Origin: Candidatus Magasanikiibacteriota bacterium
GTDB taxonomy: Bacteria; Patescibacteriota; Patescibacteriia; Magasanikbacterales; UBA922
Assembly: GCA_016182415.1 (NCBI GenBank)
Contig: JACPGR010000097.1
Coordinates: 1 to 44,914, forward strand
Reading direction: 5' to 3'
DNA length: 44,914 bases
The translations under genes were made by a program, and so were the position numbers. Below the pieces are notes generated by a model. It was not told the DNA's origin and did no database searches. It saw only the letters and a program-made list of their open reading frames with translations. This document shows, in pieces, positions 1 through 44,914 of this stretch; position 1 is the first letter of the stretch, and the number at the start of each line of letters is the position of its first letter.

Positions 1-170
1 CATATACGTGTATGTCGTCCCTGACGGGACTTACATTTTTATGTTCACTATTGCAGGCAATAAATTGCCTGCCTAACATATGCTGTCCCTAGCGGGACTC
101 ACGTGTCTCCCTCTCTTTCCAAGAGAGGGCGGGGGTGCCATGCCTGCCGGCAGGCAGGAGTTGCGTTCAG
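1..170. repeat. Hairpin-rich intergenic repeat block (family A half-element)
   Basis: No gene is visible here. Five short perfect inverted repeats follow each other: GTCCC/GGGAC at 17-30, GCAGGCAA/TTGCCTGC at 53-72, GTCCC/GGGAC at 85-98, CCCTCTCTT/AAGAGAGGG at 109-129, and the 16-base palindrome TGCCTGCCGGCAGGCA at 141-156. The part from about 101 to 170 (CACGTGTCTC, the AAGAGAGGG hairpin, GAGTTGCGTTCA) matches the right half of the complete element at 17607-17708, so this is a second copy of that family with another palindrome inserted before its outer end. The block lies downstream of the transketolase stop. Confidence 0.8.
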
Positions 171-198
171 TGGTGAGTAGTTACTAAAAATCCATATT

Positions 199-2481
199 TT
201 AAACCACCAACCCAACTCTTTCTTCCATTATATTTTTCTCAAGCGCATTCATAATTTTCCCCTTTATATCCTCACTCGTCAACTTCGCAAGATCATACAC
301 CTGAGGCACTGTACCTGATTTCAAATATGTATCAATACAAATACTTTTTTCCACATAATCTCCTGGCAATAAAAATGGATATAAGAATCCTTTCCATCCC
401 GCATGAATGGCAATTGTGCGTTCACGTTCGTCGTCGCTAAAAATACTATCAGCTTTTAAGCGGTCTGTTTTTCGCAAATCTTCAAATAATTCTGGAGACG
501 TTACTACCAAAATTTTTATATCAAGACCTTGAGATTCAAGATCAGGAAGCGTTTCAAGGGTATTTAACAAAACTTGCATACCTGAAATCGCAAGTACTAC
601 TTTTCTACCTCCATTTTCTTGATAATTTCGATAAGTATAGGCACCGTTGACAGCCTCACGAGCTGGAGGAACTCCGTTTTCCCGTTTTAAGACTGGCACA
701 TCAGGTCGAGTGACCGAGAGCGCAATCGGTTCGCCTGTTTCAAGGGCATGAAACAACATTTCAATTGTTTCTTGCGCATCTGTCGGTTTATACACTTTGA
801 TACCCGGATATGCAGTGAACATACTCATCCAATACAAGCCTTGGTGGGTCGGACCATCTTCTCCGGTCTCAGGACCATCATGCGCTGCAAGCATAACGAA
901 AAAACCTTTGTGTTCGGGGTAGAGATGATTTCCAATACAAACCAAGCGAACTGCATTGGTCATCATCGAGGTAAATACGGCATAGGTTCCAAACACAGAC
1001 ACCGGTGCAAAACCACCCGGCAATCTGTCTGCAGTCATCGCTGAGCTCATCATCGCCATATTTTGTTCAGCAATACCAAACCGAATACCACGACCGTATG
1101 GATTGTCGCGCGTAATAAGTCCATAGACTTCTTCAGATTTTGCGATGAGAACTGAACCGGACAAATCCCCTGCTCCTGACCAAAAAAATGCGCTTTGCTT
1201 CATAAGCCATTCAAAAAATGCTTGACTTGCTTTTCGAGTTGCTACTTTTGATCCGGGTTCAAATGTCAATTCCGGCGGAAGCACATCAGGACGTTTGATA
1301 GTCAATGGATTGACGAGTGGTCTATCACCTAGTTTTGATTTCATGAGCGCAATGTTTTCTGCTTCTGATTTTATATGCGATTTTGCAAGATCCAAACGCT
1401 CTACAATATAGTGTGCAAGTTCCGGTGTAATTGCGTCGAGTACTACTTGCATATCAGCTACAATATCACCTTCAAGTCCTGGCACATCAAATCCAAGATC
1501 TTTCATAATTTGTACATAATCCTCATGTTTTGCAGGCGAGCCATGTGATTTGAAAGAATTTTCTACTGCCCCATAACATTTTCCTTTCCAACTGTGCGCA
1601 ATTACGACAGTTGGATTTCCATTGCCAAATATTTTTTGTTTTGCAAGTCGATATGCATAGGTCGTTTCAAGTATATTATGTCCATTGATTTCAATCACAT
1701 TCCAGCCAAGCCCCAACCAATGATTGACATAGGGACTTGCGACCACTTCTTCAATTGCACCATCAATTCCATAATGGTTGTAATCAAGTGAGACAATCAT
1801 ATTATCAATTCCCATCGTCGCAAGCACATTGCGCGCTTCGTAGGTCATCCCCTCTTCACTTTCCGCATCTCCCATAAATACAAACACGGTCGTATCAAGA
1901 CCTGATGATTTGTGTGTAATAGCCAAACCTCCTGCTGAAGGCATCCCGTGTCCCGACGGACCAGTCGCAATATCACTGAGTGGATAATAATTTTCTATAT
2001 GACCCTGCGGTCCATCAAATTGTCTAAACCGCGGCAAATGTTTCATTATGACAGCATGAAGTTTTTCTGTATCAAAATCTATTCCTGTTTTTTTTAAACT
2101 TTCATAAATAAGGGTAAGTCCGCTGTAGAGTCCTGGGGAACAATGCCCCGCAGACCAGACAACTCTGTCGCGTCCGGTATTTTTTGGATCAAGCGGATCA
2201 AAAGCCATTGCTCCACCAAAGACCATACCCAAAAATTGTTCTACTTTTCCACTTGACCCGCCCGGGTGTCCTGATTTAGACTGATCCAGCATGGAAAAAA
2301 TAAACCCACGCATAATTCGTGCCACTTCATTCAATTTTTCTACATCAATACCCTCAATTGGAGCTAAATCCACATCTTGAATCTTCAAAAATTTGCCACC
2401 GTGCATGATATGGTGAAATCGCTCAGGCTCTTTAGACTTTAGTTTATGTAACTGTTCATTTTCAAGTAGATTATAGGACAT
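199..2481 (-). CDS. tkt: Transketolase
   Basis: Thiamine-diphosphate enzyme that moves two-carbon ketol units between sugar phosphates in the non-oxidative pentose phosphate pathway; cytoplasmic. The 760-residue product shows the family order: an N-terminal TPP domain with SGHPGG near residue 66, GDAESEEGMTYEA followed by the NHYGIDG segment of the diphosphate/Mg site near residues 203-240, then a pyrimidine-binding domain with GIAEQNMAMM (the invariant Glu) near 470, and a C-terminal domain. It is about 100 residues longer than typical bacterial transketolases (about 660), so it may be one of the divergent versions common in reduced genomes. The ATG at 2481 gives an N-terminus with no signal peptide. 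It is transcribed alone towards the hairpin block at 1-170. Confidence 0.92.
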   Translation of the reverse strand: MSYNLLENEQLHKLKSKEPERFHHIMHGGKFLKIQDVDLAPIEGIDVEKLNEVARIMRGFIFSMLDQSKSGHPGGSSGKVEQFLGMVFGGAMAFDPLDPKNTGRDRVVWSAGHCSPGLYSGLTLIYESLKKTGIDFDTEKLHAVIMKHLPRFRQFDGPQGHIENYYPLSDIATGPSGHGMPSAGGLAITHKSSGLDTTVFVFMGDAESEEGMTYEARNVLATMGIDNMIVSLDYNHYGIDGAIEEVVASPYVNHWLGLGWNVIEINGHNILETTYAYRLAKQKIFGNGNPTVVIAHSWKGKCYGAVENSFKSHGSPAKHEDYVQIMKDLGFDVPGLEGDIVADMQVVLDAITPELAHYIVERLDLAKSHIKSEAENIALMKSKLGDRPLVNPLTIKRPDVLPPELTFEPGSKVATRKASQAFFEWLMKQSAFFWSGAGDLSGSVLIAKSEEVYGLITRDNPYGRGIRFGIAEQNMAMMSSAMTADRLPGGFAPVSVFGTYAVFTSMMTNAVRLVCIGNHLYPEHKGFFVMLAAHDGPETGEDGPTHQGLYWMSMFTAYPGIKVYKPTDAQETIEMLFHALETGEPIALSVTRPDVPVLKRENGVPPAREAVNGAYTYRNYQENGGRKVVLAISGMQVLLNTLETLPDLESQGLDIKILVVTSPELFEDLRKTDRLKADSIFSDDERERTIAIHAGWKGFLYPFLLPGDYVEKSICIDTYLKSGTVPQVYDLAKLTSEDIKGKIMNALEKNIMEERVGLVV

Positions 2482-2521
2482 AAAAACGTCTTTTTACGAA
2501 TTAAATACACCGCCCTGCATA

Positions 2522-3958
2522 CTACCCAAAATCATCATACTCAATCACCTCTCCCGTGTCTGTCATGGTCTCAACCTTGTGTTTTTTGACCTTCTCATCA
2601 GCAGAAGATTTTGCAATAGGAATAGTTCTATCAATATACTCCACCGGCAAGCCAATCGGAGGCTCAGCTGCTTTGGTCGTGGCTTTTTGGACCATCGGCG
2701 TTTTGACATGCGACATAGGAAAATGCCAAATCGTTGCAAGTTCTTCAATATTGAGTACAAATGCATTCGCCCCATAATTAAGTTTGCGTTTTCGATATGC
2801 CTTAACCATTTCTGTTTTTTTCAAGTTTGCCTTTGCCTTATTTCTAATACCGGTTGTACTTTTAGCTATGATAGAATTAGCAGTCGGGATATTGAATTGA
2901 TTGATCGCACCGATAAGCGCGTTCACCCCGCGCGTGGGGTTGAACACTTCTTTTCGAGCCATATAGGCAGCGCGCATTTTGGTTTTAAGGCCAATTTTAC
3001 TAATCTTTTTTTCCATATCTTCCACGAGTTTGACTTGCCCGGGAGTCATAGCTCGCAAATTATTTACATCTCCCGTATCTACGGATTTCGAATCAGCGCC
3101 TTCCGAGCGCACCCCACCCAAGAGTTGTGCACTGACCTCGCCCCAATCAAGACCAAATTCTTTGGTAACTACATTATCTGTCAAAAATGAAAGCGGACCT
3201 TTTTTTGCCGGACCTTTTTCACCAATAAGCTCTTTTATCTTTGCTATTGCGCCCTCTTTCCACTTGTTGCTAATTGGTTGGACTAAAATCTGAAACCACA
3301 TCTGCTCACCATATCCGATGCGAGAAAAACTCTCAAGAAAGGTCCCCATCGGATCTTTGAGCACCGTATCTTTTGAAATATTGTGTTCAAATTCTCGATA
3401 ACTGCGTAATGGGTACGCTTCATGCTCAGCAAGCGCAAAGTCTGCCATCCAAATATCATATTCCTCATGAGGATATTTTTCGGGCACTTGCACTACATAA
3501 TCCTCTACTTCTGTAATTTCAGCTTCCGGATATTGTGCATAGATAGCGCCTTCTAAGAGTTCTCGAAATGCTTCTTCAGTCCATGCTAAAAACTGGATAT
3601 AGCCTTCGATACTAATTATTTCGAAACTAAACCAGCGTTGTTTGTAGCCATCGCGAAATTTACCGCGCAAATCCGGCGCATCAAAGGCACCTGCAATATG
3701 AGAAAAAAGCTGTTCGACTGCCATTGGTGTTTGTACATTTTCTTGCGGAATGTCAATTGCAAGCAATACAAATTTCCAGCTCTGTGTTTTTTTGTCCTGT
3801 ATATAGTCTGCATAAAACATAATACCCCCGAAAAACAAAAGCCATACGAACACGATCCATCCGGCAATCGCAAAAACCTGAACGATAAGCGCGCCAGGTG
3901 TTTGCGAGAAAAAATCTGAGAGTATTGAAGTGTTGATAACAATAAAGCCTAGATCCAT
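2522..3958 (-). CDS. Membrane-anchored protein, probably type IV secretion/pilus associated
   Basis: 478 residues. One strong hydrophobic segment lies at about residues 22-50, followed by a long soluble region with no catalytic motif I can name. The soluble part has aromatic and acidic stretches (around YPEAEITEVEDYVVQVPEKY) and ends in a Lys-rich tail. The arrangement resembles a conserved patescibacterial family of one-TM proteins encoded beside TraC/VirB4-type secretion ATPases; I recall the family only approximately, so the functional link is an inference. The small membrane protein at 3977-4138 lies 18 bases upstream on the same strand and is probably co-transcribed. No ATPase gene is visible next to it in this window. 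Confidence 0.55.
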   Translation of the reverse strand: MDLGFIVINTSILSDFFSQTPGALIVQVFAIAGWIVFVWLLFFGGIMFYADYIQDKKTQSWKFVLLAIDIPQENVQTPMAVEQLFSHIAGAFDAPDLRGKFRDGYKQRWFSFEIISIEGYIQFLAWTEEAFRELLEGAIYAQYPEAEITEVEDYVVQVPEKYPHEEYDIWMADFALAEHEAYPLRSYREFEHNISKDTVLKDPMGTFLESFSRIGYGEQMWFQILVQPISNKWKEGAIAKIKELIGEKGPAKKGPLSFLTDNVVTKEFGLDWGEVSAQLLGGVRSEGADSKSVDTGDVNNLRAMTPGQVKLVEDMEKKISKIGLKTKMRAAYMARKEVFNPTRGVNALIGAINQFNIPTANSIIAKSTTGIRNKAKANLKKTEMVKAYRKRKLNYGANAFVLNIEELATIWHFPMSHVKTPMVQKATTKAAEPPIGLPVEYIDRTIPIAKSSADEKVKKHKVETMTDTGEVIEYDDFG

Positions 3959-3976
3959 AATTCAAAATTGTGTACA

Positions 3977-4138
3977 TTACACATCCACCAACTTAAACAC
4001 GAGCGGATATAATACACATACGCCCAAAAACAACGGCCACCACCCAAGCGACCCTGCGACATATCCTGCCCAATAGACAAGCGCAAGAATAAGAATCGCG
4101 ATAGTCGTAATTAAGTGGCGTAAAAATTTATCACCCAT
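3977..4138 (-). CDS. Small two-helix membrane protein
   Basis: 53-residue product if it starts at the ATG ending at 4138 (MGDKFLRH); a longer frame reaching 4174 adds an unconvincing Cys/Tyr-rich stretch read from AT-rich spacer. Residues 8-50 are almost wholly hydrophobic and should form two membrane helices with a short Gly-rich turn. No family is recognised. Placement 18 bases ahead of the membrane-anchored protein at 2522-3958 suggests a shared transcript and perhaps one complex. Confidence 0.6.
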   Translation of the reverse strand: MGDKFLRHLITTIAILILALVYWAGYVAGSLGWWPLFLGVCVLYPLVFKLVDV

Positions 4139-4608
4139 ATAGACATACAAATTACAAATTGTACAAATGTACAAATTTTTATATCCAAAATTTTCGTATT
4201 TTTACAGATTTTTTGCATATTCTATAAAAAATTTGTGTCAGTTTAAATTAGTTTATCTATTAGGATATAAATTACAAATGTCAAATCAAATCCAAATGGA
4301 TATATAACAAAATTGATTTAATATTTGATATTTGGACTTTGGACTTTGGACTTTGGACTTCAAATATAGTATACCACAAAAATAAAAAACTCCTTAGTAC
4401 TGAATTTAACTAATTTTGCCTTGTGTGAACTGATAGTTATTCCCTTGTATAGATAAAAATCACTAGGCAAAATTAATGTATCGAAGTACTAGAGTTGGAA
4501 AATTTTTTGAGATAGAATACTAGTACTTCATAAACTTAATTTTACAACTGTTTTTTCTTACCTTTGTTAGAGATACAATATTGAAAAACTAAATTTACTC
4601 AGTACTAG
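4139..4608. other. Gene-free AT-rich spacer with short tandem repeat and AGTACT palindromes
   Basis: No convincing ORF in 470 bases. Visible structure: four copies of TTTGGAC in tandem at 4331-4358; an inverted repeat TAATTTTGCC at 4411-4420 with GGCAAAATTA at 4466-4475; and the palindrome AGTACT four times at 4396, 4485, 4522 and 4601, each in an extended inverted context (for example CGAAGTACTAG against CTAGTACTTC). The spacer separates secF (ending at 4609) from the small membrane protein gene, whose promoter must lie in it. Confidence 0.6.
4331..4358. repeat. Tandem repeat, 4 x 7 bp (TTTGGAC)
   Basis: Four perfect head-to-tail copies of TTTGGAC. They lie within the gene-free spacer, flanked by ATATTTGA and TCAAATAT, which are themselves inverted, so the run could sit in a hairpin. 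Probably a slippage product. Confidence 0.85.
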
Positions 4609-5640
4609 TTATCGGCGATCAGCTAATTTTTGCCAGACCACGAGCAAGGGACTTGCAAGAAAGATAGACGAATAGGTTCCAAAACCAACCCCGATGATAA
4701 GTGCAAGAGAAAAATATCGTATTGACTCACCACCCAAAAAGTACAAACCAACAAGCACAATAAGCACAGTCATTGAAGTATTTATTGAACGCATGAGTGT
4801 TTCATTTACCCCTTTATTTACGATATCCTCAAAATTTTCATACCCATATTGGATCAATTTCTCTCGAATACGATCAAATACAACGATTGTATCATTGACT
4901 GAATATCCCAAAATGGTAATAAGCGCTACTACAAATGGAATATCCACTTCAACACCATAATAGCGGCCAAGGAGTGCAAAAACACCCATCGTAATAATCA
5001 CATCATGAAACAATGCAATCGCCGCCGTTACTCCGTATTTCCATGACCTTACAGGCCGAGAAATTTTACGAAACGTATATGCAATATAGAGTATAATTGC
5101 AACAATAACCACAACCGTAAGTTTCACTGACCGATCCTTCAAATTGGCGCTTACTGCCGGGCCAATAGTTTCAAAACGCTCTTCAAGGACCTTATTCTCC
5201 TGAATCGAAGTTTGTAAAAAATCCGTCTCATTTGTAGTCGTGGTATTATCTGCCGTTTGCGCAACCACATCTGTAACAATCACCTCTCCGCTTCCTTCAA
5301 CACTCACAGCTTCTCTCGGATCACCCTCAACTTGAAATTTTGATCGTACGGCAGATAAAATCGCTTGATGCTCTTGTTCATTTACAAAACGCATTTTAAA
5401 GACATATCCATTGTCTCCGATTGGCTGGACGAGTACATTTCCATATATCGTATCCTCAAATATCGCGTGCATATCTTCAAGTACGGGTCGAGAACCGCTA
5501 AAACTTAATTCGATCAATGAACCGCCGCTAAAATCAATACTTGGTTTAAGACCAAATATGAATAAACTTAGAATACTCAATCCAACGGTAAGACCTGAAA
5601 ATATAAAATAAAACTTTCTATTTTGAATGATATTCAACAT
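4609..5640 (-). CDS. secF: Protein translocase subunit SecF
   Basis: Accessory membrane subunit of the Sec translocon that, with SecD, uses the proton gradient to pull exported proteins through SecYEG. The 343-residue product has an N-terminal TM helix (about residues 12-32), the family signature DFSGGSLIELSFS near residue 36, a periplasmic-type domain to about residue 165, then a five-helix block with GYSVNDTIVVFDRIRE near residue 247 and the NTSMTVLIVL helix. The extracellular domain carries a Thr/Asn-rich linker (DNTTTTNETD) absent in most SecF proteins. The start is 12 bases downstream of the secD stop, the usual secDF operon order. Confidence 0.95.
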   Translation of the reverse strand: MLNIIQNRKFYFIFSGLTVGLSILSLFIFGLKPSIDFSGGSLIELSFSGSRPVLEDMHAIFEDTIYGNVLVQPIGDNGYVFKMRFVNEQEHQAILSAVRSKFQVEGDPREAVSVEGSGEVIVTDVVAQTADNTTTTNETDFLQTSIQENKVLEERFETIGPAVSANLKDRSVKLTVVVIVAIILYIAYTFRKISRPVRSWKYGVTAAIALFHDVIITMGVFALLGRYYGVEVDIPFVVALITILGYSVNDTIVVFDRIREKLIQYGYENFEDIVNKGVNETLMRSINTSMTVLIVLVGLYFLGGESIRYFSLALIIGVGFGTYSSIFLASPLLVVWQKLADRR

Positions 5641-5651
5641 AAGTAGGGGTA

Positions 5652-7694
5652 TTATTGTTTGTCTATATGTGAAAATGAACCAAGAAATACAAAGCCGCCT
5701 CCTCGTTTGCTAAACCATGGTCCGACAAAACGCAACATCACTCGAGTTATGGTAATCGCGCTAAACATGGATACCAAAATACCGATGGCAAGAGTAACCG
5801 CAAAACCTTTCACAAAGCTTGTACCAAACCAAATCAACAAAAAACAGGTAATCAAGGTTGACATATTTCCATCCCGAATAGAAGGCCATGCTCGTGAAAA
5901 GCCTTCTTCAATGGCAGCTTTGAGACTTTTGCCTTTTTGTAATTCTTCTTTGAGGCGTTCAAAAATCAAGACATTTGCATCGACTGCCATACCGATAGAG
6001 AGAATGAAACCGGCAATACCTGCAAGCGTGAGTGTAACGCCAATCAATTTGAAAATTGCAAGCGTAAGCGTGATATATACCGACAACGCAATCACGGATA
6101 GCGCGCCCGGCAAACGATAATACAACAGCATAAACAACATCACGATAAGTACTCCCGCAATTCCTGCTTTCAAACTTTGTGAAAGTGATTTAGCGCCAAG
6201 TGTCGCCCCAACCGATTGTTGAGATACGAGTTCAACCGGAACCGGCAATGCGCCTGCATTGAGCCGCTGTGAAAGCAAACGCGCTTCTTGCAAATTAAAA
6301 CTTCCGGTAATTACTGCGCGGCCGTCGCTAATCTCTGTTTGCACAGTCGGTGCGCTGATCACCTCACCATCGAGAAAAATCGCGACCTGTTTGCCAATAT
6401 TTCTTTTGGTAATATCGGCAAACAATTCTTTTCCTTCATCGTCAAAACTAAGTGCAACTTGAATGGCACCGGTCTGCGGATCACTCACAACTTCAGATCG
6501 CTCTAAATTTTTTCCCGAAAGTCCGGTATTTTTCCATTGTTCTTGCGGGGGTATAATGTCGGCCTCTGTACGGGTCTTTACCAATATTCTTGAGACTTCA
6601 TATTCTGTGGTTGTGCGTTCATCTTTTTTATAAATAACATGAAATCCAAAATCAGTTTCAATTGGCCCGATAATTTGACCAACTTGTCCGCCAAATGCAG
6701 CTTGTTCAAAAGCGGGAAGCATCATGCCCGTGCTAAAATATCCAAGATCTCCCTTGTTTGTAGCAACTGAAGGATCTGATGAAAATTCTTTTGCAAGTTC
6801 TTCAAAATTATCCCCAGACGCTTCATCATAAATTTCTTGAGCCTTTGTGTGGGCTTCTTGTTTGGTATATTGCGGATTTTCACAATCTTGCGCGCCAAGA
6901 TAACAAATAAGAATATGGCTTGCGCGTACTTCTTTTTCTCCCTCACGTTCTGCTCCGCGTTTGAGGATATTGTATCCTTCAACAGATTCTACAAGATCTT
7001 TAGCAACTTTTCCTGGTAAAGCTTTTTGTGCCCATGCGTAGAGTTCACTATATGGACTATTCTTTTTAAGATAATCCATATACCCCCCATTGTTTTTAGT
7101 CACGGCATCTTCTGAAACTTCCTGCGCAACTTCTTCAAATTTTTCTTTTGACCTTACTCGTTTCAAAATAGCCTTCGCGCGTGCCTGTGCATCCGCATTA
7201 AATTCTGCCAACTGTTTTGCCTCTTCGTCAGTCAGTCCACGAGGTTGTTCAATATTGATTTCCTTAAATTCAAGAATTGGCGTCTGCCCAATCATCAAAA
7301 TAGCTTGTTCCACATCACTAACACCAGGGAGCTCGACGTTGATACGATATGCAGTGTCTACCTTTGCAATTTGTACTTGAGACTCTCCGACACCCATACC
7401 ATTGACGCGTCTATCTATCACATCTCGCACACCCTCTACTGCGTCAGCTCGTTCACTCTCTGCGATATTTTGCACATCTGCCTCATAGACCAGATGGGCT
7501 CCACCTTGCAGATCAAGACCGAGTCTAAAGGCTCGCTCAGGCACAAGCGGCAATCCAAGATGAGTTGTATTATTTACCTTCGCAAGGACATTATTAAATG
7601 TTACTGGACTTACAAAAATACCCGAAGCGATAAGCAAAGCAAATATACCAGCAATCCCCCATCTGATTTTTCCTCGAATGTTTGTTTTAGCCAT
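5652..7694 (-). CDS. secD: Protein translocase subunit SecD with inserted tandem parvulin (PpiC) domains
   Basis: SecD helps drive and release exported proteins on the outer face of the membrane. The 680-residue product has an N-terminal TM helix (residues 12-30), the SecD signature FRLGLDLQGGAHLVYE at 56-71, the first half of the P1 domain to about 145, then the second half (WKNTGLSGKNL at 387-397 through GALPVPVEL near 481-489), and the SecD/F membrane block with SIGMAVDANVLIFER at 566-580. Between the two P1 halves are about 240 extra residues. Residues 256-358 match a parvulin-type prolyl isomerase (RASHILI, NFEELAKEFSSDPS, KGDLGYFSTGMMLPAFE, FGFHVIYKK). Residues 168-250 look like a degenerate second copy lacking the first strand (KFEEVAQEVSEDA, NNGGYMDYL, GYNILKR). 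It is operonic with secF. Confidence 0.93.
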   Translation of the reverse strand: MAKTNIRGKIRWGIAGIFALLIASGIFVSPVTFNNVLAKVNNTTHLGLPLVPERAFRLGLDLQGGAHLVYEADVQNIAESERADAVEGVRDVIDRRVNGMGVGESQVQIAKVDTAYRINVELPGVSDVEQAILMIGQTPILEFKEINIEQPRGLTDEEAKQLAEFNADAQARAKAILKRVRSKEKFEEVAQEVSEDAVTKNNGGYMDYLKKNSPYSELYAWAQKALPGKVAKDLVESVEGYNILKRGAEREGEKEVRASHILICYLGAQDCENPQYTKQEAHTKAQEIYDEASGDNFEELAKEFSSDPSVATNKGDLGYFSTGMMLPAFEQAAFGGQVGQIIGPIETDFGFHVIYKKDERTTTEYEVSRILVKTRTEADIIPPQEQWKNTGLSGKNLERSEVVSDPQTGAIQVALSFDDEGKELFADITKRNIGKQVAIFLDGEVISAPTVQTEISDGRAVITGSFNLQEARLLSQRLNAGALPVPVELVSQQSVGATLGAKSLSQSLKAGIAGVLIVMLFMLLYYRLPGALSVIALSVYITLTLAIFKLIGVTLTLAGIAGFILSIGMAVDANVLIFERLKEELQKGKSLKAAIEEGFSRAWPSIRDGNMSTLITCFLLIWFGTSFVKGFAVTLAIGILVSMFSAITITRVMLRFVGPWFSKRGGGFVFLGSFSHIDKQ

Positions 7695-7770
7695 AAAATC
7701 TAACAGTAAGCATTTTTAGTTAACGAAACATAGTGTAGCGTAAAATGATGTTGAGGTCAAGGCTTTACTG

Positions 7771-7811
7771 AGGCGTACTAGGCTCACGAGGCCTACGAGG
7801 CTTACAAGGCT
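7771..7811. repeat. 9-bp tandem repeat (AGGCTTACG-like), copy 1
   Basis: Four and a half units: AGGCGTACT, AGGCTCACG, AGGCCTACG, AGGCTTACA, AGGCT. The array overlaps the stop codon of the minus-strand Nudix gene at 7802. A second array of the same unit is at 21353-21393, also touching a Nudix gene. Confidence 0.85.
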
Positions 7812-8239
7812 AAAAATTGATATTCTTGAATGCCTTTCAACCAGCCACCCGAGAAATAGCTTTCGGGTTTGAAATCTGTAATAGAAACCCACTCATATTT
7901 TTCATGATTTTTGCCGAGTTTAATTTCACCTGAGATATGCTTTGCGCGATAACCTATCGCGAATATACGTCTTTTTTCTCGTGAACCGTCAGACAAAATT
8001 TCATCTCGTTCATGACGCATATAGACAACCGGTTCGCCTAATGTATATTTCAATTCTTCCCCAAGCTCTTCACGCATTTTTCGCGCTATCACATCTTCGA
8101 GCTCTGTTTCAAAATCAACTTCTCGTAATCGTCCACCCGGAATATCCCACTCACCAAACCTGTCTTTGGTAATCAAAAAATTTCCGTGAGTATCTTCGAG
8201 GAAAACTTTGACGGCGATGAAGTAGAGGTCTTTTAACAT
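7802..8239 (-). CDS. Nudix hydrolase
   Basis: 145-residue product, cytoplasmic, expected to hydrolyse a nucleoside diphosphate linked to another moiety; the substrate cannot be read from the sequence. The Nudix region is GGRLREVDFETELEDVIARKMREELGEEL, with the REELGEE metal-binding helix intact but extra residues between the Gly loop and the helix, as in several small Nudix subfamilies. I chose the ATG at 8239 (MLKDLYFIAVKV): the longer frame to 8263 begins with TTG and adds only a hydrophobic stub. The last two residues and the stop come from the 9-bp tandem repeat at 7771-7811. Confidence 0.85.
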   Translation of the reverse strand: MLKDLYFIAVKVFLEDTHGNFLITKDRFGEWDIPGGRLREVDFETELEDVIARKMREELGEELKYTLGEPVVYMRHERDEILSDGSREKRRIFAIGYRAKHISGEIKLGKNHEKYEWVSITDFKPESYFSGGWLKGIQEYQFLAL

Positions 8240-8327
8240 AAAAGCAATATAACAATAAAGCAATTGAGCAAAATAATAAAGGACTTACCAGATTTACACT
8301 CAGTGAAATCCGACAAAATCAGTGTAA

Positions 8328-8753
8328 TCAGTGTCTTAATTCCTCCCGCAACTCCATCCACATCTTCCCCATCACATTCTCTCCACTCCCGTCTTCTCCG
8401 CTTCCCCAAAAATAATCTGTGGGGCAATTTTTATCAACATACTTATTACCGCTTGCGAGAAGTTTTTCTTTCACATCCTCGTGTTGCAACATTTTTTCTC
8501 GCATGATATTTTTCATGACTAGAACTTTATCAAAACTCTCTGCTCTTCCCTCTTTTGCCTGACCAAGTTCTCGTGCCACATATGCACTCGGGGCATTTTT
8601 TATTTTTTCCCGTATATCCGGATCAATAAATTTTGCAACTTGATATGCATGCTCGCTTGTCATATATTCAACATCTTTAAATATAACTTTATGTGCAGAA
8701 AAATTTGAGAGCATGTAGTATTCTCGTTCGAAGATTTTGATTGAATCAGACAT
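8328..8753 (-). CDS. NADAR family (YbiA-like) protein
   Basis: 141 residues spanning the whole domain: YYMLSNFSAHKVIFKDVEYMTSEHAYQVAKF near residues 12-42, then the ARELGQ helix, and the C-terminal PTDYFWGSGEDGSGENVMGKMWMELR signature. Known members act on ADP-ribose or riboflavin-pathway N-glycosides (YbiA type) or remove ADP-ribosyl groups from guanine; some sit beside NAD/ADP-ribose toxins. Here it sits 8 bases downstream of the HIT gene on the same strand, so a small nucleotide-salvage or damage-repair operon (HIT, NADAR, perhaps Nudix) is likely. No ADP-ribosyltransferase toxin is visible nearby. Confidence 0.88.
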   Translation of the reverse strand: MSDSIKIFEREYYMLSNFSAHKVIFKDVEYMTSEHAYQVAKFIDPDIREKIKNAPSAYVARELGQAKEGRAESFDKVLVMKNIMREKMLQHEDVKEKLLASGNKYVDKNCPTDYFWGSGEDGSGENVMGKMWMELREELRH

Positions 8754-8761
8754 ACACGTAA

Positions 8762-9298
8762 TTATCTATCATATACAATACCCAATTCATTTTGTATTTT
8801 TGTAATAATTTTATTCTTCAGGTCTTGTCCTAATTTTACAGATCTCCATGTTATAGGCTCTCCAAAACTAGGATCTTCAAACAATATACCTTCAAATTCT
8901 TTACTTGTGGAATACCTAGTCGTGAGATGCCAATGAACATGAGGATTTGATTTTCCATTTTTAAATGGAGGATCTGGATTTTCTGTTCGATACGCCCAAT
9001 TTCTATCACATGACAAATTGATCAATGTCGCACCAAATGTGTGTTCCAAAGTGGGCTCGAGAATTGTTATAACCTGAAAAAACTCACTAAATTCTTCTGG
9101 AGTCAACTCAGACAATTTTCCTACATGTCGTCGAGCAGTGATCAAACAACTACCAAGACCCGACTGGTCAGGATGAAGGACTACTTTCCAAAAGTCCGTA
9201 AAAAAAATTAAGTCAGAATCATTATTTGGTAGTGTGCAAGAAATACAATCTGTATTATAATTTGCGATTGGTTTTTGTTGATATGCGTGTAATAACAT
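8762..9298 (-). CDS. HIT-like nucleotide hydrolase/transferase
   Basis: 178 residues. The histidine triad reads H120-V-H122-W-H124 (HVHWHL), the catalytic loop of nucleoside-monophosphate-releasing HIT enzymes. Upstream are a Cys pair region (CISC, residues 18-21), as in some zinc-binding HIT proteins, and the strand LGSCLITARRHVGKLSELTPEEF, which matches the family's substrate-side helix. Likely substrates are dinucleoside polyphosphates or adenylylated compounds. The ATG at 9298 directly follows the B-type repeat element. It appears co-transcribed with NADAR 8 bases downstream. Confidence 0.82.
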   Translation of the reverse strand: MLLHAYQQKPIANYNTDCISCTLPNNDSDLIFFTDFWKVVLHPDQSGLGSCLITARRHVGKLSELTPEEFSEFFQVITILEPTLEHTFGATLINLSCDRNWAYRTENPDPPFKNGKSNPHVHWHLTTRYSTSKEFEGILFEDPSFGEPITWRSVKLGQDLKNKIITKIQNELGIVYDR

Positions 9299-9327
9299 AT
9301 TTAAAAAATTTATTATTATTCACCCGC

Positions 9328-9439
9328 TGAAACACCCCCCTACCCCCTCGAGGGGGGATATCCACGTCGTACTTACATAACATGAAGACATCGTTCACCG
9401 TTTTTTCCCTCCTCTGAGGAGGGCGAGGGAGGTGTTTCA
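9328..9439. repeat. Palindromic repeat element, family B (complete)
   Basis: The outer inverted repeat is TGAAACACC at 9328-9336 and GGTGTTTCA at 9431-9439. Inside are the perfect 14-base palindrome CCCCCTCGAGGGGG at 9343-9356 and the hairpin CCCTCCTC/GAGGAGGG at 9407-9423, giving a two-armed multi-branch fold. A half copy lies at 12462-12493. It occupies the spacer between secA and the HIT gene. Confidence 0.82.
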
Positions 9440-9470
9440 CTCGTCGTTTTACAAATAAACCAACTTCTGT

Positions 9471-9495
9471 CAGGACTAAAGTCCTGAGTTACATA
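9471..9495. repeat. Short hairpin element ending in GAGTTACATA (family D)
   Basis: CAGGACT at 9471-9477 pairs with AGTCCTG at 9480-9486 across two A residues, followed by GAGTTACATA. The same GAGTTACATA end closes the longer element at 16362-16481, so both probably belong to one family. Confidence 0.6.
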
Positions 9496-9556
9496 TAGTA
9501 TCATCAACCACCAATCTTTATTCTCAATCTTAATTCTTCAATCTTAATTCTTAATT

Positions 9557-12445
9557 TTACACCCCATGACACCTCTTAAACTTCTTTCCTGAACCGCAAT
9601 AACACGGATCATTTCTCCCAATTTTATGTCCTGAATCATCCCGAACTTTTCCTTCGACAATTCCTGCCTGTGCATTACTTGTTTTTTGTGCACCACTCAA
9701 TGTAAGCGTATCATCGGCCATGATGCTTGGCGCGAGTTGCAAACCAATATTTATTTTGAAAATTGTGTAGGCAACTTCTTTTTGAATATCTAAGAGTAAC
9801 TGATTGAAAAGTTGAAAACTCTCATGTTTATACTCGATTAATGGATCTCGCTGGCCATAGCCGCGGAGTCCAATACTTGCGCGAAGATAATCTATGGCAA
9901 CCAAATAATCAACCCACAAATTATCGATTGTGCGAAGCAACACACTTTTTTGAATTTCTATGGGGATTCTTTTTTTGTCTTCTTCGGTCTCGACTTGAGA
10001 TTTGATTCCGTCCATCATGCGCGCATATTCATGCCGCGCTTTGGCAATAAGAAAATTCACGAGTGCATCACGTCGCTCTATCTCATCTCGATTATTATCT
10101 CGAGTACCCAAATCAAAAATTTCTTTTTTATCTTCCGGACTCAGTGGAAATATCGTTTTCATGGTTTCATAAATTTCTTCAATGTTCCACTGTGTATCAT
10201 CGTCCGTATTAGTATGAAAAGACACGACAAATTCTATTTCACTTTCTATCATTTCCATGACCACATCATGCAAAGACAAAAATTTTTCTTCTGCTACCGG
10301 TACCTCATCCGATTCATCCAAAGCGTCAACCTCAGTATCGGTACGTACCACTTCGAGATCTATCACCTCGACTAGATGCGTATGTCCATTTTCCAGTTCT
10401 TTTTTGGTCAAATCCAAAATCGCGCGTCGTTTTTTGTAAATCACACTGCGTTGCTTATTCAAGACATCATCATATTCAAGCAAATGTTTTCGTGTATCAA
10501 AATGATGCGACTCAACTTTCTTTTGCGCGCTTTCAAGCATTTTGGTGATAAACTTTTGCTCAATTGGCATGTCTTCCGGCACATTGAATCTCGTCATTAC
10601 ATTTTTGAGTCTGTCTCCGGCAAAAATACGCATAAGATCATCCTCAGTCGAGACAAAAAATTGTGTTTCTCCTGGATCTCCCTGACGCGCGCTTCGACCA
10701 CGAAGCTGATTGTCGATGCGACGAGATTCATGACGCTCCGTACCAAGCACAAAGAGCCCTCCTGCTTCACGAACTTTCTGTTCATCTTCCGGTTCAATAG
10801 GCGTACCACCAAGTTTGATATCCACACCACGACCTGCCATATTGGTTGCCAAAGTTACCGCACCAGACTTACCTGCCTGTGCAATAATTTCACCTTCACG
10901 TTCATGATTTTTTGCATTCAAAATTTCGTGTCTGATTCCCTTGATGGTAAGGTATTCGCTCAACTCTTCATTTTTTTCAACTGAAATAGTACCAATAAGC
11001 ACCGGCTGCCCTTTTGCGTGACATTCTTTCACTTTTTCAATAATCGCGTTGTTTTTCCCTGTTTCATTTTTATAAATTCTATCAGATCGATCAAGACGAA
11101 TATCCACTCTATTTGTCGGTACGACGACTACTTCAAGTCTATAAATTTTGTAAAATTCTTCTTCTTCAGTTTTTGCCGTACCCGTCATTCCGGAAAGTTT
11201 GTCATACATGCGGAATAAATTTTGAAATGTAATTGTCGCAAGTGTTCGACTTTCACGCTGAATTTTGACATTTTCTTTTGCTTCGATTGCTTGATGCAAA
11301 CCTTCGGAATATCGTCTGCCCGGCATTTTTCGTCCGGTAAATTCGTCAATAATAATGACTTCTCCATTCTCAACAATATAATCTTTATCACACTTAAAAA
11401 GCACTTCTGCTTTGAGTGCTTGTTCGATATGATGAATAAGCCTGATACCGCCTTCAACATAGAGATTCTCAACATGAAGCCATTGTTCAAATTTTGCAAT
11501 CCCCGTGTCAGTCAAAGTTGCACTACGAAGTTTTTCATCAACATTATAATCTTCATTGACTAAGAGCAACTTCACCCATTGTGCAAATTGATAATATTGC
11601 TCAGTCGCTTCTTCTGCCGGGGCTGAAATAATAAGCGGGGTTCTAGCCTCATCAATCAAAATAGAATCGATTTCATCCACAATTGCATAGTGCATTTCAT
11701 TCCCCGGTCGCATTACCATCTCATCAATGCTCTGCACCATGTTGTCGCGCAAATAATCAAACCCAAATTCATTATTAGTTCCGTATGTAATATCACATCG
11801 ATACGCTTCTTGTCTCGATGCAGTCCGCAAATATTCATCTTCTACTTTGAAACTTCCCTTCTCATCCCGTTCAATATCAACTTCAGATCCTTCGGTCTTA
11901 TCAAGGTCTTCCAGCTTCTCGCTTCCAGCTTCTCGCTTCCCCGCTGTATCATCATACACAAATGTAACACGCTGATTCTGAATAATCCCCACACTCATGC
12001 CAAGATATGCATAAATTTGTCCCATCCACACTGCATCTCGCTTTGCCAAATAATCATTGACGGTAACAATATGTACCCCTTTTCCTTCGAGTGCATTTAG
12101 ATATGTCGGAAGTGTTGCCACAAGTGTCTTTCCTTCTCCTGTTCGCATCTCAGCAATTTTTCCTCGGTGAAGTGCGATACCTCCAATCATCTGTACATCA
12201 TAATGACGCATGCCGGTAACACGCTTCGATACTTCTCGCACTATAGCAAACGCTTCAGGCAACAACTCATCAAGCGTTTCACCATCTGTCAAACGTTTTT
12301 TGAATTCAGGAGTTTTTGCCTTAAGTTCTTCAGTACTTAATTTTTCAAAAGTCTCTTCAAAACTATTGATTTGTTCGACAAGAGGTGTAATTGTTTTTAG
12401 GATTTTTTTGTTTTGGTCTCCGAATAATTTCTCCAAAAAATGCAT
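9557..12445 (-). CDS. secA: Preprotein translocase ATPase SecA
   Basis: Motor ATPase that pushes unfolded preproteins through SecYEG. The 962-residue product has Walker A GEGKT at residues 103-107, the DEID box at 257-260 (IVDEIDSILIDEARTP), the preprotein cross-linking region, the NBD2 motifs TNMAGRGVDIKLGG and RGRSARQGDPGETQFFVS, and a C-terminal SEC-C zinc motif CYCGSGKKFKRCH. Residues 164-213, just before YGTNNEFGFDYLRDNM, hold an acidic Lys/Glu-rich insertion, encoded partly by a 14-base tandem duplication (CCAGCTTCTCGCTT, about 11911-11938). Insertions at this place in NBD1 occur in other SecA proteins, so function is probably kept. The gene is flanked by palindromic elements of family B on both sides. 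Confidence 0.97.
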   Translation of the reverse strand: MHFLEKLFGDQNKKILKTITPLVEQINSFEETFEKLSTEELKAKTPEFKKRLTDGETLDELLPEAFAIVREVSKRVTGMRHYDVQMIGGIALHRGKIAEMRTGEGKTLVATLPTYLNALEGKGVHIVTVNDYLAKRDAVWMGQIYAYLGMSVGIIQNQRVTFVYDDTAGKREAGSEKLEDLDKTEGSEVDIERDEKGSFKVEDEYLRTASRQEAYRCDITYGTNNEFGFDYLRDNMVQSIDEMVMRPGNEMHYAIVDEIDSILIDEARTPLIISAPAEEATEQYYQFAQWVKLLLVNEDYNVDEKLRSATLTDTGIAKFEQWLHVENLYVEGGIRLIHHIEQALKAEVLFKCDKDYIVENGEVIIIDEFTGRKMPGRRYSEGLHQAIEAKENVKIQRESRTLATITFQNLFRMYDKLSGMTGTAKTEEEEFYKIYRLEVVVVPTNRVDIRLDRSDRIYKNETGKNNAIIEKVKECHAKGQPVLIGTISVEKNEELSEYLTIKGIRHEILNAKNHEREGEIIAQAGKSGAVTLATNMAGRGVDIKLGGTPIEPEDEQKVREAGGLFVLGTERHESRRIDNQLRGRSARQGDPGETQFFVSTEDDLMRIFAGDRLKNVMTRFNVPEDMPIEQKFITKMLESAQKKVESHHFDTRKHLLEYDDVLNKQRSVIYKKRRAILDLTKKELENGHTHLVEVIDLEVVRTDTEVDALDESDEVPVAEEKFLSLHDVVMEMIESEIEFVVSFHTNTDDDTQWNIEEIYETMKTIFPLSPEDKKEIFDLGTRDNNRDEIERRDALVNFLIAKARHEYARMMDGIKSQVETEEDKKRIPIEIQKSVLLRTIDNLWVDYLVAIDYLRASIGLRGYGQRDPLIEYKHESFQLFNQLLLDIQKEVAYTIFKINIGLQLAPSIMADDTLTLSGAQKTSNAQAGIVEGKVRDDSGHKIGRNDPCYCGSGKKFKRCHGV

Positions 12446-12461
12446 ACTAAACAGATATAAT

Positions 12462-12493
12462 CCCCCCTCGAGGGGGGGCAGGGGGGTGTTTCA
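12462..12493. repeat. Palindromic repeat element, family B (half copy)
   Basis: CCCCCCTCGAGGGGGG (12462-12477) is followed by GGTGTTTCA (12485-12493), identical to one arm and outer end of the element at 9328-9439. It lies immediately upstream of secA, so secA is bracketed by related palindromes. Confidence 0.75.
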
Positions 12494-12626
12494 ACGAATG
12501 CAAACATCTCCCATCTTCCCTAAATTAAGAGAATAATTAATTAAAAAAGCTTTTATTTTTTCAATAAATAGCTCAGGAAGTATAGCACTTGGGGAGGAGT
12601 TTGTCTAGATAAATAAAATACCACGC

Positions 12627-12655
12627 TTGACAAATACAAATGTATGTAGTATACT
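12627..12655 (+). promoter_or_regulatory. Sigma-70-type promoter of the toxin-antitoxin operon
   Basis: TTGACA at 12627-12632, a 17-base spacer and TATACT at 12650-12655 form a near-consensus promoter. The expected start point is about 12662, giving a leader of about 25 bases before the antitoxin ATG at 12687. The -10 box lies inside the operator palindrome. Confidence 0.85.
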
Positions 12656-12664
12656 ACATACATT
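12639..12664. promoter_or_regulatory. Perfect 26-bp operator palindrome over the -10 box
   Basis: Every base from 12639 to 12664 is mirrored; each half-site is AATGTATGTAGTA and the axis lies between 12651 and 12652. It covers the TATACT box of the promoter, the classic position for repression by an antitoxin dimer or toxin-antitoxin complex. Binding is inferred from position and symmetry. Confidence 0.85.
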
Positions 12665-12686
12665 ATTACTTAGTAAATACTATACT

Positions 12687-12974
12687 ATGGATACTAATAA
12701 ATTAGAATTACTCAAAACCGAACAGGTAGTGTCAATACGAGATATACAAAAAAATCCTTCCAAAATGCTACGTGGCATTACACGAGTCATGAGAGGAAGC
12801 ACTACCCATGGTTTCTTTTTTTCGACTGACGAACTGGAGGAATTACTTGAAGATATTGAAATGGCACGCAGTAATAAAATACATAAGAGAGCACAGGTGC
12901 TTGAACAAGGATTAAAAAAAAATAATTTGAGCACTTACACTATTGATCAGGCAATGAAAATGTATGAAAGTTAA
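12687..12974 (+). CDS. Phd/YefM-like antitoxin
   Basis: 95 residues from the ATG at 12687 (MDTNKLELLK); an in-frame start at 12627 would overlap the promoter and is rejected. VSIRDIQKNPSKMLRGITRVM resembles the DNA-binding front half of Phd/YefM antitoxins, and FFFSTDELEELLEDIEMA resembles their 'Leu-Glu' helix; the C-terminal 35 residues are charged and probably wrap the toxin. It overlaps the toxin gene by 11 bases and is preceded by a strong promoter with an operator palindrome, consistent with autorepression. Confidence 0.78.
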   Translation: MDTNKLELLKTEQVVSIRDIQKNPSKMLRGITRVMRGSTTHGFFFSTDELEELLEDIEMARSNKIHKRAQVLEQGLKKNNLSTYTIDQAMKMYES

Positions 12975-13218
12975 GATGAGCTTGACAACAGATGCCCTCA
13001 AAGATCTTAAAAAAATAGATACTCTTCAAGGACGCAAAATTTTGTCCAAACTTGCATGGTTTGAAAAACAAGAAGACACTCTCTCGTATGCCAAGTGGCT
13101 GTATGGAAAAGACAAACAAGTCCGTTTTCGTATCGGTGTCTATAGAGCTATAGGAATTGTGAAAGAAGACACTGTATATATTATCGCAGTAGGACATCGC
13201 AAAGATATATACAAATAG
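12964..13218 (+). CDS. RelE/ParE-family toxin
   Basis: 84 residues with the small RelE/ParE fold pattern: LTTDALKDLKKIDTLQGRKILSKLAWFE (two helices), then RFRIGVYRAIGIVKEDTVYIIAVGHRKDIYK, where the RxRIGxYR strand and the C-terminal GHRKDIY match the family core and tail. RelE members cleave mRNA on the ribosome and ParE members poison gyrase; the GHRKDIY ending is typical of the RelE-like branch, but I cannot settle the target. The start lies inside the end of the antitoxin gene, so translation is probably coupled. Confidence 0.85.
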   Translation: MKVKMSLTTDALKDLKKIDTLQGRKILSKLAWFEKQEDTLSYAKWLYGKDKQVRFRIGVYRAIGIVKEDTVYIIAVGHRKDIYK

Positions 13219-13236
13219 ATTTCATTCATTCTAAAT

Positions 13237-13262
13237 AAAAAAAGAGTTACGTTTGTAACTCT
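13237..13262 (-). terminator. Intrinsic terminator of the hicB transcript
   Basis: AGAGTTAC at 13243-13250 pairs with GTAACTCT at 13255-13262; read on the minus strand, the hairpin is followed by a run of T (plus-strand A at 13237-13243). It lies 20 bases past the hicB stop. Confidence 0.8.
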
Positions 13263-13281
13263 ATAATACTCATGCTAAAAA

Positions 13282-13464
13282 TCAGTCCATGTACACCCCA
13301 ATCGCTTCTTTAATACGATCCTCTGCTTCTTCTATTGCTTCTTCTATTGTTTTTCCCTGCGTATGACAACCAGGCAAAGCTGGAACCTTGGCTACATACA
13401 AACCATCTTCATCTTGCTCATACAAAACTTGAAAATTATAATTGTGGGCTATTTTATTTTTCAT
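13282..13464 (-). CDS. HicB-like antitoxin domain protein, solitary
   Basis: 60 residues from the ATG at 13464 (MKNKIAHNYNFQVLYEQDEDG). The HicB/UPF0150 signature is clear: VLYEQDEDGLYVAKVPALPGCHTQGKTIEEAIEEAEDRIKEAI. It lacks the C-terminal DNA-binding domain of full HicB antitoxins, and no HicA-type toxin (about 60 residues with a catalytic His) is visible on either side. It may be an orphan regulator, or an antitoxin acting against a toxin elsewhere. A terminator follows, so it is a single-gene unit. Confidence 0.85.
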   Translation of the reverse strand: MKNKIAHNYNFQVLYEQDEDGLYVAKVPALPGCHTQGKTIEEAIEEAEDRIKEAIGVYMD

Positions 13465-13504
13465 ATGCACATACTGTAGCACAAAAACCTTAGAAAAGTC
13501 AAAC

Positions 13505-13533
13505 AAAAAACCATCTTTTAGAATGGTTTTTTT
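13505..13533 (-). terminator. Bidirectional intrinsic terminator after hpf
   Basis: AAAAAACCAT (13505-13514) and ATGGTTTTTTT (13523-13533) form a stem with T runs on both strands. It is 32 bases past the stop of the ribosome hibernation factor gene on the minus strand. Confidence 0.8.
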
Positions 13534-13564
13534 GAAAATTACAAATTATGAAAATTCGTAAATT

Positions 13565-13909
13565 TTACATCACATACCCTTTCTGCGCCCGCAATACATC
13601 TTTATCTTTATCCCGCATCTTACCTTTTAATTTATCAAATTCCACTTTGAGATGATCTTTTACTTTATCCACTGCCTTATACAAATCCTCTGCTTCTTTT
13701 TTCAAATTTATATTTTTCCCGGGGACACTGATATTGAACTCTGCAAAAAATACTTTACCTTTATTATGATGCTCGGACTCTTTACCGATAATAACATCAA
13801 TACCTTGAATATTATCAAAATATGTGCGCAAATCATTTGTTTTTTCTTCTACATGCTTTTTGATCGCGTCGGTAAGTTCTATTCCAGTTGCTTTGATGTT
13901 GATTTGCAT
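13565..13909 (-). CDS. hpf: Ribosome hibernation promoting factor (short HPF/RaiA type)
   Basis: 114 residues with the beta-alpha-beta-beta-beta-alpha pattern of the sigma-54 modulation/S30AE domain: MQINIKATGIELTDAIKKHVEEKTNDLRTYFD, then IDVIIGKESEHHNKGKVFFAEFNISVPGKNINLKKEAEDLYKAVDKVKDHLKVEFDKLKGKMRDK. It binds the small ribosomal subunit and stops translation in starved cells. It lacks the extra C-terminal dimerisation domain of long HPF, so it is the short form. It is a single gene with its own terminator. Confidence 0.92.
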   Translation of the reverse strand: MQINIKATGIELTDAIKKHVEEKTNDLRTYFDNIQGIDVIIGKESEHHNKGKVFFAEFNISVPGKNINLKKEAEDLYKAVDKVKDHLKVEFDKLKGKMRDKDKDVLRAQKGYVM

Positions 13910-13959
13910 AGAATTTGGATTAAGAATAAATTTTCATTAAACCATATGGAAAGTAAATA

Positions 13960-14026
13960 GTAATTGGTAAATGGTAATTATCCACTTACACAAACTACTA
14001 ATTTCCAATTGCTAGTTACCAATTAC
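13960..14026. repeat. Inverted repeat between hpf and murB
   Basis: GTAATTGGTAA at 13960-13970 is mirrored by TTACCAATTAC at 14016-14026, 45 bases apart, just past the murB stop at 14031. The loop contains further related pieces (AATTGG/CCAATT). It could fold at the 3' end of the murB transcript. Confidence 0.6.
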
Positions 14027-14030
14027 TTAC

Positions 14031-14981
14031 TTATATAATCTGTACTTCCTCATACAGCTCTATCCCATATCTAGTATACACCTTTTCTTTGACTTTCTCA
14101 ACCAAATCACACACATCTTGTGCACGTGCACCACCCATATTCATCATAAAATTTCCATGCACTTCACTTACTTTGGCTTTACCTTGCTCAGCACCTTTCA
14201 TACCCACCTGATCCACCAGCCATCCTGCAGGAATTTTTCCTTTTTCAATATATTCTTGCGGAATTTTTTCCAAAATTTTTGCGTCTAGTGTTTTACATGG
14301 AACATTTTTGAACACACACCCGGCAGTAAATCCTTTTGGCTGAGTCTTATTGCGATGATCAATATATTCAAATGCTTTTTTTTGTAAATCAATGTTAGTC
14401 CCCTGTTCGAGTTTCAACCACACGCGCAAGATGACATCAGTATTATGTTTGAAAATACTATCGCGATATCCAAATTCGCATTCTGCATTTGATAATTCAA
14501 GAATTTCTCCATCTCGATATACCTCACATTTGAGCAAATTATCTTTCATCTCCCCACTTGGTATCCCCGCATTCCCCCGCACCGCCCCACCAATCGTTCC
14601 CGGAACTCCCACACCCCACTCAAACCCCGTGAGCCCTGCTTTTATCGTTTCTTGGGCAGTAGCAACCGTACTACAACCAGCAGAAATTTCAACTAAAGAA
14701 TTTTGAATTTTGTTCCGATTAAATCGGGATGAATTTTGAATTTTGACGACGACTCCCCTATAACCTTCATCTCGCATTAAGGTATTACTCCCTCCCCCAA
14801 GGAGAATATAATCCTCCCCTTCTCCATCCAAAAATTTCAACAATTCTACAAGCTTATCAGTATCATCCACAATTACAAAATACTTTGCCGGTCCGCCAAT
14901 TTTAAAAGTCGTGTGTTTTGACATCGGCTCGTCGAGTTTGACTTTGCCGAATTTTTTTAAAGTTTGATATAGTTCGTTCAT
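14031..14981 (-). CDS. murB: UDP-N-acetylenolpyruvoylglucosamine reductase MurB
   Basis: FAD enzyme that reduces UDP-GlcNAc-enolpyruvate to UDP-MurNAc in peptidoglycan precursor synthesis. The 316-residue product has the FAD-binding loop LGGGSNTLMRDEGYRG near residues 61-76, GVPGTIGGAVRGNAG near 123-137, GYRDSIFK, GCVFKN (active-site region) and the C-terminal EVHGNFMMNMGGA that carries the proton-donor Glu. The ATG at 14981 is followed by LYQTLKKFGKVKLDEPMSKHTTFKIGG, a normal MurB N-terminus. No mur neighbours are adjacent; MraY and a MurC/Mpl-like ligase lie 3-5 kb away on the other strand. Confidence 0.95.
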   Translation of the reverse strand: MNELYQTLKKFGKVKLDEPMSKHTTFKIGGPAKYFVIVDDTDKLVELLKFLDGEGEDYILLGGGSNTLMRDEGYRGVVVKIQNSSRFNRNKIQNSLVEISAGCSTVATAQETIKAGLTGFEWGVGVPGTIGGAVRGNAGIPSGEMKDNLLKCEVYRDGEILELSNAECEFGYRDSIFKHNTDVILRVWLKLEQGTNIDLQKKAFEYIDHRNKTQPKGFTAGCVFKNVPCKTLDAKILEKIPQEYIEKGKIPAGWLVDQVGMKGAEQGKAKVSEVHGNFMMNMGGARAQDVCDLVEKVKEKVYTRYGIELYEEVQII

Positions 14982-14991
14982 ATTCGTAGTA

Positions 14992-15069
14992 ATCCCCCCT
15001 TGAGGCTTCGAGTCGTGAGCTCAGCCGAACGGAGGGTAGGGAGGGTAGGGAGGGTAGGGAGATGTTTCA
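14992..15069. repeat. GC-rich repeat with six G-runs (possible G-quadruplex)
   Basis: Six GGG runs between 15034 and 15059, spaced by TA or A in the pattern GGGTAGGGA repeated three times, can form a G-quadruplex on the plus strand. The left part (CCCCCCTTGAGG) and right end (GATGTTTCA) recall the family B outer parts. The segment around 15005-15033 (reverse complement of CCGTTCGGCTGAGCTCACGA) recurs in the family A element at 24156-24175. It is the spacer between the divergent murB and ATP-grasp genes. Confidence 0.7.
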
Positions 15070-15131
15070 CCGTCAGATCACAAAGTTTCAATCTTGCTTT
15101 TAGAGCAAAAAACCGCTATACTCACCCCCAT

Positions 15132-16403
15132 ATGAATAGACTCACCCAAGCCCTCACAACCACCCCCATCGTCTACATCACCCGCGATATCGAGCGGGCT
15201 ATTGGGATTGACCTTGATACTCAAGGCTACTATATTATCTCAAATAAGACAAGCTTTGCCAAGCGACTTGCAGAACATACAAAAAATATTTTATTGATTG
15301 ATTCGGCTCGACAGCTGGACACATGGGAATTATTACAGCATGAGGAAACAAAAAAATTCATTGCAAAAATAGAAAATCCTCACATGTTGGTATTCAAAAA
15401 TACTGAACAAATTGAACGGATTTGTGTTGAAAATAAGTGGAAACTACTCAACCCGTCTGCCAAGCTCGCAAATCGAGTCGAAGAAAAAATTTCTCAAGTC
15501 GAGTGGCTAGGGAGTCTAGCAAGATATCTACCGCCCCACAAAATTCAACTTTGCAAAGATATTCAACCACAAAAGCCTTTCAGACCTTTCCAGCTTTTCA
15601 AGCCTTTTCAGCCTTTCATCCTCCAATTCAATCGCGCACATACCGGAACTGGCACAATGCTAATTGAAAATAATTTGCAACTTAAAGAAATCCAACAAAA
15701 ATTTCCACATCGCGACGTCCGCATTACAAACTATATTTCCGGACCAATGTTTACAAATAACAATATCGTTACTAAAAATAATATATTGATTGGCAATATC
15801 AATTATCAAATCACCGGCCTTACCCCATTTACACAAAATAAATTTGCAACAATTGGAAATGACTGGGGTGTGGTAAAAAAATTGTTAAATGAAACACAAA
15901 TTGCAGAGTATCATAAAATTGTTACCGACATTGGAAATAAATTACGAGATGATGGATGGAAAGGGCTTTTTGGAGTTGATGTAATTGTCGATGAAAAAAC
16001 CGGAAAATTATTTTTGATAGAAGTCAATGCACGACAACCTGCGAGTACGACGTGTGAAAGCATACTACAACAAAAAAATACTGCCACTGAAAAATTAACA
16101 ACTTTTCAAGCGCACTTGTTGAGTTTGCTTGATATGGAAGTCGAAAATGATTTGATTCAAATTGATGATAGTGCGCAAATTATTTTACGAAATAGTAAAA
16201 ACCAAAATTTTGATGTAGAAAAAATTAAGTCTGAATTGAAAAAAGAAGATTTTGAAATAATACGATACGATAACACAAAAGTTGGATCAGATTTACTAAG
16301 AATTCAAAGCAAATCTTCTTTGATGCACAGTCATAATAAATTTAATGATCTAGGAAAAAGTGTAACTCAAAGCTTCTTTCGACCTGAGCTCACTTCGTGG
16401 TGA
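15132..16403 (+). CDS. ATP-grasp domain protein
   Basis: 423 residues from the ATG at 15132 (MNRLTQALTTTPIVYITRD); the frame extends 44 codons upstream but only through the GC-rich repeat, so the internal start is preferred. ATP-grasp features: a probable lid around residues 210-270 and the metal-binding end KGLFGVDVIVDEKTGKLFLIEVNARQPAS at about 275-302, where the E-x-N-x-R triad is intact. These enzymes join a carboxylate to an amine or thiol with ATP; the substrate is unknown. The N-terminal 100 residues are a Rossmann-like pre-domain. The last 12 or so residues (TQSFFRPELTSW) and the stop are read from a palindromic element starting at 16362, so the original C-terminus has been altered. 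The NlpC/P60 gene follows on the same strand. Confidence 0.8.
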   Translation: MNRLTQALTTTPIVYITRDIERAIGIDLDTQGYYIISNKTSFAKRLAEHTKNILLIDSARQLDTWELLQHEETKKFIAKIENPHMLVFKNTEQIERICVENKWKLLNPSAKLANRVEEKISQVEWLGSLARYLPPHKIQLCKDIQPQKPFRPFQLFKPFQPFILQFNRAHTGTGTMLIENNLQLKEIQQKFPHRDVRITNYISGPMFTNNNIVTKNNILIGNINYQITGLTPFTQNKFATIGNDWGVVKKLLNETQIAEYHKIVTDIGNKLRDDGWKGLFGVDVIVDEKTGKLFLIEVNARQPASTTCESILQQKNTATEKLTTFQAHLLSLLDMEVENDLIQIDDSAQIILRNSKNQNFDVEKIKSELKKEDFEIIRYDNTKVGSDLLRIQSKSSLMHSHNKFNDLGKSVTQSFFRPELTSW

Positions 16404-16481
16404 CTCAGTGGAACCAAGACGAAGGTTAGCTTTGACGGCCACTCATAGAAAAAAGCAGTCAAAGCTGAAGCTTTGAGTTAC
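16362..16481. repeat. Palindromic element at the end of the ATP-grasp gene (family D)
   Basis: The ends are a perfect 15-base inverted repeat: GTAACTCAAAGCTTC at 16362-16376 and GAAGCTTTGAGTTAC at 16467-16481. Nested inside are AGCTTTGAC (16428-16436) with GTCAAAGCT (16458-16466) and CTTCGT (16394-16399) with ACGAAG (16419-16424), so the 120 bases fold as a multi-branched structure. The left arm is translated as the C-terminus of the ATP-grasp protein; the right arm ends four bases before the start codon of the peptidase gene. Confidence 0.85.
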
Positions 16482-16484
16482 ATA

Positions 16485-17246
16485 ATGAATAACATGATCT
16501 CAAAAACCCTCTCACAACCCGCCCTCGACATGATACAAAAGTATCTTAATCTTCCGTTTGCAGATAAAAATGTCTCATGCCCCTATTTCAACAACCGCCG
16601 ATCACAAGTCCGTGGCGCACTTCGGGTACTCATCGGCAAAGGCACTCCGCAAGATATCGCAGATGAAGCGATAATTTTTTCGATGAAAGAAAAAATTGAT
16701 TTGGAGCAATTATCCGATGAGGAATTGAAAAAATATTTAGTAGACCACAATCTCGGCAGTGACTGTTCAGGTTTTGTATATCATGTGCTTAATGCAGAAC
16801 TTGAAACAACACACAAAAAATCTCTCAGACATATACTACATTTTCCACATGCAAAAAATATTATTAGAAAATTATTGATAAAACTTCGACCGGTAGAAAA
16901 TTGTGGAGTCAGTACATTGGCACATGAAAAAAATAGTTCAAAAATCGAATTACAAAATATCCAACCTGGAGATTTGATTATTATATTAAACGCAGGTCCA
17001 CAACAAGATTATAATCATGTCATGATTATTAAAAAAATAGAATACGAACATACTCTTCCAAAAATAATTCACTACACGCATTCATTCCAATATCCCCGTG
17101 ATGGAAAATATGGACATGGAATTAAGCAAGAAAAAATAGAAATTATCGATGTACAAAAAAATTTACTCGAGCAAAATTGGAATGAAGGACAAATGCGAGA
17201 GTATGGAAAAAATGCTCAATCAATAAAGATACAAAGACTGAAATAA
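16485..17246 (+). CDS. NlpC/P60-type cysteine peptidase
   Basis: 253 residues from the ATG at 16485 (MNNMISKTLSQ), which follows the palindromic element; MISK at 16494 is an alternative. The Cys nucleophile lies in GSDCSGFVYHVL (Cys94), and the catalytic His in DYNHVMIIKKIE (His178), preceded by the QPGDLIIIL strand typical of this fold. Family members cleave gamma-D-Glu-diaminopimelate or related peptide bonds in the cell wall. No signal peptide or binding domain is visible, so it may act in the cytoplasm, for example on muropeptides or on the product of the ATP-grasp ligase just upstream. The about 80-residue gap between Cys and His is somewhat long. Confidence 0.78.
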   Translation: MNNMISKTLSQPALDMIQKYLNLPFADKNVSCPYFNNRRSQVRGALRVLIGKGTPQDIADEAIIFSMKEKIDLEQLSDEELKKYLVDHNLGSDCSGFVYHVLNAELETTHKKSLRHILHFPHAKNIIRKLLIKLRPVENCGVSTLAHEKNSSKIELQNIQPGDLIIILNAGPQQDYNHVMIIKKIEYEHTLPKIIHYTHSFQYPRDGKYGHGIKQEKIEIIDVQKNLLEQNWNEGQMREYGKNAQSIKIQRLK

Positions 17247-17324
17247 ACATAACGCAATTTAGCACGTCCCCTCTCCTTACTAAAGAAGAGGGACAGGGTG
17301 AGGTTAAGCGTCGAGTGAAAGCAC

Positions 17325-17353
17325 AAAAAATCCCGAAACAAATCGGGATTTTT
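17325..17353 (-). terminator. Intrinsic terminator of the short structured transcript
   Basis: AATCCCGA (17329-17336) pairs with TCGGGATT (17343-17350), with A run on one side and T run on the other, so it works on both strands. On the minus strand it ends the transcript carrying the 25-codon ORF at 17460-17537; on the plus strand it could also end the peptidase transcript. A hairpin of the same stem ends the elp3 gene at 26734-26760. Confidence 0.85.
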
Positions 17354-17374
17354 AAATTTTCAAAGGCGCATCAC

Positions 17375-17435
17375 CCTGCGACAAGATCCTCCCACCACAA
17401 TTTTCTTTTCAAAAAACTCTGGTGGGCGTCGCAGG
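17375..17435 (-). ncRNA. Strong hairpin in the 3' part of a short transcript
   Basis: CCTGCGAC (17375-17382) pairs with GTCGCAGG (17428-17435), and inside it CCCACCA (17391-17397) pairs with TGGTGGG (17420-17426), giving 15 base pairs around an AT-rich loop. It lies between the stop of the 25-codon ORF and the terminator. The GC content is far above that of the neighbouring spacers. Confidence 0.6.
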
Positions 17436-17459
17436 AGATCTGAAACGCCCATGGGGTGG

Positions 17460-17537
17460 TTATGGCCATAGATCTGACCATTTCCACCCCAGATAGATCG
17501 CCGACACGATGCCGACGACCAGAAGGATGATGTCCAT
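17460..17537 (-). CDS. 25-residue membrane peptide with strong ribosome site
   Basis: ATG at 17537 to TAA at 17460. The peptide starts MDIILLVVGIVSAIYLGW and ends WKWSDLWP, a single hydrophobic helix with a Trp-rich interface. The upstream sequence GCTAACTAAGGAGGTG (17557-17542) holds a perfect Shine-Dalgarno site, with five bases between AGGAGGT and the ATG. The ORF at 26831-26908 has the same leader, the same spacing and the same 25-codon length but an unrelated peptide. Candidate promoter: TATAGT at 17571-17566, or TTGACT/TTAAAT with a 17-base spacer (17589-17561). A stem GGGGTGG/CCACCCC also folds within the ORF. Function unknown; it could be a small membrane protein or a translated leader of a structured RNA. 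Confidence 0.6.
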   Translation of the reverse strand: MDIILLVVGIVSAIYLGWKWSDLWP

Positions 17538-17560
17538 ACGACACCTCCTTAGTTAGCAAC

Positions 17561-17589
17561 ATTTAACTATAAAAGAGATAAAAAGTCAA
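17561..17589 (-). promoter_or_regulatory. Candidate promoter of the short transcript
   Basis: On the minus strand TTGACT (17589-17584), 17 bases, TTAAAT (17566-17561). An alternative -10, TATAGT at 17571-17566, is better placed relative to the shared leader (8 bases against 7 in the plus-strand copy) but has no clear -35. The leader GCTAACTAAGGAGGTG begins at 17557. Confidence 0.5.
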
Positions 17590-17606
17590 TTTTGATTATA
17601 CAAGCG

Positions 17607-17708
17607 ACGCAACTCTCCCCTCGCCCCTCTCTTACCGAAGAGAGGGGAAACACACGTTCACGTGTCTCCTTTCTCTTCGGTAAGAGAAAGGCGGGGATAG
17701 AGTTGCGT
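17607..17708. repeat. Cloverleaf-like palindromic element, family A (complete)
   Basis: The outer stem ACGCAACTCT (17607-17616) pairs with AGAGTTGCGT (17699-17708). Three hairpins lie inside: CCCCTCTCTT/AAGAGAGGGG (17624-17647), ACACG/CGTGT (17652-17665) and CTTTCTCTT/AAGAGAAAG (17669-17690). The result is a three-armed fold closed by an outer stem. Related copies are at about 101-170 and 24147-24253. It lies in the mraY upstream spacer with no ORF. Confidence 0.88.
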
Positions 17709-17850
17709 TCACTGGTGGAATAAGTTGCATCTCATACAACAAAAAAACCATCTCATTTCCAGAAATAGTTTTTATATATAGAGAGAAAAAAATAAGATTG
17801 AAATATATTCGTTTTTCTGTTACACTGTTATTAACAATCTACAAATTTAT

Positions 17851-17940
17851 ACATTCCCGCCGACTTGGCGGACAAGTGTACTATTTTCAGCCCAAGGCTG
17901 ATCCCTGCCTGTCCGGCAGGCAGGCGTCCTCTGGCGGAGT
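17851..17940. repeat. GC-rich hairpin cluster upstream of mraY (family C)
   Basis: Three hairpins in a row: CCGCC/GGCGG at 17857-17871, CAGCC/GGCTG at 17888-17900, and CCTGCC/GGCAGG at 17904-17920. The CAGCCCAAGGCTG unit with nearby GGCGGAGT recurs at 42763-42797, and CCGCCGAYTTGGCGG recurs inside the coding region at 34086-34102. The cluster ends 16 bases before the mraY start and may fold at the 5' end of its mRNA. Confidence 0.7.
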
Positions 17941-17956
17941 AATTTGTATGTAAACT

Positions 17957-19087
17957 ATGATCATCCCCCAAGAAACCCTAGATCTCCTCAAACAGGCCAT
18001 TTCCTATGGTCTGATTTCGTGTATTATCGCCTTCCTCTGGGCACCACTGCTTACAAAAATACTATACCGTTTTAACATCACCCGACGCGCAGAATACGAT
18101 GCCACCCTTGCCATGGGTGCGCGACAAAGTAAGGCTGGGGTACCGATTATGGGAGGTTTGCTTGTGATCATCACGGTTGCAGTAATTACCAGTATGTTCA
18201 ACTGGGAGCGACAATTCACATGGGTACCGATTGGTGTCATGTTGCTTGCTGCTTGTCTTGGAGGCGTCGACGACATCATGAATATCTACGGAAACAAACG
18301 CCGAAATAGAAAATTATCTCAAGTAATAAATCTGATTCGTGTACACAAAGACTGGCGTATGCGAATCTGGTACGCGCTATCATTACCATGGGCAACTTTT
18401 AAGCGTACTTCCCTTTGGCTCGGTAGTCATCCGGGCAAAGGTGTGCATGTGCATGAAAAATTATTGCTACAATTCACTGCCGGAGCAATCACTGCCTGGT
18501 GGGTGTATTTCAAATTAGGAGAACATTGGAGAGAAATTCATATTCCCTTCAACGGCTTTGTAAATATCGACTGGTGGATAATACCGCTCATCATTTTTTT
18601 TGTCATGTTTACTGCAAACGCCGTCAATATTGCAGACGGCATGGATGGACTGGCAGGAGGTTCGCTTATCATTACTTTTTTAGCACTTACTATTTTGAGC
18701 TGGCTTAGCGGATTTTCTGAAATTACCCTACTCAATGCGACTACCGCAGGAGCACTCATCACCTACACCTATTTCAATATCAAACCGGCGCGTTTTCAGA
18801 TGGGAGATGTGGGCTCGCTCGGTCTTGGCGCGCTTTTGGCAATAAATGCGATTGTAATAAATAATATGTTACTGCTCCCCTTTCTTGCCTTTATTTTTTA
18901 TCTAGAATTAACCACTGTGGTAATTCAAGTCTTTGGGCGAACATTTTTGGGACGAAGAATTTTCAAAATGGCACCACTCCATCACCATTTTGAACTCCGA
19001 GGCTGGAGCGAGGAAAAAACGGTCATGCGTTTTTGGATTATGCACGCGGGGGTGGTGTTACTTGGAGTGTGGATTGCCTTGTATTAA
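17957..19087 (+). CDS. mraY: Phospho-MurNAc-pentapeptide transferase MraY
   Basis: Integral membrane enzyme that transfers phospho-MurNAc-pentapeptide to undecaprenyl phosphate, making lipid I. The 376-residue product has about ten hydrophobic segments and the catalytic motifs: DDIMNIYGNKR (the Asp pair), NAVNIADGMDGLAGG and GDVGSLGLGALL, then HHHFELRGWSEEKTVMRFWI, the MraY histidine motif. It differs from WecA-type enzymes by that last motif. It is isolated from other mur genes except the MurC/Mpl-like ligase 0.9 kb downstream. Confidence 0.95.
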   Translation: MIIPQETLDLLKQAISYGLISCIIAFLWAPLLTKILYRFNITRRAEYDATLAMGARQSKAGVPIMGGLLVIITVAVITSMFNWERQFTWVPIGVMLLAACLGGVDDIMNIYGNKRRNRKLSQVINLIRVHKDWRMRIWYALSLPWATFKRTSLWLGSHPGKGVHVHEKLLLQFTAGAITAWWVYFKLGEHWREIHIPFNGFVNIDWWIIPLIIFFVMFTANAVNIADGMDGLAGGSLIITFLALTILSWLSGFSEITLLNATTAGALITYTYFNIKPARFQMGDVGSLGLGALLAINAIVINNMLLLPFLAFIFYLELTTVVIQVFGRTFLGRRIFKMAPLHHHFELRGWSEEKTVMRFWIMHAGVVLLGVWIALY

Positions 19088-19093
19088 ACACCG

Positions 19094-19127
19094 ATATACA
19101 AATGTCGCGGATATACAAATGTCGCGG
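19094..19127. repeat. Perfect tandem duplication, 2 x 17 bp
   Basis: ATATACAAATGTCGCGG occurs twice head to tail. It is followed by AATTCGCGAATT and by a looser inverted repeat GATTTAC (19128-19134) with GTAAATC, all in the spacer after mraY. Confidence 0.85.
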
Positions 19128-19189
19128 ATTTACCAATTCGCGAATTCGCATATTTGCAAATCCGAGACATCCGTAAATCTGTGTATTAT

Positions 19190-19846
19190 ATGTCCAATTA
19201 TCTCAAATGGAACGAACAAACCATCTCAGATTTTTCTGATGAACATATCAACCGCCACTACGCAGACGGTTTCGTTTTTGGTAGAGTGGAAAAAGGCTAT
19301 ATGAGTCAGACGAGGAGTTTACGGATTGATTTGAGTAAATTCAAACTCAGTAGTGAAAACAGACGTGTACTTAGAAAGACACAAGATTTAAAATTTAAGA
19401 TTGAAGATTTACCACTTGAAAATTACCACTGGTCTATCGGCAAAATGGCAAAAGATTTTTATACAGAAAAATTTGGTGACGGAACTTTTTCTGCAAACAA
19501 AGCAAAAGAATTATTAGCTACGAAACATAATTTTAATCGATTATTTGTCTATTCAATTGAACAAGAAAAAATTGGCTATTGCATTACTTTGGAGACTGAT
19601 GATATTGTTCACTATTCCTATCCATTCTACATTCTAAATTCTGAATTCAACAATTTGGGTATGTCCATGATGCTCCATGCGATTCTCTACGCACAAGAAC
19701 AAGGGAAAAAATACATATATCTCGGATCATTTCAAAGACCTAGTGATGTGTATAAGTTGCAGTTTGAGGGGCTTGAGTGGTTTGATGGGGAGAGATGGAA
19801 TAACGACGTACACAAATTAAAAACCACCATCTCTGGTGATATATAA
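19190..19846 (+). CDS. GNAT-fold aminoacyl-transferase-like protein (ATE/Bpt C-terminal type)
   Basis: 218 residues from the ATG at 19190 (MSNYLKWNEQ); the frame extends to 19154 but only through repeat sequence. SSENRRVLRKTQDLKF and the late KYIYLGSFQRPSDVYKLQFEGLEWFDGERW resemble the C-terminal half of arginyl/leucyl-tRNA-protein transferases, in which an LGY-(I/W)-x-x-S-x-x-M-x-YK-F motif precedes a Trp. The N-terminal Cys cluster of true ATE/Bpt enzymes is absent, so it may be a related GNAT enzyme rather than an N-degron transferase. The gene stands alone between mraY and the Mur ligase. Confidence 0.6.
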   Translation: MSNYLKWNEQTISDFSDEHINRHYADGFVFGRVEKGYMSQTRSLRIDLSKFKLSSENRRVLRKTQDLKFKIEDLPLENYHWSIGKMAKDFYTEKFGDGTFSANKAKELLATKHNFNRLFVYSIEQEKIGYCITLETDDIVHYSYPFYILNSEFNNLGMSMMLHAILYAQEQGKKYIYLGSFQRPSDVYKLQFEGLEWFDGERWNNDVHKLKTTISGDI

Positions 19847-19847
19847 A

Positions 19848-19908
19848 AGTGCTCGGCTACGGTTTTCAAAGATTGACCGTGAGAGGGCTTAGGCCCTACA
19901 CGAGCACT
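19848..19908. ncRNA. Compact multi-stem element upstream of the Mur ligase
   Basis: AGTGCTCG (19848-19855) pairs perfectly with CGAGCACT (19901-19908). Inside are AGGGC/GCCCT (19884-19897) and a weaker GGTTTTC/GATTGACC stem (19861-19878), giving a three-way junction of 61 bases. It ends 43 bases before the ligase ATG. It could be a cis-acting leader element or another mobile palindrome; no known riboswitch consensus is recognised. Confidence 0.4.
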
Positions 19909-19951
19909 AAAAGTAGTATAACATAAAATTACTAAAAAGTCTACTTATCAC

Positions 19952-21343
19952 ATGAAACACATCCACTTCATCGGCATCTGTGGCGTAGCTATGAGCGCGC
20001 TTGCTATTGCATTTCAAAAAAAAGGATTTCGAATTACCGGATCTGATGTTGGATTTTATCCACCCGTTTCTACCTATCTCAAAACCGCAGGTGTAGCATA
20101 TTATCCCGGCTGGCATCCGGAAAAAATGTCGGCACAAGGTGACCCTGACATCGTCGTTGTCGGAAATGTCGCAGGATCACAAAATCCGGAATGGCTTTAT
20201 GTGAAAGAAAAACATATTGAATACAAATCGTACCCCGAAATCATCGCACAATTTTTTGTCCAAAAAAATTCTATTGTCTGTGCCGGAACTTATGGCAAAA
20301 CAACAAGCTCTTCACTACTCGCATGGACACTCAAAGAAACCGGATTCAATCCAAGCTATATGTTTGGTGGAATTAGTCTCAATGACATGCCCGCTGCCGA
20401 GCTGACTGATTCAGACTATTCGATTCTCGAAGGCGATGAATACAAAACCGCACGCTGGGACAATGGACCAAAATTTGCACATTACTCCCCTACTCATTTG
20501 CTACTGACATCAGTCGTCTGGGATCATGCGGATGTCTATCCAACAGAACAATCATACATTGAAGCATTTGAAAATCTAGTCAAAAAACTTCCACTTACTG
20601 GCCTACTCGTATTATCTGCAAAAGTCTACCACGATCATGCACATTTCAAAGATCTAACAGAAGCGAAAATAATCACCTATGGACGCACCGAAGATAATGA
20701 TTACCAATATTTTGATGTTGTACAAACTAAAGACGGAATTACTTTCAAAATAAAATACAAATCATTAATCTTCACTCTTGAATCTTCATCTCTCGGCGAC
20801 TACATGGCCGACAATATGACTGGATGCTTTGCCATGGCACACCAACTCGGTATCGCACCAAAAAAAATTATTGACACATTTTCAGGATTCAAAAATATCA
20901 AACGACGACTCGAAAAACACTATAGTAATGGTATCACTATTTTTGATGACATTGCACATTCTCCAAAAAAAGCAGAAGCGGTTTTACGAAGCCTGCGAAA
21001 TATTTATACAGGAAAAATATGTGCAATCTTTGAACCAAACACAGGGAATCGACAAACGGAAGCAATTCCCGGTTATGATAATGCCTTTAAAGACGCTGAT
21101 ACTGTCCTTATCCCCCGTCTCACCAAAGTAAAACAAGACCCGGACAAACCAGAAGTTTTCGAGGGCTTGAATCTCTCCAATGTGATTTCAAAAACGCATA
21201 GAAACTCACACTATATTGAAGATGATGACAAACTCATACAATACATCAAAACAACCGCAAAAGAAGGAGATGTAGTGATTTTTTTGGGAAGTCATGGGTT
21301 TCGTGGGATGATTGAGGAGTTGGTAAAAAGTTTAAAAGGATAG
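19952..21343 (+). CDS. Mur ligase of the MurC/Mpl group
   Basis: ATP-dependent ligase adding L-Ala (MurC) or a whole recycled tripeptide (Mpl) to UDP-MurNAc. The 463-residue product starts MKHIHFIGICGVAMSALA, the UDP-binding loop; the ATP P-loop is AGTYGKTTSSS near residues 111-121; the metal/substrate region is LEGDEYKTARWDNGPKFAHYSPTHLLLTSVVWDHADVY near 165-200; and the C-terminal domain has FDDIAHSPKKAEAVL and FEPNTGNRQT. The GDEYDTA-like segment and the DHADVYP wording are closer to Mpl than to classical MurC. With no other MurC in view, it could also serve the main pathway. It is followed within 60 bases by the Nudix gene. Confidence 0.88.
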   Translation: MKHIHFIGICGVAMSALAIAFQKKGFRITGSDVGFYPPVSTYLKTAGVAYYPGWHPEKMSAQGDPDIVVVGNVAGSQNPEWLYVKEKHIEYKSYPEIIAQFFVQKNSIVCAGTYGKTTSSSLLAWTLKETGFNPSYMFGGISLNDMPAAELTDSDYSILEGDEYKTARWDNGPKFAHYSPTHLLLTSVVWDHADVYPTEQSYIEAFENLVKKLPLTGLLVLSAKVYHDHAHFKDLTEAKIITYGRTEDNDYQYFDVVQTKDGITFKIKYKSLIFTLESSSLGDYMADNMTGCFAMAHQLGIAPKKIIDTFSGFKNIKRRLEKHYSNGITIFDDIAHSPKKAEAVLRSLRNIYTGKICAIFEPNTGNRQTEAIPGYDNAFKDADTVLIPRLTKVKQDPDKPEVFEGLNLSNVISKTHRNSHYIEDDDKLIQYIKTTAKEGDVVIFLGSHGFRGMIEELVKSLKG

Positions 21344-21352
21344 ATGTATTTA

Positions 21353-21393
21353 AGGCTTACGAGGCTCACGATGCTTACGAGGCTTACTAGGCT
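21353..21393. repeat. 9-bp tandem repeat (AGGCTTACG-like), copy 2
   Basis: Units AGGCTTACG, AGGCTCACG, ATGCTTACG, AGGCTTACT, AGGCT in the same orientation as the array at 7771-7811. It lies between the ligase stop and the Nudix start; reading through it in frame gives the artefactual YLRLTRLTMLTRLTRL stretch. Confidence 0.85.
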
Positions 21394-21400
21394 AAATTCT

Positions 21401-21949
21401 ATGAAAATTCAAAAACATGCAAAAAAAGTTTTTACCGGGGTTATTTTTGATGTATATCAATGGGAGCAGGAGATGTATGATGGGAGTACCGCAACTTTTG
21501 AACGACTCAAACGCCCTGATACAATTCAAATCATTTGCACCGAGGGAAACAAAATTATCATTGCAGAGGAAGAACAGCCTGGCAAACCGCGTGGTAATAC
21601 GCTCATTGGAGGGAGACAAGAGCAAGAAGAGGAACCGATTATCTGTGCAAAACGAGAGTTATTAGAAGAGACTGGAATGGTTTCTGACGATATTGAGCTT
21701 TTTAAAACATACGAACCATACAATAAAATAGACTGGAAAGTGCATGTATTTATCGCAAAAAACTGCAAAAAAATAGCTGAACAAAATCTGGATCCGGGAG
21801 AAAAAATCACTGTAAAAAAAGTTTCTTTTGATAAATTTGTTGATATTGTATGTACGGAAGATTTTTGGTGTAAAGAAATTAAAATTGATATCCTCAAAAT
21901 GCGACTCGATGGAACTTTGGATGAATTTAAGAAAAAAATATTTGGATAA
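21401..21949 (+). CDS. Nudix hydrolase (ADP-ribose pyrophosphatase-like)
   Basis: 182 residues from the ATG at 21401 (MKIQKHAKKVFTGVIFDVYQWEQEMYDGS); the upstream in-frame extension is repeat sequence. The Nudix box GGRQEQEEEPIICAKRELLEETG fits G-x5-E-x7-R-E-x2-E-E-x-G exactly. The N-terminal beta pattern with TFERLKRPDTIQIICTEGNKIIIAEEEQPG resembles the ADP-ribose/ADP-sugar pyrophosphatase group, so an ADP-ribose or sugar-nucleotide substrate is likely. The lipoprotein gene starts two bases after its stop, so they are co-transcribed. Confidence 0.88.
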   Translation: MKIQKHAKKVFTGVIFDVYQWEQEMYDGSTATFERLKRPDTIQIICTEGNKIIIAEEEQPGKPRGNTLIGGRQEQEEEPIICAKRELLEETGMVSDDIELFKTYEPYNKIDWKVHVFIAKNCKKIAEQNLDPGEKITVKKVSFDKFVDIVCTEDFWCKEIKIDILKMRLDGTLDEFKKKIFG

Positions 21950-21950
21950 T

Positions 21951-22559
21951 ATGCAGTCTAAAATCTTAATCTCAATCTTATTTCTAACAACAACCCTCCT
22001 CACCGGTTGTAGTTCTGCGACCAATATCAAACCAAAAGCAATTCTAGATTCAGACAAGGAACTTGCTCCTGCAGTTTTACAAGAAAAAAAAGAACAGGTT
22101 CAATATTTTGTAAATTATACACCAAAAAATCTTCCCCAAAACATTTCACCCGATCTTTCACAAAGTACCTATGAACTCAACAATATGTTGTTTACGTTTA
22201 TCTTTTCAACTACTACTCCGACCGAATCGACAAATGCAATTTATTTAAGTATCGATCGTGGCAAAAGCTGGAAAACATTTTTTGACAGTAGTAATTTCGA
22301 CTATTTGAAAAAAGATTTTCGAAATCCAAAAATCCCGATTGGCTTGTTTACGGAAAATGGCAAACTCTATGTCGATGCGACAAACAATATCCCTCAAGAT
22401 GGTGACACCCTATATCGCTTCTCAACAGAAGACGTAGGTCAAACCTGGAATGTGGTTGGATGTTTCAAATTTGTTGCAGAAAAATATTTTGTGGATGGGA
22501 TGGATACGAGGAAAGGAGTTAGACCACATGAAATGAGTAGTTTGAAGAAATGTAATTAA
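21951..22559 (+). CDS. Predicted lipoprotein
   Basis: 202 residues from the ATG at 21951. The N-terminus MQSKILISILFLTTTLLTGC is a lipoprotein signal peptide with lipobox LTGC at residues 17-20; the mature protein would begin at Cys20 and be anchored on the outer face of the membrane. The rest (SIDRGKSWKTFFDSSNF, TLYRFSTEDVGQTWNVVGCF) contains two Asp-box-like turns (S-x-D-x-G-x-x-W), typical of sialidase or BNR beta-propeller repeats, but too few for a whole propeller. No enzyme family is recognised. It starts two bases after the Nudix stop. Confidence 0.78.
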   Translation: MQSKILISILFLTTTLLTGCSSATNIKPKAILDSDKELAPAVLQEKKEQVQYFVNYTPKNLPQNISPDLSQSTYELNNMLFTFIFSTTTPTESTNAIYLSIDRGKSWKTFFDSSNFDYLKKDFRNPKIPIGLFTENGKLYVDATNNIPQDGDTLYRFSTEDVGQTWNVVGCFKFVAEKYFVDGMDTRKGVRPHEMSSLKKCN

Positions 22560-22584
22560 CAAAAGCTTTCTGTGTATAACTACA

Positions 22585-22613
22585 TTGACAATTTTAGTAT
22601 TTTAGAGTATACT
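22585..22613 (+). promoter_or_regulatory. Consensus-like promoter of a small RNA unit
   Basis: TTGACA at 22585-22590, a 17-base spacer and TATACT at 22608-22613 match the sigma-70 consensus almost perfectly, and are the same boxes as at the toxin-antitoxin promoter. The nearest product downstream is the short RNA ending in a hairpin near 22704, not a protein gene. Confidence 0.8.
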
Positions 22614-22619
22614 ACTCAA

Positions 22620-22704
22620 TATAAAGTGGTATGCTCGTAACATACTACGAGTAACAATACGCGTGTCAACACTAAGAGCATCTTTCAAAAGATGTTCTTT
22701 TGTT
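22620..22704 (+). ncRNA. Putative small RNA with own promoter and terminator
   Basis: A transcript of about 85 bases is predicted from the promoter at 22585-22613 to a terminator-like hairpin (AAGAGCATCTT with AAGATGTTCTT, about 22674-22699, then TTTTGTT). Within it CTCGT (22634-22638) pairs with ACGAG (22646-22650). Bases 22659-22669 (ACGCGTGTCAA) are the exact reverse complement of 22763-22773 in the tRNA-like gene downstream. No ORF of note. It could be a regulatory RNA or the 5' part of a processed tRNA precursor. Confidence 0.55.
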
Positions 22705-22731
22705 ATATACTATGCGTGCGTGTGATTTCTG

Positions 22732-22803
22732 GGGCTCGTGGTGTAATGGTAGCATACCGCTTTTGACACGCGTGTGGCGCCAGTTCGATTCTAGTCGGGT
22801 CCA
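22732..22803 (+). tRNA. tRNA-like gene with irregular anticodon arm, anticodon unresolved
   Basis: Acceptor stem GGGCTCG (22732-22738) with CGGGTCC (22796-22802), discriminator A at 22803; D arm GTGT/GCAT with A14, GG and A21 in place; T loop TTCGATT with stem GCCAG/CTAGT containing one mismatch. The anticodon arm CCGCT/CGCGT has mismatches at both ends; counting gives anticodon TGA with an unusual C at position 37, whereas the loop text TTTTGAC looks like a Gln (TTG) loop followed by extra bases. CCA is not encoded. A TATACT box at 22706-22711 could serve as its promoter. It may be a real but divergent tRNA, or a decaying one. Confidence 0.5.
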
Positions 22804-22810
22804 CGCAAAC

Positions 22811-22839
22811 CCCAAACCGTCCGAAAGGGCGGTTTTGGG
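22811..22839 (+). terminator. Intrinsic terminator after the tRNA-like gene
   Basis: AAACCGTCC (22814-22822) pairs with GGGCGGTTT (22827-22835), including one G-T pair, around GAAA; the stem has a GNRA-type loop and ends in TTTT. Confidence 0.75.
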
Positions 22840-22843
22840 TATA

Positions 22844-22870
22844 TTAAAACCGTCAATAAAACTGACGGTT
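22844..22870 (-). terminator. Intrinsic terminator after the LysW-like gene
   Basis: AACCGTCA (22848-22855) pairs with TGACGGTT (22863-22870); on the minus strand it is followed by TTTTAATA. It lies 22 bases past the stop at 22893 and shares its stem sequence with the neighbouring tRNA terminator. Confidence 0.75.
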
Positions 22871-22892
22871 ACAAATTTACCATTTACATTTT

Positions 22893-23057
22893 CTATTTCC
22901 CCTCATCCACAATCTCCGTCTCGACAATATCCCCCGTAATTGCAGTCACCAAAAGCGAAATACCACACACATCACACTCGACGACCTGATCCACCGCGAT
23001 GTCTGAATACGCAGACAAATCTACTTCATTTTTACATTCTGGACAAATTAGCTTCAT
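22893..23057 (-). CDS. LysW-like zinc-ribbon protein
   Basis: 54 residues from the ATG at 23057 (MKLICPECKNEVDL) to the TAG at 22893. Two CxxC knuckles (Cys5/Cys8 and Cys28/Cys31) hold a zinc, and the C-terminus is acidic and ends ETEIVDEGK. This matches LysW/AmCP-type carriers, in which the C-terminal Glu side chain is joined to amino-acid intermediates by an ATP-grasp ligase (LysX/ArgX); the canonical LysW ends EDWGE, so the carrier function is uncertain here. No lysine or arginine biosynthetic genes are present, but an ATP-grasp gene lies 6.5 kb away. A plain zinc-ribbon role is the alternative. Own terminator downstream; divergent from the PLP enzyme. Confidence 0.7.
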   Translation of the reverse strand: MKLICPECKNEVDLSAYSDIAVDQVVECDVCGISLLVTAITGDIVETEIVDEGK

Positions 23058-23198
23058 ATTGATACTATAGTTAAAAGTAATGTCAGAGACTATACTATCA
23101 TATAATACATTTTAATTCAATCCTAACAAATCTAACTCTAATAACCCAATACCAACGTATTGGTGTCCGGCTATTGGAGTCAGGAGTCAGGCATTCCT

Positions 23199-24134
23199 AT
23201 GAAAACCCCCCAACAATCCTACCCCGAGCTAAATAAAATCCTCGGAATCGAAGTCTATCTCAAACGAGAAGATCAGCACAAATATGGATCTCACAAAGGA
23301 CGCTCAATTCCGGTCATGATCAAAAAATATGCAAAAGGTGAAATCGTAACACATGAAGATGGAAGCGAAGAAATTATAAATATCTTCAAAAAATTTGTCA
23401 TTTCCTCATCAGGCAACTCAGCACTCGCTGCAATAGAATCTGTACAAGCACACAATAGAAACAATGGTGAACCAGTCGAACTAACGGTGTATGTCGGCAT
23501 GCATATTGATAACGAAAAATTGAAACGCTTGAAAACAATAATCGAAGATCCAAAAATTAAACTTGAACAAACAGCACGACCCAGACAGACTGCGTTTCAA
23601 GCTGAAAAAAATGGCGATGTAAAAAATCTTCGTCAATCGACAGATGACAATGCACTCCTTGGATACTATGAACTTGCAGATGAGCTCAATCGAATTCCAA
23701 ATTTACAGGCAATTTTTATCCCGACATCTTCTGGAACTACTGCTCAAGCGCTTGGAGAAGCGTTTGTCAATATCGCACCATCAGCTTGGGGAGGCGCACA
23801 ACACCCACAAATTCATATCGTCCAGACTACAAGTTGTCACCCTATTGCCGAAGTTTTTGATACTCCAAATTCTGAAGAAAAATCTATTGCCGGAGCAATT
23901 GTCGACAATATCGCACACCGAAAAGAAAAAATGATAGACGCAATAAAAAACAGCCATGGCAGTGGCTGGATTGTGACGAACGAAGAAATTTTGGAAGCTC
24001 AAAAGCTTGTGAAAGATACCTGCAATATACAAATCTCTACAAACTCCGCGCTCTCTATTGCAGGGCTTACTAAGGCATTAAAAAATGGAGGGAAATTTGA
24101 TGGAGTTGTGGTGTGTGTGATTACGGGGATGTAA
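23199..24134 (+). CDS. PLP-dependent fold-type II enzyme (threonine synthase/dehydratase/cysteine synthase-like)
   Basis: 311 residues from the ATG at 23199 (MKTPQQSYPELNKILGIEVYLKRED). The cofactor lysine is in KYGSHKGRS, the phosphate-binding loop is SSSGNSALAA (SGN-type), and PTSSGTTAQALGEAF is the second glycine-rich loop that binds the PLP phosphate. The C-terminal STNSALSIAGLTKAL segment also fits the Trp-synthase-beta superfamily. Members act on Ser, Thr or O-substituted homologues by beta or gamma elimination; the substrate is not clear, and the sequence is not a standard threonine synthase. No pathway neighbour is present. A longer start at 23160 is possible but reads through spacer. 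Confidence 0.85.
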   Translation: MKTPQQSYPELNKILGIEVYLKREDQHKYGSHKGRSIPVMIKKYAKGEIVTHEDGSEEIINIFKKFVISSSGNSALAAIESVQAHNRNNGEPVELTVYVGMHIDNEKLKRLKTIIEDPKIKLEQTARPRQTAFQAEKNGDVKNLRQSTDDNALLGYYELADELNRIPNLQAIFIPTSSGTTAQALGEAFVNIAPSAWGGAQHPQIHIVQTTSCHPIAEVFDTPNSEEKSIAGAIVDNIAHRKEKMIDAIKNSHGSGWIVTNEEILEAQKLVKDTCNIQISTNSALSIAGLTKALKNGGKFDGVVVCVITGM

Positions 24135-24146
24135 TCTTGAAACACA

Positions 24147-24253
24147 ACTCACCCCGTTCGGCTGAACTCACGACGAAGCCTCGCCCCTCTCTTGATAGAG
24201 AGGGAAAACTCATGTGTCTCCCTCTCTTTTCAAGAGAGGGCTGGGGTGAGTTA
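24147..24253. repeat. Palindromic element, family A (third copy)
   Basis: The outer stem AACTCACCCC (24147-24156) pairs with GGGGTGAGTT (24244-24253). Inside are CCCTCTCT/AGAGAGGG (24186-24205) and CCCTCTCTT/AAGAGAGGG (24221-24241). The extra piece CGTTCGGCTGAACTCACGACG (24156-24176) recurs inverted near 15011-15031. The right half encodes the last residues and the stop of the methyltransferase gene on the minus strand. Confidence 0.85.
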
Positions 24254-24938
24254 CGGTTACCACACTTACTATATTCCCGCTATCCCCAACACCACCTTTT
24301 TTCCCTTTGTGACTATAATACTGATCTTCAATTTTAAGATCAGTTTTTTTGAATAATTCATCAAGTTCATCAAGCGTAAATCCATGATAATATCGTGTTC
24401 CCAAAATTTCTCCAGTATCACTTAACCACGGCACCATAAATTCTCCATTATCCTGCGACCATTTTCCTTTTTCGACCGTCTTTTGTGCACTTTTGGAATA
24501 CAAATTCCAATTGGTCATAATAATTTTGCCACCAGGTTTTAAGACTCGTTTCATTTCTGACAAAGACTTCAATCTCGTCTCTTCATCGGGCAAATGATGA
24601 AATGTAGCAATACAATAGACCACGTCAAAGCGTTTATCTTCAAAAGGTAAGCTCGTCATCTCCGCAACAATATAGATATTATCTGGAAATTCTTTTTGTG
24701 CCATTTCAATCTGTTTTTCGCTTTGATCGAGGCCCGCATAGTCGATACCTTGAAATTTTGAGAATAAGTGGTATAATCTCCCCGTCCCACACCCTAGATC
24801 TAGAATACTAAAACCGTCCTGCACGTATTTTTGCAAAGGTTTGAGATCATCCCACAAGTACTGCCGAGTTTCTGCAAATAAATGCGCGATTTTATTATAG
24901 ACATTTTTGTTTTGGGTGATCAGATCTTTTGTATTCAT
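24210..24938 (-). CDS. Class I SAM-dependent methyltransferase (TRM9/ABH8-like)
   Basis: 242 residues. SAM-binding motif I is ILDLGCGTGRLYHLF (about 45-59), the acidic motif II end is YAGLDQSEKQIEMAQ, motif IV is FDVVYCIATFHHLPDEE and motif VI LKPGGKIIMTNWNL. RYYHGFTLDELDELFKKTDLKIE resembles the C-terminal part of wobble-uridine methyltransferases of the TRM9/ABH8 type, which would fit with Elp3 encoded divergently 118 bases away. The last 14 residues (about HPSPLLKREGDT) and the stop come from the family A palindrome, so the native C-terminus was probably replaced. Not included: zinc-binding or RNA-binding domains. Confidence 0.8.
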   Translation of the reverse strand: MNTKDLITQNKNVYNKIAHLFAETRQYLWDDLKPLQKYVQDGFSILDLGCGTGRLYHLFSKFQGIDYAGLDQSEKQIEMAQKEFPDNIYIVAEMTSLPFEDKRFDVVYCIATFHHLPDEETRLKSLSEMKRVLKPGGKIIMTNWNLYSKSAQKTVEKGKWSQDNGEFMVPWLSDTGEILGTRYYHGFTLDELDELFKKTDLKIEDQYYSHKGKKGGVGDSGNIVSVVTVTHPSPLLKREGDT

Positions 24939-24955
24939 ACATTTAAGATGCCAAT

Positions 24956-25052
24956 ATACTAATTCTACTAATGATACGAATAAATACTAATCCTTGCTTC
25001 ATAAAAATTAGTATAACATTGGTATCATTTGTACCATTCGTATATTAGTATC
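24956..25052. promoter_or_regulatory. Nested inverted repeats in the divergent promoter region
   Basis: AATGATAC (24970-24977) pairs with GTATCATT (25022-25029), and inside it ATACTAAT (24984-24991) pairs with ATTAGTAT (25007-25014). Further ATACTAAT and ATTAGTAT copies flank (24956 and 25044). The symmetric block sits exactly between the divergent methyltransferase and elp3 starts, so it could be a shared regulator site. Confidence 0.45.
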
Positions 25053-25056
25053 TGTT

Positions 25057-26730
25057 ATGGAAAAATTTGAACAAATTATCCAACACATCCTCTCTCAAAA
25101 CCCGCAGACAAAACGGGATTTTGATGATGCGCGCAGAAAAATTTGTAGTAAACTGCATATCCCTCAACCATCAAATTCTAAGATGCTGGTAGCATATCAA
25201 AATCTCGTAAAAAAGCAACAGATCAAGAAATCAGAATTTTTTGAAAGCTTGTTTCGAAAAGCAGATATTCGCAGTCTTTCAGGAGTTGCGGTCATTACTT
25301 CACTCATCAAACCCTACACCTGCCCCGGCAAATGTATCTACTGCCCCACCGAAGTGCGCATGCCAAAAAGCTATATCGCGACCGAGCCTGCTGCTGCTCG
25401 CGCGCTTGCCTTAAATTTCAGTCCAAATTTACAAATGACCCGACGTATTGATATGCTTGAAAAAAATGGTCATCCGGTCGACAAGATTGAATATATTTTG
25501 AAAGGGGGTACCTGGAACGCATATCCGATAAAATACCAATATTGGTTTATTTTAGAATCTTTTAAAGCGTGTAATAATTTGACTCGACGCAAAAAAGTGC
25601 CTGAACTCATTTCGTACTCAGACTTGACTCTTGAGGAATTACAACAGATTATGGATGATGAACAAGAATATAATGACAAAAAAGCAACACACAAAATCAT
25701 CGGTCTCACGCTTGAAACGAGACCTGACGCAATTAGCCCAAAATCTATCTATCACATGCGCCGACAAGGTTGTACGAGAATTGAGTTAGGGCTTCAAGCT
25801 CCAGATGACAAGATTCTTGATTTAGTCGTGCGTGGACACTCTGTTCAACAATTCAAAGATGCTATTTTTTTACTTCGACAAGCAGGATTCAAAGTAGATC
25901 TCCACTTCATGCCTGATTTGCCAGGCACGACTGCTAAGCACGATGTAGAAATGTATGCATCGTTATTTACCGACCCGGGATTTATGCCTGATATGGTCAA
26001 AATTTACCCGTGCACCGTAATCAAAACCGCAGAACTTTCAAAGTGGTATGACGATGGCAGATACACGCCATATGATAGTAAAGCATTATTTGAAGCGCTT
26101 TTGCAAATGAAAAAACTGACTCCACGCTATTGTCGTATTTCTCGCCTCATTCGCGACATCCCGACCAATGAAATTCAAGCAGGAAATTCTATTACCAATT
26201 TACGAGAAGCATTGCAAGTCGAGATGAAAAAACGCGGATGGATCTGCCAATGCTTACGTTGCAGAGAGGTAGGGCATTCTCAAATAGCAATAACGCAATT
26301 AAGCAAATTAGCACCGATACTATTTGTAGATGAGTATGAAACAACTGGTGGTACAGAATATTTCCTCAGTTTCGAAGATCCTGATCGAAAAGTGGTGTTT
26401 GGATTTTTACGTTTACGTTTACCAAAGTACGAGGGGGATGTACAGAAAATGCAGGCACTGGAAAAAATTCTTGAACTCGGAAATCTCGACAAGCTTGCAT
26501 TTGTCCGAGAGCTCCATACGTATGGTCAACTTGTCGGTGTAGGACAAAAAAATGCGAGTGCGTCACAACACAAAGGTCTTGGAAAAAAACTCGTCGCCGA
26601 AGCTGAAAAAATTGCGAAAAAAAATGGATATGAAAAAATCGCGGCGATTTCTGGTGTTGGGGTGAAGGGATATTATCGAAAATTTGGGTATAGGAAGATG
26701 GGGATGTATGTGGGAAAGAAATTGAAATAA
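25057..26730 (+). CDS. Elp3-type radical SAM/GNAT tRNA-modifying enzyme
   Basis: 557 residues. The radical SAM cluster is Cys89-x3-Cys93-x2-Cys96 (CPGKCIYCPTEVRMPKSY), followed by the iron-sulfur/SAM core LKGGTWNAYP, LETRPDAISP, RIELGLQAPDD and VDLHFMPDLPGTT. The C-terminal GNAT domain (about 420-557) has the acetyl-CoA loop QHKGLGKKLVAEAEKIA and ends GYYRKFGYRKMGMYVGKKL. Elp3 makes carboxymethyl-uridine at tRNA wobble position 34. Alone, bacterial Elp3 proteins can act without the other Elongator subunits. The divergent methyltransferase at 24210-24938 could methylate the carboxymethyl group. The start at 25057 (MEKFEQIIQHIL) is preceded by a symmetric spacer. Confidence 0.93.
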   Translation: MEKFEQIIQHILSQNPQTKRDFDDARRKICSKLHIPQPSNSKMLVAYQNLVKKQQIKKSEFFESLFRKADIRSLSGVAVITSLIKPYTCPGKCIYCPTEVRMPKSYIATEPAAARALALNFSPNLQMTRRIDMLEKNGHPVDKIEYILKGGTWNAYPIKYQYWFILESFKACNNLTRRKKVPELISYSDLTLEELQQIMDDEQEYNDKKATHKIIGLTLETRPDAISPKSIYHMRRQGCTRIELGLQAPDDKILDLVVRGHSVQQFKDAIFLLRQAGFKVDLHFMPDLPGTTAKHDVEMYASLFTDPGFMPDMVKIYPCTVIKTAELSKWYDDGRYTPYDSKALFEALLQMKKLTPRYCRISRLIRDIPTNEIQAGNSITNLREALQVEMKKRGWICQCLRCREVGHSQIAITQLSKLAPILFVDEYETTGGTEYFLSFEDPDRKVVFGFLRLRLPKYEGDVQKMQALEKILELGNLDKLAFVRELHTYGQLVGVGQKNASASQHKGLGKKLVAEAEKIAKKNGYEKIAAISGVGVKGYYRKFGYRKMGMYVGKKLK

Positions 26731-26733
26731 GTA

Positions 26734-26760
26734 AAAAATCCCGATCAAATCGGGATTTTT
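26734..26760 (+). terminator. Intrinsic terminator after elp3
   Basis: AAAAATCCCGAT and ATCGGGATTTTT form a 12-base stem around CAA, ending in T. It begins three bases past the stop at 26730. Confidence 0.9.
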
Positions 26761-26773
26761 TATTATCCACATC

Positions 26774-26803
26774 TTTACAAAAATACCTTACACATGGTAT
26801 ACA
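26774..26803 (+). promoter_or_regulatory. Promoter of the second short transcript
   Basis: TTTACA (26774-26779), an 18-base spacer, TATACA (26798-26803), with an extended TGG just upstream of the -10 box. The shared leader GCTAACCAAGGAGGTG begins at 26811, seven bases after the -10 box, so transcription would start at or next to it. Confidence 0.6.
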
Positions 26804-26830
26804 ATAGTCGGCTAACCAAGGAGGTGAGCC

Positions 26831-26908
26831 ATGAAAAAAATGTTCTATCGGTGCATCCGACGATTTTGGGGGGCGTTCGTCCCCCGAGTCGAAAGGCTTC
26901 ACCGGTAA
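26831..26908 (+). CDS. 25-residue cationic peptide with strong ribosome site
   Basis: ATG at 26831 to TAA at 26906-26908. The peptide begins MKKMFYRCIRRFWGAFVPR and ends VERLHR: about eight basic residues against one acidic, with aromatic residues spaced to give an amphipathic helix. The leader is GCTAACCAAGGAGGTG at 26811-26826, five bases separating AGGAGGT from ATG, exactly as at 17537-17557 on the other strand; the ORF length is also identical. Downstream lie a long GC-rich hairpin (26911-26956) and a terminator. The peptide does not resemble that of the sister unit, so the conserved part is the RNA architecture rather than the product. It could be a toxin-like or membrane-active peptide, or a translated leader. 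Confidence 0.6.
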   Translation: MKKMFYRCIRRFWGAFVPRVERLHR

Positions 26909-26910
26909 AG

Positions 26911-26956
26911 ACGTCGGCTCGGAATTCGAGGAGTTTCCTCGTCTCCGGGCCGACGT
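26911..26956 (+). ncRNA. GC-rich hairpin in the second short transcript
   Basis: ACGTCGGC (26911-26918) pairs with GCCGACGT (26949-26956), and CGAGGA (26927-26932) with TCCTCG (26936-26941) inside. It follows the 25-codon ORF by two bases. The base composition is much richer in G+C than neighbouring spacers. Confidence 0.65.
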
Positions 26957-26981
26957 TCACGAAACTTAACATGTATCAAAC

Positions 26982-27007
26982 AGTCTTTGCGACAAGACTT
27001 TTTTATT
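26982..27007 (+). terminator. Intrinsic terminator of the second short transcript
   Basis: AGTCTT (26982-26987) and AAGACT (26994-26999) form a stem around TGCGAC followed by TTTTTTAT. Confidence 0.8.
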
Positions 27008-27020
27008 TTCTAAAAAATTA

Positions 27021-27102
27021 ATAGATACACGGATTCAACGGATGAAACAGACCAAAACGATTCCGTGAAAATCAGTTAGATCCGTTGAATCCGTGTGTCT
27101 AT
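27021..27102. repeat. Long inverted repeat reaching the transporter stop codon
   Basis: ACACGGATTCAACGGAT (27027-27043) is perfectly mirrored at 27080-27096; with one mismatch the arms extend to 27021-27043 and 27080-27102. The right arm contains the TAG stop of the transporter gene (27099-27101). Confidence 0.8.
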
Positions 27103-28007
27103 CCAGCAAATCCCAAAATCACGAGCCCCACAACCACAAAACAAATCGCCACAACTTTCAAAAAAATATTTCTCCGATCAATCTCTTCTTTGATTATATG
27201 TGGAAATGAGAGTGTCAAAAAAATTGTAATGAGAAATACAAAAATTGCTTGTGTTCCTTCCATCGCATTGACGAGTGAAACCGGTGCAAGAGATATTGAC
27301 CACATATTAAAAAGTAACCCAATTTTTGATAATATATTTATTACTAGGATTATCCCAATCACTTTCCAGGTAAAAAAATTCTTCTTTTCTTCAAAAAAAT
27401 CCGTCCTAAATTGATTTGAAATAAAAAATAATAAACCAATCAATACAAAAAATATCGTACTAAAAATAAAAACAATTTCAAATGAAGTACCTAAACCATC
27501 AGTAATATAGCGCAACACAATATCATATGCTGCAAAAAACACACACGCCACAAGCATGTACAAAAATGCAAGTGACAACTTGAATTTACCTGATTTTGCA
27601 TGCAGAGATGCGACAAAACCACCCAAGACCAAAAAAGTAAACGCAGAAAATTCAATTACTGATAAGCGCTCATCTATAAACAAATGCGAGCCAAGCAAGG
27701 TAAACAAGGGCAGAAAACTCCACAGCATATTGATCCGACTAATTTCCTCTATTTGCACTGCTTTGATATAAAACAATACTCCACTACAAAAACCCACCGA
27801 AGCAATAAAAATCCAAAATAATATATGTATGCTCGGAATAAAAAAATCTACGAAAGGCACTATCAAAAGTCCAACCAAACCGGCCACAAAACCCAAAAAT
27901 ACGTATACAAAGGGATTTTTGAATTCTTTATCCACCAAATATTTCTCCCCAATGTTCGTCAGTCCCCAAAATAAATGTGTCAATAGAGCTAAAAATACCC
28001 AAGTCAT
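27099..28007 (-). CDS. EamA/DMT-superfamily transporter
   Basis: 302 residues from the ATG at 28007 (MTWVFLALLTHLFWGLTNIGEKYLVDKEF); the 11 codons upstream read through spacer and are less hydrophobic. About ten hydrophobic helices in two halves, with the EamA pattern LxWGLxN near residue 12 and a second half starting near VACVFFAAYDIVLRYI. These proteins export metabolites, amino acids or nucleotide precursors; the cargo is unknown. A cell with few biosynthetic genes would make use of such transporters. The stop lies inside a long inverted repeat (27021-27102). Confidence 0.8.
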   Translation of the reverse strand: MTWVFLALLTHLFWGLTNIGEKYLVDKEFKNPFVYVFLGFVAGLVGLLIVPFVDFFIPSIHILFWIFIASVGFCSGVLFYIKAVQIEEISRINMLWSFLPLFTLLGSHLFIDERLSVIEFSAFTFLVLGGFVASLHAKSGKFKLSLAFLYMLVACVFFAAYDIVLRYITDGLGTSFEIVFIFSTIFFVLIGLLFFISNQFRTDFFEEKKNFFTWKVIGIILVINILSKIGLLFNMWSISLAPVSLVNAMEGTQAIFVFLITIFLTLSFPHIIKEEIDRRNIFLKVVAICFVVVGLVILGFAG

Positions 28008-28074
28008 AGTATTTGAATTAGTACCGTAAAAATGATACACTAAGTATACTTAAAATAGTATAATCAATCAATCT

Positions 28075-28485
28075 ATGGAACTCCCACCAGGTACTATTAT
28101 CGCAGTCGGACCCATCATTATCGAAGATGGCAAAGTCCTACTCAACCGCGAGATAAAAAATGACGGAACTGAAAGCCCTATTTTTATGTTACCTGGCGGT
28201 ACTGTGGAAAATATGGACTCCACACTCGAGGAAGAGTGTTATCGTGAAGCAATGGAGGAAATGGGTATGACGATTGAAATCATCAAACCGCTTCGAACCA
28301 TGTTGGTCAAAAGACCCGGCAAAGAAACATACGCAATTTTAGTTCACTATCTTGCGCGACGGACGTCTGAAATCAACCCCGGTCAAGAGACGCTTGAGTG
28401 GGGTTGGTATGATATTGATAATTTGCCTAAAAATTGTGCACCAAATATTGCGCAGATTATTGATGATGTAAAGAAAGAATTATGA
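28075..28485 (+). CDS. Nudix hydrolase
   Basis: 136 residues. The Nudix box GGTVENMDSTLEEECYREAMEEMG is intact (with one residue more than the shortest consensus before the Glu helix). The N-terminus MELPPGTIIAVGPIIIEDGKVLLN and the LVHYLARRTSEINPGQETLEWGWYDIDNLP end match small NUDT-type housecleaning enzymes. The stop overlaps the start of the repeat protein gene by four bases (ATGA), so the two are translationally coupled. Confidence 0.87.
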   Translation: MELPPGTIIAVGPIIIEDGKVLLNREIKNDGTESPIFMLPGGTVENMDSTLEEECYREAMEEMGMTIEIIKPLRTMLVKRPGKETYAILVHYLARRTSEINPGQETLEWGWYDIDNLPKNCAPNIAQIIDDVKKEL

Positions 28486-30092
28486 TCGAATGTGAAAAAA
28501 GCCATGAGGAACTAGAAGCTTACCGACTTAAACTTCAAGAAGAAGTCAAAAATCTTTTTGGATCGGAGAGTACTGTACCTATGCAAGATATTGTACATAT
28601 ACTCGGGGCAAAAGAATTTCTTACCATTGATACAAAAAGAAAAGTCCTCACTTTTGACGCAAAAAGGTATGTAGATTCACTCGTAAAAAGACTGCGCAAC
28701 GAAGGTCTAAAGTTGCAATTACCAAAAAAAGTTGAGATCGAGCCCGAGGTTGTGTTCCCTCCTGGAGAAGGTGAGATAAAAACAGGCAGTGAAGCAGGAA
28801 TTGAAAAGAAAAAAGAATTTCAGAGAAACGCATTATTAATTGAACTTCTGAGCGAGAATCAAATTCCTTATGAGACACCACGCATCAGTAAAACCACGCC
28901 GGATATGATGCGAGGTGAAGGATACACGGTCTATTTTCTTCCCACTCTTCAAAAAACAGTCTGTGTAAATAATGAAGAGGGAAATACAACAATAATCCTT
29001 TTTGACACTCAGTCTTATGACGACGCAAAAAAAATATTTGGCATCTACACAAAGAAACAATTGAGGACTGACTACAATGGTCTCGCCGTATGTATCGATT
29101 GGAAAAATGAATTTATACAGAACCCGAAATTGTGGAAAGTTGAAATTCTTAATGTGTTACAAAGTGAACCTCTCTCAAAAAAAATGGGCTCAACAGACAA
29201 AGAAATAATGACGAGACGTAGAACTATCGAGACTGCACAATCAGAACTAGAGGAAGCTTATATAAAATGGTTAAACAGTCAAAACCAGAAGAACAAAAGG
29301 TTTAATATAAGGTGGCTTCAGAAAAATGGATATAATGCACTAGAAAAATGGATAAGAAGAAATGAAGGTTTAGATGCGCTCGTCAGAAGATGTCCACCTG
29401 AATTACAAGAAGCCTTTGAAAAACGAGACCATACATCTGGAAGAACAACCGAAAATGCTCAGGCGGAACTTGAGCAAGCATTTGAACAATGGCTAAAACA
29501 GCCCGTGAAAGGACATAAAAAATTTAACACCGTGTGGCTACTAAAAAATGGATATGGCGGGCTATACGAATGGACAAGAAGCAATGAAAGTTTAGATGTG
29601 CTCGTCAGAAGATGTCCATCTGAATTACAAGAAGCCTTTGAAAAACGGATCTATACTTTCGAAAGTGCTCAGGCGGAACTTGAGCAAGCATTTGAACAAT
29701 GGCTAGAACAGCCCGTGAAAGGACATAAAAAATTTAACACCGTGTGGCTACTAAAAAATGGATATGGTGGGCTATACGAATGGACAAGAAGCAATGAAAG
29801 TTTAGATGCGCTCGTCAGAAGATGTCCGCCTGTATTACAAGAAGCCTTTGAAAAACGAGATCATACATCTGGAAGAACAACCGAAAGTGCTCAGGCGGAA
29901 CTTGAGCAAGCATTTGAACAATGGCTAGAACAGCCCGTGAAAGGACATAAAAAATTTAACACCGTGTGGCTACTAAAAAATGGATATGGCGGGCTATACG
30001 AATGGACAAGAAAAAATAAAAATTTGGACACCTTAGTCCAAAAATGCTCACAAGGATTACAAGTTGCATTTAATAAATTCAAGAAAAAATAA
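28482..30092 (+). CDS. Protein with four near-identical 70-74-residue repeats, function unknown
   Basis: 536 residues. Residues 1-245 are a mixed alpha/beta region with LGAKEFLTIDTKRKVL and a part around 115-230 (RNALLIELLSENQIPYETPR, YTVYFLPTLQKTVCVNN, IILFDTQSYDDAKKIFGIYT) that I do not recognise. From about 248 to the end there are four repeats, with AQ(S/A)ELE starting at residues 252, 326, 396 and 470. Each runs AQAELEQAFEQWLxQPVKGHKKFNTVWLLKNGYGGLYEWTRxNESLDALVRRCPxELQEAFEK, with conserved Trp and Leu; repeats 2-4 are almost identical at DNA level, repeat 1 diverged. This looks like a helical solenoid, possibly binding nucleic acid or protein. No transmembrane segment. Start codon overlaps the Nudix stop. 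Confidence 0.7.
   Translation: MIECEKSHEELEAYRLKLQEEVKNLFGSESTVPMQDIVHILGAKEFLTIDTKRKVLTFDAKRYVDSLVKRLRNEGLKLQLPKKVEIEPEVVFPPGEGEIKTGSEAGIEKKKEFQRNALLIELLSENQIPYETPRISKTTPDMMRGEGYTVYFLPTLQKTVCVNNEEGNTTIILFDTQSYDDAKKIFGIYTKKQLRTDYNGLAVCIDWKNEFIQNPKLWKVEILNVLQSEPLSKKMGSTDKEIMTRRRTIETAQSELEEAYIKWLNSQNQKNKRFNIRWLQKNGYNALEKWIRRNEGLDALVRRCPPELQEAFEKRDHTSGRTTENAQAELEQAFEQWLKQPVKGHKKFNTVWLLKNGYGGLYEWTRSNESLDVLVRRCPSELQEAFEKRIYTFESAQAELEQAFEQWLEQPVKGHKKFNTVWLLKNGYGGLYEWTRSNESLDALVRRCPPVLQEAFEKRDHTSGRTTESAQAELEQAFEQWLEQPVKGHKKFNTVWLLKNGYGGLYEWTRKNKNLDTLVQKCSQGLQVAFNKFKKK
29235..30089 (+). repeat. Coding tandem repeats, 4 copies of about 210-222 bp
   Basis: Units start at about 29235, 29457, 29667 and 29889 (periods 222, 210 and 222). 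Long stretches such as 29500-29590 and 29710-29800 and 29930-30010 are identical, including synonymous positions, which points to recent duplication or gene conversion rather than old selection alone. Confidence 0.9.
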
Positions 30093-30190
30093 AATTATGA
30101 TCCATGAATCACTCGAACACAAATAACTAAAATACTTGTCTAAAACATGAAGTTTTTTAACATATCCGTAAATCATGTATTTTCAATTTT

Positions 30191-31465
30191 ATGCAAAAAC
30201 TACAAACCCAAGACCCCGATATTTACAATCTCATCCAAAAAGAAGTCGCTCGACAATCGCAGGGTCTTGAAATGATCCCCTCAGAAAATCATACCTCCCA
30301 AGCAGTACTCGACGCGCTTGGCTCACGTTTGACTGACAAATATTCTGAAGGCTACCCTGGTATGCGATATTATGGTGGCTGTGAACATGCAGACGCAGTA
30401 GAAAATCTTGCTAGAGACCGCGCAAAAGAATTATTTGGGTGTAGTTTTGCCAATGTCCAACCACATTCAGGATGCCCTGCAAACATCGCGGTCTATGTCG
30501 CACTACTCAAGCCCGGCGATACACTCATGGGTCTCAAACTTTTTCATGGTGGTCACATGACACATGGACTCAAAGTAAATTTTTCGGGGGTCTTTTTCAA
30601 TAGTGTTCAGTATGGCTGTAATGAAGAAGGCTTTATTGATCTAGATGAAATGAGACGACTTGCACATGAACACAAACCAAAATTGATTGTGACAGGTGGC
30701 AGTGCATATGCCAGAACATACGAGTGGGCAAAATACAAAGAAATTGCGGATGAAGTAGGCGCCTTTTTGCTTGCAGATATGAGTCATGTCGCAGGACTGG
30801 TCGCAGGCGGAGTACACCCATCCCCCATTGGCATTGCCGACGTCGTCACGACCACCACACACAAGACCCTGCGAGGCCCTCGTGGTGCGATGATCCTCGC
30901 AAATGGTAATCCAAGTACCCCTCTGCAAAGTGTCGAGCATACAAAGGAAAATATCCCGACCTTAATCGACCGTGCAATTATCCCCGGAATCCAAGGTGGT
31001 CCGCACAATCACCAGACAGCTGCTATTGCCGTCGCACTCAAAGAGGCAATGCAACCAGAGTTCAAAATATATGCACGACAAATAGTGACCAATGCAAAAA
31101 TTCTTGCAGATGAACTCATGTCTCGCGGATATAATCTCGTTACGGGTGGAACTGAAACGCACTTGATGCTCATCAACTTGGGAAATAAAGATATTACCGG
31201 CAAACAAGCAGAAAGTGCGCTTGGCAAAGCAGGAATTACGGTCAATAAAAATACCGTTCCCCATGACCCACGCAAACCATTTGATCCATCGGGTATTCGT
31301 CTGGGAACACCGGCATTAACAACTCGAGGTATGAAAGAAGATGAAATGAAACGCATTGCCGGTTTCATTGATCGCGCACTTGGAAATATTGATAACGAAG
31401 ATGAATTGACTAAAATTCACATAGAAGTCACAGAAATGTGTGAATCGTTTCCATTACCCAATTAA
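30191..31465 (+). CDS. glyA: Serine hydroxymethyltransferase
   Basis: PLP enzyme that converts serine and tetrahydrofolate to glycine and methylene-tetrahydrofolate. The 424-residue product has [19 protein letters not shown], the [14 protein letters not shown] segment, the cofactor lysine in [12 protein letters not shown] (Lys225), and [16 protein letters not shown], all standard. Length is normal (about 410-420). The start at 30191 follows 98 bases of spacer with no promoter I would defend. The IS element left end is 28 bases past its stop. Confidence 0.96.
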
Positions 31466-31536
31466 ATTATGCGTACATACAAATTACAAATTAGGCTCTT
31501 CGTAAATTATTGTGGGTAGCATGTTCAAATAATTGA

Positions 31537-31595
31537 AAATCTTGTATCATAGAGACTATATTATTCACATAATTCAGTCTCTATGGTACAAGATT
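31537..31595. promoter_or_regulatory. Hairpin covering the transposase start codon
   Basis: The 20 bases 31537-31556 (AATCTTGTATCATAGAGACT) are mirrored with one mismatch at 31576-31595, which includes the ATG at 31583-31585. RNA read from outside through the IS would fold the start codon into this stem, while a transcript starting inside the loop would not. This is a known strategy of several IS families to block activation by neighbouring promoters; that it works so here is inferred. Confidence 0.7.
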
Positions 31596-32815
31596 TAAAC
31601 GGTCATTACAAATTATTACTCGGTTTGTCTGAACCGTGGAAGATTGAAACGGTTGATCTCTCAATTGTTTCGTCTGAGGTTACTATTACAATCGCGTATC
31701 CAAAAGGTGTTACGGTGGCGTGTCCCGGATGTGGGACGCATACAAGTATCTATGATTATCGAAAAAATCGCTCATGGAGACATTTAGACACGATGCAGTT
31801 TAAGACAATCATCACCTGTGCGACTCCACGTTCAAATTGTGATACCTGTGGTATTAAGACCATTTCCGTACCCTGGGCTACCAAAGGCTCCGGTTTTACC
31901 CTTTTATTTGAGTATGTTGCTATTTCTGTAATTAAACATACCAGTTCAATCACCGCAGCAACCAAACTATTAGGTCTCAATTGGCATCAAATTCAATCCA
32001 TCATGGCTCGAGCTGTCGTACGAGGTCTTGAGAAACGTGATGCTACCAATACAATTGAATACATCGGTATTGATGAAAAGAGTTTCTTAAAAAATCATAC
32101 GTATATATCCAATTTATATGATTTAGACAATGGACGTGTCTTAGATGTCGTGGAAGGTAGGAAAAAAGAACATGCACGAGCACTACTCAACACCATAGAA
32201 CCGGAACTACGAGGAGAAATTAAAGCAGTGGCTATGGACATGTGGAAAGCATTTATGTCTGCCAGCAGTGAAATTCTCCCCCACGCGCTTATTGTGCATG
32301 ATAAATATCATATCAAAAGCTATCTCACAAAAGCAGTGGATACGGCACGTAAACGAGAACATACATTATTGCTCCGGAACGGAACACACATCTTAACTCA
32401 CACAAAATACCTGTGGTTAAAAAACAAACAAAACTGGACAGAACAAGAAACAATCAAATTTAAAGAACTGAAATCCACCACATTGAAGGTCTCAAGAGCA
32501 TGGGCTATCAAAGAAGCCTTCGGTCAATTCTGGACATATCTTTATCCAAAATCAGCGGAAAAATTCTTTACAAAATGGTACTTCTGGGCAACACATTCAA
32601 GAATTCCATCAATAATTAACGTGGCAAAATTACTTAAACGACATACACCGGGACTACTTGCATACATAATTCACCGAATAACTAACGCCGTGGGAGAGGG
32701 ACTCAATTCAAAGATTCAAAATTTAAAAGCAAACGCCAGAGGATTTAGAAACTTTAATAACTACAGAACAACAATTTTATTCTTTTGTGGAAAGTTAGAG
32801 CTTTACCCACAATAA
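31583..32815 (+). CDS. tnp: ISL3-family transposase
   Basis: 410 residues with the ISL3 order: an N-terminal zinc ribbon (CPGCGTHTSIYDYRKNRSWRHLD...CDTCG), helix-turn-helix around LGLNWHQIQSIM, then a DDE catalytic domain with YIGIDEKSFLKNHTYISNL (first Asp), AVAMDMWKAFMSASSE (second Asp) and GEGLNSKIQNLKANARGFRNF (Glu). The reading frame is unbroken, so the enzyme could be active. The start ATG lies in a 20-base hairpin arm. Its stop is 13 bases before the right end of the element. Confidence 0.93.
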   Translation: MVQDLNGHYKLLLGLSEPWKIETVDLSIVSSEVTITIAYPKGVTVACPGCGTHTSIYDYRKNRSWRHLDTMQFKTIITCATPRSNCDTCGIKTISVPWATKGSGFTLLFEYVAISVIKHTSSITAATKLLGLNWHQIQSIMARAVVRGLEKRDATNTIEYIGIDEKSFLKNHTYISNLYDLDNGRVLDVVEGRKKEHARALLNTIEPELRGEIKAVAMDMWKAFMSASSEILPHALIVHDKYHIKSYLTKAVDTARKREHTLLLRNGTHILTHTKYLWLKNKQNWTEQETIKFKELKSTTLKVSRAWAIKEAFGQFWTYLYPKSAEKFFTKWYFWATHSRIPSIINVAKLLKRHTPGLLAYIIHRITNAVGEGLNSKIQNLKANARGFRNFNNYRTTILFFCGKLELYPQ

Positions 32816-32816
32816 T

Positions 32817-33164
32817 TTACGAAGAGCCAGTTTTGTTATAATTTATATATTGTATCATTGAGTGTAAAACCAATTCAGCATCAACATTTCCTTTATAGGT
32901 GACACCATCACCTTTTTTAATTGCCAACACATTTTTAAAGATCAAAATATATCCTTGATTTTGTAATCGTTGATAAAGTGGTGTGTTACCCGGTATATAC
33001 CCAATGAACAAAAACGCCTTTTTTACATTATATTTATTTCTCAAATATAATCGAAACTTTCCAAAATCCAACTTCCATCCACACCCAAGAATTCCCAAAT
33101 TCAAATTCTGACTATCAACAAACGCATAAATAATTTCTTCATGTTTATTTTTTAGATCCTCCAT
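32817..33164 (-). pseudogene. NYN-domain nuclease-like protein, truncated by the IS
   Basis: 115 residues: IIYAFVDSQNLNLGI, the first Asp of NYN/LabA-type PIN-fold nucleases, then GCGWKLDFGKFRLYLRNKYNVKKAFLFIGYIPGN and KGNVDAELVLHSMIQYINY. The expected next segment with the SGDGDF metal-binding Asp residues is missing. The codons for GSS and the TAA stop (32817-32828) come from the terminal repeat of the IS. Family proteins are usually about 180-200 residues, so this is a 3'-deleted remnant; the missing part is not left of the IS either. Probably inactive, though a fragment could be made. Confidence 0.85.
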
Positions 33165-33211
33165 ACTATTTTATAGTTTCGTAATTTCGTACAGTTCGTA
33201 TTTCGTATCCA

Positions 33212-34276
33212 TTATACCACTAAACGCCCATTCACTTCCACTATTCCCATATATTCTTGAATCGTAAGTCCTCCCGGTGATTCTCGTGTCAGGAAATCTT
33301 TTATTGGAATATGCGCGCGGTAGGACTCGATGGTACGATCAATATAGAGTGCATGGAGTGGACTATGTCTCCACGCATCAATCGTTTTCATATAAAGCAA
33401 AAAAGAATCTTCTTTCCAGCCTTCAAATTTGGTATGAAGCATTGAGGACGCTACATGAGGATCTTTTGATAATCGGCGAAAATCAAGTAGTGAAAAATTC
33501 CGGATTTCATCTTGTGGGGATGTCGTTTGTTGTGTCGAGACTTGTACCATGTCATGCACGACTGATGGGGGAGATGGAGAAAATTTCTTTTCGGGAGTAT
33601 TTGGAATTGTGCTGGACCCTGTATGAGCTACTGGTATTAAAACTGACTCGGTCGGTGTCATCGTAGGTGCGTGTGCGGTAGGTGGTGGAATACGTTTTTG
33701 AATCACCTTTGTTTTTTGCTGTACTTCCTCCAAGAGCTGACGTGCGTCTGCATCCTGTGTAATCCCCAGACCTCCGTGTGCGACATCTCGACGTATATAT
33801 TCGACAAACTGTTCATCACTACGCACGCCTTTTTTGTAGGACAGCACAAGTGCGTTGAATCTTGGCATGAGTTCTCTTGGGATTTGTCCGGCTATTGTTG
33901 TAGGGGTCATTTTTACTTCAGAGATTGTATGTTCTACTCCTTGATTTTTCAAGGTTTGAATTTCGGTGTCGTCTTCTTCGAGGGGTGAACGGTGATCTTC
34001 GGGTGTCCATGCGTTTGCTTTGGCTTCGTTGATGAAGATGTCTGAGACGGGGGTGGTGGTGGCGAGTTCGTGAGGCTCCTCCTTCCCCGCCGATTTGGCG
34101 GGTACGGAGGACGAAGGTTCTTCAATTATTTTTTCTTTTTCAATCTGCGTTTGAGGTGTCGCGACCGAAGACTGCGCCCCACTCCGCATTTTTTTGAATT
34201 CATCCAAAGTTACCCGGACTGAGGTGCCGTCGGGTTTTTTGATGAGGATGGTGGGTTGTATTTGCCCGTCTGTCAT
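33212..34276 (-). CDS. Hypothetical protein of the secretion-like cluster
   Basis: 354 residues. Residues 1-50 form a small folded head (ILIKKPDGTSVRVTLDEFKKM), followed by a low-complexity Ser/Pro/Thr/Glu linker, a helical part (RELMPRFNALVLSYKKGVRSDEQFVEYIRRDV, residues about 134-195) and another proline-rich linker, and a C-terminal helical domain (NFSLLDFRRLSKDPHVASSML). No signal peptide or membrane helix. A GC-rich palindrome (34086-34102) is embedded in the first linker in frame. It starts three bases after the stop of the 432-residue gene upstream, as the last gene of the minus-strand cluster. Confidence 0.7.
   Translation of the reverse strand: MTDGQIQPTILIKKPDGTSVRVTLDEFKKMRSGAQSSVATPQTQIEKEKIIEEPSSSVPAKSAGKEEPHELATTTPVSDIFINEAKANAWTPEDHRSPLEEDDTEIQTLKNQGVEHTISEVKMTPTTIAGQIPRELMPRFNALVLSYKKGVRSDEQFVEYIRRDVAHGGLGITQDADARQLLEEVQQKTKVIQKRIPPPTAHAPTMTPTESVLIPVAHTGSSTIPNTPEKKFSPSPPSVVHDMVQVSTQQTTSPQDEIRNFSLLDFRRLSKDPHVASSMLHTKFEGWKEDSFLLYMKTIDAWRHSPLHALYIDRTIESYRAHIPIKDFLTRESPGGLTIQEYMGIVEVNGRLVV
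34086..34102. repeat. Palindrome CCCGCC/GGCGGG inside a coding region
   Basis: CCCGCC (34086-34091) and GGCGGG (34097-34102) around GATTT; the same unit (CCGCC GACTT GGCGG) occurs in the spacer at 17857-17871. In the gene at 33212-34276 it codes for about PAKSAG in a disordered linker. Confidence 0.75.
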
Positions 34277-34279
34277 AAG

Positions 34280-35578
34280 CTATTTATTCCATTCAAATTT
34301 ATTTGTTTGTTCGTTGAAATAAATTAAGTCATCTTCATCACTAAATCCATTTTGTTTGAGAAAGTCAGTGAGTTCAAGAAGCGCTGAAATGTTTTGTTCA
34401 TTATCGAGAACGATTTTTTTACTGATGAACAAATTTACAAGTGCTTTATGTTTTGAACTACTCGTCGTGTAATCATCCAACCATTTAAGTAACAGATTCT
34501 GAGTTTGAATATCTATAATCCACTCATAAAGATCCTGTGTATGACTAGATAATTGCTCGCCAAATGGAAGACTATGTTCTTGTCGTTCAGCTTCAAGATT
34601 AATACCCTGTTCGTGCGCCATTTGTTCCATGATTTTTTCGACTGGTTCACGACCGTCGTCTTCGAGAATAAAGTTTCCGGCGACGAGGTCGTAGTATAAG
34701 AGTAAAATTTGTTTTATTACATTTTGATTATATTCAAGATTTACCAAAATATCTGGATTTTTGCTCATTAATTCAATCAGTATTTCTCGATTTTCGACTT
34801 CATTTTTTTCAATCCCTTCTTTGAGCATGTTCACCCAATCTTCGACCGTCACTTCTGCACCACCTAATATTTTTCCTAGTTTTGTTTTGTTTATCGCAAT
34901 GTCGGAGGCAAAATTGAGGCTTAAATTTTCTCTCAAAATAAAGGTGGTATAAGATTGTACATATTCTTTAAAAGCACCATGCACGTCAAAGCCAATTTGA
35001 ATTCCAAACACAAAAAATGGAGATTTTAAAAATAACTTTTTGGAAATATCAGATGAAGTGTTAAAATATAATAACAAAATAGAAGTATATATCCGTCTGT
35101 ACAATTTTTTATCGTCTTGCGCTAGATTTTCAAAAATAAATCTATTCTCACTAACTTTTTCGAGTACCTCAAGAATCGCACGTGCCAAAAGAGGCTGAGG
35201 CCGAATCAAAAGTTCATAAAAGGTTACAATAAAACGATTCCTCATCTCGTCCGTAGCCAATTGCTGTTGGTCATTAATCCGGGTAAACACCTCTTGATGA
35301 TCAAAAACTTTATATACCCTAATATTATCCCTCAGCAAATCAACCATCTTTTTGAGTGAATGAATCACATGGATTGAGGCATCATAGGTGACAGGAGGAT
35401 TATCCGTTTCAAAATCAAGTAGAAAATGTAACACATAGCATGTCTCATCATCCAGTTGTGCCATTTTCTCTTTCAAGATTATTTTTTCAAGTATACCCAA
35501 ATCACCTGCTTCAATTGCAAGCTTAATTTTTTCTAAAATATCTTCAAATGAAATGTTGAGGTGTTGAATATGAGACAT
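34280..35578 (-). CDS. Hypothetical protein of the secretion-like cluster
   Basis: 432 residues, almost entirely predicted alpha-helical, with repeated hydrophobic helices such as RFIVTFYELLIRPQPLLARAILEVLEKVSEN. No transmembrane segment or enzyme motif found; it could be a helical-repeat scaffold. It begins eight bases past the stop of the 653-residue gene and ends three bases before the 354-residue gene, so translation is probably linked along the cluster. Confidence 0.65.
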   Translation of the reverse strand: MSHIQHLNISFEDILEKIKLAIEAGDLGILEKIILKEKMAQLDDETCYVLHFLLDFETDNPPVTYDASIHVIHSLKKMVDLLRDNIRVYKVFDHQEVFTRINDQQQLATDEMRNRFIVTFYELLIRPQPLLARAILEVLEKVSENRFIFENLAQDDKKLYRRIYTSILLLYFNTSSDISKKLFLKSPFFVFGIQIGFDVHGAFKEYVQSYTTFILRENLSLNFASDIAINKTKLGKILGGAEVTVEDWVNMLKEGIEKNEVENREILIELMSKNPDILVNLEYNQNVIKQILLLYYDLVAGNFILEDDGREPVEKIMEQMAHEQGINLEAERQEHSLPFGEQLSSHTQDLYEWIIDIQTQNLLLKWLDDYTTSSSKHKALVNLFISKKIVLDNEQNISALLELTDFLKQNGFSDEDDLIYFNEQTNKFEWNK

Positions 35579-35586
35579 ACCGATTA

Positions 35587-37548
35587 TTAAGAATTTCCTA
35601 ATTTATCGAGTACACGCTTACCATTTTTGTGTAAACTCAAACCGACTTCTTTCATGCCATATAACACCATGGAATACAGATGCGATATCTGCGAGGCATA
35701 TTTTTTTACTTCAGAAACATCAGAGGTAGCATGTGTCCAGCTCCGTACCAATGTATTTGCAATATCCGCTGAAATATCAGTTTTTTCCAATTTTTTAGTA
35801 ACAAAATCCGTAAGAGATTTAAGATCATTAAAAGTATAGGTTTTCTCTTTACCATTCTCTTCCATCACAACAGATGGAGCACCAATTCCACTAAGTAATG
35901 TCTCTAAAAGTGCAGTCGCCTGATCTCCAAATACCGCTTTGGTGATTTCAGCAAATGCATCTACTTCAGTCACCGACCATTCTTTCAATAGCTCTTTATT
36001 TTTAAGTTTATCTTCTGCCTCTTTCTCTTTCAGATCAATCCTGTCCTCCTCTTCTTTAGTAACACCATCAGCAGCAATATTAAAACTTCTCTCAATGCCC
36101 GGTATCTCACCACGTTCTATCCTCCATTGAAAATAATTTCGAAGTGCCGGTATCCCTCGCAAAGTTATCTTTCCATATCCTGTATTAGTCTCATTTGGAT
36201 CAAATTGATATGTTTTATCCACATCATCAAAACCTTTAACATGCAGTGCATCAAAAATAAATACTGGTTTTTTTGACCACTCACCACTCTTTCCCTCACC
36301 TTTCATTGCCTCAGGTCTAATCAAATCTTGTGGAGAACTAATACCGGACGCCAATGAAAAACTCATAACCCAATCAATCGGATTAAGTGCAAAGGCAACT
36401 CCTACCACATCGGTTGCTATTTTATCTCCTATTTCATCTTTCGTTATTCCATATCCACGAACATCATTCATTTTTTCGTTATAATGATTTTTCATCGCGC
36501 TATATATTTTACCTTTTCCGTTGCTTCCAAAATGAAAACTCATTCGTTTACGATCAGAAAATGGATTATGCTCTCCAGAGGAAAGCCCCACAAGATTGTG
36601 GTACATACGTACATCCGTTTGCTCATGAGTACGAGTACTCTTGACTGCGCCACGCCATATTTCATAGGCTTGTGCTTCTATTTTTACCAACGTAGAGGTA
36701 TTTTCTTCATACCATCCTATTTCATGTACATGGCCTTTAGCTTTAAAACCCGCAGGTTGTTTTTTTACATCAGCCCGTACATACCCCTTTGCAGCTTCTA
36801 CACCAACCGGAATATACAAGCCAAGCTCTCCTGAAAACTGACTATGCCCTCCATTTTCAGCATGATGAATAGTGATTGATGGATCACGCAAATTACTATC
36901 CATCTGCAAGGCAAGCTGGTTATCTGCAATAATTTTTTTATAATATACAATTTCCTCCCTAGATACTGTGCAATCCGCGATGACCGTTCGCAAATCAATT
37001 TCACTAATTTCATTTTCTGCATACACCGCAGGATTTTTTATTTTTTTGATCAACGGTTCTCCTAAAAAAAATTTTTGCTCTAACTCGCTATCAGTGAATC
37101 GATTACGAGGCTCAAGCATGTGATTTGCTTCTTGAATGCGTGAAAAACGCACCAAATCATACAAATCGACTTGCTCCCCGGTTGCCTGACCAAAATCATC
37201 ATTAACATTAAAAACTAAACGATCCGAAGTACCAAACTCTAACATCTGATACAATCTCTCAGGAGAAAAATCTTTTGAAAGTTTTTTACCAAACTTCGCT
37301 GAGTATTTAGTATATGCATCTAGGATATCTCGAATATCATGGTGTACACTCAGCCATGTATAGTTATATTGAGTGGCAGCAAGCAATGTAACATCTTGTG
37401 CTTTATCCACGTAACTAGTCTCATCCTTCCAATCAAATTCCGCACGTCGTGGATTTGCCTCTACAATACCGAAGGTATCCAAATCTTCAACTTTTTTATA
37501 AAGTAAATCAGGATTTTTAGTAAAAATTTTAGGATCTTTTGCTTCCAT
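35587..37548 (-). CDS. Large hypothetical protein of the secretion-like cluster
   Basis: 653 residues, no membrane segment or signal peptide. Features seen: an N-terminal Tyr/Asp-rich region, a beta-rich centre (QFSGELGLYIPVGVEAAKGYVRADVKK, KAKGHVHEIGWYEENTSTLVKIEAQAYEIW), a region FGSNGKGKIYSAMKNHYNEK, a highly charged coiled stretch (DGVTKEEEDRIDLKEKEAEDKLKNKELLKEW, near residues 495-525), and a helical end. No family recognised. It follows the VirB6-like gene by nine bases and precedes the 432-residue gene by eight. Confidence 0.65.
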   Translation of the reverse strand: MEAKDPKIFTKNPDLLYKKVEDLDTFGIVEANPRRAEFDWKDETSYVDKAQDVTLLAATQYNYTWLSVHHDIRDILDAYTKYSAKFGKKLSKDFSPERLYQMLEFGTSDRLVFNVNDDFGQATGEQVDLYDLVRFSRIQEANHMLEPRNRFTDSELEQKFFLGEPLIKKIKNPAVYAENEISEIDLRTVIADCTVSREEIVYYKKIIADNQLALQMDSNLRDPSITIHHAENGGHSQFSGELGLYIPVGVEAAKGYVRADVKKQPAGFKAKGHVHEIGWYEENTSTLVKIEAQAYEIWRGAVKSTRTHEQTDVRMYHNLVGLSSGEHNPFSDRKRMSFHFGSNGKGKIYSAMKNHYNEKMNDVRGYGITKDEIGDKIATDVVGVAFALNPIDWVMSFSLASGISSPQDLIRPEAMKGEGKSGEWSKKPVFIFDALHVKGFDDVDKTYQFDPNETNTGYGKITLRGIPALRNYFQWRIERGEIPGIERSFNIAADGVTKEEEDRIDLKEKEAEDKLKNKELLKEWSVTEVDAFAEITKAVFGDQATALLETLLSGIGAPSVVMEENGKEKTYTFNDLKSLTDFVTKKLEKTDISADIANTLVRSWTHATSDVSEVKKYASQISHLYSMVLYGMKEVGLSLHKNGKRVLDKLGNS

Positions 37549-37557
37549 ATGTTTATA

Positions 37558-40500
37558 TTATCTTATCTTATTAATAAGCTCATCCAATGTTCGTTGATCA
37601 CCCATGCTCTGCCTCAATTTTTTCAAAACTTCTACCTGAACCCTATCAATGTCTGTTGTACCTATTGCACTTTGTAATTCAGCTGAAAAATTTTGAAATT
37701 GGCTCTGCTTTTTACCTAATATATCAGTGATTTGTTGTAAAGCAATCCCAGAATTTGCATCAGATTTGAGTGCTGAAATCAAAGTGCTTGCCTGATCACC
37801 TAATATACCTTGCATAAATTTGGCAAGAGAATCTTTTTGTGCCTGACCAAGTGAACCTCCAGCACCACTTTTTTGATGTCTCTGCAAATCATTCATAGCA
37901 CTTTCAATGTATTTTTTTTGTTCATCTCCCTCTACATTAAAATCAAGTTTTTTACCATCTTTGTGTGCCTTAACTTGAGCATAAAATTTTACTGCTTCTG
38001 CTTTGCCACTTCGTTTTTTATGATCAGTTATTCCATCATCAACCCATGCCTCATTGTGCATACGCATGAATAATGCCTGAACCATCGCACTCTCTTCGGG
38101 CGACAATTTTTCACCTCTATCCATTTTTGCACCAATAATAGCCCTGTTTCTTCGCAAGTTATCGACCGTCGTCTCATAGTTCATGTTTTTGAATTCTTTC
38201 GCAACCAAGGTTTCAGTCAATTCTACATCAGAAGTATCCGGACTAGTAATACCATGTTTGTCATAAATATGACGCTGAGATGCTTGACTCATCAATGAAG
38301 ATCTGCCTCGTCGATAAAAGAGCGCGCTATGTTCTCGTTCTGCCTGAGCACGCGCAGACTGCCATTCAGGTATTTCACCTGCTTTTTCAAGCTTCTCTAT
38401 TGAAGCCAGTACCGCCTTGCTCTCATCTGCTAATAGTTTACCGACAAGACCTCTTTGCGTATTTAAGTTTTTTTCCAATGCCTGAATCTCAGATTGAACT
38501 GTGGCACGATTGGTGAAACCTTGTTTGGTTTTAGTCACAAAATCAGCGTCAGGATTTTGTGCTACAACTTCGAGATCAGCGAGTAATTTGAATCCTGTTT
38601 CAGGATCTTTAAAATCTTCTTTATTTTCATCCAAATACCCTTTAAGCTGTTCTACAAACAACTTCGCCATTTGTTCAGATGTCATTTTTTTATCAGACTC
38701 TTGCTTGTCATTTTCTTCAGCTATTTGCCCCATAATCATACCTGCATGTGATCGGACAAATTCTTGATCTTTAAAATTTTCTAGATTCCTGATAAGAGAT
38801 TTTATACTTTCCGGCAAAGTAGCTTTTTCCTTTTCCTTTTCTTCAATTGCTTGTTTAGTACCTTCAACGGTTGCTCGAGCTTCACTAAGTTGACCTGATA
38901 TACCTTTCTTCCGAGCTTCGAGTGCCTCTAGATTTTTTTGTTGTGTACTCAATTCTCCAAGCTTATTAGGCATGTTGTCATTTCCTTCCTTGTTTGCTGA
39001 GTAACTTCTTTGATACTCTTCAAGTCCTTGAGTAAAATCTCTGCTAGGATTAAAAATTTGTTTATCTAATGAAGCGCTAACACCACGTAATGCACTTTTA
39101 TCAGGTATCATTCCCGGATCAAAATTATTAAAAGCTGTCTGCAACCTTGTAGCCAATTCCTTAGCCATGTCACCTTCTGTCATTTTTTCACTAGTCTCTT
39201 TTTTATCATTTTCTTCTACCAAATTTCTCATTATTTGCTGTGTCTGTAATTTGATAGTTGCGCCTGCCTCGGGATTCATTACATTTAAATCCGTTATAAT
39301 TTTTTCTATATTTTCTGGCAATCCAATTGGTCGCTCTTTTATAAGTATTGACATATTTTTGACAAAAGCCTCTTCAGGTTTTTTTGCACTGTCAGTCAAA
39401 CTACCTATAGCTGTTTTCACCGAATCTTTATCTTTCATTTTTTCTTCATTTTGCTTCAACTGGTCAGCCAATCGTTCAGCGAACATTTTTGCCATATCCT
39501 CTGGTTTCATTTTTTCAGATTCCTCTCTCTGCTCATTTTCCGCAACTATTTTTCCCATAGCCACCTGTGCACGTGATTTGGCAAATGCCTGGTCTTCAGG
39601 ATTTTTAAGACTCTTAATAATATTCTCAATATCCTTTGGTAACCCAATCACTGCCCCAATCTCAGCTTGTGTCTTTTCAATCGAACTTTTTGCTTCTTGT
39701 ATTTGTTCGTCTACTTGCTCTCCTCCTAATGCAGCTTTTTTAGCCTGTTCGATTTTTTCAAATACTGCTTGATCTCGAGATTCACGGAATTTTGATACAG
39801 ATGTTTCTTCTTTTCCTTGAACTGTATCCTGAAAATTGGCCGCGATTCCTTTCGCAGCCGCCAACTGACTCAACAAACTCCCAGCCCCATCCTTAGAAAT
39901 GAGTTGCACCCGAGCCTTAAGCTCCACCCCTTTTAAGGATTCTTGAGTTATTTCGGCTTTTATTTTGTGTTTTGCTACCTGATCAGCAACCCTCTCTTTA
40001 CCATGTTCCCACTTTCCATCTTTATATCGAGCTAGAGTGCTAGTAGAATATTTTGCAGCAGAGGACATTTCAGAAGTTTTTGCGTCACTTCGCTCTTCTT
40101 CAGACTCAAGAATACCTTTGAGACTACGGTCCATATCTTTCATACCCATCCATTTGAGTCCATGAAAATTTGAATCAGATCCGGTTCGTTTGTAGGCAAC
40201 TTCTTCAGCCAATTTTGCGGTCTTTTCAGATTTACCCATTCGACGCTGACGCTTGATACCACCAGAGGCAACCCACCCAACAACACCAAGTCCTTTGCCT
40301 TGTGCGGCGGTAACTCGCTTTTCATGCTCTATCACATCGATCAAAGCCTTCTGTTCTTTATCTGCAATTTCTTTTTGCTTTTCAGGATTATCATTTATAT
40401 CTTCAAAATCTTTTTGTTTCTGCTTTAATTCTTTCTCTATAGCCATTTTTTCTACTTTAGTGGTTCCATCTGCATCTCTTTTAGTTTCAAGATCTTCTAT

Positions 40501-42030
40501 CTCCGCTTTTAACGTATTGATCTTTATAGTAACTTGACCCTCACCAAATGAATTTTTTTCTTCATTTTTTTCTTTCAATTGTTTATCTAATTCCGCTACT
40601 TTCCCCATATTACCTTCTTTTTGAGCCAATCCCCTCTGGCCCTCAAGCGTAGCTATTTCATGGGCAAGATTAAGCGCCTCCGGAGACAATTGTTGTTTCT
40701 TTTTTCCAAGCTCTACCTGATCTTGCAATCGATCTTTTGTCAGTCCCGCAGCCTTAAGATGCCACCACCCCTTCACATCAGTCGCAATTGTCTTTCCTCG
40801 TTGTTCCCAAGACTTTCCACCCACCTTTGGAAAATAATACGCCCCTGCACTAAGCCCTTTCTTCGCCGTATCCGTCCCCTTCCCCACGAGCCACCTCCCC
40901 GTTGCATACCCCGTCGCAATCGTCGCGACTTTTTTACCAAAATTCACCGCACCTGAAACGATACCGGATCCCTCGACACCGGTCGCTTGGGTTTGCTTCA
41001 AACCGACCATCAAAAATACCATGGCAATCAAAAAATTCGACATATTTTCCCAGGTCGACACTTCAGACAATGAGATCTTGAGCTGTTCATTCCCCTCTTG
41101 CAAAGGCACCACACCAGCCGTACTTTGAATCTGATTAGCAATATCTCCAGAGCCCAGTGTCGCAAAGGCAAGCCATAAGAAAAATACCATGACTGGGGCG
41201 ACGATGACATATTTGGTAAATTCAGACCACCATTCTTGGGCATACTTCTCGCCCTTTGGAATCGCATAGAGCACGTAAGCAAGCGGGGACAAAATAATCA
41301 GCGCCCACAAAACCACCACGCGAATTGCCATGACAATGACATACGAACCCACTGCCACTGCAGACATAACTGCAAAAAAAGTCGCTACCACCGACGCGCC
41401 TAATACCTCGATCGTCACCTGTTCGGCACTCGTGCCATAACTCGCGCCAGTCGCCATACTCATTATTTTTTCGAGTTTAAACATGTTGATGAGATTTCCG
41501 CCGGCAGTCGCAGAAATGGCATTAAGAAAGGTAATGGTGAATACATGTGCGACATCGATGATGAGCTGGGCAATTAAATTGCTAAAATTGATAAAAATCG
41601 CCATGATGATGAGCTTGACCAAGCCTTTTTTCCATTCATATTGTTCAAGACCTAAAATAGTCGCAAAGGCAATAATAAGCAAAGCGACGACAAAAAACAT
41701 ATTTGCCACATCTCGAATCATGACCCAGCCAAGCTTCACCACACTCACATCAATATAATTATTGTAACTCGCAAGTGTGATGAAAAATCTGAGAAAAAAT
41801 ATCGTCAGCACAATACAAATTTTTGCAATCGCAAGCATCAACCATGATATTCCCTTTAATAGATCCCCTGCGATATCTTGCGCAAAAACAAACTGCGTAC
41901 CAAAGACCAATCCAACAACGAGCAAAAAAACAAAAAACACCCGGTAGTGATACCTGGATAATTTTTTTGGCAACATAGCAGACAAAATCTGCGTTACTCG
42001 AGCAATTTGTGCGAGAACAAAACGACTCAT
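37558..42030 (-). CDS. VirB6/TrbL-like membrane protein fused to a giant coiled-coil tail
   Basis: 1490 residues. A signal-like segment (residues 31-50, ending VFAQD) is followed by about seven hydrophobic helices to residue 345 in the VirB6/TrbL style (LLKGISWLMLAIAKICIVLTIFF, VANMFFVVALLIIAFATILGL, RVVVLWALIILSPLAYVLYAIP with the WALIILSPLAYVL motif seen in conjugation-type membrane channel proteins). From 430 on it is charged and helical, with coiled-coil runs. Three related blocks begin LP(K/E)xIExII near residues 797, 904 and 1072, each with MAKxxxxxL and a hydrophilic tail of about 95 residues. It probably forms the inner-membrane part of a secretion or surface-assembly machine. First gene of a tight minus-strand cluster. 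Confidence 0.75.
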   Translation of the reverse strand: MSRFVLAQIARVTQILSAMLPKKLSRYHYRVFFVFLLVVGLVFGTQFVFAQDIAGDLLKGISWLMLAIAKICIVLTIFFLRFFITLASYNNYIDVSVVKLGWVMIRDVANMFFVVALLIIAFATILGLEQYEWKKGLVKLIIMAIFINFSNLIAQLIIDVAHVFTITFLNAISATAGGNLINMFKLEKIMSMATGASYGTSAEQVTIEVLGASVVATFFAVMSAVAVGSYVIVMAIRVVVLWALIILSPLAYVLYAIPKGEKYAQEWWSEFTKYVIVAPVMVFFLWLAFATLGSGDIANQIQSTAGVVPLQEGNEQLKISLSEVSTWENMSNFLIAMVFLMVGLKQTQATGVEGSGIVSGAVNFGKKVATIATGYATGRWLVGKGTDTAKKGLSAGAYYFPKVGGKSWEQRGKTIATDVKGWWHLKAAGLTKDRLQDQVELGKKKQQLSPEALNLAHEIATLEGQRGLAQKEGNMGKVAELDKQLKEKNEEKNSFGEGQVTIKINTLKAEIEDLETKRDADGTTKVEKMAIEKELKQKQKDFEDINDNPEKQKEIADKEQKALIDVIEHEKRVTAAQGKGLGVVGWVASGGIKRQRRMGKSEKTAKLAEEVAYKRTGSDSNFHGLKWMGMKDMDRSLKGILESEEERSDAKTSEMSSAAKYSTSTLARYKDGKWEHGKERVADQVAKHKIKAEITQESLKGVELKARVQLISKDGAGSLLSQLAAAKGIAANFQDTVQGKEETSVSKFRESRDQAVFEKIEQAKKAALGGEQVDEQIQEAKSSIEKTQAEIGAVIGLPKDIENIIKSLKNPEDQAFAKSRAQVAMGKIVAENEQREESEKMKPEDMAKMFAERLADQLKQNEEKMKDKDSVKTAIGSLTDSAKKPEEAFVKNMSILIKERPIGLPENIEKIITDLNVMNPEAGATIKLQTQQIMRNLVEENDKKETSEKMTEGDMAKELATRLQTAFNNFDPGMIPDKSALRGVSASLDKQIFNPSRDFTQGLEEYQRSYSANKEGNDNMPNKLGELSTQQKNLEALEARKKGISGQLSEARATVEGTKQAIEEKEKEKATLPESIKSLIRNLENFKDQEFVRSHAGMIMGQIAEENDKQESDKKMTSEQMAKLFVEQLKGYLDENKEDFKDPETGFKLLADLEVVAQNPDADFVTKTKQGFTNRATVQSEIQALEKNLNTQRGLVGKLLADESKAVLASIEKLEKAGEIPEWQSARAQAEREHSALFYRRGRSSLMSQASQRHIYDKHGITSPDTSDVELTETLVAKEFKNMNYETTVDNLRRNRAIIGAKMDRGEKLSPEESAMVQALFMRMHNEAWVDDGITDHKKRSGKAEAVKFYAQVKAHKDGKKLDFNVEGDEQKKYIESAMNDLQRHQKSGAGGSLGQAQKDSLAKFMQGILGDQASTLISALKSDANSGIALQQITDILGKKQSQFQNFSAELQSAIGTTDIDRVQVEVLKKLRQSMGDQRTLDELINKIR

Positions 42031-42196
42031 GGGATATGAAATTAGTCGTCTTTTTTATATGGAAGTAAGTATAGCACAAAATATGTGTTGTGTCATAGTA
42101 TTTTTGTCTACTGTCCACAGTCTCCTACCACATGTCCATATTGTATGTATTGAAACATACAACAAATAGAATAAATAGTGTCGTCTGTAACCATAA

Positions 42197-42240
42197 TTGT
42201 AATTGTAGGGGATAGGCATGCCTATCCCCTACAATTACAA
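42197..42240. repeat. 44-bp perfect palindrome
   Basis: All 44 bases are self-complementary around GCATGC at 42216-42221; the arm begins TTGTAATTGTAGGGGATAGG. It lies in the spacer between the VirB6-like gene and the gene at 42292-42729, directly next to a terminator hairpin. It could extrude as a cruciform or act as a terminator/processing site. Confidence 0.92.
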
Positions 42241-42263
42241 AAAATGACCTTTCAGTCATTTTT
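42240..42263 (-). terminator. Bidirectional intrinsic terminator
   Basis: AAAAATGAC (42240-42248) and GTCATTTTT (42255-42263) form a stem with T runs at both sides. On the minus strand it follows the gene at 42292-42729 by 28 bases. Confidence 0.85.
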
Positions 42264-42291
42264 GATCTACACAATTAATTATCCATCTTGT

Positions 42292-42729
42292 CTAATCTCC
42301 ACTATCCTCGCCTAATTTATCAGAAAATATACCCAAGCCTCCCTCAGGAATTTCTTCAACGGAAACTCTGTATTCAGGATCTAAAAATTGTTGTTTAAAA
42401 TTCTCCAATTTTCCCCGATAGTTGGCAACAGCTGTATTAAATTCTGATCTTTTATTCTTATTTTTGGGTCGTATGTTACTTAAAATATCTTCTTTTCTGA
42501 GATACCCAAGCACCTCATCTATACACGTAAACATTTCTTCTCGAGACTTGAGAAGCATAACAGAAGGGAGTTTGAGAAACAAAATATTTGCTGCAGATCG
42601 CACTTCATCTTCTCCCTCCCGTAAACGAACCGCATCTATAGTCTGATACAATTCATCCAATCTCTGTAATGCAACACGTTCATGCTCAGGTATTATATTC
42701 ATTTCCGTAATAGTTCTAATTTCTTCCAT
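42292..42729 (-). CDS. Hypothetical helical protein
   Basis: 145 residues from the ATG at 42729 (MEEIRTITEMNIIPEHERVALQRLDELY); an upstream frame start at 42774 reads through a GC-rich hairpin and is rejected. The protein is mainly alpha-helical and charged, with the C-terminal YRVSVEEIPEGGLGIFSDKLGEDSGD. No known family. It may belong to the cluster downstream (with which it shares the strand), although terminators and a palindrome separate them. Confidence 0.6.
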   Translation of the reverse strand: MEEIRTITEMNIIPEHERVALQRLDELYQTIDAVRLREGEDEVRSAANILFLKLPSVMLLKSREEMFTCIDEVLGYLRKEDILSNIRPKNKNKRSEFNTAVANYRGKLENFKQQFLDPEYRVSVEEIPEGGLGIFSDKLGEDSGD

Positions 42730-42762
42730 ATATGTTTTTAGATGGTAAAGTGGTAAAGTGGT

Positions 42763-42797
42763 CAGCCAGCCCAAGGCTGGTCCGCCTCGGGCGGAGT
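42763..42797. repeat. GC-rich double hairpin (family C copy)
   Basis: CCAGCC/GGCTGG (42766-42780) and CCGCC/GGCGG (42782-42794) recur in the same order as at 17888-17940 (CAGCCCAAGGCTG, then a GGCGGAGT end). It lies between the asnS stop (42808) and the gene at 42292-42729. Confidence 0.72.
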
Positions 42798-42807
42798 GGT
42801 CAGGTGA

Positions 42808-44103
42808 CTACGGTTTCACCCGATTCACCACGCGTGGAAATGGAATACATTCGCGAATATGCTCCGCCCCCGACATCCATCGCACCATACGCTCGACTCC
42901 CAGACCAAAACCCGAGTGTGGCACTGAACCATATTTGCGCAAATCAAGATACCAGTCATAATCCGCTTCATTCAAACCTTCATGCTTGATTCGTTCGAGT
43001 AAAAAATCAATGTTGTCTTCACGTTGCGCTCCACCAATCAGTTCGCCAGAACCTTCAATACCTATCAAATCAACATTTAAAGCAAGTTCATCATTATTAG
43101 GATCACGTTTGACATAAAAAGGCTTGATCGCTTTTGGCCATTTGTGAATAAAAACAGGCACCTCGCTATTCTGCGTCAAAATCACCTCATCATCATTTCC
43201 CAAATCTTCGCCATACTTAATATCAGAACCATTTTCATTGAGTGTTTTGATTGCATCATCATAGGTCAAACGCGTAAAAGGTTTTTCAACAACTGCCTTA
43301 AGTGGCTCAGGGTTACGTTCAAGAATCGAAAACTCTGTAATACATTTTTCAAGGCACGATGTTACAATATGTTTAATCAGCCCTTCTTGCAAATCCATAT
43401 TCTCATCATGTAGGACAAAGGCAGCTTCGGCGTCCATCATCCAAAACTCAGTCAAATGACGCTTTGTAGTAGATTTTTCCGCGCGAAACACGGGTCCAAA
43501 ATCATAACACCGACCAACTGAAGAAATAACAGCCTCACTATACAATTGCCCTGATTGTGACAAATACGCTTCTCCCAAATCAAAATATGGGACTGCAAAT
43601 AAAGTGGTCGTTCCTTCACACGCATTCGGTGTAAAAATCGGTGAATCAGTTCGGATGAACCCTTGCATGTGCAAATATTCATTCACTGCAGTTTCAACAA
43701 CATCTCGAATACGCAAAATCGCCCATTGACGTTTACTACGCAACCACAAATGACGATTTTCCATGAGAAACTCTGGGCCATGTTCTTTTTTGGCAATCGG
43801 ATATTCCTCGGACTTGTGAAGTAACTCGTAACTAGCAACTTGTAACTCGTACGTGTGTTCTTGTTTAGGGTGCTTTGAAATTGTTCCGGTAACGACAACA
43901 GACGATTCTTGTGTAGAATTTTCAACCAAATTCCACAGTGCTTCTCCAACTGAATCTTTGACGACTATGGCTTGGATAAATCCACTGCCATCTCGAATCT
44001 CAAGAAAAGCGATTTTTCCGGAAGATCGTTTGTTGTTGAGCCAGCCTTTGAGCGTGACTTCTTGATCGACTTTAGTTGAGATGTCTTTGATGAATGTGTG
44101 CAT
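42808..44103 (-). CDS. asnS: Asparaginyl-tRNA synthetase
   Basis: Class IIb synthetase that charges tRNA-Asn. 431 residues from the ATG at 44103 (MHTFIKDISTKVDQEVTLKGWLNNKRSSGKIAFLEIRDGSG); the frame extends to 44247 but only through the GAGATA repeats. The OB-fold anticodon-binding domain is at residues 14-100; motif 2 is GPVFRAEKSTTKRHLTEFWMMDAE; motif 3 is GSVPHSGFGLGVERMVRWMSGAEHIRECIPFPR, and the HIREC..PFPR end favours Asn over Asp synthetases. The C-terminal seven residues (VVNRVKP) differ from the usual end. Enzyme presence makes an amidotransferase route for Asn-tRNA unnecessary. Confidence 0.93.
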   Translation of the reverse strand: MHTFIKDISTKVDQEVTLKGWLNNKRSSGKIAFLEIRDGSGFIQAIVVKDSVGEALWNLVENSTQESSVVVTGTISKHPKQEHTYELQVASYELLHKSEEYPIAKKEHGPEFLMENRHLWLRSKRQWAILRIRDVVETAVNEYLHMQGFIRTDSPIFTPNACEGTTTLFAVPYFDLGEAYLSQSGQLYSEAVISSVGRCYDFGPVFRAEKSTTKRHLTEFWMMDAEAAFVLHDENMDLQEGLIKHIVTSCLEKCITEFSILERNPEPLKAVVEKPFTRLTYDDAIKTLNENGSDIKYGEDLGNDDEVILTQNSEVPVFIHKWPKAIKPFYVKRDPNNDELALNVDLIGIEGSGELIGGAQREDNIDFLLERIKHEGLNEADYDWYLDLRKYGSVPHSGFGLGVERMVRWMSGAEHIRECIPFPRVVNRVKP

Positions 44104-44120
44104 AGAGAAATGGTGAATAA

Positions 44121-44295
44121 ATAGAGATAATATAGAGATAATATAGAGATAATATAGAGATAAAATTGAGATATGGTTGAGATATATAGAGATAATATTG
44201 AGATAATATTGAGATAGATTGAGATAGATTGAGATAGATTTAATCACAATATCTCAATGTATCTCAATATTATCTCAACATATCTCTAAGTTTGT
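44121..44295. repeat. GAGATA tandem repeat array upstream of asnS
   Basis: About eleven GAGATA motifs lie on the plus strand between 44123 and 44236: the first four in an 11-base period (AGAGATAATAT), the last three in a 10-base period (TGAGATAGAT). Four inverted copies (TATCTC) follow at 44250-44287. The two parts could fold back on each other. The array is directly upstream of asnS, whose transcript leader it may form. Confidence 0.85.
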
Positions 44296-44345
44296 TACGT
44301 GATATGTGTTTCATGATACGTGAATAGTTATACTACACAAAATCT

Positions 44346-44914
44346 TTAAATTACACAAGTCTTAGCCCAATCGAGCACTTTTTGCTCAGTATGATAGAGT
44401 AAATACTTATAAATAAAAGAATGTAGATTTTGATAGCTTTGAGTAGACAGATTGAGCTTTGTAACCTCTTCCAAATCCCCTTTTTCCAGTAATTCCAATA
44501 TTTGTTTAGTAGGTTCTGCAACATGTGTGTTGGCTGATGAAATTGAAAACCCCAAACAATATAACAATGTAACAATATAGCAATCTATCAATACCAAATT
44601 GAATTCTTCATGAGTATCAAGATACCTGATCCATTTTTCAAGCTGTGCAAAAATCCGTTCGTCTCTCTCCCCTACCCGCGTCAACTTATCTGTAAGCGAC
44701 ACGACATACTGCGAGGCAAGACTTTTGTGTAGATCAGTTCGAATATGCGCAAAATACTCAATAATATGCACCGTCGTCACATAATCAATTTCTTTACCAT
44801 ATGCAATGTCGATATCCACGAGGGAAAAGGGCTCGAGATGAGCTGAATTTTTTGAGGTAATTTTTTTGACTCCACGCGCGAGTAATTCGAGCTTTCCTTT
44901 TTCCTGCGTGTAGC
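44346..44914 (-). CDS. recO: DNA repair protein RecO, C-terminal part (runs off the window)
   Basis: The open frame continues beyond the window edge, so the N-terminus is missing; the M-like start at 44819 is a GTG inside the gene. At the edge the frame reads QEKGKLELLARGVKKITSKNSAHLEPFSLVDIDIAYGKE, which matches the RecO OB-fold strand pattern (GKlxxlaxGarkxxs...LxxFslv). The rest is a helical domain (HIIEYFAHIRTDLHKSLASQYVVSLTDKL, EFNLVLIDCYIVTLLYCLGFS) as in RecO. It mediates RecA loading in recombinational repair. No C-terminal zinc finger is visible in this part. Confidence 0.8.
   Translation of the reverse strand, partial: YTQEKGKLELLARGVKKITSKNSAHLEPFSLVDIDIAYGKEIDYVTTVHIIEYFAHIRTDLHKSLASQYVVSLTDKLTRVGERDERIFAQLEKWIRYLDTHEEFNLVLIDCYIVTLLYCLGFSISSANTHVAEPTKQILELLEKGDLEEVTKLNLSTQSYQNLHSFIYKYLLYHTEQKVLDWAKTCVI

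Follow-up and report, generated by a model that had tools for sequence, protein, structure and literature searches.

Proteins that bind DNA through tandem repeats are already known as a kind. In TAL effectors and TALE-like proteins, the repeats have a period of 33–35 aa and fold as two helices, and PPR proteins are likewise built of two-helix units of ~35 aa. The helicase-associated repeat HA (PF03457) and the integrase repeat unit INT_rpt (PF14882) are small tandem modules that occur on different heads. A 2024 screen of DNA-binding tandem repeat proteins, including STAR, MOON and pTERF, was limited to repeats of 15–35 aa that occur 6–40 times (PMC11417379).

Here we describe a repeat-array protein encoded in a 44,914-nt stretch of DNA (the window) from a Candidatus Magasanikiibacteriota bacterium, and compare it with these systems. 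Like the TAL effectors and TALE-like proteins, it has tandem units, near-identical DNA repeats, variation in array length among its relatives and a proposed DNA address. However, its units, which we call W-units, are 67–74 aa long (~75) with about five predicted helices, well outside the TALE period; no repeat-variable position pattern is apparent in the four-unit array, which has no sequence or fold match to TAL effectors. The W-unit also differs from PPR in period and helix count, and no PPR profile in Pfam matched the protein. The likeness by type to TAL effectors and PPR that was drawn in a first-pass annotation of this DNA therefore does not hold in structure. HA and INT_rpt, also small tandem modules, are both found in sibling proteins on the same N-terminal domain (N-domain) as the W-array, and HA sits on helicases, much as W-units occur on an SNF2 helicase. 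Nevertheless, neither the HA nor the INT_rpt profile matched the 536-aa protein or its single W-units, and the W-units are not detectably homologous to INT_rpt-like units. With the proteins of the 2024 screen the likeness would be that of tandem repeat DNA binders in general, many of which are still undescribed; W-type units fall outside that screen because of its limit to repeats of 15–35 aa (PMC11417379). No description of the N-domain or the W-unit was found in the libraries and literature searched.

A mosaic array in the C-terminal half

The gene (28482–30092, + strand) is an intact ORF and the only copy in its genome, a fragmented assembly of 1.11 Mb in 99 contigs, so that the number of array units is given as assembled. 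The C-terminal half of the protein consists of four units rich in Trp and Leu, of 74, 70, 74 and 67 aa, just as the first-pass annotation had described. All are on the + strand: W-unit 1 (aa 252–325, 29235–29456), W-unit 2 (aa 326–395, 29457–29666), which has a short linker, W-unit 3 (aa 396–469, 29667–29888) and W-unit 4 (aa 470–536, 29889–30089). Direct repeats of 300 nt (29295–29594 and 29727–30026) are 90% identical, which is not a matter of chance, and the repeat spacing in the array is 210 and 222 nt.

It had been claimed that three of the units are nearly identical, including at synonymous sites. This is the case for units 2 and 3, which have 94.4% identity over 66 codons with three synonymous differences, but the outer units share only one part with them. 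Sliding comparisons revealed that the first ~110 nt, or head, is practically identical among units 2, 3 and 4, beyond which unit 4 differs. In unit 1, the head is only ~40–70% identical to its counterparts in units 2 and 3, but the tail (beyond ~110 nt) almost matches theirs. Based on this mosaic of head and tail identities, the interior of the array is homogenised, and its two outer half-units, the unit 1 head and the unit 4 tail, are old, in agreement with the suggestion of recent expansion or conversion. The mosaic fits recent unequal crossing-over within a two-unit array as the probable copying process. In the simplest history, an old two-unit array, bounded by the present unit 1 head and unit 4 tail, would have gained hybrid units via unequal crossing-over inside a unit. 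Array turnover of this kind recurs but is not universal, as the units of a relative in the same order (L089) are likewise near-identical (90–96% at the nucleotide level), whereas another member (L093) has eight well-diverged units.

Near-identity of units can also arise in metagenome assembly, as short-read assemblies cope badly with near-repeats of 222 nt, and the contig of the relative L089 ends within its array. We consider such an artefact very unlikely to explain the array described here, as the frame is open through all units, the unit lengths are unequal (as the spacing indicates), the units have private differences, and independent relatives hold arrays of 2 to 8 units.

Insertion of the gene between Nudix and glyA

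The start of the repeat gene overlaps by four bases (ATGA) the ORF of a Nudix hydrolase (28075–28485, + strand; PF00293, E 3.9e-11), and the next gene downstream is glyA (serine hydroxymethyltransferase; 30191–31465, + strand; identified by eye from its sequence). An apparently intact ISL3-like transposase ORF of 410 aa (31583–32815, + strand), also named by eye, follows glyA directly, close to the repeat gene.

The four-base overlap had been noted in the first-pass annotation, which read it as a sign of a shared function with Nudix. The overlap does make co-transcription likely, and one other member (G010) also has a Nudix gene nearby, two genes downstream. To set against this, we have a survey of the family, in which 30 relatives encode this Nudix protein (E <= 1e-15). 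In 28 of these, Nudix immediately precedes glyA in the same orientation with no repeat gene between them, the gap being 14–988 bp (at most 286 bp in 24 relatives), and in the remaining two, Nudix and glyA fall on separate contigs. At the locus described here, the repeat gene occupies a gap of 1708 bp. Furthermore, the other member loci read have different neighbours, among them ordinary housekeeping genes (named by eye), only that of G010 having a Nudix gene nearby, and genomes of these species have 1–20 Nudix genes, with G010 at 20. A functional operon of the repeat gene with Nudix is thus highly improbable, and this reading is largely refuted; as the repeat gene was inserted between two old neighbours, its contact with Nudix is accidental.

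Two features of the boundaries bear on the insertion. A 10-bp direct repeat, AATTATGATC, is perfect at both of them (28478–28487, where it holds the ATG of the gene, and 30093–30102) and has no third occurrence in the window. On its own this repeat is suggestive, as 40 of 5000 random draws of 60-nt window pairs shared a word of at least 10. The displaced flank is firmer evidence. A short ORF, MI..SLE(F/H)(R/K)*, overlaps the Nudix stop in G032, G033 and G008 and lies slightly further on in G035. Its homologue here, the mini-ORF MIHESLEHK* (30097–30126, + strand), sits after the repeat gene, and represents the right flank of the former empty site, now displaced. From these comparisons of sequence, we judge that the repeat gene is a later single-gene insertion between Nudix and glyA. 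This putative ORF, of nine codons, overlaps or comes after the stop of Nudix in several relatives (L099, L100, L101 and L105).

Filled and empty sites were observed for other members as well. Within one genus, the rplI-pyrG site is filled in G038, G039 and G040 and empty in G037. In the same genus, the MBL-uvrB site is filled in G038 and empty in G036 and G037, and in G039 the gene is at a contig end. MBL-uvrB has the appearance of a hot spot for genes with repeat arrays. Split parts of this site in G040 hold two hypothetical proteins that are related to each other and begin with MPERQGY, in which no N-domain was recognised (L034 4503–6410 and L134 76–1866), and one of them has a C-terminal INT_rpt-like unit.

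These data raise the question of whether we are dealing with a selfish or mobile single-gene cassette, inserting between housekeeping genes, whose DNA-binding array serves its own mobility. The clean insertion with its 10-bp direct repeat, the two sites that are filled or empty within one genus, the patchy distribution of the family and the array types in common with integrases (INT_rpt) would be consistent with this. However, no recombinase, nuclease or transposase domain was detected, the rplI-pyrG and MBL-uvrB sites have no obvious direct repeat, the gene is single-copy in its host genome, and ordinary recombination, through gains and losses, would give the same picture. We therefore regard a mobile cassette as unlikely.

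One N-domain and many array types

The N-terminal part of the protein is a conserved N-domain (aa 1–235, 28482–29186, + strand; family profile E 3.7e-78). Its AlphaFold2 model is fair (pLDDT 79.9, pTM 0.80). In the model, residues 8–74 form a helical part with a small hairpin, which appears winged-helix-like by eye, and residues 110–229 an alpha/beta part in which R115, R144, Y148, N164, E165, N168 and T170 are conserved. The N-domain has no Pfam or NCBIfam assignment, sequence and profile searches detected no enzyme domain in it, and Foldseek searches with the model, including those of viral structures, returned nothing at E <= 0.001. The best structural resemblance of residues 110–229, a weak one, is to the C-terminal DNA-binding domain of T4 MotA (1kaf and 5jlt, Z 5.9 and 5.8), with 83–85 residues aligned (83/103) at an rmsd of 3.0–3.4 and a Z near background. 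The identity is only 13%, however, and the N-domain is acidic, as it is in most members. We treat MotA as a lead and make no assignment, because its Z is barely above those of the unrelated proteins MED17 (Z 5.4) and Spo0M (Z 5.2).

The N-domain occurs in 10 of 86 genomes from the order and 15 of 380 from the phylum (Patescibacteria), at loci labelled Candidatus Magasanikbacteria, Moranbacteria, Doudnabacteria and Patescibacteria group. No relatives were found by a single-protein scan of genome contigs, by a scan of viral contigs with the N-domain alignment or by tblastn against phages and plasmids.

Reading of the C-terminal parts of about 30 members revealed at least six array types on the N-domain: W-units, “PEGW” HTH-like repeats, wHTH, INT_rpt-like units, HA and further unnamed repeats, which were sorted by eye. 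HA was matched at 54.2 bits against a cut-off of 28.4 (PF03457, L085) and INT_rpt at 33.9 against 26.5 (PF14882, L045), and the long array at L082 matched many HTH families, a result that is inflated by repetition but coherent. The number of W-units per member is 2, 4, 6, 8 or at least 3. Members with different arrays co-occur in single genomes (G010, G040 and G084), and the N-domain tree mixes the array types, with 15 changes against a least possible 8. Strongly supported branches force at least two changes each for W and PEGW; the exact number is not claimed, as many branches of the tree are weak.

Several of these loci had further features. Two N-domain genes adjoin each other at L082 6561–11776 (G566), the larger of which, with 1038 aa, has the long, highly repetitive wHTH array. 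At L094 3615–8085, two tandem paralogues lie side by side; their N-domains are closely related, and their PEGW arrays differ in length. An INT_rpt-type member at L032 3047–4089 (G038) appears to be split into two ORFs, one with the N-domain and the other with an array fragment, perhaps owing to a broken copy or a sequencing error.

The W-unit and the proposed role of the array

A W-unit profile of 75 positions matched 39 units in ten proteins. The conserved core is A-x3-L-x2-AF-x2-W ... FN-x2-WL-x2-NGY-x2-L-x2-W ... L ... F, interspersed with variable positions, and the invariant or nearly invariant positions include three Trp as well as Phe, Leu and Asn. In agreement with the first-pass annotation, which proposed a modular helical repeat, the model of the four units is all-helical, with about five predicted helices per unit (mean pLDDT 77.6), although its pTM of 0.37 makes the geometry between units unreliable. 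The protein was also rightly called unrecognised, as the profile and structure searches proposed there gave no match to a known family. Single W-units gave nothing in Pfam below E 0.05 (best E 0.06–0.1), searches of PDB sequences and profiles found no relative, and Foldseek with the four-unit model gave no match at E <= 0.001. Homology of W-units to PEGW units was likewise not detected. Whole-protein Pfam matches (SPMAP1, EAD11, COA8, UPF0150, GH67N and others) vanish for single units, and we consider them repeat artefacts in which one weak chance match is multiplied. The same caution applies to PHROG matches such as “sigma factor” on the eight-unit relative. Models of defence proteins matched weakly and in the repeat region only (BrxB 1.5e-4, ZorA 0.004), where repetition inflates such matches.

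What, then, might the array bind? DNA, RNA and proteins had all been named as possible ligands. Judging by the arrays that take its place in sibling proteins, nucleic acid is the probable one. The siblings keep the N-domain and carry INT_rpt, HA, wHTH, HTH-like and other arrays, and for this reason we read the N-domain as the constant part and the array as the replaceable one. HA, INT_rpt and HTH are recognised nucleic-acid-associated modules, which makes DNA binding the best reading of the sequence comparisons. W-units also occur on a helicase: in G390, seven W-unit matches lie N-terminal to an SNF2 helicase with a methyltransferase domain. That protein has 1555 aa (L058 6802–11469), and its SNF2 helicase core resembles the ZorD, DpdE and DrmD models. 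Three weaker W-unit matches were found in a 589-aa protein of G188. Also counting for DNA binding are the all-helical model and the charge of the arrays: in 27 of 30 members, the N-domain is less basic than the array (pI 5.9 against 9.2 in the 536-aa protein). Against it weigh the lack of a fold or profile match to any known DNA-binding domain in structure and profile searches with the W-unit, the lack of detectable homology to PEGW or INT_rpt-like units, and the near neutral or acidic character of some W-arrays (pI 5.1–5.8 in the genus-g28 members and G057).

These last arrays, and the all-helical tandem units, would also suit a protein-binding helical scaffold, in which case the protein would be an adaptor whose arrays choose protein partners. 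The weak structural look-alikes of the W-unit model in Foldseek and VIA-align, which are TOG, PCI, annexin and 14-3-3 proteins, point the same way, but none of them reaches significance (Z no higher than 3.9, Foldseek E above 1). As HTH, HA and INT_rpt arrays take its place on the N-domain of siblings, and W-units are present on an SNF2 helicase, we find a scaffold rather unlikely.

Overall, we think it somewhat probable that the gene product is a modular DNA-binding protein whose array holds DNA and whose N-domain makes contact with some other component, a regulator being the simplest case. By analogy, we infer both the DNA binding of the W-array and the regulatory role. The protein would have two parts: the N-domain of ~235 aa would do the constant work, probably in regulation or in contacting proteins, and the tandem array of ~75-aa helical W-units would be the replaceable DNA-addressing part, most likely gripping double-stranded DNA at several points. 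Unit variation had been suggested as a means of changing specificity. The helix pair FNTVWLLKNGYGGLYEWTR, which would be the likeliest reading surface, is identical in units 2–4; other members vary at several exposed-looking positions. More tentatively, the family may represent a platform of the Patescibacteria in which one effector domain is combined with at least six exchangeable types of DNA-reading array, is carried in single-gene cassettes between housekeeping genes and has its addresses resized by recombination between units.

The Patescibacteria genomes examined document that single genes are gained and lost cleanly while the genes on either side are conserved. A constant head with swappable arrays leads directly to questions about the job of the head and unit-by-unit sequence reading. 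If the arrays bind DNA, they would be an unexplored source of modular ~75-aa DNA-binding units, in organisms with genomes of ~1 Mb.
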